Shown here: positions 1-64,000 of the stretch, in pieces
Layout of the letters: each line of letters starts with the position of its first letter
Position numbering within the stretch: the stretch's first letter is position 1
Assembly (NCBI GenBank): GCA_009780315.1
Contig: WRAH01000010.1
Span: 1 to 64,000, forward strand
From: Defluviitaleaceae bacterium
GTDB taxonomy: Bacteria; Bacillota; Clostridia; Lachnospirales; WQUN01
Reading direction: 5' to 3'
DNA length: 64,000 nucleotides
Position numbers and translations under genes: made by a program
The notes under the pieces: model-generated
Seen by the model: the letters and a program-made list of their open reading frames with translations, nothing else
Database searches by the model: none
What the model was told of the DNA's origin: nothing

Positions 1-504
1 CCAACTGCCGAAGGTGCAATAAAAATTGCGATAGAAGAAACGGATATAACCATCCATGGTAATCATATGATGGTTATAGGTTATGGGCGCATAGGCGCAG
101 TATTGTGCAAAATGCTTGCAGGGATAGGCGCGAAAGTCACTGCGATTGTCAACACATCCCACGCGGCGGCGCAGGCAAAAAGTGCAGGACACAAAGTCGT
201 ATTTTTTAAAGACATGAACACCTGTCTTCACAAAATGGATATTATTTTTAACACAGTGCCTACAATTTTATTGGATGAAACCAACTTACCACGCATTCGC
301 GAGTCTACCTTAATTATTGACTTGGCATCTTCCCCGGGAGGTATTGATGGGTCTGTAAGCCGCAATCTTGGGTTAAAAGTCCTATTTACAAACTCTTTAC
401 CCGGAAAAATTGCACCTATAACCACTGCTGAATATATTTTTAACACAGTGAATCAAATCATTTCGGAATTGGAGGACTTAGAATGCTTAAAGGAAAACGT
501 ATAG
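1..504 (+). CDS. dpaA: dipicolinate synthase subunit A, C-terminal part (5' end outside window)
   Basis: The frame is open from base 1, so this is the C-terminal 167 residues of a longer protein. It contains a Rossmann-type nucleotide-binding motif (VIGYGRIGA, about residues 25-33 of the visible part) and the segment PTAEGAIKIAIEET at its start, both typical of SpoVFA/DpaA. DpaA and DpaB together make dipicolinic acid from the lysine pathway intermediate in the mother cell during sporulation. It overlaps dpaB by 22 bases, which implies translational coupling. It ends with TAG. The family call rests on sequence motifs and on the following dpaB gene. Confidence 0.93.
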   Translation, partial: PTAEGAIKIAIEETDITIHGNHMMVIGYGRIGAVLCKMLAGIGAKVTAIVNTSHAAAQAKSAGHKVVFFKDMNTCLHKMDIIFNTVPTILLDETNLPRIRESTLIIDLASSPGGIDGSVSRNLGLKVLFTNSLPGKIAPITTAEYIFNTVNQIISELEDLECLKENV

Positions 505-1058
505 GCATTGCAATTACAGGGTCATTTTGCATGTTTGATGCCGCCCTTGAAGTGATGGAAGCCCTTGTGGGCGAAGGCGCGATACTCACATTTATACTAT
601 CCCCTGCTACCAATGAAATGGATACAAAATTCGGCACAGCTGAGGACTTTAGAGAAAAACTGGAAAAACTAAGCCCCAATCCACTCATTCGCACCATTCC
701 CGAGGCTGAACCCATTGGGCCTAAAAAACTGTTAGACGCACTTATCGTTTTACCTGCCACAGGAAACACAATGGCAAAACTCGCCGCAGGCATTACAGAC
801 ACCCCTACAACCATGGCAGTCAAATCCCACTTGCGCAATGGCAGTCCAGTTGTCATTGGCATATCCAGCAACGATGCACTGGGCATGGGTGCGAAAAATA
901 TAGGGCATTTACTCGCCTCAAGAAATATTTACTTTATCCCCTTTGGGCAAGATGATGCAATGGGAAAACCCCGCTCTATGGTTTTTAGCAAAGAACATGT
1001 GATTCCCGCAGTACAAGAAGCTTTAAAAGGGCGGCAAGTTCAACCCCTGTTGATATAA
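483..1058 (+). CDS. dpaB: dipicolinate synthase subunit B
   Basis: A 191-residue flavoprotein-like protein with the family N-terminus (GKRIGIAITGSFCMFD) and the conserved central LPATGNTMAKLAAGITD region. This is the normal length of SpoVFB/DpaB, the flavin-binding partner of DpaA in dipicolinate synthesis. The ATG lies inside dpaA, 7 bases after a GGAGG at 471-475. The pair identifies the host as an endospore former. An intrinsic terminator follows directly, so the two genes end a transcription unit. Confidence 0.95.
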   Translation: MLKGKRIGIAITGSFCMFDAALEVMEALVGEGAILTFILSPATNEMDTKFGTAEDFREKLEKLSPNPLIRTIPEAEPIGPKKLLDALIVLPATGNTMAKLAAGITDTPTTMAVKSHLRNGSPVVIGISSNDALGMGAKNIGHLLASRNIYFIPFGQDDAMGKPRSMVFSKEHVIPAVQEALKGRQVQPLLI

Positions 1059-1060
1059 AA

Positions 1061-1092
1061 AAAGCAAGGTGCATTTTGCACTTTGCTTTTTT
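1061..1092 (+). terminator. intrinsic terminator of dpaAB
   Basis: A 12-bp stem (AAAGCAAGGTGC / GCACTTTGCTTT with one G-T pair) is followed by a T run. It lies 2 bases after the dpaB stop. Confidence 0.85.
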
Positions 1093-1157
1093 ACTAAAAA
1101 CCGTTATAATACAAAAGTTAGAAAGTAATGGATAAACCCTTAGAATGGAGGTCACTT

Positions 1158-2324
1158 GTGAACATACGCAAATTAATAAAAGAAGAGTTTTCTCAACACG
1201 AGGGAATTTGCCAAAAAGTTTTTTTTGATATCCCACGCAGGCCCCTTGAAGAAGCACAACATGATGGTGATGAAAATGTGAGTTTTGGTGCGTTTGATGA
1301 TGGCGGGCAGTTACAATCTGCATTAACAATTTTGCCATATACTATGCGCGTAAACGACCAGCATGTAAAAATGGGTGGCATTGGCAATGTTGTTACTTTG
1401 CCAGAAGCCCGCGGCAAAGGTTTTGTCCGTGAAATTTTTAGAGCCGCATTTTCAGAGATGATTGATGCAGGGCAAATGTTCTCGTTTTTGTTTCCGTTTT
1501 CCTATGTGTATTATCGTAAACTTGGATATGAAATGTGTCATCCTGTGCAAATGGTTAGTATTCCTATAGATGCATTTGCTTCATATCGTAATGGCGCACA
1601 GTTTGAAGCGTATACACAAGGTCATTCTACCAAGCCTTTTGCAGAAATATATGAGGGTTTTGCCCAATGCCGCAATTTATCCATTGTGCGCAGTGAAGAT
1701 AATTGGAAAAAAATCTTAAACCGTGACCCATACCACAAGTTGCAGTTCACATACCTTGGTTCGGATGCTTACATCTTATATGATGCAGAAAAGAGCCTTG
1801 AGGGTAATCGTCTGGTTATTAAAGAATGCTGTTGGAAAACACCAGAAGCCTTGGGTGATATTTTTGGATTTTTGTCAAACATGGGTGCAGAGTTTTCACA
1901 TGTAAAATGGATGCTTCCCTGTGATGTAAACATTCACGCATTATTTCCAGAACTTTATAAAATAGATTGGCAGATAAACAGCAGTGGAATGAATCGCATT
2001 ATGGATGTACAAGCTGCCTTGTCAACCCTTCATGTGCCTGAAGGCAGTGGAAAAATTACTATCAATGTAGAAGATAGTTTCTGGAAAAGTAATTCTGGTG
2101 CGTATATTGTTGAATGGGAAAGTGGAAAATTAGTGGCAAAAAAACTACAAAGTGTCGTCTCTGCCGACCTATCCACCACCATTCAAACCCTGACACAATT
2201 GACCACAGGTTATCTCACCCCAGAAGAATCTATGTACAAACCCTGCACAACAATACTTGGTGCGTATAAGGAGCTTGCCGCCTTGTTCCCCAAACAAAAG
2301 CTATTTATGACAGAGCGGTTTTAG
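1158..2324 (+). CDS. Eis-like GNAT family N-acetyltransferase
   Basis: A 388-residue protein of the Eis/COG4552 architecture. The N-terminal GNAT domain carries the acetyl-CoA loop (PEARGKGF). A second GNAT-like half follows, and a C-terminal sterol-carrier-like domain ends near FMTERF. Members acetylate amines, including aminoglycosides in some species, but the substrate here cannot be told. The GTG at 1158 is chosen because GGAGG (1147-1151) lies 6 bases before it; an in-frame ATG at 1128 has no ribosome binding site. The gene stands alone between the dpaB terminator and rubrerythrin. Confidence 0.85.
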   Translation: MNIRKLIKEEFSQHEGICQKVFFDIPRRPLEEAQHDGDENVSFGAFDDGGQLQSALTILPYTMRVNDQHVKMGGIGNVVTLPEARGKGFVREIFRAAFSEMIDAGQMFSFLFPFSYVYYRKLGYEMCHPVQMVSIPIDAFASYRNGAQFEAYTQGHSTKPFAEIYEGFAQCRNLSIVRSEDNWKKILNRDPYHKLQFTYLGSDAYILYDAEKSLEGNRLVIKECCWKTPEALGDIFGFLSNMGAEFSHVKWMLPCDVNIHALFPELYKIDWQINSSGMNRIMDVQAALSTLHVPEGSGKITINVEDSFWKSNSGAYIVEWESGKLVAKKLQSVVSADLSTTIQTLTQLTTGYLTPEESMYKPCTTILGAYKELAALFPKQKLFMTERF

Positions 2325-2371
2325 ATTTTGCCGAAGCTGTCAAAATATATAAATGAGAGGATAGATTTACT

Positions 2372-2914
2372 ATGCCAGATTTAAAAGGTTCAAGAACAGA
2401 AGCCAATTTAATGGCTGCCTTTGCGGGGGAATCCCAAGCCCGCAATAAGTACACCTATTATGCCGCCCGTGCAAAAAAAGATGGGTATGAGCAAATTGCA
2501 AGAATTTTCAATGACACGGCTGACAATGAAAAAGAACACGCAAAACTATGGTTTAAATATCTTCATGACGGAGAAGTGCCTGACACCGTTGCCAATTTAA
2601 AAGATGCCGCCGCAGGTGAACACTATGAGTGGACGGACATGTATGCACAGTTTGCAAAAGAAGCCCGTGAAGAAGGCTTTGAAGAAATAGCAAACCGTTT
2701 TGAAATGGTGGGCGCAATCGAAAAAGAACATGAAGAACGCTATAATGCTTTGCTAAAAAATGTTGAAGAAAACAAAGTCTTTAAAAAAGATAATGATGTA
2801 GAATGGGAATGCGGCAATTGTGGTCATCGTCATCATGGACAAAGCGTTACAGGTATTTGCCCAGTATGCGACCACCCAAGGTCATATTTTGCGGTGAGTG
2901 CAAGAAATTACTAA
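2372..2914 (+). CDS. rbr: rubrerythrin
   Basis: A 180-residue protein with an N-terminal four-helix diiron domain (paired E..EKEH motifs near residues 50-56 and the second at 118-121) and a C-terminal rubredoxin-like iron site (CGNCG near 147-151 and CPVCDHP near 163-169). Rubrerythrin reduces hydrogen peroxide in the cytoplasm of anaerobes. A GAGAGGA ribosome binding site precedes the ATG. The stop is 3 bases before the next gene, so the two are probably one transcript. Confidence 0.96.
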
Positions 2915-2917
2915 ACC

Positions 2918-3259
2918 ATGAGTATCCAAATTTTCGGCAAAGCCAAGTGCTTTGAAACGAAAAAAGCAGAACGATACTTTAAAGAACGCCGCATGGAATA
3001 TCACTATAAGGATATTGGAAAATATGGACTAAGTAAGGGCGAATATCAAAGTGTAAAAAATGCAGTAGGCGGTATGGACGCGTTAATAGATGAAAAGTCC
3101 AAAGCGTATGAATCCCAATTTATAAAATACCTAGCCGACAAATCAGATGCAGAAGAACGCCTGCAAGAAAACCCAAGTATGTTTAAAACCCCAATAGTCC
3201 GCAATGGAAAAAAAGCCACCATAGGCTATCAACCAGAAATATGGGCTAGTTGGAAATAG
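2918..3259 (+). CDS. ArsC/Spx family thioredoxin-fold protein
   Basis: A 113-residue protein of the ArsC/Spx/MgsR group: beta-strand IQIFGKAKCFETKKAERYF, the basic helix, and the C-terminal P-I-V-R motif (FKTPIVRNGKK). Only one cysteine (Cys11, followed by FETKKAE) sits at the active-site position, as in single-Cys ArsC-like proteins. It probably acts in thiol or oxidative-stress chemistry and not in arsenate resistance, since no ars genes are near. It starts 3 bases after rubrerythrin with no clear ribosome binding site of its own, so it is likely translationally coupled. Confidence 0.8.
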   Translation: MSIQIFGKAKCFETKKAERYFKERRMEYHYKDIGKYGLSKGEYQSVKNAVGGMDALIDEKSKAYESQFIKYLADKSDAEERLQENPSMFKTPIVRNGKKATIGYQPEIWASWK

Positions 3260-3260
3260 T

Positions 3261-3303
3261 AAAAAGGGACGGTTTGTTTTATCAACAAAACCGTCCCTTT
3301 TTT
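3261..3303. terminator. bidirectional terminator between convergent genes
   Basis: A long stem (AAAGGGACGGTTTG paired with AAACCGTCCCTTT) has A-rich and T-rich flanks on both sides. It serves the rubrerythrin unit on the plus strand and the ABC transporter operon on the minus strand. Confidence 0.85.
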
Positions 3304-4892
3304 TATGCAATTTTATCTAGTCTTACAATTTCATCAAATAGACATTGGAATCGCTCATCGTTTTCATGGGTTATAACAATGCATGTTAAGTTTTTGTCCG
3401 TAAACAAATCTGAAAGGATTTTACAAGAGGTTTCCAAGTCAATGCCAGATGTTATTTCATCCATAATCAAAATTTGGGGGTTGTGCAATAAAGCACGTGC
3501 AAGTACAATGCGTTGTTTTTCTCCACCAGACAAACCTGATGTGTTGGAAATGGGACGTGTTAAATCTTCTTCACTTGAAAGAAATTTGGATGCTCTAGTT
3601 ATTGACAACACGCGGTCAAGTTTAGTTTGTTCAGGGCGTTCTTCAAGAAATGTTAGATTGTTAAGTGCTGTATCGTTAAAGAGATAAGGGTCTTGGCGAA
3701 CATATCGCAAAATGCGGTTATAGTCTCCAGTATCAACATCTCTAATATCTTCTCCATCAATGGTTATGCTACCATCAAACGCCATAAACTCTAAAGCAAG
3801 GGCGCGGGCAATGCTGGTTTTTCCATATCCAGATGGTGCAAAGATGGCATATTTACCGCCTTTTTTAAAGTGAAGGTTTAAATTTTTCACTACATAAGTA
3901 TCTTCATCGTATTTTAATCCTAGCCCTTTGATTTCAATATTATGTTCAAAGGTAGCTTTCGGTACTTTGGGTGGTTCTTGGGGATTTTTTTCATTTGCTT
4001 TTTCCAGCAAGCCTTTTGCAGAGCGCATTCCGTTTAATCCTTCTATAAACTCCATGGTAGGGTGTCCTACATTTTGCATAAGGTTTGAAACTGTGATAAG
4101 CGCGCCCATGGCTATATCTCCAGTAATGACAAAATAAGAACCTAGTCCAATAGTAGTAAAAAATAAAGCAAAATTTGAATAGCGTCCGACAAGATTTGCT
4201 ATAGCTTCAAAAAATAACGCTTTCATGCGAGCCTTTTCAACAACTGCATTGGCTTGTTCATGTCTTTTTAAAAAGACATCTTGCTTGTCATAGGCTATGA
4301 TATCTCTTTGACCTTGTATGCAATCACGTGCAACATCTACATATTTTGAAGTTTCGTTTGAATAAGCTTTGGTACGTTTATTCATGCCTTTGCTAAAAGG
4401 GGCAGTGATAAAAGAAAATAGCAAAACAGCACCCAAAATAGCAAGTGTCAACCAAGGGCTTATCCAAATCATAGCACCTAAAGAAAGCACAATACGTGCT
4501 ATACGTGCGGCGGCCAAGGCTTTATGCGTATAATAATTATTCCTTAATACATCAATGTCTGCTGTAAAAAAACTTAAATCTTTATTGCTATCATCAATAG
4601 GGGTTTTTAAACGGCGACCAAAAAGAAAGTTCATACGTTGCCGTTTTGATAAAAAAAGCATTTCACTTACATAACTTATTCTAAAACGTACTGCAATAAG
4701 ATTCATAATAAAGTCTACAGGCCATATGCCTATAATCAGTGCAACCGTGAAAATAAGTGCAGAAAGGTCTTGTGTAACCGCCGCGTCCATTAGTGAGCCA
4801 AGCAAAAATGCTGTAGCCACTGATGTCACCGCAGTAAAAATAGCGAAAATAACAACAATGATAAAATGCAAGTGTGATTTTTTTGAACTCAT
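3303..4892 (-). CDS. ABC transporter, fused membrane and ATPase domains (second of pair)
   Basis: A 529-residue half-transporter with six predicted membrane segments (residues about 10-300) and a C-terminal ATPase domain. The ATPase has the signature LSGGEKQ, Walker B ILIMDE and the switch histidine VITHE. Its Walker A is APSGYGKT, with Ala where the first Gly normally stands. There is no N-terminal C39 peptidase, so it does not cut a leader. It is the last gene of the radical SAM peptide operon and probably forms a heterodimer with the next transporter gene to export the mature peptide. GGGAGG lies 7 bases before the ATG. Confidence 0.87.
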   Translation of the reverse strand: MSSKKSHLHFIIVVIFAIFTAVTSVATAFLLGSLMDAAVTQDLSALIFTVALIIGIWPVDFIMNLIAVRFRISYVSEMLFLSKRQRMNFLFGRRLKTPIDDSNKDLSFFTADIDVLRNNYYTHKALAAARIARIVLSLGAMIWISPWLTLAILGAVLLFSFITAPFSKGMNKRTKAYSNETSKYVDVARDCIQGQRDIIAYDKQDVFLKRHEQANAVVEKARMKALFFEAIANLVGRYSNFALFFTTIGLGSYFVITGDIAMGALITVSNLMQNVGHPTMEFIEGLNGMRSAKGLLEKANEKNPQEPPKVPKATFEHNIEIKGLGLKYDEDTYVVKNLNLHFKKGGKYAIFAPSGYGKTSIARALALEFMAFDGSITIDGEDIRDVDTGDYNRILRYVRQDPYLFNDTALNNLTFLEERPEQTKLDRVLSITRASKFLSSEEDLTRPISNTSGLSGGEKQRIVLARALLHNPQILIMDEITSGIDLETSCKILSDLFTDKNLTCIVITHENDERFQCLFDEIVRLDKIA

Positions 4893-4979
4893 GATATCCT
4901 CCCAAAAAATATGATAGCTGGCTAATGTTTAATATTATTTTATTGCTGGACACAGGACAACCTTGAGAATATCCTTTTT

Positions 4980-6653
4980 TTAACTTAAATGCACTCCTTT
5001 ATCCTCCACTACATATACCTCATCGCAAATGTCCATAGTGGCTTTGTCATGGGTAATAACAATACAAATTTTGCTTTGTGAAAGTCGTTTTATCTCTTTG
5101 TGTAAAATGACAATACTATCTTTATCAAGATTTGATGTAGGTTCGTCAAAAATGATTACAGGGCTATCTTGGTATAATGCGCGGGCTATGGCGACACGTT
5201 GCCCTTGACCACTGGATAACTCTGTTGCCCCTTCGCCAATGATAGTGTCATATCCCTCTGGCAAGGTTGTGATAAATTCATGTATACCCGCCGCAATTGC
5301 GGCTTTTTTCATAGTGGATTCATTCACATCATGTGTCATACATATGTTTTCTGTTATACTTCCACTAAATACATAGTCTGTGGGGGGGACATATGCCACA
5401 TGAGGTAAAATATTTTGCGTAAAGCAATCTTCTGTGTCTTTAAGTTTAACTGTACCTTTATGAGGTGTATAAAAGCCCATAATAATTTTTGACAGGGTGC
5501 TTTTTCCGCTACCGCTTTCACCTGTAATGGCTGTAATTTTACCTGGTAAAAAACTAAGGGAAACATCACGCAATACGGCATCATCATTGTTGTATTCGTC
5601 TTGATATGAAAAGGATACATCTTCTATCGCAAGTTTTGAAACTTTGTTGATAGGTGTATTTGGATATGAAGTTTCATCTGGCAAATGGGTAACAGAAATG
5701 ATGCGGGATACACCTGCTTTTGCTTCGGAAAATAGCGTTATATACTGGTTTAGAGATAAGACAGGACGGTATAAATTGCCGCGCAAAGCCATGATAGCCA
5801 ACACTTCACCTACGGTTAGCATTTCTCTCATAACAAAAAAACCACCCAAAGCATATACAGTGAATGTTAATAGTTCATTATATACATTGTTGACTTGGGC
5901 ATGATATGCACCAACTTTGGCGCGTTTTATAGATGCTTTCTCTTTTATAATGTTCAAACTCCTGTGTTTAGCAGCCAGTTTATCAATCATGAAAAATGCT
6001 CTAAAAAGAAATGCTTTTGAAAATCCTTCATGCATATTTTTGCGTACACTTTCCTCTGCTTTCGTCAACTCCTTTGCTCTCCGCTCTATTACAGGTGCAA
6101 ATCCATTCATAATTAAATATGCAATTGGAAGCGTAGCTGCAATAATCGCTGACAATTGCCAATTTATGAAAAACATCATAATGACAGAACCCAAAACCAT
6201 AAGCGTATTCCACACAAAACTCTCTGATAAAAAATCAAAAAGTGAAATTGTTTTTTGGGTGTCATCCGTTGTTAATGTCATAAGCTCTGCGGAATGCTTG
6301 TTTTGCATATCTTTATATTTGCGGCTGAAAAATTTTCTTAGTATATATTCTCTTAAACTAACCTGCATTCTGATGAAAACAATATGTCCTACATAATCTC
6401 TGACATATATACCTATACAAATGAAACTAACACCAATAGCTATGAGTATGGCAGAATACCCAATACTACCTTCGACTCCACCCAGCGTTACATCCACTAA
6501 ATTTATAGTGGCATGTATCATAATAAAAGCACCTGTTGATATTAACATTACAAAGAGGGTTTTAATGAGCAATAGATGTCTTACACCCTTAGTAAAAAAC
6601 CATGCAAAGTTTAAATACTTTTCCTTTTTTGTTTTCTTATTATTTTTCAGCAT
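4980..6653 (-). CDS. ABC transporter, fused membrane and ATPase domains (first of pair)
   Basis: A 557-residue half-transporter: membrane domain in residues about 25-310, then an ATPase with Walker A GESGSGKST, signature LSSGQGQ, Walker B VIIFDE and VITHD. It lacks a peptidase domain. It lies between the 32-residue Cys peptide gene (upstream, past a hairpin) and the second transporter gene, all on the minus strand. Together the two look like a heterodimeric exporter, with this subunit carrying the standard Walker A. The likely cargo is the neighbouring peptide, inferred from position only. Confidence 0.88.
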   Translation of the reverse strand: MLKNNKKTKKEKYLNFAWFFTKGVRHLLLIKTLFVMLISTGAFIMIHATINLVDVTLGGVEGSIGYSAILIAIGVSFICIGIYVRDYVGHIVFIRMQVSLREYILRKFFSRKYKDMQNKHSAELMTLTTDDTQKTISLFDFLSESFVWNTLMVLGSVIMMFFINWQLSAIIAATLPIAYLIMNGFAPVIERRAKELTKAEESVRKNMHEGFSKAFLFRAFFMIDKLAAKHRSLNIIKEKASIKRAKVGAYHAQVNNVYNELLTFTVYALGGFFVMREMLTVGEVLAIMALRGNLYRPVLSLNQYITLFSEAKAGVSRIISVTHLPDETSYPNTPINKVSKLAIEDVSFSYQDEYNNDDAVLRDVSLSFLPGKITAITGESGSGKSTLSKIIMGFYTPHKGTVKLKDTEDCFTQNILPHVAYVPPTDYVFSGSITENICMTHDVNESTMKKAAIAAGIHEFITTLPEGYDTIIGEGATELSSGQGQRVAIARALYQDSPVIIFDEPTSNLDKDSIVILHKEIKRLSQSKICIVITHDKATMDICDEVYVVEDKGVHLS

Positions 6654-6676
6654 GATACCATCCTTCTTTCATTAAC

Positions 6677-6722
6677 AAGAACAAAAAGACGATGTGATTA
6701 TGCACAAACGTCTTTTGTTCTT
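6677..6722 (-). terminator. hairpin between the peptide gene and the transporters
   Basis: A 14-bp stem (AAGAACAAAAGACG on the minus strand paired with CGTCTTTTTGTTCTT, one bulged T) lies just after the peptide stop. Such partial terminators after a precursor gene keep peptide mRNA in excess of transporter mRNA. The function is inferred. Confidence 0.65.
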
Positions 6723-6733
6723 ACAAGATAAAC

Positions 6734-6832
6734 TTACGCCTTACATCCTACATTTTCGGCTCCTTCACAAGGACATCCTGTGTTGTGTAAAGGATTGAAC
6801 CCTTGGTCAAAACTTTCTCTGATAATTTTCAT
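6734..6832 (-). CDS. 32-residue Cys-containing peptide, candidate radical SAM substrate
   Basis: A short gene with a strong ribosome binding site (AGGAGGT, 6838-6845) 5 bases before the ATG. The N-terminal half (MKIIRESFDQGFNPLHNTG) has no cysteine. The C-terminal part holds three (GCPCEGAENVGCKA). There is no signal peptide. This layout, a leader followed by a Cys-rich core, next to a radical SAM/SPASM gene and exporters, suggests a ribosomally made, modified peptide with thioether links (sactipeptide or ranthipeptide type). The peptide resembles no named family that I recognise, and the modification is inference. Confidence 0.72.
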   Translation of the reverse strand: MKIIRESFDQGFNPLHNTGCPCEGAENVGCKA

Positions 6833-6899
6833 ACGTACACCTCCTTTGCTTTTTTAATAAATGCTGTGTACTTTATATATGCAATGAGGAAGAGTTCCC

Positions 6900-8243
6900 C
6901 TACATACCAACAGAATATTTGAATTGGTTATATACATTGGCTTGCTGTTCTTTTTTATTGCACTCCTGTTGTTTTCCCTGTACTTTACCAAGTGGGCATA
7001 GACCACCGAAGCAAATCGGCAATATATTACATTCCTCGCATTTGTCATTTAAAAAGTTATATCGAACTACCCATGGCGCATGTTTTTGATGAAGAATATT
7101 AAATACACCCTCTTCTTCAACTTGTCCGATTTTGTTAAAATCATCATCCAATTTTAATGTGCATTTTAAAATTGCTCCATCGTAGTCTATGATAAACATA
7201 TTGGGTTTTGACGCGTAGCACAAACTATGAAATGGTTGAGAAAATACATTTTTCATTTCATTCTTTAACTCCAGACTTGCTACAATTTTTGCAATTTGAA
7301 TTTTAGACTCAACAAGATTTTCATTGGTTAATATATTAAGGTTGCTATCATTTTGTCCGCCCCATTTTTGCATATTGATATAACTTACGCTGAAACGAGG
7401 GTCATTGAAATTTTCTTTAATAAAACTATAAAAATCTTTAGCATGTGTTGTCATTTCTTCATCAAAATTAGAGCGTATAGTAATTTTAAAATCGTGGCCG
7501 GTACTTTTTGCGTACAGTAAATTAGAAACAATCGTTTCAAAAGATGGACTGCCATCTGCTTTGCATTTTCGGGCATCATGAGTAAGAGCCAGACCATCTA
7601 AAGTGATTTGAAAAAACTCGCAATTAACTGTGGCAAGCGCGTCAAATCGTTCAGGTGTTACAAGGGAGAAGTTTGTAGTAGCACTAGCGGTAAAAGGAAC
7701 ATCATGATTTTTACATATTTCCTTAGCTTGCTTTAAGAAAGCGATAACCTTATCGAATGGTAAAAAAGGCTCTCCGCCAAAAAGGTTAATTTGAACCGCA
7801 GAATGTAAATTCTTTTCAAGAGACTTGTCTATATAGGTTAATAAATTTCTATACACACTGTCAGTCATATACTTATCTTGTAAATCTTCATAACAGTACA
7901 CACAGCGAAAATTACATTGACGTGTAGGCAAAAGCGTGAGACTTAGAACATTTGATTTTAGAATAGTTTGCTCGTATTGATACAATGCCATTTCATACTC
8001 ATTGACACCAGTTTCCGCAAAAATACCGTGTTCATAAAAAACTTGGTGCATTTCGTCATCTTTATCATAATCAAAAACATAATGACTATCTTTATCAAGA
8101 AATTTTTTAAGCTTGTCTAAAAAGGGTTGTTCATCTATATGCAATATGGCACCACTTAAAGTGTTTGCTACAACATATGTACCATCATCACGGGGGATAA
8201 ACAAAGTATATTTACTTATTAAAAGTTGCTTTGACGCTGTCAT
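6900..8243 (-). CDS. radical SAM/SPASM peptide maturase
   Basis: A 447-residue enzyme. The radical SAM motif C-x3-C-x2-C is at residues 110-117 (CNFRCVYC), with the GGEP motif after it. The C-terminal SPASM region has the Cys cluster CEECNILPICFGGLCP plus further cysteines (C at SLCYA, ILKC, QECN), enough for two auxiliary iron-sulfur clusters. The N-terminal 90 residues may bind the leader, as in thioether-forming maturases. GGAGG precedes the ATG. It is the first gene of the minus-strand operon with the Cys peptide and two ABC transporters. Confidence 0.9.
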   Translation of the reverse strand: MTASKQLLISKYTLFIPRDDGTYVVANTLSGAILHIDEQPFLDKLKKFLDKDSHYVFDYDKDDEMHQVFYEHGIFAETGVNEYEMALYQYEQTILKSNVLSLTLLPTRQCNFRCVYCYEDLQDKYMTDSVYRNLLTYIDKSLEKNLHSAVQINLFGGEPFLPFDKVIAFLKQAKEICKNHDVPFTASATTNFSLVTPERFDALATVNCEFFQITLDGLALTHDARKCKADGSPSFETIVSNLLYAKSTGHDFKITIRSNFDEEMTTHAKDFYSFIKENFNDPRFSVSYINMQKWGGQNDSNLNILTNENLVESKIQIAKIVASLELKNEMKNVFSQPFHSLCYASKPNMFIIDYDGAILKCTLKLDDDFNKIGQVEEEGVFNILHQKHAPWVVRYNFLNDKCEECNILPICFGGLCPLGKVQGKQQECNKKEQQANVYNQFKYSVGM

Positions 8244-8331
8244 TAAATTCCTCCTTGAAAATAAATACCCACTGTTCTTTGGGTTTCGCTGGTTGATTAT
8301 GCTAAAAGTATAAGTGACTAAAAATAAAAAA

Positions 8332-8386
8332 GCTACACCTATTTTGATGTAAAAACAAATAATTTTTACATCAAAATAGGTGTAGC
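8332..8386 (-). terminator. perfect 24-bp inverted repeat; minus-strand terminator or attenuator
   Basis: Arms 8332-8355 and 8363-8386 are exact complements around a 7-base loop (CAAATAA). On the minus strand the stem is followed by a T run (GTAGCTTTTTT). It could end the transcript of the HTH-TPR regulator that reads through the antisense of the secreted peptide, or act as an attenuator in front of the radical SAM operon. It lies in the gap between the divergent radical SAM and secreted peptide genes. Confidence 0.7.
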
Positions 8387-8445
8387 ATAGGATGTCGAAT
8401 ATTGATATGCTTAAAGCAAAATATAGTCAAGGGAGATGTTTAAAC

Positions 8446-8613
8446 ATGATAAGAAAAAGTCGTATTGTTTCTAGGATGTTAACACTTGCTGTTGGTGCAA
8501 TGTTGGCAATGGGGTTGTTGTGGACAAGCCCAGCGGTTGTGAGTGCTGACACAAGCTATATTGAATCAATACCATTTGATTGTGATTGTCCAACTATTCG
8601 TCCTGTTAATTAA
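8446..8613 (+). CDS. 55-residue secreted peptide, candidate signalling pheromone
   Basis: The gene has GGGAG at 8431-8435, 10 bases before the ATG; longer in-frame starts lack a site. The product has a clear Sec signal peptide: positive start (MIRKSR), a hydrophobic core (residues about 12-26) and a cut site after SPAVVSA. About 21 residues would be released, with the centre SIPFDCDCPTIRPVN. It converges on an HTH-TPR regulator. Known RRNPP regulators (PlcR, NprR) use such secreted, reimported peptides, so a pheromone role is likely. It could instead be a second substrate of the radical SAM enzyme. Confidence 0.7.
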   Translation: MIRKSRIVSRMLTLAVGAMLAMGLLWTSPAVVSADTSYIESIPFDCDCPTIRPVN

Positions 8614-8619
8614 ATAAGA

Positions 8620-9531
8620 TTATTGTATTAAGATGCCGAAATTTTCTTCGGCATCTTTTTTTATTATTGCGGCACTTTCATTATCACCATGGGCGCGTGC
8701 GCAATAATATGCTTGCTCAAGATGACTTTTGTATACATACACTTCCTCTTTTAAAATGCGCTGACAGCAAGCGATATTATAATGTAGCCAAGGGGTATTG
8801 CCATAGGTGCTATATTTTTTTTCTAATTTAAGTGCTTCAAAAGAGGTGCTTAAAGCTTCTTCTATTCTTCCAGCTTTTCTAAGAAATCCTGCCAAGGTAT
8901 ACGTTAAAGAGGGGAATAAGATTCGCCTGTCATCCTCTGTAGTTTTAGCATTTTCTCTACCTTTAAGTATTGCTTTTATCAATTCAATACTTCTATCGTA
9001 TTCTTTTAAATCGTATAACTTAAATGCAATTTCAGTAACAATGAGAATCTCATGATATGTCATTCGCTTGTTGATTACTTCGGTTTCATTATAGTCTTTC
9101 ATTGTCATTTTGATAATTTTTTCAAGGTCAATGATAGCTTGTTCTGCTGTTAGGTCTTCGTTTGTAACAACATGTGCATAAGCGATAAACTGTTTGATAA
9201 AAGGTTCTTTTGCGAGCTTTGTTTTTTCAAAATATGGTAGAAACTTTCTTGCTTCATCAAGTCGGGAATTACTGCGTAATAGGAGATTAAGTTCACGATA
9301 TTTTCGATAGGCTTCATATTCGTCTGTGTCTAAATAAAGCATCCAAAAATTTTCTGTGGGTTGTCCTACTACTTGTGCGATTGACGCGAACTCCCAAATA
9401 GTTACATCCTTATATCCTTTTTCAATTTTGGATACTTTTTGCTGTGATATATTCAATTTTTCGGCTATGTCCGTTTGGCTTAAATTGGCTTCCTCACGCC
9501 ATTGTTTTAACGGTGTACTATTGATTTTCAT
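8620..9531 (-). CDS. HTH-TPR transcriptional regulator (RRNPP/Rgg-PlcR type)
   Basis: A 303-residue protein with an N-terminal Xre-type helix-turn-helix (residues about 8-62, SQTDIAEKLNISQQKVSKIE) and an all-helical C-terminal part with TPR-like repeats (residues about 90-300). This is the architecture of peptide-sensing regulators of the RRNPP family. AGGAGG lies 7 bases before the ATG. It converges on the secreted 55-residue peptide gene and lies next to the radical SAM operon. In streptococci, Rgg-type regulators control radical SAM peptide operons in the same setting; control here is inference. Confidence 0.82.
   Translation of the reverse strand: MKINSTPLKQWREEANLSQTDIAEKLNISQQKVSKIEKGYKDVTIWEFASIAQVVGQPTENFWMLYLDTDEYEAYRKYRELNLLLRSNSRLDEARKFLPYFEKTKLAKEPFIKQFIAYAHVVTNEDLTAEQAIIDLEKIIKMTMKDYNETEVINKRMTYHEILIVTEIAFKLYDLKEYDRSIELIKAILKGRENAKTTEDDRRILFPSLTYTLAGFLRKAGRIEEALSTSFEALKLEKKYSTYGNTPWLHYNIACCQRILKEEVYVYKSHLEQAYYCARAHGDNESAAIIKKDAEENFGILIQ
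8630..8663 (+). terminator. terminator of the secreted peptide gene
   Basis: Stem AAGATGCCGAA / TTCGGCATCTT with a 6-base loop and a T run. It lies inside the 3' end of the convergent regulator gene, so both transcripts overlap here. Confidence 0.85.
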
Positions 9532-9582
9532 AATAAGACCTCCTGCAATCTTTTAAGTACTAATGATGAAATTTTTTACTAG

Positions 9583-9630
9583 AAAAAACACACTAAGACA
9601 TGAAGAAATATTTTTCACGTCTTAGTGTGT
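9583..9630 (-). terminator. terminator of the 113-residue gene
   Basis: Stem ACACACTAAGAC / GTCTTAGTGTGT, followed on the minus strand by TTTTTT. Confidence 0.8.
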
Positions 9631-9640
9631 TATGCGCCCA

Positions 9641-9982
9641 TTATTTCTTCTTTAAAAATAATCTAGTCCCTGACCGTTCAAATACTATTGTATCACCTGC
9701 TTGACAATTGAGTACATCAAGGAATTTTTTATCCAGTGTTGCTGGTTCCCAATGACCAATTTCCATGTCTCCATTGTCGTCTGCCACTAACTCAATTGTA
9801 TTAGAATTATCAACGACTACTGCCTTAGCCTTGCTCCATCGTTTCCAGCCCCATTGGTTATAGAGCCTTGAGGGTAGATGTAACTTGCATTCTTTGTTTA
9901 GCTTACTTTCTAGGGGCACATTGTTTGCTTCATCAGATTCATCTTCAATCCGTGCCCACTCTCCTGGTGACATAATACCCAC
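9641..9982 (-). CDS. hypothetical protein, 113 residues
   Basis: Not recognised. It is soluble, with no signal or membrane segment. The first 30 residues are acidic (RIEDESDEANN) and the rest is beta-rich with a basic end (FLKKK). The motif CQAGDTIVFERSG is reminiscent of the swapped-hairpin AbrB fold, but this is weak. The GTG start at 9982 has AAGG 7 bases upstream; an ATG at 9973 has none. It forms its own unit, upstream of the HTH-TPR regulator and ended by a terminator. Confidence 0.6.
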   Translation of the reverse strand: MGIMSPGEWARIEDESDEANNVPLESKLNKECKLHLPSRLYNQWGWKRWSKAKAVVVDNSNTIELVADDNGDMEIGHWEPATLDKKFLDVLNCQAGDTIVFERSGTRLFLKKK

Positions 9983-10128
9983 GTGCGCGCCTTCTCTCTA
10001 AAATATATTTTTAATGGAGATATGTGACCTTTTGTAACTATTCACATGTGTATCCCACTAACAAACATTATATATGTTTTTCAATCAAATTCAAGTTGTG
10101 TTAATGACATTGTGAATACGATTGATAC

Positions 10129-10157
10129 TTGCATTATATTATTCTATTTGCTATTAT
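10129..10157 (+). promoter_or_regulatory. putative sigma-A promoter for the tandem peptides
   Basis: TTGCAT and TATTAT are separated by 17 bases, about 40 bases before the first peptide start. Only a moderate match. Confidence 0.4.
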
Positions 10158-10176
10158 TGCAATATAAGACAAAGTT

Positions 10177-10231
10177 TAAGAAACGAGTGTGGTTAATATG
10201 TTCTTTAGCTTTATATTTGCATTGATGTTTA
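10177..10231 (+). repeat. direct repeat, copy 1 (55 bp; copy 2 at 10316-10370)
   Basis: The leader and first 11 codons of the two small peptides match at 53 of 55 bases, 139 bases apart. The duplication includes the untranslated 21 bases before each start codon. Confidence 0.9.
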
Positions 10232-10293
10232 AAGACTTTAATCCTGTTCCAATTATACCGTTTAGTGGTGGAGAACCTCCATGTGGTTTTTAA
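10198..10293 (+). CDS. 31-residue hydrophobic peptide, copy 1
   Basis: A short gene starting MFFSFIFALMF, then KDFNPVPIIPFSGGEPPCGF. The hydrophobic N-terminus and the conserved C-terminal block PFSGxEPPCxF recur in the next copy, which argues that it is translated. There is no standard ribosome binding site. The 20 bases before the ATG (TAAGAAACGAGTGTGGTTAA) are shared by both copies. Short hydrophobic peptides next to HTH regulators are typical pheromone precursors (Shp-like) in Bacillota; the role is inferred. Confidence 0.6.
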   Translation: MFFSFIFALMFKDFNPVPIIPFSGGEPPCGF

Positions 10294-10336
10294 TAATATT
10301 ATAATCCCTAAATTATAAGAAACGAGTGTGGTTAAC

Positions 10337-10432
10337 ATGTTCTTTAGTTTTATATTTGCATTGATGTTTAGCGAATCTGATTTTATGGTAATTATGCCTT
10401 TTAGTGGGCCTGAACCTCCATGCGAATTTTAG
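10337..10432 (+). CDS. 31-residue hydrophobic peptide, copy 2
   Basis: A second peptide of the same length, starting MFFSFIFALMF and ending MPFSGPEPPCEF. The N-terminal 11 residues are identical to copy 1, the middle differs, and the C-terminal block is conserved. Substitutions fall mostly in the middle, which suggests that both ends are under selection. It lies 55 bases before the HTH regulator start and on the same strand, so the three genes may be cotranscribed. Confidence 0.6.
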   Translation: MFFSFIFALMFSESDFMVIMPFSGPEPPCEF

Positions 10433-10487
10433 TAATATTATAAACTAAATAATACTGGGCCTTTTTGAACGATAGGAGATGTTATTG

Positions 10488-11549
10488 ATGAAGCCAGAAA
10501 TAACAAAAGAATCTTTGATACAGGAGTTTCTTGTATTTACTTTTGTTTCAAAATCAGGTTTAAGAAAATTTATAATCAAGATTGAAACATATATGGATAA
10601 AAAACCACCAGATTTAGAACTAACGCTTATTTTAAGTACACTGAAAACTGTAAAAGCTGACAATGACCAACAAAGTTTTGAAGTCTGTTGTGCAACTGCA
10701 ACGCCAGCTTTTGAAGCGTTGAAGTCCATTCCAAAATGGGAGTACCTCCATCTTTACTGCATGTCTATACTTATTACGTATCGTTTCGTCTTTGATGAAT
10801 CATGGGTATTTTTTGGAAAGGCACTAAATGCATTAGAAAATTATAATGATGACAAATATTTACAAATTCGTACTGCATTACACTTTAACATGACTATGAG
10901 GATTTTGCGCACTAAATACCTTGAACCATCCATAAGCAATACAACGTTAAACGCTAAATTCTCCCAATGTTATGACTATGCTATGGATATATGTGTTAAA
11001 AGAGAACGACCACAACAGCACGTATTAAAAGTCAGAAAAGGCATTTATGACAACAATATGGAACTGATTAGAAAGGGCTTAACCACCCTGCGTAAACTTA
11101 AAGAGACTAAACGGTATAAAAATGCAAAGGCAGATATCGTTGAATATCTAAACTTTATGGAAGAAGATTTAACCACTGACTTGATGAACACACTACAAGG
11201 GTATCAAATAGGTAAAAGGCGTAGGGAGTTAAAACTATCAGTACTTGAACTAGCCGATTTGACAGGAATGGAAGAAACAACAATAAATGCCGTTGAGCGC
11301 GGCGATTGCGGTGTTTCGTCGGTTAAACTAAAAAGACTTTCTAAAGCCCTAAATGTAAGTGTAGACTACATTCTTGGAAACGACAGCGCGAAGCCAGAAG
11401 ATGAAGACATCTATGTCTCCCGCTTTAAAGCCTATACATCAAGGGCAACAAAAGCACAGAAGGAACTATTTATGAAATCTGTTTCCCTATGCGCAGAAGC
11501 TTTAAATCTTAGCGGCAGTGAAGCCGTACCCGATGAAAATAACGAATGA
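10488..11549 (+). CDS. HTH regulator with C-terminal Xre domain
   Basis: A 353-residue protein. Residues 1-235 are helical and unrecognised, possibly a TPR-like sensor. An Xre-type HTH lies at about 240-297 (SVLELADLTGMEETTINAVE). A charged tail follows. The HTH is C-terminal to the helical part, opposite to the usual RRNPP order. ATG 10488 is preferred because AGGAG (10474-10478) is 9 bases upstream. The two tandem 31-residue peptides lie directly upstream on the same strand. A strong terminator follows. The function is unknown; peptide-responsive regulation is a reasonable inference. Confidence 0.72.
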   Translation: MKPEITKESLIQEFLVFTFVSKSGLRKFIIKIETYMDKKPPDLELTLILSTLKTVKADNDQQSFEVCCATATPAFEALKSIPKWEYLHLYCMSILITYRFVFDESWVFFGKALNALENYNDDKYLQIRTALHFNMTMRILRTKYLEPSISNTTLNAKFSQCYDYAMDICVKRERPQQHVLKVRKGIYDNNMELIRKGLTTLRKLKETKRYKNAKADIVEYLNFMEEDLTTDLMNTLQGYQIGKRRRELKLSVLELADLTGMEETTINAVERGDCGVSSVKLKRLSKALNVSVDYILGNDSAKPEDEDIYVSRFKAYTSRATKAQKELFMKSVSLCAEALNLSGSEAVPDENNE

Positions 11550-11556
11550 AAACAAC

Positions 11557-11604
11557 AACGCCCCAAGGTAGAAAAGCATTTTCTACATCTTGGGGCGTTT
11601 TCTG
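11557..11604 (+). terminator. terminator, repeat copy 1
   Basis: Stem AACGCCCCAAGGTAGAAAA paired with TTTTCTACATCTTGGGGCG, then T residues. Near-identical copies lie at 12310-12355 and 13781-13826. Confidence 0.9.
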
Positions 11605-11716
11605 TTTAATTGCAAGTGATGATAGTAAGATATAAGGCTATTTTTTAAGTTGCTAATATAGACGTAATTATGGCATAATAATCACGTAATATTGACTTAA
11701 AAAAGGAGGAAAAACC

Positions 11717-11995
11717 ATGTCAACAGTTCCGACGATTAGACCCATTACCGAATTAAAAAATACAACCAACATTTCTAAACTATGCCACGAGATAAAAGCC
11801 CCTGTATTTATAACTAAAAACGGTTATAGTGACTTGGTAATAATGAGTATTGACACATACGAGCGAAACATGGCTTTATTAGAAATCTACAGCAAATTAG
11901 ATGAAGCAGAGGAACAATTTAAACTAGACTTGCCAACCAAAAGCCACAAGGAAATGACAAGTAGTTTACAGGGGCGTATAAGTGCAGAATTATGA
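11717..11995 (+). CDS. type II antitoxin, Phd/YefM family
   Basis: A 92-residue protein. The N-terminus (TIRPITELKNTTNISKLCHEI) and the ITKNGYSDLVIMSIDTYE block are typical of Phd/YefM antitoxins, which bind their own promoter and neutralise the toxin. The charged C-terminal third (EEQFKLDL) would wrap the toxin. AAGGAGG precedes the ATG. It overlaps the toxin gene by 14 bases. Fragments of this gene occur again at 12753-12788 and 13894-14010. Confidence 0.9.
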   Translation: MSTVPTIRPITELKNTTNISKLCHEIKAPVFITKNGYSDLVIMSIDTYERNMALLEIYSKLDEAEEQFKLDLPTKSHKEMTSSLQGRISAEL

Positions 11996-12302
11996 TATTC
12001 GTTATCTTCCAATAGCCGAAGACGACTTAAACGAAATAGTTGACTATCTGCTTGAACACAGTATAAACGCCGCCAATGAGTTTATAGATGGGTTAGAACA
12101 CTTATCGCAACAACTTTCAAATTATCCAGAATCAACACCGCTTATACGTAATAAAAAGCTACGAAACAGAGGGTATAGAGTGGCGATAGTTGGTGATTAT
12201 CTGCTGTTTTACACCCTGCGCAATGAATGCGTTTATATCATGCGGATTATTCACGGCAAAAGAAATTATTTGTCTTTATTACTTGATGAAAATAACAAAT
12301 GA
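11982..12302 (+). CDS. type II toxin, ParE/RelE superfamily
   Basis: A 106-residue protein with the ParE/RelE pattern: IRYLPIAEDDLNEIVDYL at the start, a central GYRVAIVGDYLLFYTL strand pair and the final MRIIHGKRNY. ParE members poison gyrase and RelE members cut mRNA; the exact target is not clear. It overlaps the antitoxin, so the two are translated together, and ends at the second copy of the shared terminator. Confidence 0.88.
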   Translation: MQNYDIRYLPIAEDDLNEIVDYLLEHSINAANEFIDGLEHLSQQLSNYPESTPLIRNKKLRNRGYRVAIVGDYLLFYTLRNECVYIMRIIHGKRNYLSLLLDENNK

Positions 12303-12309
12303 AAACAAA

Positions 12310-12355
12310 AACGCCCCAAGGTAGAAAAGCATTTTCTACACCTTGGGGCGTTTTT
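12310..12355 (+). terminator. terminator, repeat copy 2
   Basis: Same hairpin as at 11557, with TTTTT after the stem. Flanking bases on both sides (AAATAACAAATGAAAAC before, CTGTTGAATTGCAAGTG after) are also shared, so a unit of about 75 bp was copied. Confidence 0.85.
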
Positions 12356-12386
12356 CTGTTGAATTGCAAGTGTTTCATCGAATGGT

Positions 12387-12452
12387 CTATCGTTGCTTTT
12401 TGATTGCTCTGTAGTCTTTTTTGAAACGTGCGGAGTATCTAATCGTCAGCAT
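12387..12452 (-). pseudogene. YafQ/RelE toxin remnant after dinJ
   Basis: A start codon inside the end of dinJ opens a frame beginning MLTIRYSARFKKDYRAIKK, the N-terminus of YafQ-type toxins, but a TAG ends it after 21 residues. The following sequence runs into the terminator repeat. The toxin has been truncated and the antitoxin left as an orphan. Recognised from family knowledge of DinJ-YafQ order. Confidence 0.7.
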
Positions 12453-12711
12453 CTAAATCCTCCATCAGTTCCTTAACGCTATGAAACGGTCTGCTCATGT
12501 TGCGCCCCAAGTTTACATCTTGAATCGCCGAAAGGGTTTCCTCGTTGGGGATATTTAACCGCAATTCAAAAGGAATACCTCTTGAACGTACTGCTTGACG
12601 TAAAAACATGGTAAGGGCTGTAGACATATTTAGCCCTAATTCGTTAAAAATTTCCTCTGACTGCTTTTTTAAGTCTGCATCAATACGGACATTTAGATTT
12701 GTGGTTGCCAT
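12439..12711 (-). CDS. dinJ: RelB/DinJ family antitoxin
   Basis: A 90-residue protein with the ribbon-helix-helix start TNLNVRIDADLKKQSEEIFN and the family phrase MSTALTMFLRQAVRSRGIPFEL. DinJ proteins repress their own operon and block YafQ. The ATG at 12711 gives the usual N-terminus MATTNLNVRID; an upstream TTG is possible. The partner toxin is reduced to 21 codons, so this antitoxin has no intact partner in the window. Confidence 0.9.
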   Translation of the reverse strand: MATTNLNVRIDADLKKQSEEIFNELGLNMSTALTMFLRQAVRSRGIPFELRLNIPNEETLSAIQDVNLGRNMSRPFHSVKELMEDLDADD

Positions 12712-12752
12712 AGTTATCAACGCCTATTCATCAAGGTTTTAACAATAGCATA

Positions 12753-12788
12753 GAGCGCAACACGGCTCTATTAAAAATCTACAGCAAG
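12753..12788 (+). repeat. 35-bp fragment of the Phd antitoxin gene
   Basis: The stretch GAGCGCAACACGGCTCTATTA and the bases after it match, with a few changes, the coding region around 11861-11895 and the copy at 13910-13944. It has no reading frame of its own. Confidence 0.7.
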
Positions 12789-12797
12789 TTTGTTCTT

Positions 12798-13151
12798 TTA
12801 ATCAAAGTTTGCAAAAATAGTATTTTGATAAGCCTTGTAATTTTTTGAGAATATAGCCTTCAAATCATCAGGAAGGTCACACACTTTTCTTTCAAGAAGT
12901 CGCTGAGAACCTGTATAAAGCTTGGTCGTTTTTATTACTGACGCACGGGTTAAACCTAGTTCCTTTGCTTGCTTTTCACTGATTTCAACATCATATTTAC
13001 CCACTGATGACGAAGAAGAAACCATACAATAATGAATATCCACGATACTAAGATTATTTTCGCTATCATTACCAATGACAAGTACAGGACGTGCCTTGTA
13101 GCCTGTGTCATTAGGCAACGTAGCCTTATAGTACCAAATCTCCAAAATCAT
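12798..13151 (-). CDS. PemK/MazF-like toxin
   Basis: A 117-residue protein with a PemK/MazF-like N-terminus (ILEIWYYKATLPND) and the strand KARPVLVIGNDSENNL, where MazF members have an Arg-Pro-Val-Leu motif. Members are mRNA endonucleases. The ATG at 13151 is preferred: GGAGG is 7 bases upstream, while the ATG at 13157 is only 1 base from it. The gene overlaps the Panacea-domain gene by a few bases, so the two form one unit, likely toxin and antitoxin. Confidence 0.75.
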   Translation of the reverse strand: MILEIWYYKATLPNDTGYKARPVLVIGNDSENNLSIVDIHYCMVSSSSSVGKYDVEISEKQAKELGLTRASVIKTTKLYTGSQRLLERKVCDLPDDLKAIFSKNYKAYQNTIFANFD

Positions 13152-13606
13152 GCCCATTCCTCCAACTTAGGCTGGAACATAAGCCCTATGAAGTAATCAG
13201 CTATGATTTCTTTGGGAATAACCTTGTCAGTTCGTCCATCAGGGTCTAGTCCACTACGCGCATAAATCCATGGGTCTTGCGCATGGGTTAAATTCTCAAG
13301 GTACTTACCATCGTATTTACCGTAAGTATCTTTCACTTGCTCTAAAATTTCTTTTTGTACATCCGTCATACCGTCAAGGCAATATGTTATATCAATAGGG
13401 TTGTAGCCATATGACTTATATTTATGATAAACAACTGGAACAACTGGGCCATGTACCCATGCCTCAAATTGTTCACTAAACAGTTCTTCATCATGCATAC
13501 AAAAAGATATGCCTTGTGCAAAGTATAATAACTTTTGCAATTTTAGTGTATCGGGTCTTAACTCATTTATAAAGTATCTGCTTGCAATTTCTAATGCTTT
13601 TGTCAT
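13148..13606 (-). CDS. Panacea/SocA-type (DUF4065) antitoxin
   Basis: A 152-residue protein with the Panacea/GepA features: LRPDTLKLQKLLYFAQGI, then EAWVHGPVVPVVYHKYKSYG. Panacea domains act as antitoxins for many unrelated toxins. The ATG 13606 has GGGAGGT 4-10 bases upstream (13611-13620). The overlap with the PemK-like gene supports a toxin-antitoxin pair, here with antitoxin first. Pairing is inferred from order and overlap. Confidence 0.8.
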   Translation of the reverse strand: MTKALEIASRYFINELRPDTLKLQKLLYFAQGISFCMHDEELFSEQFEAWVHGPVVPVVYHKYKSYGYNPIDITYCLDGMTDVQKEILEQVKDTYGKYDGKYLENLTHAQDPWIYARSGLDPDGRTDKVIPKEIIADYFIGLMFQPKLEEWA

Positions 13607-13704
13607 TTTTGCCACCTCCCAAATAAATTTCTTTATACCAATGTTCATAACCGCTCTTCTTATATTATATAATCATAATCCATGTAGTTGCAAGGATATA
13701 TACA

Positions 13705-14015
13705 GATTCTCTATGGGCAGAAGCTTTAAATCTTAGTGGTAGTGAAGCAGTATCCCATGAAAATAACAAATGAAAACATAAACGCCCCAAGATAGAAAAG
13801 CATTTTCTACATCTTGGGGCGTTTTCTGTTTAATTGCAAGTGATGATAGTAAGATATAAAGCTATTTTTTAAGTTGCTAATATAGACGTAATAATGAGTA
13901 TTGACACATACGAGCGCAACATGGCTCTATTAGAAATTTACAGCAAATTAGATGAAGCAGAGGAACAATTTAAACTAGACTTGCTAACACAAAAGCCACA
14001 AGGAAATGAACGCCT
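13705..14015 (+). repeat. degenerate copy of 11481-11960 with internal deletion
   Basis: This block repeats the 3' end of the HTH regulator gene, the shared terminator (13781-13826), the promoter region and then part of the Phd antitoxin gene. A 173-bp segment is missing; the junction lies at a short GTAAT that occurs at both ends of the deleted part (11664-11668 and 11837-11841). The antitoxin fragment (MSIDTYERNMALLEIY, 13894 onward) loses frame similarity after about residue 37. It encodes no complete antitoxin. Confidence 0.85.
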
Positions 14016-14039
14016 ACTTGTCGGGTTTTGGGGTTATCC

Positions 14040-14597
14040 TCATTGCTGTTTTTTTAATTGGGCTTCGAGTTCGGCAATTCGAGCATCTTTTTCATCAATC
14101 ACACTTTGTAATTTCGCTCGCTCTGCTTCTGCACCCTTCTTTCTTGCAGTATTCAAAGCATTTGATTCATCATGGCGGGTCTTAGCCTTCAGCCATTCTA
14201 AACTCCTAAATTCTTCTGTGGCAGTAACGCCACGGTATGCTTTAATTGCTTCGCCCATTACGTCACCTCCGTTTTTGGTCAACTCCTCTAATTCTTCCTC
14301 GGTTTCTGCGTTAAATAATGCAAGCTACAAATCCTTTTCACTTTTGGGGTCTATTGATTCCACATCTTTCATTTTTGGAAGTTCAAAGAAATGCAGACCG
14401 CATTTGTCTGTTAGCGGTGTGTGCCTTTTAACTTCCAACACTTGAAACTCGGAATGTACTTCTTCACAATCGAACAATTCAAAATCTATCATAGCATATT
14501 TTAATGTTGTTTTCAATATTGAGTTTTTGCACTTGTTCAAAGACACCCGAAAGGCAATACCGCCTTTCGGGTGTAAGATTGGCTTAAATTTCGTCAA
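14040..14597 (-). pseudogene. Rpn/PD-(D/E)XK family transposase-nuclease, broken
   Basis: Two pieces in the same frame. The first (14597-14325) has ECxxVHSEFQVLEV-like and LHFFELPKM segments of Rpn-type recombination-promoting nucleases. It ends at a TAG (14325-14327). The frame continues at once with LALFNAETEEELEEL and a C-terminal coiled coil (ARKKGAEAERAKLQ), the family's normal end. The N-terminal catalytic region is also shortened. Best read as an inactivated transposase relic. Confidence 0.75.
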
Positions 14598-14697
14598 GGT
14601 GCTTGACGAGCATACTATTCACCATGCTGGGGTCTGCTTTTCCTGCAAGTCTTTTCATAACTTGCCCGACAAGAAAATTAAACGCTTCTTTGTTTAA
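14584..14697 (-). pseudogene. 3' fragment of gatB
   Basis: On the minus strand the 37 codons before a TAA at 14584-14586 read NKEAFNFLVGQVMKRLAG then KADPSMVNSMLVKHL. This is the C-terminal tail of the Asp/Glu-tRNA amidotransferase subunit B. Nothing upstream continues gatB: the stop of the membrane protein gene adjoins it. It overlaps the start of the Rpn relic. It is a rearrangement scar. Confidence 0.7.
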
Positions 14698-15398
14698 TTA
14701 CAAATTCTATCACGAGCGTTCACTATCTCCATGATATATGGCTCTAACATACAATGGACATAATGTTGACGGTTATGTTGTACATAGATATCACGCATAA
14801 TTTTTTGATTGATTGCAATGGTTTCTTTAAGGGTCTCAATTTCTTTCTCCGTCAGCATGTGTTCCCGTGAAAGTTTTACAAATTCTTGATTAAGAATCTC
14901 CATCATATCATGGGTATCATCCTTTAAAAACAAGCCAATTATCTTTTCCCAAAGCATTCCAAGCCCTGCACCAAAAATGCCCGCCCCTATTAAGCTTATC
15001 AAAATACCCAATAAAGCGTTTTGAATAAGAATGGCGGCGACGGTTTCTTGTCCCAACATCCACCCAGCCGTTCCACCTATGGTCATAGATAAGGCAAGCC
15101 CTACATTGATTACAAACTGCTTTATAGAAATACGCTTGCGTACTAAACTTACAGTATCAAGGACAAGCAAAATCACCGCAGATAAAATGCGTGTAATGGT
15201 GTTTGCCCGCAAAAGTTCAAAGGCACTGCGCAAAATCACCCGTGGCCCAATGTGAAAAATATTATATAAAATTTGGGCAGCCTTTGGGCCTGCCATACGC
15301 ACAACATCATCAGGGCTTGATATCATGCTCTTTTTCTTTATCGTTAATTTACATATATCTTCATAAACATCTGCTTTGTCAGTATAAGTTTTTTTCAT
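14694..15398 (-). CDS. putative membrane protein, 234 residues
   Basis: Not recognised. Residues about 60-160 contain three to four hydrophobic segments, including a glycine-rich one (LLGILISLIGAGIFGAGLG). The N-terminal 45 and C-terminal 75 residues are charged and helical. It looks like a small inner-membrane protein with a cytoplasmic tail. AGGGG lies about 10 bases before the ATG. It stands alone between the gatB scar and a divergent alcohol dehydrogenase. Confidence 0.65.
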   Translation of the reverse strand: MKKTYTDKADVYEDICKLTIKKKSMISSPDDVVRMAGPKAAQILYNIFHIGPRVILRSAFELLRANTITRILSAVILLVLDTVSLVRKRISIKQFVINVGLALSMTIGGTAGWMLGQETVAAILIQNALLGILISLIGAGIFGAGLGMLWEKIIGLFLKDDTHDMMEILNQEFVKLSREHMLTEKEIETLKETIAINQKIMRDIYVQHNRQHYVHCMLEPYIMEIVNARDRICN

Positions 15399-15484
15399 TC
15401 AGTATCACCCCTTTAATTATATCATGTAGAGTTGCAATACGGACATCTTACAGGTAAAATGTCCTAAAAAGGATGGTGTTTAAT

Positions 15485-16660
15485 ATGCAAGCGTTCGTAC
15501 AGTATACCCCGACAGAAATCATTTTTGGCAAAGGTGCAGAAGCACAAGCCGCCGCCTTGATAAAAAAATATGGTGGTACAAAAGTCTTGCTGGTCTTTGG
15601 CAAAGGCAGTATCGTAAAATCTGGGCTTTTAGACAAAATAGCAGATAATCTCACTGCCGAAGGCATTGCTATTTTAAAACATGGCGGTGCAACCCCTAAC
15701 CCCCACCTGTCTTTTGCCCGTGAAGGCATTAAAGCCGCAATAGATTTTGGCGCGGATTTTATTCTAGCCATTGGCGGAGGGTCTGCTATTGATGCCGCAA
15801 AAGCCATTGCCCATGGAACAAAAAATCCAACTACAGATATATGGAAATTTTGGTTGCGTGAAGAAATCATCTCTGCATCCCTTCCCGTTGGTGTCATTTT
15901 AACCATTTCTGCCGCAGGAAGCGAAACCAGTAATTCTGCCGTTATCACCAACACCGAAACAGGGCAAAAGCGTGGACTTAATACAGACTTCAACCGCCCT
16001 TGCTTCGCAATCATGAACCCCGAACTCACGTATACCTTGCCTAAATATCAAATTGCCTGTGGTGTTGCTGACATTATGATGCATACCATGGATAGATATT
16101 TTACATCCGAAGCAAACGAAAACAAAACAAATGAAATGACTGATGAAATATCTGAAGCCCTTTTACGGGTCATGATAAAATACGGGCCTATTGCCTTAGA
16201 AAACCCATCAAATTATGATGCCCAAAGCGAAATCATGTGGGCAGGCAGTCTTTCACATAATGGCATGACAGGGCTTGGGCGCACCATGGACTTTTCTGTA
16301 CATGGGCTTGGACATGAACTTGGTGGACGCTTTGATGTAGCCCATGGTGCAAGCCTGACAACCATGTGGGGTGCATGGGCGCGTTATGTATGTGATGTAA
16401 ACCCTGCCCGTTTCACCCACTTTGCAGAAAAAGTGTGGGGCGTATCCACCCCAATGGAAGGCATAGAAAAAACCGAAGCATTTTTTAAATCCATCGGCTT
16501 ACCTACAAACTTTACAGAACTAGGCATAGGCGTTCAGCCTGATGATGTTATTGATGCACTGGCTGACGGTTGTGTGTTTCATGGAAAAAGGCTAGTAGGC
16601 AGTTTCAAACCACTAGACAAAAATGCCGCCGCAGAAGTTTATAAAATGGCAAATCAGTAG
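15485..16660 (+). CDS. iron-containing alcohol dehydrogenase (BdhA/YqhD-like)
   Basis: A 391-residue group III alcohol dehydrogenase. It starts with the typical YTPTEIIFGKGAE, has the NAD(P) motif GGGSAIDAAKAI, and the iron-binding histidines in HGLGHELGGRFDVAHG and near the C-terminus (FHGKR). Such enzymes reduce aldehydes such as butanal to alcohols in fermentation. ATG 15485 is chosen because AAAAGGA is 11 bases upstream; ATG 15473 overlaps that site. The next gene starts 10 bases after the stop. Confidence 0.93.
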   Translation: MQAFVQYTPTEIIFGKGAEAQAAALIKKYGGTKVLLVFGKGSIVKSGLLDKIADNLTAEGIAILKHGGATPNPHLSFAREGIKAAIDFGADFILAIGGGSAIDAAKAIAHGTKNPTTDIWKFWLREEIISASLPVGVILTISAAGSETSNSAVITNTETGQKRGLNTDFNRPCFAIMNPELTYTLPKYQIACGVADIMMHTMDRYFTSEANENKTNEMTDEISEALLRVMIKYGPIALENPSNYDAQSEIMWAGSLSHNGMTGLGRTMDFSVHGLGHELGGRFDVAHGASLTTMWGAWARYVCDVNPARFTHFAEKVWGVSTPMEGIEKTEAFFKSIGLPTNFTELGIGVQPDDVIDALADGCVFHGKRLVGSFKPLDKNAAAEVYKMANQ

Positions 16661-16670
16661 AGGTGAGCCT

Positions 16671-17537
16671 ATGCAATTGAATATATACAAAGATGTAAAA
16701 CAATTTTACAAGGATACCTATAATATCCTCATGGGTCATGAGGTTGAAAATTTAATTCCCCTTGGTAATCTCATTATAGGCAATGAAGGTAAAGATAAAA
16801 CAGGCTGGCGTGACCCTGCAAATTGGTTAATGGCAACGGTAACAGAAGCAAGGGAAATAAAGCTAACTGCCATAATGACACCACCCTTTGGTATAACCCT
16901 GTATGAAACAGATAATGTGCATAACCCAGCCGCCCTTGAATGTTTGGTAAAAGGGTTGCTGGATACAAAAATTTCTGTACCCCGTGTGATGACAAATAAA
17001 TCACTGGCAGAAAACTTCACAAAATTGTACACAAAAGCCACTGGGCAAAATCATGAAATTTATATGCGCCAGCGGGTCTTTAAATTGTCAAAAGTTAACC
17101 CCCAAATTTCAACCCATGGTACAATGCGGCTGGTTCGCCCATCAGATATGACATTCTTTCCCTATTGGGTAGAACATGCAATGAATATATTTACAGGTCG
17201 AGACATTGTTATACCCGACACCACCACCGACTATGATTATCGTATTGACAAAAAACTGTACTATATCCTAGAAGATGATGGTGTTCCAGTCACTATGGCC
17301 TGTATAACACGAGAAATGCAAAATATTGCAGGTGTAGGCATGGTTTACACCCCGCCATACTTCCGCAGTAAAGGTTATGCTTCATCTTGTGTGGCACAAC
17401 TTAGTCAACTTATTCTTGACCGCGGGTTCAAGTATTGCGTACTGTACACCGACTTAACCAACCCAACATCAAACAGTATCTATCAAAAAATTGGATATGA
17501 AGCCGTTTGCGATTTTTTAGAAATTAAATTTATGTAA
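16671..17537 (+). CDS. GNAT family N-acetyltransferase
   Basis: A 288-residue protein. The C-terminal half is a GNAT domain with the acetyl-CoA-binding loop YFRSKGYASSCVAQLS and the final YQKIGYEAVCDFLEI. The N-terminal half (residues 1-130) is a divergent second GNAT-like repeat, as in several clostridial members. AGAGGTGA lies 4-11 bases before the ATG. It is cotranscribed with the alcohol dehydrogenase. The substrate is unknown. Confidence 0.87.
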   Translation: MQLNIYKDVKQFYKDTYNILMGHEVENLIPLGNLIIGNEGKDKTGWRDPANWLMATVTEAREIKLTAIMTPPFGITLYETDNVHNPAALECLVKGLLDTKISVPRVMTNKSLAENFTKLYTKATGQNHEIYMRQRVFKLSKVNPQISTHGTMRLVRPSDMTFFPYWVEHAMNIFTGRDIVIPDTTTDYDYRIDKKLYYILEDDGVPVTMACITREMQNIAGVGMVYTPPYFRSKGYASSCVAQLSQLILDRGFKYCVLYTDLTNPTSNSIYQKIGYEAVCDFLEIKFM

Positions 17538-17544
17538 TGTATCT

Positions 17545-18537
17545 TTAATCAAGCCCACAATTTCTTTTGCGGGCTTTTAATACGACTTTATATAGCATGA
17601 CATACATCACGCTCAATAGCATGACAAACCAAAACGTAACAAATCTAAAAAAGATAGTCATTACAGCCGCGTCACTTATCACAATGCCCATTGTCACTAG
17701 CAATCCTGTCATTGTGCCTTCAAATCCACCCAAGCCGCCAGGAAAGATAGGTAACATAGCAACCATATAAGCCGCAAAAGTGATAGCCATTACATGAATA
17801 ATATTGGCACCAGGATAAAATAAAGCCGCCAAAAAATACATTTTAACAGGGTATAATAACCATATAAAAAAAGATAACAAAAAAAGCATAACAAATACCC
17901 TTTTATTTTTGCGGGCATTTTCAACTTGACTAAGCAGTTCAATGAGAAAAACTTTCACCCGCTCCAGCCATTTAAAAGACGAAGCACTATGCATTTGTAA
18001 ATATGCCTTTATGGGATGGGGCTTTAAAAATATCCCAAGAAAAAACAACAGGGACAATAACAGTATTCCGTAAACCAAAATCTGCATTATCCCTGTAGAA
18101 AGCCACCATACTTCACCAACAAGATAACCTGCAACAAAGAGAAAAATGATAAACATTGTACTTAGGCTAAAAAGTTTTTGCAAAGCAACCATAGCCGCCC
18201 CTTGCGCACCAGTGCAATTGCCAATGCGGCTTATTTGAACAGCTCGCGTCACTTCACCGCCAAATTTAACACCAGGGGTAATCGCGTCAACAACTGCCCC
18301 TTGGCTGTTTATGTAAAAAATATCTCTAAATGAAAGAGATATTTTACATAGTTTTGCTACTTGATGAAATTGGAGATTTATTAAAAGTTGTGTTAGAACC
18401 TGAAAACTGAATAATAAAATAACTATCCACAAGGGTATTTGCTTCATGCTATATAACAGATTTGCCCTGTCTAACTGCAATAAAGCAATCAACAGCAACA
18501 ATGCCATTACAATCATTATTACATGCTTTTTTTTCAT
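17545..18537 (-). CDS. lysylphosphatidylglycerol synthase-type membrane protein (UPF0104/flippase domain)
   Basis: A 330-residue protein with about eight membrane segments and the family landmarks: FRDIFYINSQGAVVDAITPG (charged loop), the GGEVTRAVQI motif and the late MLPIFPGGLGGFEGT segment. It corresponds to the flippase half of MprF without the lysyl transferase domain. It overlaps the methyltransferase gene by 4 bases, and both follow feoAB. Its role near iron uptake is not known. Confidence 0.83.
   Translation of the reverse strand: MKKKHVIMIVMALLLLIALLQLDRANLLYSMKQIPLWIVILLFSFQVLTQLLINLQFHQVAKLCKISLSFRDIFYINSQGAVVDAITPGVKFGGEVTRAVQISRIGNCTGAQGAAMVALQKLFSLSTMFIIFLFVAGYLVGEVWWLSTGIMQILVYGILLLSLLFFLGIFLKPHPIKAYLQMHSASSFKWLERVKVFLIELLSQVENARKNKRVFVMLFLLSFFIWLLYPVKMYFLAALFYPGANIIHVMAITFAAYMVAMLPIFPGGLGGFEGTMTGLLVTMGIVISDAAVMTIFFRFVTFWFVMLLSVMYVMLYKVVLKARKRNCGLD
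17551..17578 (+). terminator. terminator between convergent genes
   Basis: Stem AAGCCC / GGGCTT with TTTT after it. It overlaps the end of the convergent membrane protein gene. Confidence 0.6.
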
Positions 18538-19115
18538 GCACTCACCTGTGTAGCTTTTTTTATGTAGAGCGCAGTGCTGCCGATATTACAGGACTTATGG
18601 GAAGTATAGGCACAATGACTTAATAAGCCATTGGCAAATGCACAGTAAAGTTTATTAAGCAGTTTTTTTGGACGGCGAATTAAAAGTCTTGTGCCTGAAA
18701 CAACTTGCCGTTCAATTGCGTAAAATACCTGCTCAATGGGGGTCACTTGTAAAGCAAGATGAACAACAGAATAGTCAGCAAACATTATATGCTCACTTTT
18801 ACCATCATGATGATACACTTTTACAGATTCTTTAATGCCTAAACGGTTAATAATCTGCCTTGCTTTAGGTATACATTTTTCATTATTGTCTATCACTGTA
18901 ACTTTAGCCCCAGTCATCTGATGAAAAAGAATTGCTGAAAAAGGGCATATACCGCCGCCAATACAAAGAATATGGTCTTTTTCAGTAATGTTGGCAAGCA
19001 CAGATTCTCTTTCAATGACATCATGATAATATCTGCTGGCAAGCTTGTAAATTAGCTGGGCTTCAACTGCCTTATTCTCAATCTTATAACTTAAATCGGT
19101 TATCCACCTTGGCAC
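18534..19115 (-). CDS. class I methyltransferase-fold protein (nicotianamine synthase-like)
   Basis: A 193-residue protein. The motif ILCIGGGICPFSAILFHQ followed by VTVIDNN is the S-adenosylmethionine-binding Rossmann core. The arrangement and length resemble small nicotianamine synthase-like proteins. These enzymes can build metal-chelating aminocarboxylates, which would fit the position after feoAB, but the reaction is inference. It overlaps the next gene by 4 bases and follows feoB by 15 bases. Confidence 0.7.
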   Translation of the reverse strand: MPRWITDLSYKIENKAVEAQLIYKLASRYYHDVIERESVLANITEKDHILCIGGGICPFSAILFHQMTGAKVTVIDNNEKCIPKARQIINRLGIKESVKVYHHDGKSEHIMFADYSVVHLALQVTPIEQVFYAIERQVVSGTRLLIRRPKKLLNKLYCAFANGLLSHCAYTSHKSCNIGSTALYIKKATQVSA

Positions 19116-19130
19116 TTGTACATTCCCTCC

Positions 19131-21026
19131 TTAAATAAATAAATTGGCTATCTGATTTATCAACCCGCCAACAAAAATTGCTGACACAATCGTTCCTAAA
19201 AAGATAGTCAGTGCAACCCTTATTTTAAATTCTTTTGCAACAATACCAAACACAGAAAGGCAGGGCAGATACATAAGCGAAACAACACCGGCTACAAATG
19301 CCTGTAAATGTGTAAGGTTAAGAAGTAGCAATGGTGCAACGGACATTTCACGGCGAACAATGCCCAGTATAAGGGATATAACCGCTTCTTCAGGCATACC
19401 CAACCAACTGCTTACAACATATTGCACAGCTGAATTTTGAGCTATAATGCCGATAACACCTGTTCCGGCAAGCAACGCTGAAATCAGTACGGCAATAAGC
19501 ATAGGAAATTCTGCATCTCTTAAAAAATGCTTCATACGCGCCATAAGCTTTCTAAAATACGCTTTCGGTTCAGGAATTAAAAGGTTTGGTACTTCAAGAA
19601 TAAGCGGGTCAACTTTACCTTTTAGTATCTTGCCCGCTGTGAACGCGACCACTATAAATAAGCATATGGCAAACAGCACCATAAGGGGTGTCATCCACCA
19701 TGAAAACGCGGACATTAAAGCAATCAAAGCCCCAATTTGAGAAATACAAGGGATAGTAAAGCAAACAATGGCAACAATCATTAGGCGTTCTTTTTTTGTT
19801 GTGGCTGTTCTGCTTCCAAGAATGGCAGGAACGGCACAGCCAAGAGCCAAAAATACATGAATTAAGCTACCGCCTTGAACCCCCAGCTTACGCATAATAT
19901 TATCAAAAAGAACGCTTACCCTAGGCAAATACCCCGAATCTTCTAAAAATGTAATCGCAATATAAAATGCAAGAACATAGGGAAAGATAAGCGCGATAAT
20001 CCATTGAAAACTGATGACAAAAATACCATATTCGCCAATTAAAATATTTAAGAGCATACTTGCAAAACCTGTAACGGCGGCATAATCGCCTACGGCAACA
20101 GTTTGGAATGTGCCGTCAACTAAAATACGAAGACCTGTTTGGAAGCCATTATCATAATAAAGAAAGTTATAACTTAACTGACCGCCATCTGATACAAAGA
20201 AAGCAAAAATACCTTCAAATATACGCCTGAAAAATGGAATAATCAAGTTGTCTGTCAGCATGATTAAAGGCACTCTAAGCCCACGGCCGCCAAAGGCTAC
20301 CACAATGACAAGTATAGCCAAAATAAGCAGTGCAATGGGCAAGCCAGGGAAAGGTTTTAGCATACTATCCCCAAGTCTATCTAAAAAACTGGGGGTAGGG
20401 TTATTTCTTGTACTGACACGGTTGTTTATTTCCTTTGCCGCTGTCCAAGGGCAACCTTCACATCTATGACATTTTTTATAACAACCCTCTTCAACATCAC
20501 CAAGTAAAACCTCAAGTTTGTTCACCAGCTCATCAAGCCCACGGCCTTTTACTGCAACAGTCTCAATAACTGGTGCGCCTAAATCGTGTTCAAGCTGCTT
20601 TATATTGATGTGAACGCCATGACGCTTTGCAACGTCCATCATATTAAGCGTATAAATAACAGGGATATTATATTTTGTAATTTCCATTGCAAGGGTTAAG
20701 TTACGCTCTAGGCTTGAAGCATTTAATACACAAATAATAGCCGATGCTCCGCTTTCCATAAAGCGCAGTGCAACAGCTTCTGCTTCTGATGTTGGGTTCA
20801 TAGAATATGTACCAGGCACATCAATCAGTGTGTACGCCTTATCGCCAATGGTAAAACGGCCTTCTGTAAAAGTAACCGTTGTTCCTGCGTAATTGGAACT
20901 CATGGCATGAATCCCTGTTAACTTAGTAAAGAAAATACTTTTACCTACGTTTGGATTTCCCATAAGCAAAATTTTGTTGGTTTTTTCTAACACATGGTCA
21001 TCCATCTTTACATCGTGGCAGCTCAT
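19131..21026 (-). CDS. feoB: ferrous iron transporter FeoB
   Basis: A 631-residue protein. The N-terminal G domain has G1 GNPNVGKS, G3 DVPGTYS and G4 NMMD. A Cys-rich stretch follows (CYKKCHRCEGCPW, about residues 182-194), as in other clostridial FeoB. The C-terminal membrane domain has two gate regions with about ten segments. It moves Fe2+ across the cytoplasmic membrane. Its start overlaps the feoA stop by 1 base. Confidence 0.96.
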   Translation of the reverse strand: MSCHDVKMDDHVLEKTNKILLMGNPNVGKSIFFTKLTGIHAMSSNYAGTTVTFTEGRFTIGDKAYTLIDVPGTYSMNPTSEAEAVALRFMESGASAIICVLNASSLERNLTLAMEITKYNIPVIYTLNMMDVAKRHGVHINIKQLEHDLGAPVIETVAVKGRGLDELVNKLEVLLGDVEEGCYKKCHRCEGCPWTAAKEINNRVSTRNNPTPSFLDRLGDSMLKPFPGLPIALLILAILVIVVAFGGRGLRVPLIMLTDNLIIPFFRRIFEGIFAFFVSDGGQLSYNFLYYDNGFQTGLRILVDGTFQTVAVGDYAAVTGFASMLLNILIGEYGIFVISFQWIIALIFPYVLAFYIAITFLEDSGYLPRVSVLFDNIMRKLGVQGGSLIHVFLALGCAVPAILGSRTATTKKERLMIVAIVCFTIPCISQIGALIALMSAFSWWMTPLMVLFAICLFIVVAFTAGKILKGKVDPLILEVPNLLIPEPKAYFRKLMARMKHFLRDAEFPMLIAVLISALLAGTGVIGIIAQNSAVQYVVSSWLGMPEEAVISLILGIVRREMSVAPLLLLNLTHLQAFVAGVVSLMYLPCLSVFGIVAKEFKIRVALTIFLGTIVSAIFVGGLINQIANLFI

Positions 21027-21259
21027 TATGCTGTGACCTCCTTAACGGCTATTTGTGTTGCGATGTCCTTTCCTATTGCAACTAAAAAAGAATCTTCTAC
21101 ACACAATAGCACAGGCCCACCAAGCATATATCGTGTTTGTATCGCCACTTTTGTGCCTAAACGCAAGCCAAGACTTTCCAATAATCCAATATTAGGAATA
21201 GAAACCACATAAAAAGCTTCATTTTTCCCAGCTTCATATAAATTGATTATACCCGTCAT
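21026..21259 (-). CDS. feoA: ferrous iron transport protein FeoA
   Basis: A 77-residue SH3-like FeoA protein (LLESLGLRLGTKVAIQTRYM, then GGPVLLCVEDSFLVAIGKDIA). FeoA interacts with FeoB and is needed for uptake. It is the first gene of a four-gene operon (feoA, feoB, methyltransferase, membrane protein). Two TTAG-N6-CTAA palindromes lie 26-68 bases upstream. Confidence 0.95.
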   Translation of the reverse strand: MTGIINLYEAGKNEAFYVVSIPNIGLLESLGLRLGTKVAIQTRYMLGGPVLLCVEDSFLVAIGKDIATQIAVKEVTA

Positions 21260-21284
21260 TTTATCGCTACTTTCATGGAAGTAA

Positions 21285-21327
21285 GTTAGCCGTCACTAAC
21301 CATTACATAATATTAGCACAGACTAAT
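21285..21327 (-). promoter_or_regulatory. two TTAG-N6-CTAA palindromes upstream of feoA
   Basis: GTTAGccgtcaCTAAC (21285-21300) and ATTAGcacagaCTAAT (21312-21327) are both perfect 5-6-5 inverted repeats, with starts 27 bases apart. Iron-dependent DtxR/IdeR-type repressors bind operators with TTAG..CTAA arms. A role as the feo operator is inferred. Confidence 0.6.
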
Positions 21328-21381
21328 TTTAAACACAATACATAATTTTTATAAATTCAGCATTTCATTTGTTTGCCAAAT

Positions 21382-21416
21382 AAAAAAGGACTTCCCTAAA
21401 CTTCAAAGGGAAGCCC
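21382..21416 (-). terminator. terminator of the ahpC-ahpF-perR operon
   Basis: Stem GGGCTTCCCT / AGGGAAGTCC on the minus strand, followed by TTTTTTATTT. Confidence 0.85.
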
Positions 21417-21424
21417 TCAATTGG

Positions 21425-21814
21425 CTACTCATCTTTTGCACAATCCCCACAAGTTCCTGTGAAAATTATACTGTGCTTATCCACTTGAAAACCATACATA
21501 TCCCGCACTACATCTTCAATACCTTGTACCCCATCCATTTCCACATCTAAAACCCCGCCGCATTTTTTGCAATGAAAATGATAATGCAAATCTACGCGGC
21601 CATCATATCTGGCTGCATCGTCAATAACAGATACCTGTGTAATGATACCGCTTTCAGAAAGCTGACGCAAATTACGATAAACTGTGGCTTTGCTAATGGC
21701 TGGATAATCCTTTTGAATTTCTCTGTAAATTGTTTCTGCTGAAGGATGTGTGTTGAAAGATTTTAAAGTATCTAAGATGGTTTTTCGTTGAATTGTGCTT
21801 CGTGACATACTCAT
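21425..21814 (-). CDS. perR: Fur family regulator, PerR-like
   Basis: A 129-residue Fur-family protein. The winged helix is in residues about 15-80 (ISKATVYRNLRQLSESGI). The metal site follows: HYHFHC (His cluster) with CKKCGG and CGDC, the two Cys pairs of the structural zinc. Its gene overlaps the end of the flavoprotein gene by 4 bases and follows ahpC, which points to PerR, the peroxide sensor. Zur or Fur cannot be excluded by sequence alone. Confidence 0.82.
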   Translation of the reverse strand: MSMSRSTIQRKTILDTLKSFNTHPSAETIYREIQKDYPAISKATVYRNLRQLSESGIITQVSVIDDAARYDGRVDLHYHFHCKKCGGVLDVEMDGVQGIEDVVRDMYGFQVDKHSIIFTGTCGDCAKDE

Positions 21815-23445
21815 GCTAAAATTTCCACCAACTCTTCAAGACTTTTTTTACCAAAAATCACTTTCTCGTCATTGATAATCAGTGCGGGTACACTCATGGC
21901 ACTATGCTTTTCTTGAAATTCGGGGAAGTATTGTAAATCCACCATGGCTGAAGTAATATGCTCATTTAAACTAGCAATCCGCTGACTGCCCTGCACAACC
22001 TCAGGACACATCGTACATGATAATGTTGCCGCTATTTTAATATTTACAGGGGGTAACTTTTTAATACTTTCAAGTAAAGCTTCCGATATACGCTGACCTG
22101 GCCCTGCCACATTGTAAATGGCTAAAATAAATGACTCAAGCTCATGCCCTGCCGGTTCTGCATGGAAGGAAACACCACTGTACACGCCATCTTTCCCCAT
22201 CAAAGCAATAACAGGATACATAGATGCATTTATTTGACTTTCAAGTGCTGTGTTCTCGCCTTTTTCATAGAAGCTTATAGGCACTCTATCTGTAATGCTG
22301 GCAAATTCATTTAAGAAAGCTTTTATCTTACCCGAAAGTACACAATCTGCTTGTAAAACAGCATGGATTGAAACCTCGCCTGTGCAACGCTCCATAACAT
22401 ATTTAATTTGGTCACCAGAAGATTGTAACCCTACAGTATTCACTTTTTCTTCCTCACTTGGACTGGGTGTAGCGGTTTTTACTTCTACAACAATACCGGC
22501 TTTTTCTTTCGTATCATCAATATACTTTTCAATTGCCGTGGACGCAATCGCGCCATCTGCCGTCGCTGTAACCAATTGGCGTAATCTTTTAGGACGGATA
22601 TCTCCAGCAGCATGAACGCCTTGAACATTGGTTTGCATATCCTCATCAGTAAGGATATACCCCCATTTATCCATGTCCACATGCCCTTTAAATACCCCAC
22701 TTTCAGGCTCATACCCCACAAAAATGAAAACGCCGAAAGTACCCTCATTGACTTTATGCTCCCACGTTTCTTGGGTGGTATTGTTTATAAATTTTGCTTC
22801 CTTGATAACATTTTCACCACGTACATACTGGATTTCGCTATTGAATTTAACCGTAATATTAGGGTGCGCCAATACCTTATCCGCAATTGTTTTTGAGCAA
22901 GTAAATTCTGGCTCTCTTGCAATAACTGTCACATGCTTTGCAAAACGGGTTAAAAATATAGCTTCTTCCGCCGCGGCAAAACCTGCACCAATAACAAAAA
23001 CATCTTTGCCTGTAAAAAACTCACCATCACAAGTGGCGCAATAAGCTATACCGCGCCCTGCAAATTCTATTTCGCCCTCAAACCCAAGTTTGCGCGGCTT
23101 TGCGCCTGTGGCAATAATCACACCCACAGCGGCATAGGTTTCACCGCTTTTTGTTGTGATTGTTTTAACATTTTGGCTAAAATCTACACTTGCCACATCA
23201 GCTTTTACAAATTCCACGCCAAAATTTACTGCCTGACGTTTCATTTCTCCAGCCAAAGCCGCGCCGCTTGTAGAAAACACACCAGGGTAGTTCATAACCT
23301 CTGCCGTGATTTTTATTTGCCCGCCTTCTTCGGCTTTTTCAATAACCAAAGTCCGAAGTTTTGCACGTCCCGCATATATGGCAGAGCTGAGACCAGCGGC
23401 CCCAGCTCCAACAATAATTAAATCATACATCTTATAATTTACCAA
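21811..23445 (-). CDS. AhpF-like flavoprotein disulfide reductase with C-terminal thioredoxin-fold domains
   Basis: A 544-residue protein. Residues 1-305 are thioredoxin reductase-like: FAD motif [14 protein letters not shown], redox CATC (CATCDGEFF), NAD(P)H motif [10 protein letters not shown]. Residues about 335-544 are two thioredoxin-fold domains, the second with the redox pair CTMC. AhpF has the same domains in the reverse order, so this is a swapped version. It would pass electrons from NAD(P)H to AhpC. It overlaps ahpC by 14 bases. Confidence 0.9.
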
Positions 23446-23995
23446 TTAAGTCCAATCCAGGTGTAAGTGTTGGTGCGCCTGGCTCCCATTTGGCGGGACA
23501 AACTTGGTCGCCATGCTTTGCAACAAATTGAGCGGCTTGTACTTTGCGTAAAAGCTCTTTTGAATTTCTACCAATACCTAGGGCGTTGACTTCGTATGCG
23601 ACAATTTCACCTTCTGGATTGATAATAAATGTACCTCTTAGTGCCAAACCTGCATCTTCAATGAGTACACCAAAGTCACGAGAAATAGCGTGTGTTGGGT
23701 CAGCAAGCATTGGATATTTGATTTTTTTAATGGTGTCTGATGCGTCATGCCATGCTTTGTGTGTAAAATGTGTGTCGGTTGAAACTGAATACACTTCACA
23801 TCCGATTTTTTCAAATTCAGGATAAACGTCTGCTAAGTCACCAAGTTCTGTAGGGCATACAAAGGTAAAATCTGCTGGATAGAATACAAATACTGACCAT
23901 TTGCCTTTTAAGTCCTCACGGGTTACTGTTTTAAAATCGCCATTGACATAGGCTTCTGCTGAGAAATCGCTCACTTTTTTTCCGATTAAAGACAT
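23432..23995 (-). CDS. ahpC: peroxiredoxin AhpC
   Basis: A 187-residue 2-Cys peroxiredoxin: peroxidatic Cys in [18 protein letters not shown], resolving Cys in [13 protein letters not shown] near the C-terminus. It reduces peroxides in the cytoplasm. ATG 23995 has GGAGG 9 bases upstream; longer starts have none. It heads the operon ahpC-ahpF-like-perR and has a PerR/Fur-like box upstream. Confidence 0.95.
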
Positions 23996-24023
23996 AAATA
24001 TTACCTCCAAAGTTTTCACTAAA

Positions 24024-24038
24024 TGATAATTGATATCA
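24024..24038 (-). promoter_or_regulatory. PerR/Fur-like box upstream of ahpC
   Basis: TGATAATTGATATCA fits the 7-1-7 pattern (TGATAAT N ATTATCA) at 12 of 14 arm positions. It lies 29 bases before the ahpC start. Autoregulation by the perR gene in the same operon is the expected consequence. Confidence 0.6.
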
Positions 24039-24153
24039 TTTGTGAGTTAATATTACCAAAGACATAATCCTTTGTCAATAGCAAATTTGATATGTACAAA
24101 AAATTAAAAACATTTTACAATAGGCATATAAAATTTTCCAAGGAGTGATGGCT

Positions 24154-24549
24154 ATGCTATACAAATACCAACTTCAAACAACAGAAGAACATATGTATAA
24201 TATTATAGGTCAAGTGCGGGAGGCTATTGTCAAGTCAGGGGTGGTTAATGGGCTTGTCATGGTTTACTGCCCACACACTACGGCGGCAATAACTATCAAT
24301 GAAAATTCTGACCCAGCCGTTATTCAGGATATGTTGCTTGGATTAAATAAAGCCTTCCCCGACGACGACGCATTCCGTCATGGAGAAGGCAATAGTGCAG
24401 CCCATTTGAAAGCCAGTGTTATTGGTGCATCTGAAACATTTATTCTTGAAAATGGACGATTACTTATGGGTTCATGGCAGGGAATTTATTTCTGCGAGTT
24501 TGACCCGCCCCGTCTGCGTTTGTTTTTTGTAAAAGTTATTCAGCTTTAA
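24154..24549 (+). CDS. YjbQ/UPF0047 family protein
   Basis: A 131-residue protein with the family core: MVYCPHTTAAITINENSDPAV and HLKASVIGASETF, then GTWQGIYF-like GSWQGIYFCEFD. Members have weak thiamine-phosphate synthase activity; the main role is unsettled. AGGAG is 8 bases before ATG 24154; the ATG at 24148 is too close. The gene stands alone on the plus strand. Confidence 0.92.
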   Translation: MLYKYQLQTTEEHMYNIIGQVREAIVKSGVVNGLVMVYCPHTTAAITINENSDPAVIQDMLLGLNKAFPDDDAFRHGEGNSAAHLKASVIGASETFILENGRLLMGSWQGIYFCEFDPPRLRLFFVKVIQL

Positions 24550-24683
24550 ACTGTTTTATCACTTAAAGGAATTTGCTTTTTAAGTACAAATCTATATACC
24601 CACAAAATTTTGAAAAAGTTTGCCGAAGCTAATCAATTTTCAAAACGCATATAACGAATAATCGTTATTTTTCAGCTAAAAAA

Positions 24684-25946
24684 TCATGAAAATTTCGACA
24701 ATGCTCTAAACAACATTTCTGGGTCAATAGGTTTACCTATATGATAATTACACCCTGCGGCTAAACAACGGTCTATATCTTCACGAAAAACGTTGGCTGT
24801 CATGGCGATTATCGGCACTGTTGAAGCCTGAGGGCATTCTAATAAACGGATGACTCGGGTTGCTTCGTAACCATCCATTATCGGCATTGAAATATCCATC
24901 AGTATCATATCAAAATCTTCTGGAGATGTTTGAAATATTTTCACAGCTTCTAACCCATTGGTTGCAAAAACTAACTCAATAGGCGTGTCTTCTAATACAG
25001 ACTTTAGGATTTCACGGTTAATATCAACATCTTCGGCTACTAAAATTTTACGTGCTTGCACCAACGGTTGCGCAATTGGCGTTTTGTTCACAGCTACAGC
25101 AACACCTACTTCATAAGGAATAGTGAATGTGAATGTTGAGCCGTAATTCTGCTTGGATGTTAGCCATATTTCCCCACCCATCATTTCAATGATTCGGTGG
25201 GAAATTGCCAGTCCTAAACCTGTTCCGCCATATTTTCGGGTAGTGCCGCCTTCGCCTTGCTCGAAAATATTAAAAATCCGTGGTTGGTGTTCTTCTGGTA
25301 TGCCAATACCTGTATCTATCACTTCTATCTGCAAAATATTACCCTTTGAAAGCTTTGTCGCGTTAAGGGTTATTACACCGTTTTGGGGCGTAAATTTGCA
25401 AGCATTCGAGATTAAGTTCGCTATGACTTGGGTTAAACGCAGGTCGTCTGCAACAATCAATGGCGGGAGATTTTCGTCCACATTGATGATAAGCTGTTGG
25501 ACTTTTGCTTCTATATTTGCGGAAAGTACGGACGTAACATTGGAAATGGTTGCACTTAAATTAAAAGTATTTGGACGTATATCCAATTTATTTGCTTCAA
25601 TTTTTGACATGTCTAATATGTCGTTGATTACCCGCAAAAGATGTTTAGATGCCCCTTCAATTTGCTTTAGACAGTATTCCCTGCGGTCAAAATCATCACT
25701 TCTTAAAGCAATATGCGCCATGCCAATGACAGCATTTAAAGGGGTGCGCATTTCATGGGACATGCGCGACAAAAAATCTGATTTCGCAAGGGATGCTTCT
25801 TCTGCATGATTCTTTGCGACTTTAACGACCCTAAGTTGCGTATCAAAATTTAACCGCAGAATTTCATGCCGCCTCTCTAACGCGCGAAACTCTCGTTTGA
25901 GGCGGCGATTTTCTTTTTCTAGGGCAGCATAGTCATTTTGCGCCAT
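24684..25946 (-). CDS. hybrid sensor histidine kinase with receiver domain
   Basis: A 420-residue protein with no membrane segment. A coiled coil (1-50) is followed by HisKA (FLSRMSHEMRTPLNAVIG; phospho-His near residue 64), an HATPase domain (NLISNACKF, DTGIGIPEEH, GGTGLGLAIS) and a C-terminal receiver (VAEDVDINRE; phospho-Asp in MILMDISMP). It starts 1 base after the FIST gene, so sensing is probably done by the FIST protein. The output partner is not in the window. Confidence 0.93.
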   Translation of the reverse strand: MAQNDYAALEKENRRLKREFRALERRHEILRLNFDTQLRVVKVAKNHAEEASLAKSDFLSRMSHEMRTPLNAVIGMAHIALRSDDFDRREYCLKQIEGASKHLLRVINDILDMSKIEANKLDIRPNTFNLSATISNVTSVLSANIEAKVQQLIINVDENLPPLIVADDLRLTQVIANLISNACKFTPQNGVITLNATKLSKGNILQIEVIDTGIGIPEEHQPRIFNIFEQGEGGTTRKYGGTGLGLAISHRIIEMMGGEIWLTSKQNYGSTFTFTIPYEVGVAVAVNKTPIAQPLVQARKILVAEDVDINREILKSVLEDTPIELVFATNGLEAVKIFQTSPEDFDMILMDISMPIMDGYEATRVIRLLECPQASTVPIIAMTANVFREDIDRCLAAGCNYHIGKPIDPEMLFRALSKFS

Positions 25947-25947
25947 A

Positions 25948-27123
25948 TCATAATACCATCGCTATCAGTGAATAGTTGTGGAATCTATTGATATATGCTT
26001 CATTTTTCTTGGATGTAGGGCAAATTTCACCACATAAATAGCCACCCATAAATGGCGCATCGCCTACAAGAGATGCTACAGATGTAAGCTCTTGCAATAC
26101 ATTTGATGTGTGAATCATAAGCATATGACGGGCAACACATGAAAATACCAACACACCATTGATATCATCAAAATTTGTAAGGGGTTTTAAAGTTTCTCGA
26201 TTGGCTGCCATGACACTTTCATTCGTCATGGTCATGACGTGAAAGTTTGAAGATTCATCCATTTTTCCAAGAAAGGATGCAGAGCCTTCATCCGTAAACT
26301 TAGCCAGTCCACGCACGACAGGAATGCCATCATAGTCTGAACGGATGGTTTGCTCTACTAAAAAAGGCAAGAACCAATATAATCCTTTCTTTTCACCATC
26401 TTCATCTACATATTCTACATCTTGCAAATATTTACGCACATTTATTCCATTTATTTCGTGAACAATATGTCTTTCGGCACTGGTAATTTTCCCTGTATGG
26501 GGTAGTTTATCTTTTTCTGGCAAAGCAGATATAATAAACCTCGGATTGATGTCACCAAAACATAATAAAAAAACACCTCTGTTTTCATTGGTTTTATCTG
26601 TATACAGGGTTTTATTTCCTGTAAAACCTACTTCGTCGGTTGTGGGTTGCCCGCCAAAAATAGGCACACCAGGAAACATTTTGCCTAAAATGTCCACATC
26701 GTCATCACCAGTGCTTTCAAAATTAAGGGGCGGAAAAGCAATAATGAGTTTAGGTGTTTCACCTTTTTCAACAATGGGTGTGAATGCATCATGTATTGAT
26801 TTTTCTATCCCTTGTGATACATCTCCTCCAAGAACAGTCTCAAAACGTGTTGTATCTGATGTGATTACAAATATAGAAATAGCCAAATCTTCTGTAGAGT
26901 GACCAACCACTTGCCCAGATGTTGTTGCCCCTACTAACTTAAATGGAAAGTTTTTTGCCACATGCTGAAAAACGCCACTTTCCAACGTGTCTGCATGACA
27001 CATCACTATACCTATGGTATTGGGCAAAAGTTCTATTTTTTCATTCAGTTGTGCTTGCAGTTCTGCCAATGCAATTTCTGGTTCATCCATCTCACAAGTA
27101 TATAGCCCTGCACATTTAATCAC
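25948..27123 (-). CDS. FIST domain sensor protein
   Basis: About 391 residues with FIST_N (FKLVGATTSGQVVG, then LIIAFPPL) and FIST_C (NGINVRKYLQDV to AFMGGYLCGEI-like GDAPFMGGYLCGEI). FIST proteins are sensory modules thought to bind small ligands such as amino acids. GTG 27123 has AGGGGGA 6 bases upstream. An ATG at 27147 is possible but overlaps no site. It forms a two-gene unit with the histidine kinase. Confidence 0.88.
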   Translation of the reverse strand: MIKCAGLYTCEMDEPEIALAELQAQLNEKIELLPNTIGIVMCHADTLESGVFQHVAKNFPFKLVGATTSGQVVGHSTEDLAISIFVITSDTTRFETVLGGDVSQGIEKSIHDAFTPIVEKGETPKLIIAFPPLNFESTGDDDVDILGKMFPGVPIFGGQPTTDEVGFTGNKTLYTDKTNENRGVFLLCFGDINPRFIISALPEKDKLPHTGKITSAERHIVHEINGINVRKYLQDVEYVDEDGEKKGLYWFLPFLVEQTIRSDYDGIPVVRGLAKFTDEGSASFLGKMDESSNFHVMTMTNESVMAANRETLKPLTNFDDINGVLVFSCVARHMLMIHTSNVLQELTSVASLVGDAPFMGGYLCGEICPTSKKNEAYINRFHNYSLIAMVL

Positions 27124-27198
27124 GTCATTTCCCCCTATGAATGTCATATTAAGTGTTTTTCTTAGATTATATCATAAATCTTTGGTTTTGTGAAAAAT

Positions 27199-28107
27199 TT
27201 ATTTGTTTGATTTAGCATGTGCTTTTAGTAAGGTTGCTTGACTGCATATAGGTTGAATTGTATATTGTCCTAATGATGCAGGTAGAAATACTGAGCGGTT
27301 AGCTGAAAGTTCTACCGTGTCTGTAGATGTTTTTATCATTACACTTCCACTGACGCAAATCAAGATGATAAAGCTGGTGAGGGAAGTTGATTCTTGTATA
27401 GCCTCAGATAGTGTGAGTTTTTTGAGTGTAAAGTATTCATTTTCAACGATACCTGTTGCGGCTGTGGCTTTGGAGATTTTATTTTCAAAGTCAGTCACGG
27501 CTAGCGCATCTTCTATATGCAGTTCGCGGGTATTGCCTGTATCATCTGTACGGTCGTAATCATACAGACGGTAGGTTATGTTTGAATTTTGTTGTACTTC
27601 TGCGATGATTGTGCCAGAGGCAATCCCATGAATTAGACCCGCAGGGATGTTTACAATATCACCTTCTTTAACTTTTAGGCGGTTTAGGTACTGTGGAACT
27701 GTACCATTTTTATAAGCGGCATAGAGGGTTTCACGGGTCGTTTCAGGGGTTAATCCAATGATTAAATGACCATCTGTTGGCGGCTTTATAATGTACCATG
27801 CTTCGTTTTTGCCGCTGTCTGTTTCGCCTTTTAATTTTGCATAATCATCATTTGGATGGACTTGTACAGACAGCTGTGCTTGGGCGTTGATTATTTTTAC
27901 TAAAAGCGGAAATCTAGTGCTATCTTTCAAATCTGTCCCTAAAATTCTGGATGGATTTCGCCTTATATATGCGTCAAATTTTTCACCTGCAAATGCTCCG
28001 TTTTCTATGATACACATTTCATTTGGGCGGCAGGAAACTGCCCAGCTTTCGCTACCCCAAATCATTTTTTTATGAATCGGCTTGAGCAATACTGGATAAT
28101 ATGTCAT
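27199..28107 (-). CDS. manA: mannose-6-phosphate isomerase, class I
   Basis: A 302-residue type I phosphomannose isomerase. Zinc ligands lie in LSVQVHPNDDYAK and in the later IPAGLIHGI; the NEAWYII block is also typical. It interconverts mannose 6-phosphate and fructose 6-phosphate. ATG 28107 has AAGGAG 11 bases upstream; the GTG at 28116 is only 2 bases from that site. No sugar transport genes adjoin it. Confidence 0.93.
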   Translation of the reverse strand: MTYYPVLLKPIHKKMIWGSESWAVSCRPNEMCIIENGAFAGEKFDAYIRRNPSRILGTDLKDSTRFPLLVKIINAQAQLSVQVHPNDDYAKLKGETDSGKNEAWYIIKPPTDGHLIIGLTPETTRETLYAAYKNGTVPQYLNRLKVKEGDIVNIPAGLIHGIASGTIIAEVQQNSNITYRLYDYDRTDDTGNTRELHIEDALAVTDFENKISKATAATGIVENEYFTLKKLTLSEAIQESTSLTSFIILICVSGSVMIKTSTDTVELSANRSVFLPASLGQYTIQPICSQATLLKAHAKSNK

Positions 28108-28142
28108 TTTTGTCACGCTCCTTGTATAAGGATTATAACATA

Positions 28143-28165
28143 AAAAAGCCCCTTAAAAGGGGCTA
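28143..28165 (-). terminator. terminator of the ParB-family gene
   Basis: AGCCCC TTTTAA GGGGCT on the minus strand with TTTTTT after it. The stem starts at the stop codon. Confidence 0.85.
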
Positions 28166-28993
28166 AACCGCAGCGGTTTTGAATTTTGCTTGTGGTGAAT
28201 TTTCGGCATATTTTAATGATATGCGAATATCATAACCTGTTTCGGTTTGTTCCATATCATAGGTGGTTTCCATGCCGGAACGACGGAAGATTTCTAAGTT
28301 TTCTTGAATTGTATTCGTGAGTATGCGAATATCACGAATATAGGCTTTAAAGGGGATGGCTTTGCTTTTGGATTTACTGGCTTCACGATGAGACAGCATG
28401 GATTCAATAAGGTCTTCTGTTTTACGAACAGTTAAACCTTCTTTTATGACTTTTTCCAAAACCGCCAGTTGGTCTTCTTCACTGGTGAGTTTTAACAACG
28501 CACGGGCATGACGTTCAGTCAAATCATATTCAAATATATGTTTTTGAATGTTGCGCGGAAGTTTTAGCAACCGTAGCTTATTGGCAATGGTTGATTGATT
28601 TTTGCCAACCCGTGAGGCTAAAACTTCTTGAGTGAAGGCATAATCGCTCATGAGATTTTGAAAGCCCTCTGCTTCTTCAAAGAAGTGTAAATTTTCCCGC
28701 TGTAGGTTTTCAATCATGGCAAGCATCGCGCTGTCTAAATCATTTGCGCTTACTAAAATGGCAGGAATTGTTGCACATCCTGCAAGCTTACTTGCACGCA
28801 GCCGTCGTTCGCCTGCCACCAGTTCATAAGTATGGTTGTTTATCAGCCTTACACTGATGGGCTGCAAAACACCATATATGCCAATAGACGCGGCAAGCTC
28901 GTCCAAACCATGCTGGCAAAAAATACGGCGCGGCTGATAAGGATTTGGGGTAACGCTGTCTAGGGGCAATTGCAAGATTTCACGATTGGTCAT
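28163..28993 (-). CDS. ParB/Spo0J/Noc family DNA-binding protein
   Basis: A 276-residue protein. The N-terminal CTPase domain has the GERR motif (ELVAGERRLRASKLAG) and ENLQREN. The HTH (FTQEVLASRVGKNQSTIANKL) and a C-terminal dimer domain follow. It is shorter than many Noc proteins and has no ParA next to it. It could act in nucleoid occlusion or chromosome partition. ATG 28993 has AAAGGA about 10 bases upstream. Confidence 0.9.
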   Translation of the reverse strand: MTNREILQLPLDSVTPNPYQPRRIFCQHGLDELAASIGIYGVLQPISVRLINNHTYELVAGERRLRASKLAGCATIPAILVSANDLDSAMLAMIENLQRENLHFFEEAEGFQNLMSDYAFTQEVLASRVGKNQSTIANKLRLLKLPRNIQKHIFEYDLTERHARALLKLTSEEDQLAVLEKVIKEGLTVRKTEDLIESMLSHREASKSKSKAIPFKAYIRDIRILTNTIQENLEIFRRSGMETTYDMEQTETGYDIRISLKYAENSPQAKFKTAAV

Positions 28994-29284
28994 AGAAGTC
29001 ACGTCCTTTGTAATTTTTTGGCAGTATATCATGCAGAAAAATGCGGGGAATGAATTTTTTGAATTTTGTCAATATTTTCTTGTTGTCAAGATACTTTATT
29101 TTTGCGGGCTGAATTTTTAAGAATTATGCAGAGTACTAAGCATTTTTGTGAAGACCAGACGGAGATTATCGGGAATTGATAGAAAGTTTTAAGGTTATCA
29201 TACATACTCCCTAACTTGTCCGCATAAGTTATCCCATGCCTCCTTTGTCGGCGGCATGAGATACTGGCACAAGGGGAGGCACAT

Positions 29285-31948
29285 ATGAATCATCATGGAT
29301 TAAGTGCGCAAGAAGCCGCCGCATCTGCTTCACGGCATGGAACAAACGCGCTGACTAAGAAGCCCAAGGTTGGTTTTTTTAAACGATACTTGGCTAGTTT
29401 TGGCGACCCAATCATTAGAATCTTGATGGTGGCGTTGGGGGTTAACTTGCTATTGATGTTCCGTGATTCTAATTGGTATGAATCGGCAGGCATAGCCGTG
29501 GCGGTATTGCTTGCCACGTTAATTTCTACACTTTCAGAATACGGAAGTGAATCTGCTTTTGAAAAGTTGCAGGAAGAGGCGGCAAATATTAAATGCCGTG
29601 TGCGGCGTGATGGAAAAATTATTGAGCTTCCCATTGCTGAAATTGTGGTAGGCGATATTGTTTTTGTACAAGCAGGGGAACGTGTGCCTGCCGACGGTAT
29701 TTTAGTAGGTGGGTCAGTGGATGTAGACCAGTCTGCATTAAACGGTGAAGCAAAAGAAGCACGAAAACTTGCGTCAACTGTAAAAGACCTATCTGAAGCT
29801 ATGCGGAAAATGGATGGGGATGATTTTCTATCTGAGTCGGGGATGTTTCGCGGCAGTGTAGTGTGTGCAGGCGAAGGTATGATGTATGTAACCCGTGTGG
29901 GTGATGGTACATTTTATGGGCAATTGGCTGTAGACATTCAAGAGGATGTTATTGAAAGCCCTTTAAAAGCAAGGTTAGGTCAGCTTGCCAACACCATTAG
30001 CCGATTCGGATATGGTGCAGCAATTGTTGTTTTTGCGGCAAATATGTTTAACTCCATTGTGCTTTTTAATAGTTGGGATACACAGCTTATTATTGCCCAT
30101 GTTTCCGACTATAGTTTGTTAATCCGCGATTTTATGACGGCAATTACCCTAGCAATTACGGTCATTGTCATGGCTGTGCCAGAAGGACTGCCTATGATGA
30201 TTACAGTAGTGCTTTCTGCTAATATGCGCCGAATGCTGAAAGATAATGTGTTGGTGCGAAAACTTGTGGGTATAGAAACATCAGGCAGTCTCAATATTCT
30301 TTTCACCGACAAAACAGGTACCCTTACCAAGGGCATTCTTGAAGTTGTCACCTTTATTTCGCCCCAGGGCAAACTTTATGATGTAACACATTTACAAAAA
30401 TCATCTTTTTATAATTCTGTTGCATTAAACTGTTTCTACAATAACAGTGCGCAACTCACTGCAAAAAAAATGCGCAAAATAGCAATAGGCGGTAATTCTA
30501 CCGACCGCGCACTACTAGAGTATGTCATGGATAATGCCTCAAAACTTCCCTTGTGTAACAAAGGATTTGTAGTACCCTTTAACTCAAAAGACAAGCTTTC
30601 AATCACACAAATTTCTGGTGAGGCAAAGAAGATTCTAATAAAAGGCGCGCCGGAAAATTTATTACCCGCGTGCAAATATGCCTTCAATGAGGATGGACGG
30701 AAGGGAGACTTTGCCCATGAATCCGCGCTAAAAAGCATGTTACAAGCCCAAGCGCGTGAAGGAATGCGCTTACTTGCCCTATGTGAAGCAACCAGCGAAG
30801 CAGATGCAACAGCAAAAAGAAACTTAACTTTAGTAGGCTTTGTGGGCATTCGTGACGAAGTAAGGGATGAAGCCAAAAAAGCTATTTACGATGTCATGGG
30901 TGCGGGTGTACAAGTGGTCATGGTCACAGGTGATAATCTTGACACCGCCGTAGCCGTTGCTGCAAAATTAGGGCTAATCGACCCTAAAGACAAGCGCGGC
31001 GTATTAACCAGCCGCGCATTAAACCAACTAAACGATACAGATGTAAAACGTCTTTTACCAAATTTACGCGTCATTGCCCGCGCACTGCCTTCTGACAAAG
31101 GGCGGTTGGTTCGGCTTTCTCAAGAAATGGGCTTAGTTGCCGGCATGACAGGTGATGGCGTAAATGATGCACCTGCATTAAAAAAGGCGGATGTAGGTTT
31201 TACCATGGGCGATGGTACAGAAATTGCAAAAGAAGCAGGGGATATTGTCATCTTGGATAATAATTTTGCTTCCATTGTAAAATCCGTCTTATATGGACGT
31301 ACAATTTTTAAAAGCATTCGCAAATTTCTTATCTTTCAATTAACAATCAATCTTTGTGCAGTCGGCATTTCAGTTATAGGCCCATTTATCGGCGTGCCTG
31401 TGCCTGTTACAGTGATTCAAATGCTGTGGATAAATATGATTATGGATACTTTGGCAGGTTTAGCCTTTGCAGGAGAAACACCTTTGGCCGAATACATGCA
31501 TGAGTCTCCTAAAAAGCGAACGGAACCCATTATCAACCGTTATATGTACAATCAAATTTTGACCACGGGAATATTTACCACATTTATAAGCCTTGCATTC
31601 CTTACCTTGCCTTTCTTCGCTGAGTTTTTCCGCAGCGATGAAAATTATCTGCTAACGGCATTTTTTGCATTATTTATCTTTGCAGGTGTGTTCAATAGCT
31701 TAAATGCCAGAACCTATCGTTTAAACATCTTCTCTTACATTAGTAAAAATAAGATGTTTATAGCCATTATGCTTGCGGTTTCCGTCATGCAAGTATTGCT
31801 AATCTACTTTGGTGGCGTAGTTTTCCGTACGACAGGGCTTAACTTTAGTGAGTTTACACTTGTCTTAGTCCTCGCTTCTACAGTGGTCATTTTTGACTTG
31901 GCTCGCAAGTTATTTTTACGCATGAATAACCGCAAAGGTTTTATTTGA
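29285..31948 (+). CDS. calcium-translocating P-type ATPase
   Basis: An 887-residue P2-type ATPase. The phosphorylation motif DKTGTLT (about residues 341-347), TGDN, MTGDGVNDAPALKKADVG and ten membrane segments are present. AVPEGLP in the fourth segment fits Ca2+ pumps. The N-terminus (NHHGLSAQEAAASASRHGTN) is the cation ATPase N domain. AGGGGAGG lies a few bases before the ATG. A terminator that overlaps the next promoter follows it. Confidence 0.95.
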   Translation: MNHHGLSAQEAAASASRHGTNALTKKPKVGFFKRYLASFGDPIIRILMVALGVNLLLMFRDSNWYESAGIAVAVLLATLISTLSEYGSESAFEKLQEEAANIKCRVRRDGKIIELPIAEIVVGDIVFVQAGERVPADGILVGGSVDVDQSALNGEAKEARKLASTVKDLSEAMRKMDGDDFLSESGMFRGSVVCAGEGMMYVTRVGDGTFYGQLAVDIQEDVIESPLKARLGQLANTISRFGYGAAIVVFAANMFNSIVLFNSWDTQLIIAHVSDYSLLIRDFMTAITLAITVIVMAVPEGLPMMITVVLSANMRRMLKDNVLVRKLVGIETSGSLNILFTDKTGTLTKGILEVVTFISPQGKLYDVTHLQKSSFYNSVALNCFYNNSAQLTAKKMRKIAIGGNSTDRALLEYVMDNASKLPLCNKGFVVPFNSKDKLSITQISGEAKKILIKGAPENLLPACKYAFNEDGRKGDFAHESALKSMLQAQAREGMRLLALCEATSEADATAKRNLTLVGFVGIRDEVRDEAKKAIYDVMGAGVQVVMVTGDNLDTAVAVAAKLGLIDPKDKRGVLTSRALNQLNDTDVKRLLPNLRVIARALPSDKGRLVRLSQEMGLVAGMTGDGVNDAPALKKADVGFTMGDGTEIAKEAGDIVILDNNFASIVKSVLYGRTIFKSIRKFLIFQLTINLCAVGISVIGPFIGVPVPVTVIQMLWINMIMDTLAGLAFAGETPLAEYMHESPKKRTEPIINRYMYNQILTTGIFTTFISLAFLTLPFFAEFFRSDENYLLTAFFALFIFAGVFNSLNARTYRLNIFSYISKNKMFIAIMLAVSVMQVLLIYFGGVVFRTTGLNFSEFTLVLVLASTVVIFDLARKLFLRMNNRKGFI

Positions 31949-31966
31949 GATTATCTAAGATTATGC

Positions 31967-31995
31967 TTGACAAAAATAGACTTACGCCGTATAAT
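31967..31995 (+). promoter_or_regulatory. consensus sigma-A promoter
   Basis: TTGACA (31967-31972) and TATAAT (31990-31995) are separated by exactly 17 bases, a perfect match to the vegetative consensus. It drives the zinc-ribbon gene and tRNA-Thr. Confidence 0.9.
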
Positions 31996-32022
31996 GTTCC
32001 TCGTTGCGTAAGTCTATTTTTT
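31975..32022 (+). terminator. terminator of the Ca ATPase gene, overlapping a promoter
   Basis: A 13-bp stem (AATAGACTTACGC / GCGTAAGTCTATT) with TTTT. The left arm lies in the spacer of the promoter and the loop contains its -10 box. Confidence 0.8.
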
Positions 32023-32047
32023 ATTCGATTTTTAGGAGTTGTTTTAT

Positions 32048-32197
32048 ATGCCAAAACCAAAACGCGGTAAACTTGCACGCAGTATTAAAGCTTGGCGTGG
32101 TACATGCCCAACCTGCAATCGTACAGGTGTTAAGCTTTTGTGGGAAAAAAATGAAGGCGATAAACCTTTAAAAGTTTGCAAGCAATGCGGCGCATAG
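32048..32197 (+). CDS. small zinc-ribbon protein, 49 residues
   Basis: A basic protein starting MPKPKRGKLARSIKAWRG, with one zinc ribbon (CPTCNRTG and CKQCGA). Size and charge resemble ribosome-associated or ribosomal-protein-like ribbons. The exact family is not recognised. AGGAG lies 10 bases before the ATG. It is driven by a consensus promoter and sits 21 bases before tRNA-Thr, suggesting high expression. Confidence 0.75.
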   Translation: MPKPKRGKLARSIKAWRGTCPTCNRTGVKLLWEKNEGDKPLKVCKQCGA

Positions 32198-32218
32198 TTT
32201 AACTATTAGTCGCTTCTT

Positions 32219-32291
32219 GCCGACTTAGCTCAGTTGGTAGAGCAGCTGATTTGTAATCAGCAGGTCGCCGGTTCGAGTCCGGCAGTCGGCT
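32219..32291 (+). tRNA. tRNA-Thr (TGT anticodon)
   Basis: A full cloverleaf: acceptor GCCGACT / AGTCGGC with T as discriminator, D arm with AGTTGGTAG, anticodon arm CTGAT TTGTAAT.. (anticodon TGT), T arm GCCGG TTCGAGT CCGGC. CCA is not encoded. A terminator follows, and the 3' end faces a tyrosine integrase gene. Confidence 0.96.
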
Positions 32292-32296
32292 TTAAA

Positions 32297-32336
32297 AAAA
32301 TCCTTATAATCATTACGATTGTAGGGATTTTTATTT
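32297..32336 (+). terminator. terminator after tRNA-Thr
   Basis: Stem AATCCTTATAATC / GATTGTAGGGATT (two G-T pairs) with TTTT after it. Confidence 0.75.
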
Positions 32337-32413
32337 TATGTGGTAATAAAGTCAGCACATCATTGGTGTGGTAATAGTGTGGTAACTGGTTTTTACGTAT
32401 CTCTATTACTACA

Positions 32414-33526
32414 TTAGTCTAATAGATTTACTGCATCGCTTTTTATGTTAGGCATAACATGGCTGTATACGTCAAGTGTAATTTGTACAGATGCATGTCC
32501 AAGTAAATCACTCACAACTTTTGGGTTTACGCCCTTTTCTAATAGCCTAGTTGCGAAAGTATGGCGTAGTGTATGAACAGTTATTGAATCGGACAAGTTG
32601 CAATTTTTCAATAATTCATTGAATGCGCGTCCAATATTCCGATATGCAAGAATGGTTTCAGATTTAGATGAAAAAATAAATATACTATTATTTTTTTCTT
32701 TTTGTCTATTTAGAACCTTCATTGATGTGTCATTCATTGGTATAGTTCGAATGCTATGAGCGGTCTTGGCTGTGTCAATTATAGTTTTTCTTTTGGTGGT
32801 AGCCTCTTCATCACGATTAACTATGTCAGAAACCGTTTTGCTTATTTCAATAGTTTTTTCTTCAAAGTTAACATCTTCCCATAATAATGCTGTGCTTTCC
32901 CCAACCCTCATTCCAGTATTCAGTAGAAATATAAATAAATTATGATAGACTGACTCATTGCAATGTTGTATGAGCATTTTTTGTTGCTCTACGGTCAATG
33001 CAGTTATTTTTTTCTTTTCTGATTTTGGACGAACAGTGGCTTTGCAAGGGTTCGCATGTATCAATTCATTTTTAATAGCTTGCTCAAAAGCTTGTGATAG
33101 AGTTATATGGGTAATTCGTATTGTACTAGCTGATAAATTTCTCTTATGCATTTGATTGTATAACTGTTGTATAGAATCAGGACGAATTTTATTTAGCTTT
33201 AGATTGCCAATAGAATCCCTAATGTGCTTATTTAAAGAATACTCATAACTATCATAAGTTTTTGACTTCAATGTATTTGCTTTGTAATTTTCAAGCCAGA
33301 ACTGTACCCACTCTGCTACAGTATAATTACTGTTTTGAGTTATTACATTTCTGTTGAGTCTAAATTTTTCATCATTGATTTTTTTATGTAGTGTTTCTAG
33401 CGACTTGCTAGTGAACACTTTTTTAATGCGTTTTCCATTTGCATCATAACCTAGTGTAATTTCGGAACGCCAAAGACCATCTGGTCGCTGGTATATTGTC
33501 CCTTCTCCATTGGTGCGTTTGGGCAT
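32414..33526 (-). CDS. tyrosine recombinase (phage/ICE-type integrase)
   Basis: A 370-residue integrase. The N-terminal arm-binding domain (GTIYQRPDGLWRSEITLGYD) is followed by a SAM-like core-binding domain and the catalytic domain. Catalytic residues: Arg in NTGMRVGESTAL, His-x-x-Arg in HTLRHTFATRL, His in LLGHASVQ and Tyr in LDVYSHV. It lies 122 bases from the 3' end of tRNA-Thr and points toward it, the usual layout for an element inserted in a tRNA gene. Confidence 0.94.
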   Translation of the reverse strand: MPKRTNGEGTIYQRPDGLWRSEITLGYDANGKRIKKVFTSKSLETLHKKINDEKFRLNRNVITQNSNYTVAEWVQFWLENYKANTLKSKTYDSYEYSLNKHIRDSIGNLKLNKIRPDSIQQLYNQMHKRNLSASTIRITHITLSQAFEQAIKNELIHANPCKATVRPKSEKKKITALTVEQQKMLIQHCNESVYHNLFIFLLNTGMRVGESTALLWEDVNFEEKTIEISKTVSDIVNRDEEATTKRKTIIDTAKTAHSIRTIPMNDTSMKVLNRQKEKNNSIFIFSSKSETILAYRNIGRAFNELLKNCNLSDSITVHTLRHTFATRLLEKGVNPKVVSDLLGHASVQITLDVYSHVMPNIKSDAVNLLD

Positions 33527-33679
33527 AATCTGTTTCCCACCTTTTCACCTTTAAAATATATTTTAATTTCTTTGATTTCAGAATTGCCATTCTCTAGAAC
33601 TATGATTGTGGTCTAATACTTGACAAATACGAACATATATTCTATCATTGGTTTAAGTCTACCAGAGAGGATGACGCAT

Positions 33680-33820
33680 GTGAAGCACATGGTTGAAACT
33701 AAGATAAATAATGACAAAACAAAAGCTGAATTGGTGCAAGAATTTAACGGCTTGTCCGACAATCAAATGCAACAAGTACTTATTTTAATGCGTCAACAGT
33801 TGCTCGGAAAAGAACTCTGA
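33680..33820 (+). CDS. small ORF, 46 residues
   Basis: A short open frame starting GTG with AGAGAGG 9 bases upstream; the product is helical and charged (KAELVQEFNGLSDNQMQQVL). It overlaps the 3' end of the convergent repressor gene. It is unrecognised and may not be real. Confidence 0.35.
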   Translation: MKHMVETKINNDKTKAELVQEFNGLSDNQMQQVLILMRQQLLGKEL

Positions 33821-34127
33821 AATTTTCCAATTTATCATCTGGCACTTCATTCAGCAAATTAACAAATTCATCAGCCAACCTCTCACGTGGGGTTGGTTCT
33901 TTTTTTATATTATTGTGTGAAATCGGATCATTGGACTTTCCTAAAAGATAGTCGGTTGAGACGTTAAAATATTCAGCCAATTTCACAATCATATCTGTGG
34001 GGGGTTGAATACCTTTGGATTCGTATTTCCCATATGTGGTACGCTCAAGCCCAAAAACTCCAGCAACATCTTTTTGAAGCAATCCTTTTTTCTTTCTTAA
34101 ATCAATCAATCTCTCTGCAATAAGCAT
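33780..34127 (-). CDS. Xre family repressor
   Basis: A 115-residue protein with an N-terminal Xre HTH (LRKKKGLLQKDVAGVFGLER, then TTYGKYESKG) and a helical C-terminal part. TAGGAG is 7 bases before ATG 34127; an earlier in-frame ATG lacks a site. It is transcribed away from a Cro-like gene, forming a phage-type switch with shared operators between them. Confidence 0.87.
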   Translation of the reverse strand: MLIAERLIDLRKKKGLLQKDVAGVFGLERTTYGKYESKGIQPPTDMIVKLAEYFNVSTDYLLGKSNDPISHNNIKKEPTPRERLADEFVNLLNEVPDDKLENFRVLFRATVDALK

Positions 34128-34153
34128 ATCAATCACTCCTACTTTCATTTTAT

Positions 34154-34253
34154 GTGATTATTACTCACATCGCAATAAATGATAAAATGAATCACTTTAA
34201 TTTTAATATTTAACTTAAAAAGTATTGACAAGAGAATATGAATCACATATCAT
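34154..34253 (+). promoter_or_regulatory. divergent promoter/operator region of the element's switch
   Basis: For the plus strand, TTGACA (34225-34230) and TATCAT (34248-34253) are 17 bases apart. GTGATTATTACTCAC (34154-34168) and two ATGAATCAC half sites are repeated; one lies inside the promoter spacer. These are likely repressor binding sites. Confidence 0.65.
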
Positions 34254-34306
34254 GTATTTATGCAAAGGGAATTAAAATCCCTTGAATGACACGAGAGGTG
34301 ATTTAA

Positions 34307-34537
34307 ATGATATTTGCTACAAAACGTGAGGCTCTTAAAATGAAACAAGAAGATGTCGCCACAGTGCTAGGTGTAGACCGAACTACTGTGTCGAAGTGGG
34401 AGACTGGCATTAACCTGCCTCGCTCCGACCTCTTGCCTAAAATCGCCACATTATATGATTGCACTGTAGACGAACTATTAGCAGATTCAAAGACTGATAA
34501 AAAGGTGGAGTTTCAATGCCAAGAACAGGAGAAATAG
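34307..34537 (+). CDS. Xre/Cro-like HTH protein
   Basis: A 76-residue protein that is almost entirely one HTH domain (MKQEDVATVLGVDRTTVSKWE). AGAGGTGA lies 5 bases before the ATG. It is the first gene of the plus-strand part of the element, opposite the repressor, and so likely plays the Cro part. It overlaps the next gene by 22 bases. Confidence 0.85.
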   Translation: MIFATKREALKMKQEDVATVLGVDRTTVSKWETGINLPRSDLLPKIATLYDCTVDELLADSKTDKKVEFQCQEQEK

Positions 34538-34758
34538 ACGTAAGTGTCTTCCTAAATAAGCAAAGAAAAAAGAAAGTCCCAGTATTAAACAAGGCCTTTG
34601 ACTACGTAAGCCCTAAAGACTACTCAAAAATCGTCAAATCACATCCTGTAACAATCTATGGATTGCTTAGTGCGGGGTCAATTGAGGGTGCGGTAAAAGT
34701 TGGACGACATTGGAAAATACCAGTGGGTAAAGCTGAAGCCTGTACTCCTGAAAGATAA
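34516..34758 (+). CDS. excisionase-like helix-turn-helix protein
   Basis: An 80-residue basic protein. The C-terminal half (VTIYGLLSAGSIEGAVKVGR then HWKIPVGKAEA) matches the winged-helix pattern of helix_turn_helix 17/excisionase proteins, where KVGRHWKI contacts DNA. It may control excision or partition. It is translationally coupled to the Cro-like gene. Confidence 0.7.
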   Translation: MPRTGEIDVSVFLNKQRKKKVPVLNKAFDYVSPKDYSKIVKSHPVTIYGLLSAGSIEGAVKVGRHWKIPVGKAEACTPER

Positions 34759-34795
34759 TTTACTTAATTCAAATTGCAAATGAGGTGTAGTTGAT

Positions 34796-34993
34796 ATGAA
34801 GCAAAAAACACTAATAACTATCCCACCGATGCCTATATGGATGGCACAAGCCTATTTAGAACAATGTGCAAAATATAATTGTGTACCTTCAACAAGTTTT
34901 GCACGCGCTTTACGGGACAAAATGCCTACAAAACAATGCTGGGCTAAACAGAGCAACCCATCATCTGGGATAAGGCGTGTTGACTGCGGTTGA
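34796..34993 (+). CDS. hypothetical protein, 65 residues
   Basis: Not recognised. The first half is helical (MPIWMAQAYLEQCAKY), the end is basic and Cys-containing. GAGGTG lies about 8 bases before the ATG. It lies in the early gene cluster of the element, before parM. Confidence 0.5.
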   Translation: MKQKTLITIPPMPIWMAQAYLEQCAKYNCVPSTSFARALRDKMPTKQCWAKQSNPSSGIRRVDCG

Positions 34994-35048
34994 CCCGAAA
35001 GGCGAATTATCAACCGCCTAAACTATAAAAGTAGCAAGGAGGCACAAA

Positions 35049-36035
35049 ATGCAAAGAACAATCACGATAGACCACGGCAACCGCCTGATTAAAACAGCAA
35101 ACCATATATTTCCTGAAAGTTATGTAGAAAGCGGATATCTGCCAGGGATTGGGTCAGATGTACTGAAGCACAATGGCAAGACATACACTCTTGTTGACCA
35201 AAGCTTACCTGTACTTAACGATAAAACCGAAGATGAAAGATACTTCATTTTAACCTTGTTTGCTTTGGGCAAGGAACTTGAAGAAGATGCAGAGACTTTA
35301 AGAAAACTCAGTACAAACCCAAATGATTTCATCAAAGTAAATTTATTGGTAGGGTTGCCATTACAACATTACGAAACCTACCGCAAAAGATTTCAAAGGT
35401 ATTTTACTCAGCACCAAGAGCCAATTATATATGAACTGAACAATAAGTCCTACAAAATAAAAATAACCAGCGCACATGTCTACCCACAGGCTTTTGCTGC
35501 TGCATTGACGGCGCACAATGAGATTAAGCACTCCAATACAGTGAACGTAATAGATATTGGCGGCTTTACAGTGGATTGTCTTCAACTAAACAACTTCAGA
35601 CCTAATATGACCCTATGCACTTCACTATATCTAGGGGTTCGGACGCTGTTTGACAAAATAAATGAACAAGCGCGCGCAACCGGAGGTAAAGACATTGCTG
35701 ACAATATCATTGAATCAATCCTCAACAATGAGCCTCACGCTTTAGCTGAGTATAGCGAAAAGCGCATAAACTTGGTGCAAAATACAGCTTACACGTATGC
35801 TGACCGTATGCTTGCAGAAGTTGCACAAAAAGGTTTTGACCTAGAAGAGGATAGAACTGTGTTTATGGGCGGTGGAGCTATTCTAATGAAAAAATACATT
35901 CTTGAATCAAACCGAGCTAAGAAATCTCTATTCATTGACGATGTACGCGCCAATGCCAAAGGATACGCTATTTTACATGAAATGAAAAACCATACAGGTA
36001 GTCATGCAAGAAATATAGCCAATGGGGGTGAGTGA
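35049..36035 (+). CDS. ParM/StbA-like actin-family partition protein
   Basis: A 328-residue actin-like ATPase. Phosphate loops are seen at TITIDHGNRLIKTA and VNVIDIGGFTVDCLQLN, and the adenosine motif at VFMGGGAILMKKYI. ParM filaments push apart plasmid copies. With the next two genes it resembles a type II partition operon, so the element may at times exist as an extrachromosomal form. AAGGAGG precedes the ATG. Confidence 0.85.
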   Translation: MQRTITIDHGNRLIKTANHIFPESYVESGYLPGIGSDVLKHNGKTYTLVDQSLPVLNDKTEDERYFILTLFALGKELEEDAETLRKLSTNPNDFIKVNLLVGLPLQHYETYRKRFQRYFTQHQEPIIYELNNKSYKIKITSAHVYPQAFAAALTAHNEIKHSNTVNVIDIGGFTVDCLQLNNFRPNMTLCTSLYLGVRTLFDKINEQARATGGKDIADNIIESILNNEPHALAEYSEKRINLVQNTAYTYADRMLAEVAQKGFDLEEDRTVFMGGGAILMKKYILESNRAKKSLFIDDVRANAKGYAILHEMKNHTGSHARNIANGGE

Positions 36036-36037
36036 AA

Positions 36038-36265
36038 ATGATGAGAATAAAATACACAAACCCAGAAGGGAGCTCAGGTGTCAGCCATGTTGAGGATGTA
36101 TGGTATCAGGATGAGGATGGATACCTCTATGTAGATATGATAGCTAGTCCTCGTATGAAATGCAAACTTGAAAAATCCACAGGGCAGAGTAAGTTGGATG
36201 ATTTATGGCGTAGAAAAGCGACTGATATTTCTAATTATCAGACTGAGTATGTAGAGGATGAGTGA
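36038..36265 (+). CDS. hypothetical protein, 76 residues
   Basis: Not recognised. Acidic at the end (YQTEYVEDE) and Tyr/Asp-rich in the middle (VWYQDEDGYLYVDMI). The ATG lies 3 bases after the parM stop with GGGGGTGAG upstream; its stop overlaps the next start by 4 bases. It is translationally linked to partition genes on both sides. Confidence 0.6.
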   Translation: MMRIKYTNPEGSSGVSHVEDVWYQDEDGYLYVDMIASPRMKCKLEKSTGQSKLDDLWRRKATDISNYQTEYVEDE

Positions 36266-36666
36266 GTTATCCAATGAAATCGAGTGCAAAGAAAGACCCA
36301 AATCGTTTTTCTATACGCTTTAACCCTGCTGACCCAAAGCACAAGCAAGCAATGGCGATGCTAGATAGTTCGGGTAGGATGAAAGCATCTCTTATAGCAG
36401 AAGCACTTTGGGTATATAAAAATATAAACGTGGTATTACCACCAAGCATGAGCTTTTATCCATCACAAAATTCAGCTCCATCAAGCAATTTTTTACAACC
36501 ACTGGATTTTTCAGCAGAGGATAACCTGACATCAATCATACCAACAATTATTGAATCATCTGAAGAACTTGAAAAATCCAAAGATGATGAGTCTAAGATG
36601 GGCTTTGACGAAGATACAACAAAAAACATCCTTGGAGCTTTAATGATGTTCGGTGATGATGATTAA
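36262..36666 (+). CDS. ParR-like adaptor of the partition system
   Basis: A 134-residue protein. The N-terminus (FSIRFNPADPKHKQAMAMLD then MKASLIAEALWVYK) matches the ribbon-helix-helix pattern of ParR-type centromere-binding proteins. The C-terminus is acidic (FGDDD), which may contact ParM. Its position two genes after parM supports the call. The DNA site it would bind is not identified. Confidence 0.65.
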   Translation: MSYPMKSSAKKDPNRFSIRFNPADPKHKQAMAMLDSSGRMKASLIAEALWVYKNINVVLPPSMSFYPSQNSAPSSNFLQPLDFSAEDNLTSIIPTIIESSEELEKSKDDESKMGFDEDTTKNILGALMMFGDDD

Positions 36667-36738
36667 ATGGTAATTCACAAACAACAAACGAAATGAATTT
36701 CAAAATATTCAGCTTAAAAATAGAGGGGAGATAACACA

Positions 36739-37041
36739 ATGAGTCAATTTGCTTTTCATGGAAATATAGTTAATAAAAATCAAGGAAATGTTCATTTTGG
36801 TGATAAAGGAAAACCTAATGCTATCAATAGTAGTAAGTTCATCTTTAATGGTGATGTCTATAATGGACTAGAAGCAGTTACTAAGGAGCAACTTGCTGCT
36901 ATGTTTAATGGTCGAGAATATGACCCAAGAAGTCAATTCACTACTGATGAACTTAATTTAGCAAGAAGCAGTGGTTCGGTGGAGCGTGCGAATGTGAATG
37001 TAAATACTACGAACAAGCTAAAAACAAATGTAAAACCATAA
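36739..37041 (+). CDS. hypothetical protein, 100 residues, possible frameshift
   Basis: Not recognised. Asn/Gly-rich with repeated FHGN, FGDKG and FNGD turns at the start (residues 1-40). GAGGGGAG precedes the ATG. From about 36,957 another frame is open to a TGA at 37176-37178; it encodes a Cys-rich stretch (GACECECKYYEQAKNKC) and then WSYDTDIPHSTFKIY, which looks coding but has no good start. The original protein may have been longer and read through both frames. Confidence 0.5.
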   Translation: MSQFAFHGNIVNKNQGNVHFGDKGKPNAINSSKFIFNGDVYNGLEAVTKEQLAAMFNGREYDPRSQFTTDELNLARSSGSVERANVNVNTTNKLKTNVKP

Positions 37042-37188
37042 AGACCATTTGGTGTCCTCCCAACGGTGGTTCATGGTCATATGACACTGATATACCACAT
37101 TCTACTTTTAAAATTTACGAAGATGGGGAGTTGTACTGCACTGGTATTGTGTTTGAATTAGCGGCATTGAAGAATTGATGAGGTGAAT

Positions 37189-37509
37189 ATGCCCTGCAAA
37201 ATTGGCATTAGAGATGGAATTGATGATGAAATTTGCGTGAGGTGTGGGAATTGCGAAGAATTTAATCCTGATCAATCCCGGCACTGCATGATTACCAAAG
37301 AGGATAGAGTCGGCATGGGGCGAAACCGTAGGGAGATTGTTCACGAAGGAATGAGAGTCATGTGCCTTTGTAGAACCCATCACGATGAAGCCCACATCAT
37401 CGGGCAGCAGACATTCAATGCAAGGCACCATGTTTATGGAATTGTTGCAACTAAAGAAATATGTGCAGTGTACAAATTGCGAGCCAATGAGGAGGAAATT
37501 TGTGGATAA
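37189..37509 (+). CDS. HNH-nuclease-like zinc protein
   Basis: A 106-residue protein. Cysteine pairs (CVRCGNC) are followed by a His-rich segment (CLCRTHHDEAHIIGQQTF then NARHHVYGI) that resembles the phage putative HNHc nuclease group. Whether it cuts DNA cannot be told. ATG 37189 has a GATGAGG just upstream. It lies in the early part of the element. Confidence 0.6.
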   Translation: MPCKIGIRDGIDDEICVRCGNCEEFNPDQSRHCMITKEDRVGMGRNRREIVHEGMRVMCLCRTHHDEAHIIGQQTFNARHHVYGIVATKEICAVYKLRANEEEICG

Positions 37510-37557
37510 GGACTGGAGAAAAAAGCATGGGCTTTAATAGAAAGGAGTTAATTGATT

Positions 37558-37923
37558 ATGGATAAGTTAAGCAAAGATAATATGCAGATAAATTCGCCTG
37601 TTCCTCTTGGCTCGGTAGTTTATGAGAGTGGAACAGACTGTAGCGATGTTTGTATATTTCAAAAGGATTTGACCGAAAAGCATCGGGAATATATACGGTG
37701 TGATATGCAAGCCCTTTGTCATACACGTTATCGTGACCCAAGAGCAGTTAATGTGACGCTTGATAATGTTGGTTGGCTTATTAAGAAATATGGCAAAGTG
37801 GTGTTTGCCAGTTTTGATGAAGCTGTTGAATATTCAAAAAGTCTTACAGATGCTCATGTAAAAGGCTTGTGTACGCTTGGCTTTGAACTTGACGAAAACG
37901 GCTACTCTATTGTGAAAATATAA
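37558..37923 (+). CDS. hypothetical protein, 121 residues
   Basis: Not recognised. The middle holds two Cys (DCSDVCIF) and RCDMQALCHTRYRDPRAVNV. AAGGAG lies about 11 bases before ATG 37558. The following 70 bases lead into a structured non-coding region. No membrane segments. Confidence 0.55.
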   Translation: MDKLSKDNMQINSPVPLGSVVYESGTDCSDVCIFQKDLTEKHREYIRCDMQALCHTRYRDPRAVNVTLDNVGWLIKKYGKVVFASFDEAVEYSKSLTDAHVKGLCTLGFELDENGYSIVKI

Positions 37924-37995
37924 TATGCTGTTGTAAATATTGTTTTGAAAGGTTGGTTTTATGGATATTTTGTGGTGACAACTGGAAAAGACAGT

Positions 37996-38430
37996 ATGGG
38001 CATTGGATTTATGGAAGTTCGATTCTTCCATGCCCAGGTACGGTTATGAATGACCCGTGGCACATAGCCGAGGGATACACCACGGAGGGCGCAAGCCCAA
38101 ATTGGAGTGGTTTAGCCACTTGCGGGATAGCCAATAGAGCGAAATGCACCGTGAGGTGTTTCCCAACATAGCCCCCTGCGGACGCGCAGGATAAGGCTTG
38201 CACACGGTGGCGAAGCGGATTACGCACGTCATATGCGACGAATAACGATGGGTTCAATTCCCATCCCGTGTGTGTTCCCCAGTAGGTGTGGCGATTTATC
38301 GCTGGAAGGGTTCCGAGCAACTCACCTAGAAGCGAGGACGTAAAGCACGTAGAAAGATAACAGTGGCATGAGAACGCCTGGAGTCAACCATCGTGTAGAA
38401 CGGCGTGACAGCTCGGAGAGACGAGCAAAA
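37996..38430 (+). ncRNA. candidate structured RNA with two tRNA-like folds
   Basis: About 430 bases with no long reading frame and many stable helices. Part 1 (37997-38036): a 7-bp acceptor stem (TGGGCAT / ATGCCCA) directly stacked on a T arm GGAAG TTCGATT CTTCC, with only 9 bases in place of the D and anticodon arms. Middle: CCGTGG/CCACGG, GGGC-GCAA-GCCC, AGTGG/CCACT, CACC-GTGA-GGTG, CCTGCG/CGCAGG. Part 2 (38201-38272): acceptor CACACGG/CCGTGTG, D arm with GCGG, a short 4-bp anticodon stem and T arm ATGGG TTCAATT CCCAT. Later: TAGGTG/CACCTA around two hairpins and GCTCG/CGAGC (38411-38426). It lies inside the element. The family is not recognised; GOLLD- or ROOL-like large phage RNAs are possible relatives. 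Confidence 0.7.
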
Positions 38431-38490
38431 TTGAGTCAATATAGGAGATGAAGATAATGAGTGTTAAATTTGCTTTAGGAGACTACAGCA

Positions 38491-38757
38491 TTGAAAGTTA
38501 CAATGTTTATATATGGTGTGTTTGGTGATTTTGAAGCGTACTTAAATGAAGAGTTAGTCCCAGAAATATTGGAAAAAAATCTACCACTTGAAGAAGTTGG
38601 AATTGCTAAAAGCGAAGATGGAGAATACCAAATTTTTGCACTTGATGAAGTATATACTCCAGTTGATTTTGAAATATCCAAAAGAGATTTAGCAAGAAGT
38701 TTAATCTGTGTAGAAGTTTTTGGTTTTGACCAGAAGATAACTGACGCATCACTATAG
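38491..38757 (+). CDS. hypothetical protein, 88 residues
   Basis: Not recognised. Acidic, with a hydrophobic start (VTMFIYGVFGDFEAYL). It starts with TTG (AGGAG about 9 bases upstream) or with the ATG four codons later. It begins about 60 bases after the structured RNA. A shorter overlapping frame from ATG 38458 has no support. Confidence 0.5.
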   Translation: MKVTMFIYGVFGDFEAYLNEELVPEILEKNLPLEEVGIAKSEDGEYQIFALDEVYTPVDFEISKRDLARSLICVEVFGFDQKITDASL

Positions 38758-38785
38758 AATTGAAGAAAAGGAAAGGTAGGAAATC

Positions 38786-39622
38786 ATGAGCAGAATTGAC
38801 TTAGATGCTATTCGTGCAAGACTTGAGGCTGCTACTCCTGCGCCGTGGATTGTAGGCGGTTTGGATGAACTGGACGAAAGAGGTTTTTGTAATAATGATG
38901 GTTTGTGCATGGATTCACCAGAAGGTGGCGATTATTGCGCTGAATGTGAAATGTGGGAGTGGAATACGTCTGATATTTTCCTAACACCTTCTGACAGCGA
39001 GAGCCAACATCTTAAACTGAATGATGCAAATGTAGAGTTTATAGCCCACGCCCGGCAGGATATACCCGACCTACTCAACGCACTTGAAGCTGAAAAAGCA
39101 CGGATGGACGGTTTTGAGAAATTCATAGAAGCGGCACACAACATGAGTGAAATAGATGATGATAAGATTCTAATATATGCGCCTGAAAGTGAAATCGTCA
39201 AAACGCAGGCAGAGGCTCTAAAAGAATTATCTGCCGAGCTAGACGAGTTAAAAAAAGAAAATCAACAATGGAATGATACGGATTGTAGTACCTGCCCCTT
39301 GAACCACCATGAATGTTGCGAGATGGTTTGTTCAAGCAAGCTATCTATGGCTGAAGCGTTATCTGAAACAATTGATAACCGTGATAAACTGGAGGATGAA
39401 ATATCAGAAGCGACTACCGAGTGCATCAAATACAAAGTCCGTGCAGAAGCACTGGAAAAGGCATTAAAAGAGCTAAGAAGTCTAGGCATTGATAATCATG
39501 TCCTGTGTCGTGTTTGTAAAAATGGTGATTATTGCATATGTGAAGCCAAAGATTGTGGTTTTGAATTTGACCAAGATCGTTTTGCCTGTGAAGGTGATGA
39601 CAATGACAACTCGGAATCTTGA
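38786..39622 (+). CDS. phage-type protein with coiled coil, Ead/Ea22-like
   Basis: A 278-residue acidic protein. The start (AIRARLEAATPAPWIV) and the later ANVEFIAHARQDIPDLLNAL block are common to phage Ead/Ea22-like proteins of unknown function. Residues about 130-240 form a coiled coil (ELSAELDELKKENQQW). Several Cys pairs (CSTCPLNHHECC, CRVC, CICEAKDC) may bind zinc. The function is unknown. Confidence 0.7.
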   Translation: MSRIDLDAIRARLEAATPAPWIVGGLDELDERGFCNNDGLCMDSPEGGDYCAECEMWEWNTSDIFLTPSDSESQHLKLNDANVEFIAHARQDIPDLLNALEAEKARMDGFEKFIEAAHNMSEIDDDKILIYAPESEIVKTQAEALKELSAELDELKKENQQWNDTDCSTCPLNHHECCEMVCSSKLSMAEALSETIDNRDKLEDEISEATTECIKYKVRAEALEKALKELRSLGIDNHVLCRVCKNGDYCICEAKDCGFEFDQDRFACEGDDNDNSES

Positions 39623-39686
39623 GCAAGCTATATTTCGCGCATTTCAAAAATTGGGTACATACTACCTGTGCTTTGAAGTAAGGTAA
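39603..39686 (+). pseudogene. truncated phage-type protein, 27 residues
   Basis: Starts MTTRNLEQAIFRAFQKLGTY and ends CFEVR, then a stop. This matches the beginning of a family of phage proteins that go on much longer (LGT-YxCFEV is their N-terminal block). The downstream sequence to 39,908 contains no continuation. It overlaps the previous gene end. Confidence 0.4.
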
Positions 39687-39908
39687 TAAATTTGAGGATG
39701 ATGTTAGAAGGTAACTGACTAATCCTGCCAATATACCAACTATAAGATTATGCAAAATACTGGCTTCTTAAAAAGAAAAAATCGCCGGGCTTAATTTTTA
39801 TACCCAAAAATCGAACGATTGCCAAAGCAAAATACATTTATTGTCAATATAAAGTGTGACTATACGTAATCGTTACAGCATATTTCAAATGAGAAAAGGA
39901 GCAAAGTT

Positions 39909-40640
39909 TTGAAAAATATGATGAAAAATAAGATGCTGGCTCTGATAGTAATGACGCTAATTTTAGCAATAGCCACAGTGTACATTGTAATACTTTTGAA
40001 AGATGTGCAGGCACAGCATAAGGCACAAATATTTCAAACGGAATTTTCATTAGAAAAAGAAGCAAGTGGAAGGTATAGGTCTTACTTTAACGGTATCAGA
40101 AAAAAATCTATCGTGGAAGATGGTTTTGAACGAGATGAACGCTATGTCAATCATAATACACTCAACATTTTGGAGCAAATTCCGAATAATGGTTTTGGCA
40201 TGATGTTGCTGAATCTTTCTGATGAGACAGCCAGTAAAGAAGGGTTGTTTGACAAAGCATACACGCCTGTACAGGAGACACACGATAGATTTACCCAGCA
40301 AGAAGTGCATATGCTGGCTCAAACTGTTTGGGGTGAAGCAAGAGGCACAAGTAGTGAGGAACAAAAGCTGGTGGTGTGGACTATTTTACAGCGGGTAGAT
40401 TCAGACCAAAATGCATGGCCCAGTACTATAGCGGGAGTCATCACTCAGATTGGTTAGTTTCATGGATTTTCACATAGTTTCCCTGTAACCGAAGAGGCTT
40501 TAGGCGTTGTGAATGAGGTTCTTGATGATTGGGTATCAGGATTAGAGCCAAAAACACTATACCCCTTCGCCCCAACGCTGCCCTATTTCTACTTTTGGGG
40601 AGATGGGAGGAATAACTGGTTTCGCGCATCATGGAGATAA
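39909..40640 (+). pseudogene. SleB-type cell-wall hydrolase with in-frame amber stop
   Basis: An N-terminal membrane anchor (residues about 12-30) is followed by a hydrolase_2 domain (QTVWGEARGTSSEEQKLVVW). A TAG at 40455-40457 interrupts it after ITQIG; the frame then goes on with FHGFSHSFPVTEEAL to a TAA at 40640, as expected for the family, where Gln normally stands at the stop position. So one CAG to TAG change explains the break. It uses a TTG start with AAAGGAG 8 bases upstream. Such enzymes open the cell wall for transfer of elements or for germination. Confidence 0.8.
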
Positions 40641-40656
40641 AAAAGGAGGAAAAATT

Positions 40657-40818
40657 ATGTCAGCAGAAAAAATATCACAATTGAAAGACCGGCTTAAAGT
40701 CCTTAAAAGGATGCTTAAACAACACCTTGAAAAAAGTTCTGAAATCACAATGAAGATGTCCGAGCAAATAGGCAAGATAGAAGCCGAAATTGAGGAAATT
40801 GAAAAAGCAAAAGTGTAG
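40657..40818 (+). CDS. coiled-coil protein, 53 residues
   Basis: A short Lys/Glu-rich protein that is nearly all heptad repeat (QLKDRLKVLKRMLKQHL and MKMSEQIGKIEAEIEEIEKA). AAAGGAGG lies 7 bases before ATG 40657. It has no known relatives that I recognise. It lies between the broken hydrolase and the domain-repeat genes. Confidence 0.65.
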   Translation: MSAEKISQLKDRLKVLKRMLKQHLEKSSEITMKMSEQIGKIEAEIEEIEKAKV

Positions 40819-40869
40819 GTAAGATGGGTTAACGCAAATCTGTAGTAAAAAAATTGGGAGGTTATCAGA

Positions 40870-41421
40870 ATGGCAAATAAAAAAAACAAAGTAACGGCTA
40901 AAAGAGGTATGACATATCACAATACACGTTTACTTTTAAAGATTTTTAGGAATTGCAATATGAATCTTTATGAATCCATGGAAGTACACAGGGAAGATTT
41001 CAAAAAAGAATTTGATATTGATGATATCAGTGAATACTTAGATGCTTTAGGGGAAGCTGGCTTAGATTTTAAAGGAGCCGCTAAACTAGAGGGTCACGCA
41101 AGAGCAATGCTACGTACAAAGGAAATGCTTAACCTCATTAGGGTCGCAGCGGAAGTAGTACGTAATACAAATGCCAAAGGTGAATTGTACTATAGCATAT
41201 TGTATCACGCCTATTTGTCTCATGAACAGCCACCAAAGAGCTTACATGAAAACATAGAAAGAGTCCAGGGTGACGGGCATTATAAAATAAACGGTTTGAA
41301 TTATAAGGGAATTTATTACGCTGACCGAAAAAAAGCAATTGAATTGATTGGAGATGCCCTGTGGGGGTATACATCCCGAAAAGCAATAAACATATTAAAT
41401 AATTTTTTGCCTGAAAAATAA
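40870..41421 (+). CDS. hypothetical HTH-like protein, 183 residues
   Basis: Not recognised by name. The C-terminal half (NAKGELYYSILYHAYLSHEQ then YYADRKKAIELIGDALWG) resembles the repeated domain of the next gene and has the look of a sigma region 4-type HTH in phage regulators. The N-terminal part (residues 20-90) is helical. GGGAGG lies about 10 bases before the ATG. Its stop is 14 bases before the next start, so the genes are linked. Confidence 0.6.
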   Translation: MANKKNKVTAKRGMTYHNTRLLLKIFRNCNMNLYESMEVHREDFKKEFDIDDISEYLDALGEAGLDFKGAAKLEGHARAMLRTKEMLNLIRVAAEVVRNTNAKGELYYSILYHAYLSHEQPPKSLHENIERVQGDGHYKINGLNYKGIYYADRKKAIELIGDALWGYTSRKAINILNNFLPEK

Positions 41422-41435
41422 AGGAGATGTGTCAC

Positions 41436-42257
41436 ATGATAAAGGAAGCTATGTCAAGTCCTGCTGAAGAACTATTGTGTCAATATAGGCACCTTCTTTG
41501 GCAAAACCGTTTGCGTGAAAACGAATGCATCGACACGAAGCACCGCTTACTGTTTATTGAAAGTCTTGTAAAAAGTTTAGCTGACTGGAGCAAAAGGGGT
41601 ACACGCAAAGATACCGGTCAAAAGATGTATGCAGTTGTACATCAAACATATTTAACACCACGGGCGGCTTTAGATACACATGAAATACTAGACAATTTGA
41701 AAACCATCTCTAAAGGCAATAAACCTATGCCACAAAGTACGTATTGGCGGTTACTATCCGTGGCAATATCCGCTTTAAATCAAAAGCTTATTATGGCAGA
41801 CGTAAAAGACAATGATATCCGTGAAGAAATTAAAGTGACGGCTGATAGGTTTTTACAAAAGTATCAAGAAGCCCTTTGGAAAAAAGCACTTTACGAGCAA
41901 ATATCCATTAGCGTGATGAACAAAACACAGCAAAAGTATGAACAGATAATATGTTTTGCTGAACAACTTATTTCATCTCTAAAAGCCCAAGGCAATAAAG
42001 GTACAGGCGTAAAAATGCAGGAAATCATACGCCGCACCTATATGGAAACTACGTCTCCTGCTTCCATAGATGTTGTCATGGAAGAGCTAAAAATCAGCCG
42101 CAGAACGTATTACAATCTCAAATCAAAGGCACTAGAGATAATCGGAAAAATGCTTATATGTTTAGAGAAACATGCTGGATTAAGAGAAGTTAGGGATGGG
42201 CATTCAGTAAATAATACACACTTTACAAACCCCATTCCTATGAAAGAGGTTGTGTGA
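41436..42257 (+). CDS. hypothetical protein with two tandem HTH-like domains, 273 residues
   Basis: Two copies of one domain: residues about 25-112 (KGTRKDTGQKMYAVVHQTYL ... STYWRLLSVAISALNQKLI) and about 155-240 (KGTGVKMQEIIRRTYMETT ... RRTYYNLKSKALEIIGKMLI). The second ends in a phage-regulator-like HTH (SRRTYYNLKSKALEII). Together with the previous gene this gives three related domains in a row. ATG 41436 has AAGGAG 9 bases upstream. A regulatory role, as in ArpU-type proteins, is a guess. Confidence 0.6.
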   Translation: MIKEAMSSPAEELLCQYRHLLWQNRLRENECIDTKHRLLFIESLVKSLADWSKRGTRKDTGQKMYAVVHQTYLTPRAALDTHEILDNLKTISKGNKPMPQSTYWRLLSVAISALNQKLIMADVKDNDIREEIKVTADRFLQKYQEALWKKALYEQISISVMNKTQQKYEQIICFAEQLISSLKAQGNKGTGVKMQEIIRRTYMETTSPASIDVVMEELKISRRTYYNLKSKALEIIGKMLICLEKHAGLREVRDGHSVNNTHFTNPIPMKEVV

Positions 42258-42263
42258 TATTTA

Positions 42264-42608
42264 ATGAAAAATACAAAAGTATGCTTAAAATGCCATGGTA
42301 CTGGCTTTTATCTCAACCTAGAATGTTCTCGTTGCGATGGTACAGGTTACTTGTTTTCAAATAGTGATAATCCTCAGAGACACTATGCTAAAACATACAC
42401 ACCAAGAACGGAGATGCATGGTGGACGATATTCAGGCTGCGGAATGCAGTATGACAACTACGATGATGAACACCATCCCAAACAATTTGAAAAGCAAAAG
42501 TACAAAAAATGGATTACGACTGCAAATAAGCGTGAAAGTGCATCCTCTGAATGTCGTGTATACGATAGGAAAACTGGGAATTTTTTAAGAATTGAGTACG
42601 CTGGTTAA
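42264..42608 (+). CDS. DnaJ-type zinc-finger protein
   Basis: A 114-residue protein with the paired motif CLKCHGTGFY and CSRCDGTGYL (residues 7-30), which is one DnaJ-like zinc centre. The rest is hydrophilic and rich in Tyr, His and Lys. There is no J domain, so it is not a co-chaperone of the normal type. Phages and mobile elements often carry such small proteins; the role is unknown. Confidence 0.65.
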   Translation: MKNTKVCLKCHGTGFYLNLECSRCDGTGYLFSNSDNPQRHYAKTYTPRTEMHGGRYSGCGMQYDNYDDEHHPKQFEKQKYKKWITTANKRESASSECRVYDRKTGNFLRIEYAG

Positions 42609-42625
42609 TAGAAAAGAGGTATGTT

Positions 42626-43300
42626 GTGAGAAAAAAAGAAATATTTAGATTTGTTGTTTTAACGATTACATTTGCTTTAGGCGTTAGCCTTATTAGCGTT
42701 TTATTACTTATGCTCTTATTTAAGGTTTCTTTGATGGCAATAGGTGAAGATGTCCCTTTTAGTATGCAAATATTACAATTTGGCAGTCTTACATTGATGT
42801 TATTTTTGGGATATTTTGCTGGACAACAAAGAAATGAGTGTTCAGCATGTGACACTGTAAAAATAGAGCACATTTGTGTTAATGACGATGATGCTGACGA
42901 AGCAGAATCAGCTTGCATCAGTGAAGGTTGTGAGATGATAAAAAATCCTGACTTAGACGTTGTAGATAACGAAACAAGTTCTAAGGAAATGGGCTGGTTG
43001 GTCATTAGATGTATTGCGAAGTGTTCAAAAGAGTCTCTTGGAGGTATTCGGCTTATTATTCGTTCAAGAGAAACGAATGATATTGTACGCTCTGATATAA
43101 CGTGTGAACAGTTCGGAGAGTTGCGTTATCAATTGCCGGTCGGAGTATATGACATAGAGCCTGATTACGACCAATGGTATTTTGATAGCGTGCATTCAAA
43201 AGACCTGTTATGCCAATGTTGTACTGTTACTCCAAATGGTCTTACGGTAGTGAATCATGTGATTAGTTTAAAGATGTATGAGTTAGATAAGCGGTACTAA
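42626..43300 (+). CDS. membrane protein with acidic soluble domain, 224 residues
   Basis: Two membrane segments (residues about 8-32 and 46-66) are followed by a Cys-containing acidic linker and a soluble C-terminal domain of about 110 residues (GWLVIRCIAKCSKESLGGIR then YQLPVGVYDIEPDYDQWYF). It uses a GTG start with AGAGGT 5 bases upstream. It is unrecognised. The position before topB and the membrane anchor suggest a part of the element's cell-surface or transfer module. Confidence 0.55.
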   Translation: MRKKEIFRFVVLTITFALGVSLISVLLLMLLFKVSLMAIGEDVPFSMQILQFGSLTLMLFLGYFAGQQRNECSACDTVKIEHICVNDDDADEAESACISEGCEMIKNPDLDVVDNETSSKEMGWLVIRCIAKCSKESLGGIRLIIRSRETNDIVRSDITCEQFGELRYQLPVGVYDIEPDYDQWYFDSVHSKDLLCQCCTVTPNGLTVVNHVISLKMYELDKRY

Positions 43301-43365
43301 GCAATGAATAATGATTGATGAATTTACCTCAGTGATAAATTGCAAAAATTAGAAACGGAGAAAAC

Positions 43366-45513
43366 ATGTCAAACATAAAATTAGTGGTTGCCGAGAAGGG
43401 GTCTGTTGGGAAATCCATAGCCCAAGCTATTGGAGCAAAAAGCCGTAAAGATGGCTACTATGAAGGCAACGGATATATTGTGTCTTGGGCAGTTGGGCAT
43501 TTAATTGGACTTGCTCAACCAGAGGACTATGATGCCAAATACAAAAGATGGAATTATGGGGATTTGCCTATAATTCCTGAACAATATAAGTATAACCCCG
43601 GTCCAAAAACCAAAAGCCAACTAAAAATATTGGTTGAACTGATGAAGCGCAAGGACATAAGTACAATTGTAAACGCTTGCGATAGCGGAAGGGAAGGGGA
43701 GTTGATATTTCGATTGATTTATAACCATGCGGTAGCAAACAGTGCAAGTGTTGGCAAAAAAGCTACAGAGCGGTTATGGATATCCTCAATGGAAGAAAGT
43801 GCAATCATTGATGGCTTCAATAAATTAGCACCAGGCAAAGCATACGATAAGCTTTATCAAGCCGCACTATGCCGTCAACAGGCAGATTGGGTGGTCGGCA
43901 TGAACTTCAGCCGCCTGTTTTCAATAATTCATAATGCCCAGCTTCGCGTAGGTCGAGTGCAAACCCCAACCCTAGCTATGTTAGTGGAACGCGCAGAGCG
44001 TATAGCAAACTTTATCAAAGAATCATTTTACGTAGTTGAATTAGAAGGCGCATTGCCCAAAGGAGCGTTACGAACCCAACGGGAACGGCTTGATGATAAG
44101 GCTCTAGCTGATGATATTGCTGAAAAGTGCAACGGCAAAATGGCTACCGTTCAATTCATTGAAAATCAAAGAAAAAATGTATCTCCACAAAAGTTATATG
44201 ACTTAACCACACTTCAAAGAGAAGCAAACCGTCTCTTTGGTTATACAGCAAGTCAAACCTTGGAGATTGCTCAAGAACTTTATGAGAAACACAAACTACT
44301 TACTTATCCACGTACTGACTCCCGATTTCTCACAGAGGATATGGAGGTCGGGCTGCCGGCTTTAATCAAATCTACCATAGGTATGCTTCCCTATGGTGTG
44401 GCTATAAAAGTAAAAAATACTAATCCAAAGCTTGTGGTTAATAATGCCAAGGTATCAGACCATCATGCCATTATACCAACCCCATCAATCTCCACTATTA
44501 ACCCATCTATCCTTCCAGAAAAAGAGCGTAACATTCTTTTACTGGTGGCTACAAGATTTATTTCTGCCATGTCAGGTAAATACATTTTTGATGAAACCGC
44601 AGTGGTCGTAGCGTGCGAAGGTGAAATTTTCAAAACCAAGGGTAAAACGCTGGTTGAAGGAGGCTGGATGGATATAGAACGCGCTTTCTTGCTGGGTATT
44701 GGAAAAGCTCCGAGAGATGAAGGAGAGCCGCTTCCTAAGATTGAAAAAGGTATGAAGTTTGCAGCAACTACAAGTGTTCGTGAGGGCTTTACTCAACCCC
44801 CTAAACATTACACAGAAGATACACTATTATCAGCCATGGAGAATGCCGGTAGTGAAGATATGCCGGATGATGCAGAACGAAAAGGACTTGGCACACCTGC
44901 TACACGGGCAAATATTATTGAAACCCTTGTAAAAGCTGGCTTTGTAGAAAGAAAGGCAAAAAATCTTATTGCCACTGATATGGGTGTAAAGCTTATTAGT
45001 GTGCTGCCGGACAATGTTAAATCTCCAAAAATGACGGCTGAGTGGGAGTATTCCCTAAAGGATATCGAAAAAGGTAATCGTATAATGGTAGATTTTATGT
45101 CATCCCTTGGGCTTATGGTTAGAAGTACAGTTGAAAAATATCAACCCTTAGATGTATCGGGTAGTAGTGGTGGAAGCAGTGAAGCATCGCCGTTTACAAG
45201 AAATCAAGAGCCGTTGTCAGAAGAATCAATCATTGGTGATTGCCCAAGGTGCGGTAATTCTGTAGGGGAAAAGCACAAAGGATATTTTTGCTTTAACAAT
45301 GAATGTAAATTTGCATTATTTAAAGACAATAAGTTATTTACTTCACAGAAGAAAAAAATCACAAGGGATATAGCCGTTGCGCTCGTCACCATGGGTAGTA
45401 CTCAAGTCAATGGGTTTATCTCCAAGAAAAGCGGAAAGCCCTATAATGCCATGGTGATATTGGATGCTTCGGGTGATGGATGGCCGCAGTTTCGGTTGGA
45501 TTTTGTGAAATAG
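43366..45513 (+). CDS. topB: DNA topoisomerase III
   Basis: A 715-residue type IA topoisomerase. The Toprim motif is at the N-terminus (VVAEKGSVGKSIAQAIG, then ACDSGREGELIF). The active-site Tyr is in LTYPRTDSRFLT. The C-terminus has a zinc ribbon (CPRCGN ... CFNNEC) and an extra C-terminal repeat. TopB genes are a standard part of conjugative elements, where they help separate DNA. GGAG lies about 9 bases before the ATG. Confidence 0.96.
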   Translation: MSNIKLVVAEKGSVGKSIAQAIGAKSRKDGYYEGNGYIVSWAVGHLIGLAQPEDYDAKYKRWNYGDLPIIPEQYKYNPGPKTKSQLKILVELMKRKDISTIVNACDSGREGELIFRLIYNHAVANSASVGKKATERLWISSMEESAIIDGFNKLAPGKAYDKLYQAALCRQQADWVVGMNFSRLFSIIHNAQLRVGRVQTPTLAMLVERAERIANFIKESFYVVELEGALPKGALRTQRERLDDKALADDIAEKCNGKMATVQFIENQRKNVSPQKLYDLTTLQREANRLFGYTASQTLEIAQELYEKHKLLTYPRTDSRFLTEDMEVGLPALIKSTIGMLPYGVAIKVKNTNPKLVVNNAKVSDHHAIIPTPSISTINPSILPEKERNILLLVATRFISAMSGKYIFDETAVVVACEGEIFKTKGKTLVEGGWMDIERAFLLGIGKAPRDEGEPLPKIEKGMKFAATTSVREGFTQPPKHYTEDTLLSAMENAGSEDMPDDAERKGLGTPATRANIIETLVKAGFVERKAKNLIATDMGVKLISVLPDNVKSPKMTAEWEYSLKDIEKGNRIMVDFMSSLGLMVRSTVEKYQPLDVSGSSGGSSEASPFTRNQEPLSEESIIGDCPRCGNSVGEKHKGYFCFNNECKFALFKDNKLFTSQKKKITRDIAVALVTMGSTQVNGFISKKSGKPYNAMVILDASGDGWPQFRLDFVK

Positions 45514-45674
45514 AAGGGATGTAAAAGAGATTAGTCTGCAAAATGATGACTTGGAATTAAATTCATTTCAAGAAATGATAAAAATTCATCTATTTTATAG
45601 TAAGGATGCTTTTCCATTTTCACAATAACACACTTTACAATAATGATAAATATTCCAGAGGAGGATAACATTTT

Positions 45675-46280
45675 ATGAGTACTGAGACAATTCAATTTGA
45701 AAATAAACAACTATTGACTGATGAATGGTGCAATCCAAAGTATTTAGTTGAACTCGACAACTTTATGAAGTTCCCAAGAAGATCACAGGAATTACTATTT
45801 TGCTGCATGATGAAGATGGATAAATATAAAGCTTCCAGATTTATGGATGTCATAGGCATTCCGCATTATGAGGAAGTGAAAAGTCCAATAGAGCATTTGT
45901 ATCAGCTTGCAGATGACATTCTCTATTTTCACAAGAAGCATTGGATTTTTGACTCAGCATGTCCACAACATGAAATTAGGTGTGGCAATAAAAAATATAT
46001 CGTTGATTTTTTCTACTCAAATGAAGAAGCAAAAAGTATTACAGAGTATCAGGGTGACATTTATCCATATCAAGACATTCAAGTCATCGTTGAGTGTGAT
46101 GGTCATGATTTCCACCAGAAAACAAAAGAGCAAGTTATAAGAGATAATGAGCGACAAATGGCTCTGCAATTGGCTGGGTATGATGTAATTCGTTTTAGCG
46201 GTTCTCAAATATATACCAATCCGCTGAAGTGCGTGAAAAATGTTTATGACTTTATAGAGACCAAGCTAGGCTTATCTTGA
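45675..46280 (+). CDS. DUF559/Vsr-like endonuclease-fold protein
   Basis: A 201-residue protein. The C-terminal half has the PD-(D/E)XK/Vsr-like pattern: IVEYQGDI-like TEYQGDIYPYQDIQVIVECD, then GHDFHQKTKEQVIRDNERQM and VIRFSGSQIY. It could be a repair or restriction-type nuclease. AGAGGAGG lies about 9 bases before the ATG. It has no methyltransferase partner nearby. The first 100 residues are unrecognised. Confidence 0.7.
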   Translation: MSTETIQFENKQLLTDEWCNPKYLVELDNFMKFPRRSQELLFCCMMKMDKYKASRFMDVIGIPHYEEVKSPIEHLYQLADDILYFHKKHWIFDSACPQHEIRCGNKKYIVDFFYSNEEAKSITEYQGDIYPYQDIQVIVECDGHDFHQKTKEQVIRDNERQMALQLAGYDVIRFSGSQIYTNPLKCVKNVYDFIETKLGLS

Positions 46281-46336
46281 ACGGATGAAAAGATTTTATG
46301 AGTAAAGGCATCTAATGAAAATGAAGCGGTGATTAT

Positions 46337-47311
46337 ATGGATTTTATAAGGGAAATTTTAGCCTTTGAGCGGTGGCTCTATACAAACCATCTGCCGCCAA
46401 TCTCCCAATTGATTTGGTATAAACTTTTTATGCTTTGCAATGGTGCGGGTTGGCCGGAATGGGTCGTTGTGGAGAATGCTGCACTCATGGCACAAATTCA
46501 CCTTAGCAACAAGGCTTCGTTTATTGGTTATCGTGATAAATTGCTTGAGTGCGAGCTTATCGAATATCAAAAAGGTCGTAAAGGAAGCCCTAATAGGTAC
46601 AAAATGTGTTCATTGATAGGAGAAGAAAATAGGTACGAATTAAAACCCCAAATGATACCTAAAACCGCACTCCAAGCAATACCTGAGTCAATACCCGACG
46701 CAAACAGGTACGAATTGGAACCCCAAGCCATACCTGAGACCGTACTCCAAACAGTACCTAAACCAATACCCCAAATAATACCCAAACCAGCACTCTTATA
46801 TAAAGATAAATATAAAGAAAACAAAAACCTATTTATCGTTGTTGACGATAACAGCACAGACAGGTACGAATTGGAACCCCAAATAATACCTGAAACTGTA
46901 CCCCAAAATAGTCAAAACTCGGTTACATCTGTAATTGACCAATATGGTGGTGTAATACAGCACGTTCAAGCCCATTATCATAAACTCATGGGAAATATGC
47001 TTAGTCCAACTGCATACATGGAAATTGCAGATTTCTTAAATTCCGGAGTTGAATCACAGCTTATGTGCCGTGCAATTGATATCAGTATTGATGCAAATGT
47101 GCGGAATTGGGCATATGCAAAAAAAGTTATCAACACGTGCATTTCCCAAGATATATTGACTTTGGTGCAGTATGAAACTCATGAAGCCAATAGAAAAGCC
47201 TTAAAAATGCGAACAAATGGAGGTGTAAACTCATATGCAGGAAATGGCAGCCATTATCAATTCGATAAATCAAACAACCCATACCAAAACATTCGCAGTG
47301 GAAAGCTGTAA
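46337..47311 (+). CDS. DnaD-like replication initiator with internal repeats
   Basis: A 324-residue protein. The N-terminal winged helix (residues 5-85, FIREILAFERWLYTNHLPP) resembles phage replisome organisers. The middle has a Pro-rich repeat: RYELKPQMIPKT, RYELEPQAIPETV and RYELEPQIIPETVPQ, each followed by more IP units. The C-terminal part (residues about 205-275) is DnaD-like (YGGVIQHVQAHYHKLMG to VRNWAYAKKVIN). It loads the helicase with the DnaC-like protein that overlaps it. Confidence 0.75.
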   Translation: MDFIREILAFERWLYTNHLPPISQLIWYKLFMLCNGAGWPEWVVVENAALMAQIHLSNKASFIGYRDKLLECELIEYQKGRKGSPNRYKMCSLIGEENRYELKPQMIPKTALQAIPESIPDANRYELEPQAIPETVLQTVPKPIPQIIPKPALLYKDKYKENKNLFIVVDDNSTDRYELEPQIIPETVPQNSQNSVTSVIDQYGGVIQHVQAHYHKLMGNMLSPTAYMEIADFLNSGVESQLMCRAIDISIDANVRNWAYAKKVINTCISQDILTLVQYETHEANRKALKMRTNGGVNSYAGNGSHYQFDKSNNPYQNIRSGKL

Positions 47312-48185
47312 CGCTGACGCTGAATTGCTTGTTGCAAGAATGATAACCATTGGCGCAAAAGCTGACTTTAGTAATGCTATAGGACGTTGCCCTAACTGTG
47401 ACGAACCACTGCAAGCAGATAAAGAAATCTTAGGTGTTATGCGTCGTGTGCCTATTATTTGCAAATGCCGTGTGGAAGCGCAACTTCGTGATGCAGAGCG
47501 GGATAAAACTGCAGAGCAACAAAGACGGCTAGATAGGTTTCGTGTGTATTCACTCATGGATAAGCAGTTTAGTCATTCTACTTTTGAAAATTGGGAGCTT
47601 AGAGCTGATAACCAAAAGCTATATGATTTTGCAAAGGGATACTGTGAAAATTGGGACACCATGTTTGCAAATAATAGAGGTGTTTTACTACATGGCAAAT
47701 CTGGCAATGGAAAGACTTATGCTGCATTTTCAATAGCCAACGAGCTTTATAAAATGGGCAAAGCAGTCCTTGCAATATCCATTTCACGAATTTTAGAAAT
47801 TATCAAAGACAGCTACAACAAGCACGGTGATATAGGTGAAATTGAAATACTTAATATTCTTAACGAAGCCAGTTTGCTTATTCTTGATGACCTTGGCGTG
47901 GAGTATAAGACTCCTTGGGTGTATGAGAAGCTTTATAGCATTATAGATATACGTTACCGGGCAAGAAAGCCTGTTATCATTACAACCAATCTTTCTCCAG
48001 ATGAACTGATGCGTAATTTATCCATAATTGATATGAGAAATGGTATTTACGATAACACAGGTAGGATTTATAACCGTATTATTGAGATGTGTACCATGTT
48101 AGAAGCAACAGGAGATAGCTGGCGTATTCAAAAGGCAGAGGATAATCAAGATGCATTGTATCGGGATTTGAAATGGAATGATTAA
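47235..48185 (+). CDS. DnaC/IstB-like helicase loader ATPase
   Basis: A 316-residue AAA+ protein. A Cys-type zinc motif lies at the start (CPNCDEPL ... CKCR). Walker A is GKSGNGKT, Walker B LLILDDLGVE and sensor ITTNLS. AATGGAGGTG lies 10 bases before the ATG, which is inside the DnaD-like gene (77-base overlap). DnaD-like and DnaC-like proteins form the replication start pair of the element. Confidence 0.88.
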   Translation: MQEMAAIINSINQTTHTKTFAVESCNADAELLVARMITIGAKADFSNAIGRCPNCDEPLQADKEILGVMRRVPIICKCRVEAQLRDAERDKTAEQQRRLDRFRVYSLMDKQFSHSTFENWELRADNQKLYDFAKGYCENWDTMFANNRGVLLHGKSGNGKTYAAFSIANELYKMGKAVLAISISRILEIIKDSYNKHGDIGEIEILNILNEASLLILDDLGVEYKTPWVYEKLYSIIDIRYRARKPVIITTNLSPDELMRNLSIIDMRNGIYDNTGRIYNRIIEMCTMLEATGDSWRIQKAEDNQDALYRDLKWND

Positions 48186-48208
48186 CCAAAAGTAAAGGAA
48201 TAAGAAAT

Positions 48209-48415
48209 ATGAGTTTTAAACATGCTGAAAGCGTTGATTTATGTATTACTAATGGTTTCTTAGTGATTACAATTGCTGTTGTAGAATTTTGCAAACTACA
48301 ACTCAATACTATAATTAAATCATTCGAAATCGGACTTGCCTATCGTGACAAAAAACCTCGAAAACGCTTATCTAGCGTTTTCGAGGGTCACTCTGTCAAG
48401 ACCGTTTCTCATTGA
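48209..48415 (+). CDS. small ORF, 68 residues
   Basis: Not recognised. It has a hydrophobic centre (ITNGFLVITIAVVEF) and a weak AAAGGA site upstream. A perfect hairpin lies in its 3' end (48356-48386), which suggests the open frame may be chance or a real small membrane peptide with a terminator in its coding end. Confidence 0.3.
   Translation: MSFKHAESVDLCITNGFLVITIAVVEFCKLQLNTIIKSFEIGLAYRDKKPRKRLSSVFEGHSVKTVSH
48356..48386 (-). terminator. minus-strand terminator with no known upstream gene
   Basis: A perfect 13-bp stem (CCTCGAAAACGCT / AGCGTTTTCGAGG) with TTTTTT on the minus strand only. Confidence 0.7.
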
Positions 48416-48454
48416 TTTCATATAGTTGTTATACAAGGTTGTAAGGAGGCTTGA

Positions 48455-50134
48455 ATGAACCGTGAAGAAATTAAGGAATATATCGCTGCAAAAAAAATAA
48501 ATGAGCGATATTATGCAACTAGAAAGTTGAAGGCAACAGTCGCTATAAATTTTACCTGTCTTGTTTTATCTGTATTCTCCACAATTTTGATACTACCTAT
48601 ACAAGTGATACTACCTATACAATCAGCAGAATACGCTACCCAGTTTGAAAGGATTTTTTCGATTGTAATAATTTTTTTGCCAAGTATATATGCAGTAATG
48701 GGAACGATAGCCCTATTATTTCATCCGAGAGATACTCATGAAATACATGTAATCACATTCATTGCAAATACAGCTAATGCATTTTCATATTTCTTCTCCA
48801 CCCTACTACTACTATACTTAGGGCAGAGAGGGGTATTGATTATGTTAGAGTACACTAGCAGTGTTTCTGAATTTGTAGTCGTTACAACATCAATTCTTGG
48901 TTTAATTGTTATAGCAATTTCGCACTTTTTTAGATATCAACAAGCAAGTATGCTGGGAATACCGCTGAAAGTTACAATGCAGCAAAATGCACATGAAATA
49001 ATCGACCTGCTCGTTTTGGTTTTTCTGATTGGCGTTGTTGGGATTATTGTGCCGCCTGCAATAATGTTGTCAAATATGGTTATAGATTATGGGATACCAC
49101 TGATAATGATTTCAGTAACTGTAGGTATATGTACTGCATGGAGTCGTTTATTTAATATTTCGCAAATAGAGAGAAAAGGGTTAAATTTTTTCTTCTTAAT
49201 TTTTGTAACTATCCTAGCTTTAGCTTCTGCAATCTTATTTATTTGGTTTTATGTTGATTTGCAGAATGCATCTTTTATGAAGTCGCTTACAGTGGTAACT
49301 ATGCTTAGTATTCCAACGCTTATTATTTATAGTTACTTGATTTTTATGATATTTTGTCTCGGATGTGTTATATCACGGAGAATATATGACCAAAGACAAA
49401 TATTTGACAAATATAAAACACCTATGACCGTATGTATTGATGAAACGCTTTATCTTGTAGCCATGAGGCATACTAAAGAAAAGTGGATACTGATTCCGTG
49501 TGAAATTGTTGAGAATCATCTTGGATTCAAAAAAGGTGAATTTATTATAAGAAGCCTAGATGAATTAACAATACAACAGCGTAAGTATGAAGGTATCATA
49601 AAATTAGGCGATAAGATACGTGAAAAATCTATTTTATCAAGCATTATTCAACTAATCATGGGTAAAATTCTAGTCTTGATAGTCAATGTGGGTTGTTTTT
49701 TACCATTGAAATGTATTAAAAAAAGTGGTAACTATCAGCTCTCACATACCTTTCAACGAAGAATACGAAACGGGCATGTTTTCATCATGTGGGTAAAGCC
49801 ATCACGAAATTTTCCGGATAATCCATTTGTAAGTCCTGTAATCTTAAATGAAAATAACAATACAAAAGGTAAGCATATTAGCATTGCGAATGGTGTTTCA
49901 TATTGTGTTTCTGTTAAGTCACAAAAGGAAGGTAGGTTTAAGCGAAAGAAAGTAGTAATAGATGCAGAGGTAAATATAGCCATCCATCGTATAAAAACAG
50001 GTGTATGGATTATGTCGTATCCACTGGTTAATGTTACACCTCCGTATCAAATACACTTTACAGATGCCAAAACGGTATATCGTTCAGGGTTTTGGATAAA
50101 CAGCGATATAGATAGGTTAATATCGTTAGAGTGA
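48455..50134 (+). CDS. polytopic membrane protein A, 559 residues
   Basis: Eight or more membrane segments in residues about 30-320, then a soluble C-terminal domain. The block KTPMTVCIDETLYLVAMRHT followed by KEKWILIPCEI is also in the 422-residue protein B at 50618. The function is unknown. GGAGG lies about 9 bases before the ATG. After its TGA the same frame stays open for 60 more codons (50135-50314), which may be lost coding sequence. Confidence 0.65.
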   Translation: MNREEIKEYIAAKKINERYYATRKLKATVAINFTCLVLSVFSTILILPIQVILPIQSAEYATQFERIFSIVIIFLPSIYAVMGTIALLFHPRDTHEIHVITFIANTANAFSYFFSTLLLLYLGQRGVLIMLEYTSSVSEFVVVTTSILGLIVIAISHFFRYQQASMLGIPLKVTMQQNAHEIIDLLVLVFLIGVVGIIVPPAIMLSNMVIDYGIPLIMISVTVGICTAWSRLFNISQIERKGLNFFFLIFVTILALASAILFIWFYVDLQNASFMKSLTVVTMLSIPTLIIYSYLIFMIFCLGCVISRRIYDQRQIFDKYKTPMTVCIDETLYLVAMRHTKEKWILIPCEIVENHLGFKKGEFIIRSLDELTIQQRKYEGIIKLGDKIREKSILSSIIQLIMGKILVLIVNVGCFLPLKCIKKSGNYQLSHTFQRRIRNGHVFIMWVKPSRNFPDNPFVSPVILNENNNTKGKHISIANGVSYCVSVKSQKEGRFKRKKVVIDAEVNIAIHRIKTGVWIMSYPLVNVTPPYQIHFTDAKTVYRSGFWINSDIDRLISLE

Positions 50135-50313
50135 AAAGAAACTGTTACTATAAACAGTTGTAATGCGCACTATTTCAAATTAGAACATCTTAATCCAGTA
50201 AATATATTTTGTAATGCAAGTGTTGCAATTCTGGAACAATCGGGTGATGAGTGTAAGATTCATCTTAAAGCGTTAGACAATTATAAAATTTCAGATAAAG
50301 GAGACAAAACAAC

Positions 50314-50586
50314 ATGAACAAAACATTACTACCATTGGGAAGCATCATTATCCCCAAAGAGGGTGAAAAGAAGCTTATGATTATAAGTAGGGTAACGCAC
50401 ATAGAAGGTCACGGTATTTTCGACTATACCCTTGGTTTATGGCCCGAAGGATATATTGATGAAGAACAAATTTACTTCCTAAATCATGAAGATATTGAAA
50501 GAATAGTTCATCAAGGTTACTCGGATGCGGAAGACATGGAGATTGTACTTAAATTGAGTGGGTTGACGGAGGATGATTTCATGTAA
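50314..50586 (+). CDS. DUF4176 protein
   Basis: A 90-residue protein with the DUF4176 pattern: LPLGSIIIPKEGEKKLMIIS, then DYTLGLWPEGYI and FLNHEDIERIV. DUF4176 proteins are often encoded with type VII secretion and LXG toxin loci. No WXG100, EccC or LXG protein is in the window. AAGGAG lies about 10 bases before the ATG. It lies between the two paralogous membrane proteins. Confidence 0.8.
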   Translation: MNKTLLPLGSIIIPKEGEKKLMIISRVTHIEGHGIFDYTLGLWPEGYIDEEQIYFLNHEDIERIVHQGYSDAEDMEIVLKLSGLTEDDFM

Positions 50587-50617
50587 ATCATAATATTATA
50601 GAATAGGAGTGAACAAA

Positions 50618-51883
50618 ATGAGAATGAGATATGAAAAATCCGAGGAATTTTACTATACTAAATCTCGCCCCTATCTAGGGAAAAGAAAATTTATTAACAA
50701 CTATCTACCTTGGATTTTTTACTTAATAGTTTACATGATTAATTTATTTCATATTTTGCCTCAGATAGGGGCACGGATAGGGATTATATCGCTCATAACC
50801 TTTGGGAGAAACCCACTTTTTATACTGATGATTTTGAGTGGAGCAATAGCCATATGTATGTTCATGTTATTTATTGGTTGGCGAGTCGATGAGTATAATC
50901 ATTATGTTTGTAAATATGATTGCACTCCCAGTCGTACTGCATCAATGACTGTGCTAATTGTAATTACGTATTTCGTATTCACTTTATATGTAGTATACTT
51001 GCTCATAGAGGTGGTGGGTATTATTCAGAATTTAAGTGAATTTATGACTATACTGAGTGACAGTACTTTTATTGCAGTTGTGGCGATGGGGTTTGTCTCT
51101 GCATTATATACAAGTTTATTGAGATTGCTTCAAGCTGAAGGTGTTTATAGTATTCATGTAGGTCTGACATATAGCAGACCTATAGACTACTTTTTGGACT
51201 TTATAATTATAAATTTATTGTTAGGTTGTGGTGTAATATTTCCTTTTATATTAAATAATATGGCGGTTGCATTTCCAAACGAGTTTCCTTGGGATGGTCT
51301 GATTGTAAATTTACTCTTAGCAAATGCAGTCACCATAATATATATGCTTTGGAGTATGTGTAAAGAAAGGACAATCGGGTTGAAAGTGATTTGCTTTATT
51401 ATAGGTTTTATTGGTGTGGTGCTAACGACTATGTCGGTATTGCATTACACCTTGGGGGAAGATATATCTAATCATCCCATATTAGAAAATATTTTGTTTA
51501 TAGCCACTATCATACATGCTTTTTTTATATTTATATTTGCTGTGATGTATACAATAATAAAAGCATTTAGAGGCAAATGGATAACAAAGACTCAAACAGC
51601 ATTGATAACCTATATAAAGAACATAGATGGTGACGATATACCACATTTAATCACTATGAGAAGTACAGAATCAACATGGATTATTATGCCATGTCAGCCA
51701 ATACCTAATGAGAATCAAGTCATTGATAATAAAGAAAATAATCTACTCATTTTTACACTTGCATTTGACCCCAGTAGATATTTAGTACGTAGCTTAGAAG
51801 GGTTACAAGTTGAGGAAATTGTATGCGATAAACTTATACAAAAAAAGGTTAAATACCAGCAGTCGATAGAAAGGAATAAATAA
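50618..51883 (+). CDS. polytopic membrane protein B, 421 residues
   Basis: About eight membrane segments in residues about 25-320, then a shorter soluble tail. The tail block TALITYIKNIDGDDIPHLIT then MRSTESTWIIMPCQPI and RYLVRSLEGLQVEEI matches protein A, so A and B are paralogs. ATG 50618 has AGGAG 8 bases upstream. It has no recognised function; with DUF4176 between, a secretion or immunity role is possible. Confidence 0.65.
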   Translation: MRMRYEKSEEFYYTKSRPYLGKRKFINNYLPWIFYLIVYMINLFHILPQIGARIGIISLITFGRNPLFILMILSGAIAICMFMLFIGWRVDEYNHYVCKYDCTPSRTASMTVLIVITYFVFTLYVVYLLIEVVGIIQNLSEFMTILSDSTFIAVVAMGFVSALYTSLLRLLQAEGVYSIHVGLTYSRPIDYFLDFIIINLLLGCGVIFPFILNNMAVAFPNEFPWDGLIVNLLLANAVTIIYMLWSMCKERTIGLKVICFIIGFIGVVLTTMSVLHYTLGEDISNHPILENILFIATIIHAFFIFIFAVMYTIIKAFRGKWITKTQTALITYIKNIDGDDIPHLITMRSTESTWIIMPCQPIPNENQVIDNKENNLLIFTLAFDPSRYLVRSLEGLQVEEIVCDKLIQKKVKYQQSIERNK

Positions 51884-51920
51884 TTCTGAAAAATGATACA
51901 ATGCAACCTATGATATTGAG

Positions 51921-52046
51921 ATGGTGATAAAAGTAAGCCAATTTACAGAAGAGGATGATTTTTTGGAGCAGGAAGATGGATGGCATTGGTTTGAAAACTC
52001 AAATCGTGACAATATAGATATGGCTTACACAATACAAATATCATAA
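51921..52046 (+). CDS. small acidic ORF, 41 residues
   Basis: Reads MVIKVSQFTEEDDFLEQEDG at the start. It has no clear ribosome binding site and is unrecognised. It ends 24 bases before a strong terminator, which fits a short final gene of the unit. Confidence 0.3.
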   Translation: MVIKVSQFTEEDDFLEQEDGWHWFENSNRDNIDMAYTIQIS

Positions 52047-52070
52047 TAGTCGCTCATCTTATATGCTAGG

Positions 52071-52111
52071 AAACAACCCCCGACCGAAATCAATTGGTCG
52101 GGGGTTGTTTA
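52071..52111. terminator. terminator between convergent units
   Basis: Stem AACAACCCCCGACC / GGTCGGGGGTTGTT with a 10-base loop; T residues on both sides. Confidence 0.85.
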
Positions 52112-52135
52112 CGATGAATGTACAAGGATTAACGA

Positions 52136-52291
52136 CTAGTTCCCTATTGCCAATCCACCACTCCATGGGTCTGGACATACACTCACATTCAAAGAGGGGC
52201 AAACTGTATTGCACACATTTGAGCAAACCGACGGGCAAACCGACTGGGTTTCCATCATGTCACAACACATACCTTGAATTAAATAATCCAT
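52136..52291 (-). CDS. 51-residue Cys-rich peptide, candidate thioether peptide precursor
   Basis: GGAG is 8 bases before the ATG. The N-terminal part is MDYLIQGMCCDMMETQS. The core region is CPSVCSNVCNTVCPSLNVSV and then CP, which gives five cysteines spaced C-x3-C-x3-C-x3-C-x7-C; a Gly-rich tail ends it (WSGGLAIGN). There is no signal peptide. It lies directly after a radical SAM/SPASM gene on the same strand. Regular Cys spacing is the hallmark of sactipeptide and ranthipeptide substrates. The exact family is not recognised. Confidence 0.78.
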   Translation of the reverse strand: MDYLIQGMCCDMMETQSVCPSVCSNVCNTVCPSLNVSVCPDPWSGGLAIGN

Positions 52292-52376
52292 TTGACATTC
52301 TCCTTTCTATAGATTTATATAATAGACAAAGTCTATCATTTAATAAAAAAGTAAATTATACTTTTCAATAAGTGCT

Positions 52377-53708
52377 TTAACTAGAGATAGTTTTTGAACC
52401 AGGTTTACTCTTATTAATGCGATGGGCAATTATTTTTTGTGATACGGTGATTAAGTAGCTTTCAAGCTTATATTTGTAAGTGCTACAGGTATCTTGATCG
52501 TTTACCCTTCTATAAGGGCATCCACCCATACACACAGGCAATAAATTGCAATCAGAACATATTGAATTTTCTGTAGCATCGTGCAACATATAGTTTAGAT
52601 GTAACGTATCATTCGCATTCGAGTTTATCAATAGATTTCCTATAGAGGCGTCTATATTACCAATGTCCACCCAGCACTTGTAAAGGAAACCACTGGCATC
52701 AATCACAAACGAGTTGACAGCATCAGCTGTACAGACATTGCTTTTGATACGTGGATATCTAAAGTTATATCCCAGCTCATCAATATATTTACTAAAATAA
52801 TCAAAATCAACTTCAGAAAAACCGCATATATCAAAACACTTAGAGGCGTCATAGGTATTGTTGTCTGGATTTACCTTTCCGAGATAGGGCTTCACTTTAT
52901 CAAGCAAATTCAATTTTGATAAGAGACTCATAACATCTTCCGCTTGCTTGACATTATATTTATCAACATTCACCCTAATTGAAACAGGTGGCAAAATATC
53001 TTTACTTTCAAGAAGGTTTCCTAAAATAGTGTCAAATGTGCCAAAACCATCAATGAGTGGTCTACGTTGGTCGTGCATGTCCTTGTTGCCATCAATGGTT
53101 ACTTGCATAGATGAAACCTGAAGTTTCTTTAACAGCTCTGCGTTTTCTCTTGTTAAAAGATATCCGTTAGTGATGATGTTGCTATTGTATGCAATACCAT
53201 TTTCTTCGCAAATATCTAAAAACGATTTCGACATCCTCTCTACAATATCCAAAGCCATAAGAGGCTCGCCACCATACCACGCCACACTTAAATAAGACAA
53301 GGTATTAGCTTGCGATCTAACTAAATCAATGATTTTATCCTGAACTTCTATTGACATATAATTTGGCTTAATTATATCCTCTTCATAACAGTATGTGCAA
53401 CGAAAATTGCAATCTGTTGTCGGTGTGATGGTGAGTCCTAAAGAACGAGTTTGATACCTGCTTTTTAGCATACGTAGTCGTAAAAGACCTAGTTCATCAC
53501 ATTCGCTATCAACAAGAAATCGACCAACCTTTAGTTGCTCTAAAAATTCTTTGTCTTCAATGTTCTTTCCGCTATCAATAAAACAAGTAAAAACTTTATA
53601 CTTGTCCTTGTCCATCAACGCTAGAGCATTTGAGAATGAATTATATGCAATAATTTTATCACTATCGGCTTCATGCGGAAAAAAGAAATTGTAATTTGAT
53701 GCTTTCAT
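52377..53708 (-). CDS. radical SAM/SPASM peptide maturase
   Basis: A 443-residue enzyme: radical SAM motif CNFRCTYC at residues 100-107, AWYGGEPLM after it, and a SPASM end (CSDCNLLPVCMGGCPYRR, plus C at FLYKC and SNVC). The N-terminal 90 residues are a possible leader-binding domain. It differs clearly from the maturase at 6900-8243. Only the peptide gene follows it; no transporter or protease is adjacent. A promoter with an operator-like palindrome lies upstream. Confidence 0.9.
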   Translation of the reverse strand: MKASNYNFFFPHEADSDKIIAYNSFSNALALMDKDKYKVFTCFIDSGKNIEDKEFLEQLKVGRFLVDSECDELGLLRLRMLKSRYQTRSLGLTITPTTDCNFRCTYCYEEDIIKPNYMSIEVQDKIIDLVRSQANTLSYLSVAWYGGEPLMALDIVERMSKSFLDICEENGIAYNSNIITNGYLLTRENAELLKKLQVSSMQVTIDGNKDMHDQRRPLIDGFGTFDTILGNLLESKDILPPVSIRVNVDKYNVKQAEDVMSLLSKLNLLDKVKPYLGKVNPDNNTYDASKCFDICGFSEVDFDYFSKYIDELGYNFRYPRIKSNVCTADAVNSFVIDASGFLYKCWVDIGNIDASIGNLLINSNANDTLHLNYMLHDATENSICSDCNLLPVCMGGCPYRRVNDQDTCSTYKYKLESYLITVSQKIIAHRINKSKPGSKTISS

Positions 53709-53727
53709 ACTCGGCTCCCTTTTTCTT

Positions 53728-53763
53728 ACATTGATTGCTTTGTAGTCAATGTATGTTATTATA
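53728..53763 (-). promoter_or_regulatory. promoter -10 and operator-like palindrome of the second maturase
   Basis: On the minus strand TATAAT (53763-53758) is followed by ACATTGA-N11-TCAATGT (53752-53728), which covers the expected start site. A 7-bp perfect palindrome there suggests repression. No clear -35 was found. Confidence 0.55.
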
Positions 53764-53952
53764 CAATCTATATATTACTAATGAAAATATAATAACACAA
53801 AAATTCACTTTGTTCAATAAATATATTTTCTAAACGTACATGGTTTATATTGGATGGTGTAACTGAATTAATACGAAAAATCCCTTGAGGGAAAGCACGA
53901 CAAAAGAGCCTAGCGAGAGAGCAAGGTAATGAAAGTAAGATAGAGATGAGAG

Positions 53953-55209
53953 TTAAGCAACTTGTACCAGATTAAAGCTTAATTTTTTAGCTTCAGCGGC
54001 TAACTTGTGTAGACAAGCGGATTCCTGTTTTAACTTTGCAGCTTCAAGTTTTTCTTCGTTATAAACATCTTGGTTCTTCAAAAGGTTATAGGTAATAGCG
54101 AGTATTTTTCTAGCCAATGCAATAACAGCCTTTTTAGCACCACGCCGCTGTTTGACCTTCCAATAAATTTTGAAAGGTATGAGCTTCTAACCCAAACAGC
54201 CGACCAAGCGCACTCGCAAATTATGCCTTTGATGTAGGGGTTGCCAAAAGTGATTCTTGTACTTTATTTTACCAGCACTCGTATTGTCACCTGGAACAAC
54301 ACCAGCCTAAGAGCAAAAATGTTCTGCCGTAGGAAATTTACTCATGTCAGATCCTATTTCGCCAACAATGGCGGTGGCAGAAGTTAATCCAATGCCCGAG
54401 ATTGTGCTAAGACGCTCAATATCATCATTCCATTTGGCGGACAATTCGCTAATGGATTCTTCAATAGTTTCAAGATGTGTGAGTAAGCCGTCTAGCAAGG
54501 TGATTTGCAGTTGTAAAAAGTACCGCTGTTTTTCAGTAAGTTTACCATTTATGGCTCGCTTAATATCAGCTTTCTTTTCTTTTGATATGCGACGTGTTTC
54601 ATTGTCTACATCATGGGGTAAAAGCTTGCCATTTTTAATAAGGACGCTAATGCGATTTCTGCCCGAAACACCAAATACGTCAGAAAGGAATGATGACAGC
54701 TTGAACCCTGCTTGCTGGAGTGTTTTCTCAATACGGTTTTTCTGCGTATTTATGTCCTGTACAACATTCTTGCGGTATCTGGTTAATTGTCTTAATTCCC
54801 GAACATCTTGGGGTGGTATGAAACTTCCAGCCAAAAGACCCGCATGCAAAAGACCTGCAATCCACTTTGCACCTTTCATATCTGTCTTTTTGCCAGGGAC
54901 GTTGCGCATATGGCGGACATTGGTGACTAAGATATTCATTTCGTCACCACAAGCATCTTCAATAGCTTCATAAATGGGATGCCTGTATATGCCTGTGCTT
55001 TCCATTGCTACATTGGTACAGTTTTCTGATTCAAGCCGCTCTCTAAGTTTTACTAGTTCATCAGGAAAAGTGCCGAAAACTCGTATTTCCTTTTCAACAT
55101 CAGCACTAGATTGTTTTGATTCTGATGTTGTGCAAGTTTTAAGAATACACGCGACAACAGAATCCTTGTGGACATCCATTCCACAGCAGTTGTGTAAGAT
55201 TGTTTGCAT
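53953..55209 (-). pseudogene. IS110-family transposase, decayed
   Basis: The intact part (55209-54307) has the DEDD domain: MDVHKDSVVACIL, AMESTGIYRHPIYEAIED, KTDMKGAKWIAGL, and the start of the transposase_20 domain (STISGIGLTSATAIVGEIG). A TAG (54307-54309) stands where Trp is expected (HFCS-stop-AGVVPGDNTSAGK). Further down, frame changes occur before KQRRGAKKAVIALARKI and the end at 53953. The C-terminal serine region is thus lost. ATG 55209 has GGAGAG upstream. Confidence 0.85.
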
Positions 55210-55616
55210 TTGACGTTCTCTCCACAGTGATATTGCAGAGAATTGACCCGAGGTGTTTCTGAAGCTTAATACTCGTGCTATTCCTGCATACAAGATACAG
55301 GGCGACATTTGGCGGTACTCTAAGGTCATAAGTTTATGTTGGGAGTCGAGGTTATACCTTCATTATTCGTCCAAACTTTGTCTCTGCTGTTTGTAGTTTA
55401 TCACTTGTTTGTTGGAACGTTAAGAAGTATTAAAAATTAGTTATGCACCAGACCAATTTTCATGCTTTGATGGTGAAGGTCGCCTTTAATGGGCGTTAGG
55501 AGGAGAAAAGTTAAAGGATGTTGACAAACAATACCACTTGCACCTAAGTTTATTTAAAGATGTTAAGCTAAAGGCAGGGCTTGCTAATGTTGATTATTGT
55601 ATGGTTTATTAGGATT
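55210..55616. other. left flank of the IS110 remnant; no gene
   Basis: The first 120 bases continue an open frame upstream of the likely transposase start without a ribosome binding site. From 55330 no gene was seen. In intact IS110 elements this side holds the bridge RNA, but no clear fold was recognised here. Short coding-like stretches (about 55,500-55,600) may be remains of the next gene. Confidence 0.5.
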
Positions 55617-55717
55617 TATGACGGCTTTGCTGGCAACACCGCATTTTATGGATTATAATGCTGTTTATTTGCCTAAGAGCCATTTTATAAAGAAGGAATC
55701 CGTATCAACTGGCAATT

Positions 55718-55984
55718 ATGCAAGATTTATTCTTTCTTTTTGATAGACCTGATTTTACTAAAACAGATAGAGTTCAATGGAATCTAAACGGAGATAGAGA
55801 GCTGATTGCCCTTGCTTCAACGTTCTCAAATACTCCTATGGCTTTGAATATGAGTTTTCAGAGCGAGTACCCGGGAAGTTACGACTGGCTGAAAACGCAT
55901 TTTAAGGATTGGGCTTTTACCTTTGTATCTAACTTTCTGTATTACGAGGACTATGATATAAATGATGAGCCAACACGAGATTAG
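55718..55984 (+). CDS. hypothetical protein, probably the tail of a broken gene
   Basis: An 88-residue open frame, mixed charge (NLNGDRELIALASTFSNTPM then DWLKTHFKDWAFTFV). It has no ribosome binding site. The frame one base back (55617-55742) reads MTALLATPHFMDYNAVYLPK and stops close to this start, and another coding-like stretch lies before it. So this is likely the 3' part of a gene broken by frameshifts after IS insertion. It is unrecognised. Confidence 0.35.
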   Translation: MQDLFFLFDRPDFTKTDRVQWNLNGDRELIALASTFSNTPMALNMSFQSEYPGSYDWLKTHFKDWAFTFVSNFLYYEDYDINDEPTRD

Positions 55985-56086
55985 TCATGCTATTCGTGAG
56001 GCTATAGCGCATGATAGGAAAATGGATGGTAAATAATATTTCTTTTTACTATATTTATTGAATAAAAGACACGTCTGCAAACAAAA

Positions 56087-56142
56087 CAAAAACCTAAGTT
56101 GCACTAAAGTGGCACAAAATTACGATAGACAATAAAAACTTG
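56087..56142 (+). repeat. leader-like repeat, copy L1
   Basis: AAGTTGCACTAAAGTGGCAC and the following ACGATAGACAATAAAAACTTGA match 58028-58083 at more than 50 of 56 bases. The bases just after it diverge, but TCATATGAAAT recurs. This stretch (55985-56300) holds no gene. Confidence 0.75.
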
Positions 56143-56300
56143 AACTAACAATGTAAAATTTTACATTCTCATATGAAATGATGCTATGTGAATCAAAAAA
56201 AGTTCTATGACAGGGTAATGATTATGCTAAGTCAATTAGTCTGCATGAATAAAAACGTCTAAAGAGTTACTAAAACAATAGAGAGAAGAGACGAGCATAG

Positions 56301-56588
56301 ATGATATATTATCTTTGTACTAATAGTCCAAGTAATTGTTCAAATGTGGACTTTGTTAAACGCTTTGTCGCCATTGAAAGAGGATGGGATAGATTATGCC
56401 CAGTGTGTGGATATGAGGCTAAAGAAGATTACGATTATAGCCCAGATGATGATTCATATAAAGAAAAGAGGGCTATCTTATTAAAAAACTGTATCCTGTT
56501 AAGTAGACAAAAAATAAAAAGTGCCTATCGAAAAAAAATGGGCACTTTTATTTACGATAAACACCAAAAACTTGACATGATAATATAA
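56301..56588 (+). CDS. hypothetical zinc-ribbon protein, 95 residues
   Basis: Starts MIYYLCTNSPSNCSNV and has a Cys pair CPVCGYEA. The end (residues about 70-95) is encoded by a hairpin (AAAAAGTGCC / GGGCACTTTT) and by repeat sequence L2, so the real gene may be shorter or truncated. No clear ribosome binding site. It was probably inserted between two leader repeats. Confidence 0.4.
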   Translation: MIYYLCTNSPSNCSNVDFVKRFVAIERGWDRLCPVCGYEAKEDYDYSPDDDSYKEKRAILLKNCILLSRQKIKSAYRKKMGTFIYDKHQKLDMII

Positions 56589-56695
56589 TAGGGTACAAAA
56601 GTTATATCTAAACGGAGTGCAAATCTAACTTAACAAATTTTTTTCACACTTCTCATCTGTCGCTGTTAGTAATGACGGCTTTTTTATTGCCTAAA
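56552..56695 (+). repeat. leader-like repeat, copy L2, including promoter-like TTGACA
   Basis: Matches 58049-58197 over about 145 bases: CTTGACATGATAATATAATA, ACAAAAGTTATATC(T/C)AAAC, and the end TGACGGCTTTTTT against AACGGCTTTTTTT. Nothing else was seen between 56589 and 56950 except this repeat and a perfect palindrome at 56807-56837. Confidence 0.75.
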
Positions 56696-56806
56696 AAGAT
56701 GCAATAAGCCATGTAGTGATGATAAGCGAATTAAGACATATGTATAAGTATATAAATACGTAAAAATGAGATATGAATATTAGGCAAGTCAATTTTTATA
56801 ATTGTC

Positions 56807-56837
56807 AATACAGGATAATTCCTAATTATCCTGTATT
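56807..56837. repeat. perfect 14-bp inverted repeat
   Basis: AATACAGGATAATT-CCT-AATTATCCTGTATT. There is no T run after either side, so it is not a standard terminator. It lies 114 bases after the end of the recombinase gene and could be its binding site or a terminator relic. Confidence 0.7.
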
Positions 56838-56950
56838 TATGAAAATTATAACATACCTTGCTAATTGAATCAACACAAGTCGACACCCTTTTTGATTTGC
56901 CTGATTTACAACTTATTGTGGTAAATTTATAAACTGTTCATCTAATCACC

Positions 56951-57861
56951 TTATTCCAACATAATCTTATTCCGAGGATGCTTAAGAGTAAGGATTTGAC
57001 GTTGCTTTTCCATAGTAACTTGTGTATATATTTGAGTCGTCTGGATTGAACTATGTCCTAACATTCGCTGTATATATCGAATATCTACATCCTCCTCTAG
57101 TAAAAGGGTCGCAAATGAATGTCTAAACATATGCGGCGTGATATGCTGGGAGATACCCGCTTTTGAACAAAGTCGCTGTATCATAAAGCGCACCGATTGT
57201 TCAGATACACGGGTGGCTAAACGATTGACAAAAAAAAATCCGATTCGTATTTATTTGATTTTTGATATTGTTGTAATGAGTTTATTACCTCCACATTTCC
57301 AATTTGGATTATACGTTCTTTTGCACCTTTGCCCATTATTCGGATAGTTCCGTCATCTAGGCTAATATCACTGGTTTTTAATGAACATAGTTCGGAAACC
57401 CTTATCCCTGTTGCAAATAGAGTTTCCAACATCGCTCGATCACGCAGTGCAACAAACTTACTATATGGTGTACAAGCTAGTTCTTTTTCTCTCAACGCAG
57501 TATCCAAAAGCTGTTTAATGCGTTGTAATGATATTGTCTTTGGTAATTGCTTTGGTTCTTGAAATCGTGTTTTTACTTTTCTGATTGGGTTTATTTCAAG
57601 AATTTCCTCAAATTCAAGGTAGTTTAGAAATGCTCGTAAACTAGCAAGTTTACGTTTAACTGTTTTCGCTGGATACTTTTGGTGAAGTTCTTGGATGAAT
57701 CCAGATATCGTTGCTTTTGAAATGGTTTGGTCACTCTGACTAACTAAGTACGTTATGAACTGTTGAAGGTCAATTGAATATGCTTTGATTGATAAATTAC
57801 TTAATTTCTTATGATATTTGCAATAGTTTAAATAGATTGTAATTTCATTTTGAATATTCAT
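56951..57861 (-). pseudogene. XerC/D-type tyrosine recombinase with frameshift at a T run
   Basis: Two frames together give a full recombinase of about 300 residues. Part 1 (57861-57217) has the SAM-like N-domain and catalytic Arg (LFATGIRVSELCSL). Part 2 (to 56951) has HxxR (HMFRHSFAT), LGHSS and Tyr (TTQIYTQV). They are joined at a run of nine T (minus strand, about 57238-57230); ten T would restore GAT-TTT-TTT-TTT-GTC in frame. All catalytic residues remain. It is either a pseudogene or is rescued by slippage. Confidence 0.75.
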
Positions 57862-58026
57862 TAAATAAACACTCCTAAAATTATTTGTCTAACTGGAATA
57901 TTATACATGATTTTTTATTTTTTAAATGCCACAAAATGTACTTAAATAAAGCGCTTTGGCATAGTGGCTTTTTTGTATTTATTTGCAGGCGAATCTTTAA
58001 CCTTAACATGTATCAAAGATGAAAGA

Positions 58027-58197
58027 AAAAATCTAAGTTGCACTAAAGTGAGACAAAATTACGATAGACAATAAAAACTTGACATGTTAATATAGTAGAG
58101 TGCAAAAGTTATATCCAAACTAAGCGCATATCTAATTTGACAAACTTTTTCATATGAAATACCTCTATAGCCGTCAGCGATAACGGCTTTTTTTGTT
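58027..58197 (+). repeat. leader-like repeat, copy R, full length
   Basis: The longest copy: AAGTTGCACTAAAGTGAGAC, then AAAACTTGACATGTTAATAT, then a terminator-like end GCCGTcagcgataACGGCTTTTTTT (58171-58195). With a promoter-like start and a terminator about 100 bases later it could encode a short RNA or be a leader. It fills most of the 57862-58340 gap, where no gene was seen. Confidence 0.7.
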
Positions 58198-58340
58198 GCT
58201 GAATTACAAGAAAGGGTTATTGCAGAAAAAAAGTTAAAATAATTTCACTCAGGTACTTGGGAAATGAAAAAATCGTGCTATACTCTAGATATAACCAACA
58301 AATAGCAAATGTAATTCAAGACAATGAGAGGGGAAATATC

Positions 58341-59684
58341 ATGAATAATAACATTAGAAGTAAAACAAGCACAATAAAAAGACGTATTGTCAAAGTTGCC
58401 GTAAGCATGGCATTAGCAACAGTTTTAGGTATCAGTGGCATTGGAATAAATCTCAATACTGCCAGCCCAATACAAGTGCAAGCTGCTCAACAAACTGAAA
58501 ACCAAATCAGAGTAACAGTAGACGGTAGACCTGTACATTTTGAAGGTCAGCAACCAGTAATGATTGAGGGGCGTGTTCTCGTACCTGTGCGTGGTGTTTT
58601 TGAAGAACTTGGTTTTACTGTTGGCTGGCGTGAAGCAGAGCAGCTTGTACAGTTGGTTGATACAAGTGGAAGAGCACCATATCCTGCACGACCTGCGGGG
58701 GCATTTCACATCAATATCACAATTGGGGATTCAAATTTTAATACCTTCCAGCCGCTTATGCCTGATGCTCCTAGAGACATACCTTGGGATAATCACTTTG
58801 TGTTAGATGTGCCTGCGCAAATTATAAATGGAAGCACTATGCTTCCAATTCGTGCAGTCGTTGAGGCTGCTGGATATTTTGTTGAGTGGGATTCTGGTAG
58901 TAGTACGGTTGTTATTAGTACTAGTGCTAACAATGTGCCTGTATCTATTGGAAATGCTGTCGTTGCGGTTACGCCACCAGTGGTTAGTCAGCCTGTCGAA
59001 CCCACATCTCCCGTAGTGCCAGTTGAACCAACACCTGCATTAGAAAGGGTAATTGTACCCGTATTATTTGATAGACCCACATTATTAACAAATACGGAAA
59101 TTAGTACATTGATTGAAAATTCGCCTACTCATTTGGAAACCAGAAGTAGATTTGTAATACCTGCAAATAGGCGTATTACTGACACAGAATTGCTCACATG
59201 GATAGATGAGTATGAGGAGCTAGGCGGAATCAACGTATTTGAGCTTGAAGTTATTGGTTTAATTAATGAAGAAAGAGTTAATCATGGATTGCAGCCTCTT
59301 ATGATTAGTATGGAGTTGAGTATGGCTGCTAGATTTCATAGCCAAGACATGCTAAATAACAACTTTTTTGCTCATACAAGTCCCAATAATGGAAGTTCAA
59401 ATGATAGGCAATTTATTTTTAACATTGTTATTGCAGGTGAGAATATTGCGGCTAGAGGGCAGGATAGCAATACCTCTCCAAGTGACCATATGCAGAGATG
59501 GATGAACTCATCTATTCATAGAGCTGCAATACTAAGGAATGATAATGATATTAATATTATGGGAATCGGAGTAACAGATGGTGGAGGTTTGACCTTTAAG
59601 AGTGGTCACAGTGATGCTATTCTCTTGAGGGATGGTGGACATACATTTTCGTTGTTACCAAATGAGCAGTATTTAGCACACTAA
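58341..59684 (+). CDS. secreted CAP-domain protein with copper amine oxidase-type N-terminal domain
   Basis: A 447-residue protein. A signal peptide (residues 1-48, cut after VQA) is followed by a copper amine oxidase N-terminal-like domain (GRVLVPVRGVFEELGFTVGW, later MLPIRAVVEAAGYFVEWD), a Pro/Val-rich linker (VVSQPVEPTSPVVPVEPTP) and a CAP/SCP domain (LINEERVNHGLQPLMIS, HSQDMLNNNFFAHTSPN, GENIAARG). ATG 58341 has AGGGG 7 bases upstream; the in-frame start at 58257 has none. It is exported and probably binds the cell wall. Confidence 0.9.
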   Translation: MNNNIRSKTSTIKRRIVKVAVSMALATVLGISGIGINLNTASPIQVQAAQQTENQIRVTVDGRPVHFEGQQPVMIEGRVLVPVRGVFEELGFTVGWREAEQLVQLVDTSGRAPYPARPAGAFHINITIGDSNFNTFQPLMPDAPRDIPWDNHFVLDVPAQIINGSTMLPIRAVVEAAGYFVEWDSGSSTVVISTSANNVPVSIGNAVVAVTPPVVSQPVEPTSPVVPVEPTPALERVIVPVLFDRPTLLTNTEISTLIENSPTHLETRSRFVIPANRRITDTELLTWIDEYEELGGINVFELEVIGLINEERVNHGLQPLMISMELSMAARFHSQDMLNNNFFAHTSPNNGSSNDRQFIFNIVIAGENIAARGQDSNTSPSDHMQRWMNSSIHRAAILRNDNDINIMGIGVTDGGGLTFKSGHSDAILLRDGGHTFSLLPNEQYLAH

Positions 59685-59724
59685 AGATCATCTATACAGC
59701 TATGATTTTCAAAACCTAGAATCG

Positions 59725-59762
59725 CAACAAAAAAACGATAAAATAGTGTCGTTTTTTTGTTG
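59725..59762 (+). terminator. terminator of the CAP gene
   Basis: Perfect 14-bp stem CAACAAAAAAACGA / TCGTTTTTTTGTTG with a 10-base loop. Confidence 0.75.
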
Positions 59763-59846
59763 TGTGGGAAATATAGTATAGAAAACAATTCAAATCTTAA
59801 TAACAATCATCCCTATTCAGGGTTTATATATAGATACATTTACTTG

Positions 59847-59873
59847 GCAGACGAAAGTGGTCTGCTTTTTTTA
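59847..59873 (+). terminator. second terminator before the adhesin gene
   Basis: Stem GCAGAC / GTCTGC with a 7-base loop and TTTTTTT. It could act as an attenuator for the adhesin gene, which starts 103 bases later. Confidence 0.75.
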
Positions 59874-59975
59874 TTTCTGCGAGGAGGAGATGCCTATGAT
59901 TTAGGCAAGTTTCAACAGACTAGCAAATAAATTAATCAAACTAAAAAATTTCCTAAAATTCAAGGAGGAGTTACT

Positions 59976-62900
59976 TTGAAAAAAGTATTCAAACACAGGT
60001 TTAAGCCATTTATGGCTATGCTAATGGTTGCAATAACCATTTTGGGACTCATGCCTTTTGAGGTATTTGCAAACAGAGCATCATTGCAAGGGATGCAAAT
60101 ACCTCAAATAAGTATTGACATTGAAACATCGATAAAAGAGCCATTCACTATCATGCTTGATGGAGAGGAAACAACAGTCCCAGCAGATGGCATTATATAT
60201 CTATCATTTGATGATTTTGGAGAATCTATAGCAGTAGAAATTCCAAGATATTTCTATCTCGATGGTGAACGTATTTCGATAAATGATGATATAGTCGAAA
60301 ACGTATCGCCTGTAGTACCAAATGATGAAGAAGTTACACCATTTGGCATTGGTACGAATATCATGCCAACAGTGGGCTTTATTATCGCAACAACAACCTT
60401 ACCAGTTGGCAATATAAACTGGATATCTGGTGACTTTAGCTTTGATGGTACACTATTCCAACTCAATAGACATGTAGGTAGTGGTGGCTATCAAACAGTC
60501 TTTAATCGCAGATATTCAATCTATGTAAATGGTGTGACTTATGAAGCATATTGTGCGGCTCCGCACTTGCGTGGACCCGAAGATGGCGGAGCTGCATACC
60601 AGATTACAGGTTCTGCCGATTCCTCATTTATCCCTGTGCTTAGATATGGGCATCCTCACAATCCATTGATTAACAATCAAAATCTCAATGGTCGCTTGTG
60701 GGGTGTTTATCAAACTCGTATAGCAGTAGCCGCTGCAAGCTTTCCAAGTGGCACATGGCGTAATGAAAATGGCAGTACATTAAGTCAATTCGATATTGAT
60801 ATCATGAATAACTTTATTGCTGGAACATGGGGGACACCTAATGCGGCGGCATTATTAGACAGATATCCAGGAATAGTCGTAAATGGCACACAAGGAGAGT
60901 TAGGCATCACCACTGTATCTGGTGCAAATACAGCATCAGGTACAACATCTCAATCACCTACATTCAATGTAGGGTTTAACATGCGAAATAACACTCCAAC
61001 GAATCCATTTCGTTTTGAGTGGGAAACTGGTACACCTGTTGGCACACGCTTATATGTGAATGGTATACACCATATGACTGCCCCCGCAAATGGATGGGAA
61101 GCTTTTGGATGGAGTGCAACGAATATGCCAAGCTTCCATTTCGTCATGCCAGCGGGTAGTGAAAATCAAACCGCCAGCGTAAATCTTATTGGTGTAAATA
61201 ACCAACACTCTGGTGCGTGGGTTGCCAGACATAATACACAACCTTCTACTTGGCAAGATATCACTTTTTACATTCATGAAGTTGAAGCTATTGCTTCGTA
61301 TACATGGGAGCCATATGCTGGACAATCTCAATTCCAAATACGTAAATACTCAACGGAAACAGATAATCGTATCGGTGGAGCAGTATTCCGAATCACAGGA
61401 CCCATGTGGCCTACAGGACATGAAGTTACTGTGCCAGCGTCAGGCTGGACTTCTCCAAATATACCAGAATATCATTTTGGTCAATACACCATCGAAGAAA
61501 TCGCTCCTCCCCCCAGCTACACTCTCTCATCCCCTGTTATCCAGACAGTAATGGTTGATGCAAGCAGTACTCCCGCTACAACTTATGCAAGGTTTACTAA
61601 TGAGCCCACAATATCAAGTGGCGGTGGAACTAACAGCGGCGTAACCATCCAAAAAATCAACGCCCTAACAGGGGTGAACATCTCAGGTGCAGTAGTCCAC
61701 CTCCGCGGTATGTCTTCCCACCAAGTTATTACTGGTCCAGCAACACCAGACGGACCACCGCAAATATGGGAAATTGATAACACCGGAATAAATGTCATTC
61801 AAGTTTTAACAGCAGGAGCAACCACAGCCCTGCCAAGTGGCGTAACATCAACAGTTACAAACGGTGTGTGGAGACTAGAAGGCCTGCCATATGGCTTCTA
61901 TCAAGTAACAGAAATTCAGTCACCTGATGGGTTTTCAATGCAACCAGGTCCAAATAGCTTTGGGTTCTGGGTACTCCCACCCAACGTGACTGTAAGTAGT
62001 CCTGATGGCTTCACCTATCAGATAATTGAAAGTGGACCAAATGATAACCACATCCTTATAACTTTTCGCAATTATCCATTTGGCGAAGTAGAAATCATCA
62101 AACGGGAAATGTCCAATGGGGTAGGCAATAACCAACTACTCCCCGGAGCAACATTTCGCATCCAAGGATTCTATCCCGGCACACCGCCAAGAGCCCTAGA
62201 TAGAACAGCAACAACGGATGCAAACGGACGGATTATCTTTAGCAATCTACCCGCAGGAAATTACACGGTTACAGAAATAACGCCACCCACAGGATACACC
62301 TTTGGTGAAGTTCGCTCTTGGAGCATCACTGTAAACTGGGGCGATAGTGTATCCGCAGGCACAGCAAACTCAATAACCGCATTCAACATCCCTAAATCTT
62401 CACTAGAAGTACTAAAAATAGATGGTATAACCAACGCACCCTTGCCGGGTGCTATTTTTTTACTCCGAGACCCGACTACAGGTGAAGAGTGGGAAGCGAC
62501 TTCCAGCTCTAGCGGCATAGCAACCTTTGGTGTAGGGAACTATGGGAACTTTCTCTATCCCGGGCGTACCTATATCTTAGTAGAGATAGTTGCACCTATT
62601 GGATACGTACTCCAATCTACACCAAGGGAGATAGTACTTTCACCCGGTAACGAAAACAGAATCACATGGAGAAACTACCGCAATCCGGGTTTAACAATTA
62701 TTAAGGATGATATGGACACAGGGGAACGCCTTGCAGGAGCGCACTTTACCATAGTGGCTCAAGGTTCTGGCAGACCCTTACCAACAGACTTCCCAATGAT
62801 AACCAATGAAGATGGAGAAATTGTTATCCCATGGACACTGTTTGAGGGTGAGGCTGAAAGAACCTTCTTAATAACGGAAACAGTGCCACCACCAGGGTAT

Positions 62901-64000
62901 CATTTAGCAGACCCGAACTGGCAGTTAGTCACCGTGCAAGCTGGGCATCCAAACACAGTAGTCTTTTCCAACCGCCGTATGCCAGCTCTCACCATCCAGA
63001 AAAATGATGCAATAACTGGTGAACCTATAGTCAACACAGAGTTTACCATAGAACGTCTTTCACCAGCACCAACAGGCATGATAACCGGCAGTCCTTTTAG
63101 AACCAACGCCCAAGGTCAAATTATTTTGCCAGACTTGCCAGCGGGAGTTTACCGTGTCATTGAAACACGTGCTGGTCGTAACTATTGGCTTGACCCTAAC
63201 GCGGCAAATAGAACATGGACAATTACCCTCCGTGAAAATGAAGATTATTTGCTCACAGTAGAAAACACCTTGCTTCCAACCCTAATCATAACAAAATGGA
63301 ATGCATTAACCCACAGACCAGTACCATTTACACGTTTCCGTGTTGAGTTTGAAGTACCCAACACTGGCAACGTAGTTCGTATAGGTGAGTTTACAACTGA
63401 TACAAATGGTCAAATCATTCTACCCTTTGTACAAAGTGGCTGGTATATACTCACAGAAACCCAACCAGCTCCGGGCATGTCACTTAACTCAAATCCTGTC
63501 ACTAGGATATTCCTAGCACCCGGGCAAAACACCTATCAAATACTGCACTTGCTTCCAAGTCACGTATTAAATCAAGAAAACCCCGGTCAGATAACAATTG
63601 CACAAGAAAGCAACACTCCAACCCCACCAAACTGGGATACCATGACCCCAGCAGAGCGGGAAGCATATCTAACCCGCCAACTTCAAGTTACCGGTGGTGG
63701 TGCGCATGGTGGAGACGGCATTTTCAACTGGCCCTTAAACTCCATCGTCATCAAAAAAAGCTGCTCAGTCACAGGCAATCTTCTACCCGGAGCAACCTTT
63801 GAGGTTATCCATACTTCAGCGGGAGGCAGCGGTGGTCAAGGTACAGTAATAGGAAGATTCACAACAGACCATAGTGGCATCATCGTACTAACAGGTCTTG
63901 TAGCGGGCAGTTACGTGGTGCGTGAAGTTCAAGCACCAAATAACTTTACCCTAAACGAAAACAACGCCCAAACCGTATTCCTGCAACCAGACGGACACAG
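59976..64000 (+). CDS. large surface adhesin with thioester-like domain and SpaA/Cna_B repeats (3' end outside window)
   Basis: The frame is open from TTG 59976 (AAGGAGGAG upstream) to the window end, 1,341 codons. A signal peptide (KKVFKHRFKPFMAML to EVFA) comes first. Residues about 140-320 resemble a Cys-Gln thioester domain: Cys193 in YEAYCAAP, and Gln246 in YQTRIAVAA. From about residue 480 on there are repeated Cna_B/SpaA-type domains with motifs such as EVEIIKRE, LPGATFRIQG, ANGRIIFSNLPAGNYTVTEI; at least eight repeats, each about 90 residues. Such repeats form isopeptide bonds. It would anchor to the wall by a sortase signal beyond the window. Elements and pathogens use these for contact with cells or hosts. 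Confidence 0.9.
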   Translation, partial: MKKVFKHRFKPFMAMLMVAITILGLMPFEVFANRASLQGMQIPQISIDIETSIKEPFTIMLDGEETTVPADGIIYLSFDDFGESIAVEIPRYFYLDGERISINDDIVENVSPVVPNDEEVTPFGIGTNIMPTVGFIIATTTLPVGNINWISGDFSFDGTLFQLNRHVGSGGYQTVFNRRYSIYVNGVTYEAYCAAPHLRGPEDGGAAYQITGSADSSFIPVLRYGHPHNPLINNQNLNGRLWGVYQTRIAVAAASFPSGTWRNENGSTLSQFDIDIMNNFIAGTWGTPNAAALLDRYPGIVVNGTQGELGITTVSGANTASGTTSQSPTFNVGFNMRNNTPTNPFRFEWETGTPVGTRLYVNGIHHMTAPANGWEAFGWSATNMPSFHFVMPAGSENQTASVNLIGVNNQHSGAWVARHNTQPSTWQDITFYIHEVEAIASYTWEPYAGQSQFQIRKYSTETDNRIGGAVFRITGPMWPTGHEVTVPASGWTSPNIPEYHFGQYTIEEIAPPPSYTLSSPVIQTVMVDASSTPATTYARFTNEPTISSGGGTNSGVTIQKINALTGVNISGAVVHLRGMSSHQVITGPATPDGPPQIWEIDNTGINVIQVLTAGATTALPSGVTSTVTNGVWRLEGLPYGFYQVTEIQSPDGFSMQPGPNSFGFWVLPPNVTVSSPDGFTYQIIESGPNDNHILITFRNYPFGEVEIIKREMSNGVGNNQLLPGATFRIQGFYPGTPPRALDRTATTDANGRIIFSNLPAGNYTVTEITPPTGYTFGEVRSWSITVNWGDSVSAGTANSITAFNIPKSSLEVLKIDGITNAPLPGAIFLLRDPTTGEEWEATSSSSGIATFGVGNYGNFLYPGRTYILVEIVAPIGYVLQSTPREIVLSPGNENRITWRNYRNPGLTIIKDDMDTGERLAGAHFTIVAQGSGRPLPTDFPMITNEDGEIVIPWTLFEGEAERTFLITETVPPPGYHLADPNWQLVTVQAGHPNTVVFSNRRMPALTIQKNDAITGEPIVNTEFTIERLSPAPTGMITGSPFRTNAQGQIILPDLPAGVYRVIETRAGRNYWLDPNAANRTWTITLRENEDYLLTVENTLLPTLIITKWNALTHRPVPFTRFRVEFEVPNTGNVVRIGEFTTDTNGQIILPFVQSGWYILTETQPAPGMSLNSNPVTRIFLAPGQNTYQILHLLPSHVLNQENPGQITIAQESNTPTPPNWDTMTPAEREAYLTRQLQVTGGGAHGGDGIFNWPLNSIVIKKSCSVTGNLLPGATFEVIHTSAGGSGGQGTVIGRFTTDHSGIIVLTGLVAGSYVVREVQAPNNFTLNENNAQTVFLQPDGH

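Follow-up and report, generated by a model that had tools for sequence, protein, structure and literature searches.

The 64,000-nt stretch of DNA analysed here (the window), from a Clostridia bacterium related to termite-gut Defluviitaleaceae, raises the question of how a radical SAM peptide operon is controlled and which of two small peptides beside its maturase, a 32-residue Cys peptide or a 55-residue secreted one, is the signal. An initial annotation had described the maturase, both peptides, two ABC transporters and an HTH-TPR regulator, and every open reading frame of the locus was confirmed at the coordinates given there (Table 1). The gene order is also found in three other genomes (L028, L017 and L023), the block conserved in relatives comprising the maturase, the 32-residue Cys precursor and the two ABC exporters; it is kept in L028 (59% identity for the maturase, 45% for the regulator) and also in L023, though the maturase there is just 28% identical and the precursor unrelated. 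Because this order recurs in L028, L017 and L023, together with the precursor leader motif described below, the arrangement is beyond chance. Of the annotated view that the secreted peptide faces the other genes, the part concerning the regulator stands, their genes being convergent, but the peptide gene is divergent from the maturase operon. An Rfam search did not find an RNA element at the locus, a search for the receptor on plasmids gave no match, and phage records with maturase-like proteins gave weak matches (24-28% among the matches listed) that were uninformative.

Table 1. Features of the locus, with positions in the window
Feature	Position	Strand	Remarks
ABC exporter half-transporter 2, 529 aa	3303..4892	-	ABC_membrane + ABC_tran (Pfam); C39 peptidase absent
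ABC exporter half-transporter 1, 557 aa	4980..6653	-	ABC_membrane + ABC_tran (Pfam); C39 peptidase absent
RiPP precursor, 32 aa, three Cys, MKIIRESFDQGFNPLHNTGCPCEGAENVGCKA	6734..6832	-	Strong RBS AAAGGAGG
Radical SAM/SPASM peptide maturase, 447 aa	6900..8243	-	Radical_SAM PF04055; SPASM TIGR04085 above its own cut-off
Predicted -10 box TATACT, maturase operon	8307..8312	-	19 bp outside palindrome arm
Left repeat arm GCTACACCTATTTTGATGTAAAAA, candidate operator	8332..8355		Score 24 vs. <=8 in 60 shuffles
Right repeat arm TTTTTACATCAAAATAGGTGTAGC	8363..8386		Same inverted repeat
Predicted -10 box TATGCT, probable pheromone gene	8406..8411	+	19 bp outside palindrome arm
Probable Sec-secreted pro-pheromone, 55 aa	8446..8613	+	Predicted mature region follows AVVSA
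Predicted pheromone core ESIPFDC	8563..8583	+	YIE[ST]IPFD conserved with L150
PlcR-like HTH-TPR receptor, 303 aa	8620..9531	-	Profile, Foldseek, structural Z
Intrinsic terminator of the pheromone transcript	8630..8657	+	Within 3' coding end of receptor gene

The CX3CX2C motif (110-117) and the SPASM cysteines of the maturase are invariant in A1, and its relatives are 41-59% identical. Its assignment to a known RiPP maturase family was rejected, the scores falling under all family cut-offs; the nearest families were CefB, the Cys-every-fifth maturase (NF038107; 181 bits vs. a cut-off of 600), Clo7bot (147 vs. 600), TIGR04463 (141 vs. 525) and PapB (113 vs. 340), and the likeness is that of SPASM enzymes on Cys-containing peptides. 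As judged by these scores, the maturase is outside every modelled family. The precursor had no match to a known RiPP family in the model search. Its leader follows the pattern M-x-[IVTL]-[IVL]-R-[EDSNT], which is present in 12 precursors from 8 loci with homologous maturases (7 besides the window) vs. 1 of 140 background small ORFs, a background that includes the window, so that this one match may be the precursor itself. As the initial annotation had it, neither exporter carries a peptidase domain in the Pfam search; half-transporter 1 is 48% identical in L028 and 41% in L016, and half-transporter 2 matched the model of the streptosactin exporter GggC weakly (125 of 750 bits).

The regulator comprises an N-terminal XRE HTH followed by a PlcR-fold TPR domain and has a secreted propeptide gene adjacent to it, two features of the PlcR clade of RRNPPA receptors. 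HTH_3 (at 8-53) was above the Pfam cut-off and the TPR match sub-threshold, and the predicted structure is a high-confidence HTH+TPR model. The top match in hmmsearch was to the PlcR profile over the full length (2.8e-19), Foldseek likewise placed PlcR at the top (1.1e-6), and the VIA Z vs. PlcR was 21.4 and 20.6, with the next unrelated entries at about 16. Rgg structures ranked below PlcR in Foldseek and VIA, and Rgg was rejected as the nearest receptor, PlcR being ahead in every comparison. The lysine pair that contacts PapR is kept in part (K87 replaced by R, K89 by N), which counts against a quorum-sensing reading.

We surmise that the 55-residue Sec peptide is probably the pheromone of this PlcR-like receptor. 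A convergent secreted small ORF accompanies 39 of 85 related regulators vs. 6 of 199 control genes; by the rule used, the other 46 receptors have no peptide, which counts against quorum sensing. The window peptide is 48% identical to that of the own-genome paralogue L150 (E 1e-18), and the terminator hairpin behind its gene is also kept in L150 and L028. A PF motif occurs in 11 of 39 peptide tails (2.8 expected; 0 of 2000 shuffles as high), enriched 8-12 residues before the C-terminus, in a context of Pro, Phe and acidic residues that fits those important in PapR; the core ESIPFD resembles ADLPFEF of PapR7 and CSIPYEY of PapRa7 (PMC3519770) in its L/I-P-F/Y-E/D pattern, and is internal as in PapRa. 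Judging from the peptide sequences, the signal probably lies in an internal stretch around ESIPFD and need not comprise the whole 21-residue C-terminal tail originally put forward for testing. It appears very improbable that the secreted peptide is instead an effector or antimicrobial and the modified Cys peptide the signal, or that the regulator answers something else. The restriction of the PF motif to just 11 of 39 peptides, and the presence of small Cys peptides among the target genes of some loci, would fit such roles, but the secreted peptides track the receptor rather than the maturase, stay convergent to it, and also occur with receptors that have secreted proteins or ABC transporters as targets. 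The initial annotation would have been given up had neither peptide been conserved beside homologous maturases; we looked for this, and both are conserved. Its proposal of a secreted signal and an HTH-TPR receptor over a Cys-peptide operon remains the best fit, given the excess of convergent peptides, the PlcR-like receptor, the PapR-like core and a common promoter.

This promoter is organized around the locus's strongest element, a perfect inverted repeat at 8332-8386 (24-nt arms, 100%, 7-nt centre) that separates the divergently read genes for peptide and maturase and has near-identical counterparts in L028 and L150. Of 39 receptor/peptide pairs, 27 have a repeat that scores at least 12 and lies 74-122 nt before the start of the peptide gene, vs. 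23 of 187 controls, where 6 of the 12 best scores apparently come from these very repeats viewed from the divergent gene; the arms across related loci are 22-34 nt, perfect or almost so. The -10 boxes of the window lie at equal distance from the dyad on both sides, and the same holds, within 1 nt of the dyad centre, for 18 of 22 related loci with strong repeats (permutation mean 6.4, maximum 14 in 20000). The peptide gene and the operon are thereby predicted to use one symmetric promoter and candidate operator. The repeat sequence varies with lineage and is common to the closest receptors (window, L028 and L150); across all loci, operator and receptor similarity were not correlated (Mantel rho ~0), with agreement in the closest pairs only. 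In the genome-wide search for a palindrome regulon, the window and the paralogous C15 locus stood out, and other 3-mismatch matches were at control level.

The window palindrome also scores as an intrinsic terminator, with T6 after the stem on the minus strand, where receptor, antisense peptide region and operon lie in line; across loci, a T-run follows the repeat on the operon side in 12 of 22 and on the peptide side in 3. The palindrome may therefore also, or instead, end receptor transcription, which counts against the quorum-sensing reading. That it serves solely as a terminator blocking receptor transcription into the operon, with the receptor acting elsewhere or at another site, is in our view quite unlikely, since the arms are longer and more perfect than a terminator requires, the -10 boxes flank the dyad in register, and the arm sequence is kept in the window, L028 and L150 despite different flanking genes. 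As for the direction of regulation, the peptide-free receptor could sit on the palindrome and repress both promoters until released by the peptide, as in TprA/PhrA of pneumococcus, where TprA, a PlcR orthologue, controls a lantibiotic cluster whose genes are up in the tprA mutant (PMC6753895). We consider such derepression rather unlikely: the repeat arms do stop where the -35 region lies, and hexamers agreeing with the -35 consensus at 4/6 positions or more are overrepresented in the set of loci (45% vs. 13%), but in the window, L028 and L150 just 2-3 of 6 positions agree with that consensus, a poor fit that suits activator-dependent promoters, and the nearest receptor fold is that of PlcR, an activator. 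Activation is the direction we favour.

Taken together, we think it probable that quorum sensing controls this RiPP operon, the loaded receptor activating both divergent promoters. The gene content, receptor fold, peptide/receptor linkage, and symmetric promoter with its recurrence are established computationally; we infer the processing and import of the peptide, its regulatory effect, and the chemistry and use of the product as follows. The 55-residue peptide would leave the cell via Sec, be cut outside to a short peptide around ESIPFD, and be imported by an oligopeptide permease, a role that some of the seven SBP_bac_5 substrate-binding proteins of the genome may serve. The imported peptide would bind the PlcR-like receptor, and the loaded receptor would bind the palindrome, one identical site per divergent promoter, switching on the pheromone gene (positive feedback) together with the maturase-precursor-exporter operon. 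The maturase would then cross-link the cysteines of the precursor, and the two ABC proteins would export the modified product. Cysteines in the precursor and a SPASM enzyme are both present, as would suit thioether links of the sactipeptide or ranthipeptide type. Such a circuit suggests that the RiPP may be made only when neighbours are numerous enough.

Among known systems, PlcR/PapR of the Bacillus cereus group (also PlcRa/PapRa) shares the receptor fold and full-length profile match, the Sec-type propeptide and a palindromic operator, but differs as follows: 1) papR lies downstream of plcR, whereas the window peptide gene is convergent; 2) the PlcR box is a dispersed 16-bp site, whereas in the window a single long palindrome, private to the locus, separates the divergent promoters; 3) the local target in the window is a RiPP operon. 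Membership in PlcR/PapR sensu stricto was rejected, as the PlcR box TATGNAN4TNCATA had no match in the target promoter region between 8243 and 8446, and its window-wide count was not over chance. TprA/PhrA and TprA2/PhrA2 of Streptococcus pneumoniae also pair a PlcR-family receptor with an opposite-strand small peptide and an adjacent RiPP cluster; the target there is a lantibiotic rather than a radical SAM peptide, and PhrA is active via its C-terminal heptapeptide, whereas the window core is predicted to be internal. The streptococcal Rgg/SHP RaS-RiPPs (streptide, tryglysin and streptosactin) have in common with the window an RRNPP receptor and peptide beside a precursor, a radical SAM/SPASM enzyme and ABC exporters. 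Their receptor is Rgg-like and not PlcR-like, their peptide is a short hydrophobic PptAB substrate whereas ours has a long Sec-type signal sequence, and their precursor family is different; with neither an Rgg-type receptor nor a short hydrophobic peptide, the locus was not assigned to this group. The locus had been proposed as a clostridial counterpart of Rgg/Shp; the peptide-receptor-operon scheme is indeed shared, but the nearest relatives are PlcR/PapR and TprA/PhrA. Nor does the convergent layout depart from described cases, as the initial annotation had claimed: Group III Rgg/SHP is convergent (PMC13361665) and tprA2 is on the opposite strand from phrA2 (PMC5436883), so that both this layout and quorum-sensing-controlled RiPPs are already described. 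RRNPP systems adjoining RiPP clusters outside streptococci are likewise in the RRNPP_detector list (PMC10075063).

A second, different receptor/peptide pair lies at 10189-11549, with the receptor at 10479-11549 and peptide sequence at 10198-10293; the initial annotation included neither this pair nor the 24+24-nt palindrome between peptide and maturase. Its receptor family, with 19 copies in the genome, has the Rgg-like TPR domain first and the HTH C-terminal, and the peptides of this reversed-domain family are SHP-like, short and hydrophobic, with xPF.

Targets across the palindrome in related loci are radical SAM RiPPs, secreted proteins and ABC transporters. At six of the loci listed, the divergent gene encodes a radical SAM protein; these proteins belong to at least two separate maturase lineages, and a portable control module may thus have been recruited more than once. 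We tentatively speculate, with some doubt, that the PlcR-like pair is half of a portable two-receptor cassette, whose private mirror-symmetric promoter drives any target across the palindrome and which often lies beside the reversed-domain receptor, a new RRNPP kind; if so, such a genome would have many private peptide channels working side by side.

The layout of the signalling pair with its mirror-symmetric two-way promoter is repeated at dozens of related loci. The locus would add a group of uncultured gut Clostridia, using a PlcR-type receptor, to the bacteria in which radical SAM peptides are under peptide quorum sensing. From one signature, a convergent secreted peptide and a palindrome with in-register -10 boxes, the receptor, pheromone core, operator and target can all be predicted, so that synthetic peptides could be used to test directly whether silent RiPP clusters can be induced.

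The evidence bearing on the initial annotation's claim that a secreted peptide and an HTH-TPR regulator control the radical SAM Cys-peptide operon is computational: gene content, receptor fold, peptide/receptor linkage and promoter symmetry. Each gene it had named was found where it had been placed (see table), and from the strands of peptide, regulator and operon it follows that the peptide gene runs toward the regulator gene (convergent) and away from the operon (divergent). The AlphaFold model of this regulator (the receptor), built on 21 relatives, has a mean pLDDT of 90.5; PlcR provided the top two Foldseek matches, and VIA-align superposed the receptor on PlcR with Z scores of 21.4 and 20.6 and an rmsd of 2.4 over 209 TPR residues, with the next proteins at 16. 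The family profile likewise matched PlcR over its full length (2.8e-19), with Rgg and ComR ranking behind. TPR groove contacts are shared in part only (PlcR K87 corresponds to R86 and K89 to N88), as expected if the peptide differs. The genome comprises 2.9 Mb in 73 contigs, the window being contig C10; several of the window's closest relatives among those compared are MAGs of uncultured Defluviitaleaceae, which the NCBI taxonomy places in Lachnospirales; termite guts are a reported source of this group (PMC7024585).

Features of the window and of compared loci
Locus	Feature	Positions	Strand	Remark
window	ABC transporter	3303-4892	minus	
window	ABC transporter	4980-6653	minus	
window	precursor	6734-6832	minus	
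window	maturase	6900-8243	minus	
window	-10-like box TATACT	8307-8312		toward maturase, exactly 19 bp outside arm
window	inverted repeat	8332-8386		candidate operator
window	-10-like box TATGCT	8406-8411		toward peptide, exactly 19 bp outside arm
window	secreted peptide	8446-8613	plus	predicted pheromone
window	regulator	8620-9531	minus	receptor
window	peptide-transcript terminator	8630-8657	plus	
window	second regulator	10479-11549		reversed domain order
window	second maturase locus	52136-53708	minus	whole feature
window	second maturase precursor	52136-52291	minus	Cys-rich, MDYLIQGMCCDMMETQSVCPSVCSNVCNTVCPSLNVSVCPDPWSGGLAIGN
window	second radical SAM maturase	52377-53708	minus	
window	gene just upstream of second maturase	54307-55209		by eye, presumably an IS110-type transposase
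L016	three tandem precursor copies; Agr-type system (kinase, LytTR regulator, AgrB)	6216-6936 and 8693-12441		
L017	seemingly inverted precursor gene	9395-9540		
L028	DUF5085-type gene	6442-6954		
L154	DUF5085-type gene	1550-2017		

Of 85 distinct regulators gathered by profile search, 39 are faced by a convergent ORF of 30-85 codons that has an RBS, encodes a signal-like hydrophobic segment and ends -40 to +160 nt from the regulator stop, vs. 6 of 199 other genes of the same loci. One compared locus, L028 (maturase 59% identical), carries the same regulator (45%) and, at the corresponding position, a secreted peptide of 60 residues; L017 keeps the gene order with a double-length regulator of 645 residues; and L023 keeps it around a maturase of just 28% identity and a precursor that is unrelated, indicating that the pair is joined to two maturase lineages. 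The regulator family is also present without RiPPs, and at L150, a paralogous locus of the same genome, a 70% identical regulator and a peptide with 48% identity to that of the window face a secreted 218-residue protein. Receptors of about 640 aa, with two receptor-like units in tandem, were seen in L017, L153, L200 and other loci, many also with convergent secreted peptides. A DUF5085-type gene between pheromone and target in L028 and L154 is possibly an additional module member.

Pro-Phe occurs in the tails of 11 of the 39 peptides vs. 2.8 expected (0 of 2000 shuffles), invariably 8-12 residues from the end: SIPFDCDC in the window and TIPFDVAH, APFSIGDD, TPFCILDP, TPFDIGGN, NPFIIGSN, IPFCEISP, EPFHYKEN, APFNYKHP, QPFFDQPE and HPFTPDDV elsewhere. 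PapR7 is ADLPFEF, and PapRa7, CSIPYEY, is an internal segment (PMC3519770); the critical PapR residues are Pro, Phe and Glu (PMC6568020). The natural prediction for the window's pheromone core would be ESIPFDC. We infer that the peptide is exported, processed, imported and bound by the receptor, and the seven oligopeptide-binding proteins of this genome could serve its import.

The interval from peptide to maturase holds a perfect inverted repeat with 24-nt arms and a 7-nt centre, whose score of 24 is far above the maximum of 8 in 60 dinucleotide shuffles. L028 carries a near-identical repeat (TTTTACATAAAAATAGATGTGG against TTTTTACATCAAAATAGGTGTAGC), as does the paralogue on contig C15; elsewhere in the genome, the window-type repeat gave control-level matches only. 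Scores of at least 12 were obtained for 27 of the 39 peptide genes, the centre lying 74-122 nt upstream of the start codon, and for 23 of 187 control genes, 6 of the 12 best control scores being apparently the same repeats viewed from the divergent target gene. At the 22 loci whose repeats scored 14 or more, the top -10 box on either side scored 5.0 and 5.1 (4.2 in shuffles), and in 18 both boxes lay equally far from the dyad centre, to within 1 nt, although the distance itself ranges from 39 to 52; permutation gave a mean of 6.4 and a maximum of 14 among 20000. The repeat itself does not create this equidistance, since the boxes lie outside the arms. Most simply, each arm would hold one receptor site, spaced equally from its own promoter, so that pheromone and target would be switched together. 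Repeat sequences vary by lineage, with the closest receptors sharing theirs (window, L150 and L028; L189 and L193), and over all loci repeat and receptor similarity were uncorrelated, as expected for fast-changing private operators. The palindrome may also stop receptor transcripts short of the operon, given that the receptor gene, the antisense peptide gene and the operon are arranged one after another; a T-run follows the repeat on the operon side in 12 of the 22 loci (peptide side, 3), and the window repeat scores as an intrinsic terminator toward the operon. The peptide transcript has a terminator of its own, set in the final codons of the receptor gene and conserved in the window, L150 and L028. 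As for the direction of control by the proposed receptor sites in the arms, poor -35 matches in these same three loci and the activator role of PlcR lead us to favor activation; TprA-type derepression is possible.

The window maturase has a CX3CX2C radical SAM motif and a SPASM domain over the curated cut-off, and fell far under every cut-off of the family-level NCBIfam models (best, CefB, 181 of 600 bits). Its relatives (41-59% identity), in Defluviitaleaceae, Tissierellales and Lachnospiraceae MAGs, adjoin short precursors that share the leader M-x-[IVTL]-[IVL]-R-[EDSNT] and continue into cores containing Cys (MKIIRE...GCPCEGAENVGCKA in the window, MTVIRD...NNCPVNNFAAGCGK in L028, the three tandem copies of L016, a further member in L018, and GCGCGC-type precursors in L029, L032, L033 and L036). 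The initial annotation had asked whether its proposed 32-residue product is conserved beside homologous maturases; by this leader and these cores it is, its chemistry being presumptive. The leader pattern fits 1 of 140 background small ORFs, and as the window is in that background, the one may be the precursor itself. In L017, the precursor gene (MKTIRDKAYFQARHNTGG...) and its RBS seem to be inverted at their own site and lie antisense to the 3' end of the maturase, a core-like GCPCR* remaining on the opposite strand; this appears to be a local inversion, a phase switch or an assembly artefact.

In streptococci, Rgg/SHP pairs are established as putting radical SAM peptides under quorum sensing, and Group III pairs are convergent (PMC13361665), as the window's peptide gene is with its regulator. 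In TprA2/PhrA2, a lantibiotic cluster goes with a PlcR-type receptor and a peptide encoded on the opposite strand (PMC5436883), and RRNPP_detector found 196 clusters adjoining RRNPP systems, Clostridiaceae and Tissierellaceae included (PMC10075063). In the literature searched, we found no description of this receptor/pheromone family in Defluviitaleaceae, of its pairing with these maturases or of the mirror-symmetric promoter rule.

The second regulator (model pLDDT 89.6) begins with an Rgg-like TPR domain and ends in an XRE HTH, the opposite order to RRNPPA receptors, whose HTH is given as N-terminal (PMC12700828); its TPR domain aligned with Rgg144 residues 72-287 (Z 17.2, rmsd 3.3 over 203). 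There are 19 matches to it in the same genome, and short hydrophobic [IVMRT]PF peptides precede 10 of 13 examined reversed receptors vs. 0 of 60 other genes, with four tandem copies at one locus. Four of the genome's seven PlcR-like receptors (contigs C10, the window; C15, L150; C12, L151; C17, L152) have a reversed receptor within about 2.3 kb, for which chance is about 3 in 10,000. AbrB-like genes lie between the two in C10 and C15, which have in common the block of PlcR-like receptor, AbrB-like gene, peptide and reversed receptor; the targets across the palindrome differ. This reversed-domain receptor merits study in its own right.

At L016 (maturase 48%), an Agr-type system (histidine kinase, LytTR regulator and AgrB), not the PlcR-like pair, is divergent from the maturase. 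Set against the PlcR-like pair elsewhere, this suggests repeated origin or exchange of the peptide-signal control of this RiPP type.

Follow-up and report, generated by a model that had tools for sequence, protein, structure and literature searches.

Known peptide-receptor systems

The closest described systems are the Rgg/SHP pairs of Streptococcus and the other RRNPPA receptors (PlcR/PapR, ComR/ComS, PrgX, Rap/Phr and AimR), in which the HTH domain, if there is any, is N-terminal (PMC12700828, PMC12445099). SHPs are 20–26 aa long with an N-terminal Lys, and an average of 4.9 Rgg genes per genome set of S. thermophilus was termed unusually high (PMC12445099); tandem copies are known for other pheromones (PMC11343458). 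The RRNPP_detector survey discarded clusters with an N-terminal TPR region and also propeptides without basic N-terminal residues (PMC10075063), and both discard criteria describe the receptor family reported here.

The window, i.e. the whole stretch of 64 000 nt that was analysed, belongs to the genome of a Defluviitaleaceae bacterium (2.9 Mb in 73 contigs, 95.6 % complete). Its two tandem peptides and the regulator behind them are most likely part of an expanded peptide-pheromone/receptor family, which by its anatomy works like Rgg/SHP and yet is no member, since domain order and peptide type differ. As in Rgg/SHP, a short hydrophobic peptide gene adjoins the receptor, the HTH is of the Cro/CI type, there are several copies per genome and the peptide-binding domain has the same fold (Z 17–18 to Rgg144 and Rgg3-SHP3). 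In contrast to Rgg, the HTH is C-terminal instead of N-terminal, the N-terminal Lys that SHPs carry is missing from the peptides, no EcsB/PptB was found, and the genome holds 19 copies, as opposed to 4.9 Rgg genes on average in S. thermophilus (PMC12445099). The other RRNPPA systems likewise share the groove-shaped helical-repeat domain and an adjacent small peptide gene, but their published HTH is N-terminal (PMC12700828). Leaderless communication peptides, which act with RopB (PMC10518010), are similar in being signals without an export signal and in having a receptor of the Rgg-family fold, whereas the peptides described here are longer (27–35 aa) with a long hydrophobic half, and the receptor order is reversed. 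We found no earlier description of a reversed-order family, and a literature search for circularly permuted RRNPP proteins or ones whose HTH is C-terminal, covering mostly journals outside subscription, returned nothing relevant.

Tandem peptides upstream of the regulator

The features of the locus are as follows.

10148–10162, no strand: weak operator candidate directly before peptide 1, TTGCTATTATTGCAA
10171–10304, + strand: repeat unit 1 (leader, peptide ORF 1 and trailer)
10198–10293, + strand: putative pro-pheromone 1, MFFSFIFALMFKDFNPVPIIPFSGGEPPCGF, ATG at 10198, alternative GTG at 10189
10310–10443, + strand: repeat unit 2, 81 % identical to unit 1
10337–10432, + strand: putative pro-pheromone 2, MFFSFIFALMFSESDFMVIMPFSGPEPPCEF, ATG at 10337, alternative GTG at 10328
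10488–11549, + strand: receptor/regulator, 353 aa, one of 19 genomic paralogues
10500–11162, + strand: N-terminal helical domain of the receptor (aa 5–225, about the first 230 residues), Rgg/PlcR pheromone-binding-domain fold (AlphaFold2, VIA-align, Pfam Rgg_C)
11214–11372, + strand: C-terminal Cro/CI-type HTH of the receptor (aa 243–295; Pfam HTH_3)

The earlier note had described two tandem 31-residue peptides, duplicated together with their leader, lacking a Shine-Dalgarno site and lying on the same strand just before an HTH gene, and each of these points was borne out. A repeat search returned the two units as a direct repeat of 134 nt, the longest within 9000–13500, and the tandem arrangement is thereby confirmed as a real sequence feature, beyond chance. 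Identity between the copies is uneven, i.e. 24/27 in the leader, 32/33 in codons 1–11, 15/27 in the middle and 25/33 in the last 11 codons. Both ORFs have 31 codons, with the alternative GTG three codons before the ATG in each, and end 55 and 194 nt upstream of the regulator, which starts at ATG 10488 with AGGAG at the right distance. No Shine-Dalgarno match of at least 4 nt was found before either ORF, unlike most paralogous peptides, for which such a site is present. The palindrome TTGCTATTATTGCAA is kept in form in three paralogues; with 18 occurrences in the window, its pattern is too common for evidence, and it is given as a suggestion only.

Domain order and fold of the receptor

The window receptor was modelled with AlphaFold2 from 13 sequences (pLDDT 84, pTM 0.68). 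Residues 5–225 align with residues 72–287 of Rgg144 (VIA-align Z 17.2, rmsd 3.4, 203 aligned), followed among the PDB matches by Rgg3-SHP3 (15.5), Rgg2 (14.6) and PlcR-PapR (14.2), and then by Rap, RopB, PrgX and ComR; high Z values come easily with helical repeats, and the RRNPP entries nevertheless stand above the others. Residues 227–299 match the HTH domains of C.BclI and P22 C2. A second model, of relative L107 (25 % identical to the window protein), gave Z 18.3 for Rgg144 and 17.8 for Rgg3-SHP3, and its first 17 matches are nearly all Rgg, RopB, PlcR and ComR, ahead of the first unrelated TPR protein.

Therefore, the half that would bind the pheromone comes before the half that binds DNA, and this order is kept throughout the alignment of 46 family members. 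A family alignment, A1, proved too diverse for pattern scans. Pfam HTH_3 was detected in 46/46 members and Rgg_C in 11/46, with E-values from 1e-5 to 5e-3 in those inspected, i.e. below the curated cut-off. In the window's genome Rgg_C had no match at E≤1, and across 196 genomes of the class there was one sub-cut-off match only; a sequence profile of the sensing domain run against the PDB returned no RRNPP match, and a BFVD fold search returned HTH matches only. With the Rgg_C scans near-empty, the link to Rgg thus rests on the fold and on the sub-threshold matches in relatives. Measured against what defines RRNPP(A) systems, both AlphaFold2 models show the TPR-like/Rgg-type helical domain, and the receptor (353 aa, within 250–500 aa) has an adjacent propeptide gene of 10–100 aa, as do 15/19 paralogues; the HTH, however, follows the peptide-binding domain.

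Paralogues and their peptides

Seventeen of the 19 paralogues in the window's genome are full-length and two are cut by contig ends. Clear short hydrophobic peptide ORFs lie directly upstream on the same strand at 15/19 receptors, one to four at each and 22 in total. Of the remaining receptors, L018 on the plus strand is doubtful, L014 and L018 on the minus strand have no recognisable peptide, and at L013 the peptide frame is broken by a TAG (MYLFSLVTLISG*FMTFVPFGCSDLVGGLEGCDL), which suggests a decaying ligand gene in front of a receptor that is still open. Tandem copies occur in the window (two), at L017 (four) and at L020, L022 and L025 (two each).

The 22 clear peptides follow a common plan, i.e. 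a hydrophobic start, then xPFxPFG/S (replaced by PTPRGPG at L024 and L025), and finally a tail that varies, either acidic or of the Gly/Pro/Trp kind (e.g. PPCEF, PGDFDGWDL, GPVEW). The MFFSFIFALMF start and PFSGxEPPCxF end that the earlier note had seen in both window peptides are common to the window's small clade and do not extend to the rest of the genome. Sigma-A-like promoters were seen by inspection directly before several peptide ORFs, hairpin-like terminators separate peptide from receptor at L016, L024 and L025, and at L012 the stop codon of the peptide ORF overlaps the start of the receptor gene.

SHPs combine a length of 20–26 aa and an N-terminal Lys with PptAB export, whereas these peptides have 27–35 aa and none of the 22 has a K or R in residues 1–8. 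No Sec or SHP-type export signal is therefore evident, and judged by inspection the peptides, with no basic residues at the N-terminus, do not fit the layout of Sec-exported propeptides of the PapR/Phr type (basic N-terminus, hydrophobic core, signal-peptidase site). A search of the 95.6 % complete genome found no EcsB/PptB exporter family match; seven SBP_bac_5 oligopeptide-binding proteins are present.

Linkage, selection and co-diversification

A blind rule (18–45 codons with a hydrophobic N-terminal stretch, preceded by a Shine-Dalgarno match of 4 nt or more, on the same strand and at most 300 nt upstream) picked out peptides at 14/19 own receptors and 14/27 distant receptors compared with 6/116 of the remaining genes on this DNA (Fisher p 9e-11 and 5e-8, respectively, in tests that are not fully independent since the paralogues are related). 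The window pair itself is missed by this rule as it has no Shine-Dalgarno site.

The earlier note had allowed for the case that neither frame is translated, but pN was lower than pS in 16/16 peptide pairs compared. In the window clade, pN/pS is 0.50 for codons 1–11, 1.32 for codons 12–20 and 0.29 for codons 21–31, with 60/105 differences at third positions, which argues for a peptide that is translated, has a functional C-terminus and varies freely in the middle. Across loci, similarity among peptides correlates with similarity among receptors (Mantel r 0.78, n=16, within the genome and r 0.68, n=37, in total, with p 1e-4 in either case), and it does so as well when the last 15 peptide residues alone are used; the correlation points to a stable pair and not to binding, as common descent of a linked pair suffices.

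Distribution in relatives

Of 392 genomes sampled from the order, 11 contained full-length homologues, with two further genera of the family among them; the one congener searched (G001) had no family member, and a class-wide sample gave a match in the window's genome only. All twelve named homologue loci come from 'Defluviitaleaceae bacterium' MAGs with Emb289/Lab288 isolate names, presumably the MAGs from termite guts reported in PMC7024585. The search for peptides upstream of regulator homologues that the earlier note had proposed found them at 11/12 named relatives, in addition to the 15/19 own paralogues, with 21–30 aa, a strong Shine-Dalgarno site and an end roughly 30–120 nt before the receptor, and with three peptides in tandem at L111. 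At L102, a locus of G109, the family member has a Sec-type upstream peptide of 46 aa instead (MKGKKRGIIAVLLALVMVATLATPLVADEATPPVRARSLDPGDEPE), not one of the short hydrophobic kind. In the tree, the paralogues of the window's genome form one expansion, and other genomes show separate expansions. IMG/VR viral contigs, plasmids and phage records contained no relatives, so that nothing points to carriage by a phage or plasmid.

Adjacent regulators and conventional receptors

Three further genes lie on the other side of the peptides.

8446–8613, + strand: Sec-type propeptide for the conventional receptor, ending in TSPAVVSADTSYIESIPFDCDCPTIRPVN; close counterpart beside the second conventional receptor (L130), analogous one beside the third (L131)
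8620–9531, − strand: conventional receptor, 303 aa, N-terminal HTH (HTH_3, aa 8–53) followed by TPR-like helices (TPR_12, E 6e-4)
9641–9982, − strand: AbrB/MraZ-fold (swapped-hairpin) DNA-binding protein, divergent from the peptides, weak Pfam MazE/MraZ matches

A related AbrB/MraZ-fold gene is divergent from the peptide at 10/19 receptor loci, including the window, and is the best candidate for a target, or else a co-regulator. The genome has four conventional receptors with an N-terminal HTH, all of which (4/4) adjoin a reversed-order receptor (rough chance 4e-6), and Sec-type propeptides adjoin three of the four; in the window and at L130 and L131, propeptide and conventional receptor are convergent. 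The mature part of the window propeptide, IESIPFDCDCPTIRPVN, resembles IETIPFDVAHPVERADYE at L130.

Proposed pheromone signalling and alternative explanations

An Rgg/Shp-type pheromone role had been proposed in the earlier note. What stands of it are the paired peptides at homologues, the signs of translation and the Rgg pheromone-domain fold, so that a pheromone/receptor pair of this kind is strongly supported by anatomy and fold; what does not carry over are the domain order, the N-terminal Lys and the EcsB/PptB exporter. Overall, we estimate at about 75 % the probability that the peptides are pro-pheromones, sensed inside the cell by the downstream protein, which would be both their receptor and a transcription factor. 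The peptide gene would head the transcript and be translated, and the peptide would leave the cell, be trimmed to a C-terminal piece around PFSGxEPPCxF and be re-imported by an oligopeptide permease. The trimmed peptide would then sit in the concave groove of the Rgg-like N-terminal domain, and binding may alter the contact of the C-terminal HTH with the shared promoter region from which the peptide gene and the AbrB/MraZ-like gene diverge, leading to autoinduction and a relay to further targets, with the variable residues conferring a private specificity on each of the about 19 pairs.

The peptide might instead stay in the cell, as a micropeptide cofactor made in cis that binds the new receptor and sets its activity, thereby reporting its own transcription and not cell density. 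The lack of a basic N-terminus or Sec signal, the failure to find EcsB/PptB, and a peptide gene that is apparently first in the same transcript, with the stop/start overlap at L012, would all fit, as would the Sec-type propeptides of the neighbouring conventional receptors, which make the contrast between the peptide types real. We nevertheless consider it unlikely, as a hydrophobic N-terminal half joined to a constrained C-terminal half is the layout of an exported pheromone, tandem copies with a freely varying middle better fit a processed ligand, and oligopeptide import proteins are present.

The consistently upstream, same-strand position of the peptide ORFs, the hairpin-like terminators at three loci and again the L012 overlap would suit leader ORFs, whose translation controls the regulator by attenuation or coupling and whose sequence matters to the ribosome only. 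Such a role is very improbable in view of the tandem arrays of up to four copies, the purifying selection seen at the C-terminus, the co-variation of peptide and receptor and the Rgg-like ligand-binding fold of the receptor. It is even harder to credit that the HTH protein represses small membrane-active toxins or bacteriocins encoded by the peptide ORFs: the peptides are short, hydrophobic and sometimes tandem, and a toxin-antitoxin-like pair lies just downstream (11717–12302), but their polar C-terminal tails are conserved, they lack cationic character and they co-diversify with a pheromone-domain protein.

Returning to pheromone signalling, we lean slightly towards a new receptor class, i.e. 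an Rgg-type sensing domain before the HTH, acidic or neutral hydrophobic pro-peptides, an exit that is neither Sec nor PptAB, and roughly 19 such channels side by side in a single gut bacterium, connected to AbrB/MraZ-like regulators that are encoded divergently. The novelty is in the reversed order of the receptor, in peptides of an atypical kind and in how far the family has expanded. If true, a whole architecture has been excluded by rule from published surveys of Gram-positive peptide signalling, and searches built on the usual domain order would miss the family, as the receptor halves are reversed. Sensing and DNA-binding domains would be swappable in order, which bears on how peptide binding reaches DNA, and about 19 natural co-varying pairs in one genome would be usable for deriving specificity rules. 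The exit route of a pheromone without a basic export signal would also become a concrete question.

Other neighbouring genes

A compact RiPP operon (4980–8243, − strand) lies beside the two peptide receptors of the window.

4980–6653, − strand: ABC exporter
6734–6832, − strand: candidate RiPP precursor, 32 aa, MKIIRESFDQGFNPLHNTGCPCEGAENVGCKA, strong Shine-Dalgarno site
6900–8243, − strand: radical SAM/SPASM maturase

The operon recalls the Rgg/SHP control of streptococcal RaS-RiPPs, where such loci are likewise found nearby (PMC13361665); a regulatory link here would be conjecture. Secreted Cys-rich proteins of about 110–180 aa adjoin reversed-order receptors at L012, L013, L017 and L024, those at L017 and L024 having CCDYHxDxD...HSWGxWxR in common; Pfam gave no informative match, and the proteins are possible effectors or targets.

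Downstream of the receptor gene, at 11717–12302 (+ strand), a Phd/YefM-like antitoxin gene (PF02604) is followed by a 106-aa ORF that by eye resembles a RelE/ParE-type toxin, and the 75 nt past this ORF are a 93 % repeat of the terminator past the receptor gene. Fragments at 13665–13803 and 13894–14282 repeat parts of 11532–11925 and show signs of local duplication and decay.

Follow-up and report, generated by a model that had tools for sequence, protein, structure and literature searches.

The window, a 64,000-nucleotide stretch of DNA from a Defluviitaleaceae gut bacterium (contig WRAH01000010.1, positions 1 to 64,000), carries on its minus strand a cassette of two genes, a radical SAM/SPASM peptide maturase and a Cys-rich precursor peptide, which is not a new kind of system but, by sequence comparison, an unnamed relative of the little-characterised Clo7bot family that lacks an exporter. 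We consider it likely that this is a RiPP cassette with a thioether-bridged product, in which the RRE domain of the maturase would grip the leader MDYLIQG of the precursor as an added beta strand. Transcription would begin at a promoter with a palindromic operator over its start region and end at a terminator 3' of the precursor. The cassette would be cargo of a conjugative-type element integrated at a tRNA-Thr gene, and the exporter and protease of its relatives would either have been lost from it or never have been part of it. The product, which may act as a bacteriocin or a signal, would probably leave the cell through a host transporter, and the host does encode a fitting candidate.

The maturase and the 51-residue peptide that the first-pass annotation had described are both present as open reading frames (52377-53708 and 52136-52291, minus strand), separated by a gap of 85 nt with the precursor downstream. 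In their order along the minus strand, the features of the cassette are:

53758..53787, minus strand: sigma-70-like promoter TTTTCA-18-TATAAT (a consensus match only, with a regional match count near chance)
53727..53753, no strand: exact operator-like palindrome TACATTGAYT-N7-ARTCAATGTA, between promoter and maturase start
52377..53708, minus strand: radical SAM/SPASM peptide maturase, 443 aa (ORF, PF04055, TIGR04334, AF2 model, PDB matches)
53454..53708, minus strand: N-terminal RRE domain, maturase residues 1-85 (three strands then three helices; RRE structure matches)
53388..53411, minus strand: radical SAM cluster motif CNFRCTYC (C100, C104, C107), CX3CX2C in the Radical_SAM domain
52485..52733, minus strand: complete 7-Cys SPASM motif C-x13-G-x4-C ... 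C-x2-C-x5-C-x3-C ... C (C326-C408)
52315..52343, no strand: AT-rich inverted repeat between maturase and precursor (repeat search)
52136..52291, minus strand: precursor peptide, 51 aa, 7 Cys, MDYLIQGMCCDMMETQSVCPSVCSNVCNTVCPSLNVSVCPDPWSGGLAIGN (ORF with GGAG ribosome site; family conserved 3' of related maturases)
52271..52291, minus strand: minimal leader MDYLIQG, conserved recognition strand (per-position information across motif-bearing peptides)
52175..52237, minus strand: core Cys ladder C19-x3-C23-x3-C27-x3-C31-x7-C39, with Val before each Cys (precursor sequence)
52071..52110, minus strand: intrinsic terminator after the precursor, with a 15-bp perfect stem (fold against shuffles, z -4.83)

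The palindrome, reported earlier as operator-like, is exact and lies just 3' of the -10 box (TATAAT, 53763-53758). A genome-wide pattern search returned it as a single occurrence, and no palindrome resembling it was found in the upstream regions of related maturases. The RNA fold of the intergenic hairpin region (52315-52343) is no better than that of shuffles (z -0.59).

The catalytic motifs of the maturase are intact, and the protein scores 59.9 bits against PF04055 (cutoff 29.5). In its AF2 model (pLDDT 86.5) it is predicted to combine an RRE, a radical SAM and a SPASM domain in an architecture that most resembles those of anSME and of CteB, a thioether synthase, the two structural matches being of about equal strength (anSME, Z 26.0 over 329 residues; CteB, Z 25 over 400). 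The match to CteB (PDB 5why/5wgg), top-ranked by Foldseek, runs from the maturase N-terminus on; the match to SkfB is limited to the catalytic part, and the catalytic core also resembles ChlB and the epimerase EpeE. The N-terminal domain was modelled and searched alone, because the whole-chain comparison hardly probed it: its 89 residues gave a pLDDT of 92 and matched TigE (Z 8.1), the TbiB1-leader complex (6.7), the lasso B1-leader complex (6.1), ThcOx (6.0) and CteB (3.9). In CteB the leader is held as a beta strand in the RRE and the product has a gamma-carbon thioether link (PMC8326336); by analogy, MDYLIQG is expected to add as a beta strand to the RRE of the present maturase.

The precursor has seven Cys residues with successive spacings of 0, 8, 3, 3, 3 and 7. 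The spacing C-x3-C-x3-C-x3-C-x7-C given in the first-pass annotation is exact at C19-C39, and it left out C9 and C10. Shuffling the precursor 200,000 times reproduced the C-x3 ladder in 733 cases and the five Val-Cys pairs in 23, and the repeat units of the ladder have differing codons, which argues against a recent DNA duplication. The precursor matches no NCBIfam model, and among seven matches to the leader pattern in the host genome it is the sole Cys-rich peptide.

Related maturases were drawn from whole genomes and a genome collection, and at the 21 loci of the maturase's own branch every ORF with a ribosome site and ATG start up to 450 nt downstream of the maturase was counted, the opposite strand serving as control. 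The motif M-x-[YFVML]-[LIV]-[IVK] opens 18 of 30 downstream ORFs (16 of the 21 loci) versus 1 of 80 opposite-strand ORFs; the Fisher p of about 7e-12 is generous, since the motif was framed on some of the same loci, and the contrast is still large. Five loci have no motif peptide within the 450 nt limit, and at L081 one motif peptide lies just beyond it. By this measure the precursor is conserved with the maturase and the pairing is genuine; the refuting condition named on first reading, a precursor that does not go along with its maturase, was put to the test and did not apply, which supports the minimal maturase-precursor pair of thioether type (ranthipeptide- or sactipeptide-like) proposed on first reading. 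Two of the related maturases (L023 at G230:C12 and L017 at G030:C75) have one TAA inside the match, so that some relatives may be pseudogenes.

Across the motif-bearing peptides, each of the leader positions 1-7 (M-[EK]-[YF]-L-[IV]-x-[PG]) contributes 1.6-4.3 bits, against 0.6-1.3 at later positions; since the peptides were selected by the motif, these values are to be read together with the opposite-strand control count. Sequence conservation stops at about residue 7; beyond it the cores are hypervariable except for Cys, and whole peptides range from 27 aa to over 80 aa. The Cys ladder recurs in two of the four closest relatives, in the L046 peptide (CDVRCSNVCDINC / CDILRCNDFCDVRCSNVCDINC) and the L048 peptide (CDVRCNNVCGSRC / CDGFRCGSFCDVRCNNVCGSRC), both compared with CPSVCSNVCNTVC of the present locus, and L081, a more distant relative, contains eight C-x3-C steps, of which seven are consecutive. 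At L046 (WRKK01000200.1, 1589-4196), seven different leader-bearing peptides lie behind one maturase, a natural core library.

In the maturase tree the present enzyme groups with four maturases from termite-gut MAGs (SH-aLRT 99), recovered from the hindgut of Termes hospes and Embiratermes neotenicus, and apart from the Clo7bot controls. Its best NCBIfam model is that of Clo7bot (TIGR04334) at 317 bits, below the curated cutoff of 600 that control members exceed with 727 and 772, and hence, although it would work in a Clo7bot-like manner, it is no Clo7bot member by the curated test; the precursor likewise has no match to TIGR04333, whose 31-bit cutoff is exceeded by two of three Clo7bot control peptides (52.2, 43.2 and 27.6). 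The likeness to Clo7bot lies in full-length maturase homology (37-38% identity to ctpM of a Paraclostridium plasmid) and in the Clo7bot precursors, which have a short N-terminal strand (MKFIKKP/MKYIVKP) and a Cys-rich core; the Clo7bot locus examined differs in having about nine peptides, placed 5' of the maturase, plus an exporter. The second and third best maturase models are those of TIGR04463/CefB (Cys-every-fifth), and CefA opens with MQYLVQP, but the CefA examined is, unlike the present precursor, several hundred residues long, carries C-x4-C repeats and is encoded next to a radical SAM C-methyltransferase. Since Clo7bot peptides and CefA share the opening strand, a single style of recognition seems to serve the whole wider group. 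The earlier statement that the sequence matches no family is therefore not quite right for the pair, as the maturase is a relative of the Clo7bot and TIGR04463/CefB enzymes, and the precursors of these have the short N-terminal strand in common with the present one.

Other known systems resemble the cassette in part. SCIFF ranthipeptides (CteA/CteB, Tte1186a) share the RRE-radical SAM-SPASM layout and have a spacing of 2-3-3-3-6 against 3-3-3-7 here, but the maturase reaches only 84.8 bits against TIGR03974 (cutoff 425) and the precursor has no TIGR03973 match; the host genome has a separate SCIFF gene (L007), whose SCIFF peptide scores 71 bits. Freyrasin (PapA/PapB) likewise has repeated short-spaced Cys units with several bridges possible, whereas the PapB model gives 135 bits on the maturase (cutoff 340) and the present core is without regular Cys-Asp pairs. 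The CXXX-repeat RiPPs (TIGR04115/TIGR04117) share the C-x3 repeat core but differ by score, the maturase reaching 68 bits (cutoff 350) and the precursor having no match. Among the papers searched there was nothing on Clo7bot or geopeptides, including the chemistry of Clo7bot-type enzymes, and the bond type is therefore argued by analogy with CteB (about 20% identity).

The cassette is part of an integrated element and stands beside an IS110 transposase that is indeed debris, both as the first-pass annotation had described; within the element, the replication module is on one side of it and the transfer module on the other:

32219..32291, plus strand: tRNA-Thr, presumed attachment site
32414..33526, minus strand: tyrosine integrase, left end of the element (PF00589)
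35049..36035, plus strand: actin-like partition protein of the element (PF17989; phrog_691 partition protein)
43366..45513, plus strand: DNA topoisomerase of the element (PF01131)
46337..48185, plus strand: DnaB_2-domain replication protein and DnaC-like helicase loader, two overlapping genes
54307..55329, minus strand: IS110 transposase, truncated at its C-terminus by a frameshift (NF033542 positions 1-255 of 343)

TraG P-loop and T4SS-DNA_transf proteins are encoded on the same contig at 73298-76357 and 82567-83769, so that all components used to recognise an ICE (integrase, T4SS coupling protein and VirB4-type ATPase) are present. Together with the partition, topoisomerase and helicase-loader genes, these support a conjugative element as judged from gene content. 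No second att copy or attR was found within the window, and the element runs past the contig end. Movement between strains is suggested by the anatomy of the element, no second copy having been found; plasmid DNA searched with the cassette region gave no match, and Clo7bot cousin clusters were found on Paraclostridium plasmids. Adjoining the cassette (48455-51883, plus strand) are genes for a DUF4176 protein and for two large membrane proteins with multiple spans; the 424-aa membrane protein had no homologue among the 391 other genomes of the order that were compared. At 56951-57861 (minus strand), a frameshift divides the gene of a XerC/XerD-like tyrosine recombinase into two parts. A phage link was dropped after viral contigs gave one weak partial match to the maturase and none to the DnaB_2-domain protein, as was a defence role, for which PADLOC gave only generic viperin-like radical SAM similarity.

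An ABC exporter lies shortly 3' of the maturase in all four of the closest relatives and in the majority of the others with sufficient flank. An S41 peptidase stands beside the exporter at L050, L077, L078 and L103; at L079 the peptidase is present and the stretch examined showed no exporter; and a Zn-protease-like protein occurs at L052 and, by motif only, at L060. The present cassette has neither exporter nor protease genes beside it, in agreement with the first-pass annotation, and across the contig the relatives' exporter has homologues only in the ABC pair that belongs to the first radical SAM locus (3.3-6.6 kb), with no other remnant. The cassette is the most reduced form among Clo7bot-type RiPP relatives. 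On the host chromosome, an exporter (C1:188142-189815) groups with those of L047 and L048 (SH-aLRT 97), its closest relatives being the exporters of termite-gut Clo7bot-like clusters. As this exporter is of the matching clade, export of the product in trans is possible, a guess that can be tested. The exporter belongs to a radical SAM locus of its own (L074, C1:185500-194500), with a radical SAM/SPASM-TPR protein and a 58-aa Cys-containing peptide, and may serve that peptide only. A distant S41-like protein (27% over 526 residues) is encoded on host contig C7.

The missing exporter bears on two further readings. The cassette could be a decaying remnant, non-functional after losing exporter and protease, as nearly all relatives have an exporter and as an interrupted Xer-type recombinase and the debris of IS110 are close by; we think this unlikely, since the two ORFs and their ribosome sites are intact, as are the promoter, the terminator and every cluster Cys, and the ladder residues have been kept despite varied codons. 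Alternatively, the modified peptide might have an intracellular task, such as regulating or maintaining the element, with no need of an exporter. No exporter or protease is indeed encoded in the portion of the element that this contig covers, and the operator-like palindrome at the cassette promoter is unique; relatives whose leader and core are of the same type nevertheless sit with exporters, and a chromosomal exporter of the right clade exists, which makes an intracellular role quite improbable.

The nature of the modification is a separate matter. Spacing of the C-x3-C type is known in alpha-linked sactipeptides such as thuricin CD and, with the exporter and protease of the relatives, which fit a secreted product, speaks for an antimicrobial sactipeptide with alpha-carbon links like those of subtilosin and thuricin CD. 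Against it, the nearest thioether synthase by fold is CteB, a gamma-link enzyme matched over nearly the whole chain, while SkfB matches in the catalytic part only, and no immunity gene was seen; this is a possible reading, if a doubtful one, and similarity of the predicted fold does not settle alpha against beta/gamma bonds. A modification other than a thioether, such as epimerisation or C-C crosslinking, would agree with an RRE closest to that of TigE and with the matches of the catalytic core to anSME, ChlB and EpeE, but has a slim likelihood given that Cys is the one feature common to otherwise hypervariable cores. The thioether RiPP cassette is the reading we prefer.

The relatives described here form a family that present NCBIfam models, applied at their cutoffs, do not reach. 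Within it, maturases of one type appear to read a strand of seven residues while tolerating very different Cys-rich cores; the several cores found behind a single enzyme could serve as a practical platform for bridged peptides. The cassette is also a simple test case of a mobile element that carries a peptide maker without its exporter. It is conceivable, if rather unlikely, that the conjugative element carries precursor and maturase only and depends on a host-encoded exporter of the matching clade, in which case transfer would yield a new peptide product only in recipients with that chromosomal exporter.

At the other end of the window, the first radical SAM gene (6900-8243, minus strand) and its two ABC transporters are adjoined by a small peptide gene (8392-8613, plus strand), whose product has an N-terminal signal-like segment and ends in DCDCPTIRPVN. 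Tail-to-tail with it lies a gene for an HTH regulator with a helical-repeat-like C-terminal part (8620-9531, minus strand), and the two look like a peptide-pheromone pair of the RRNPP type.
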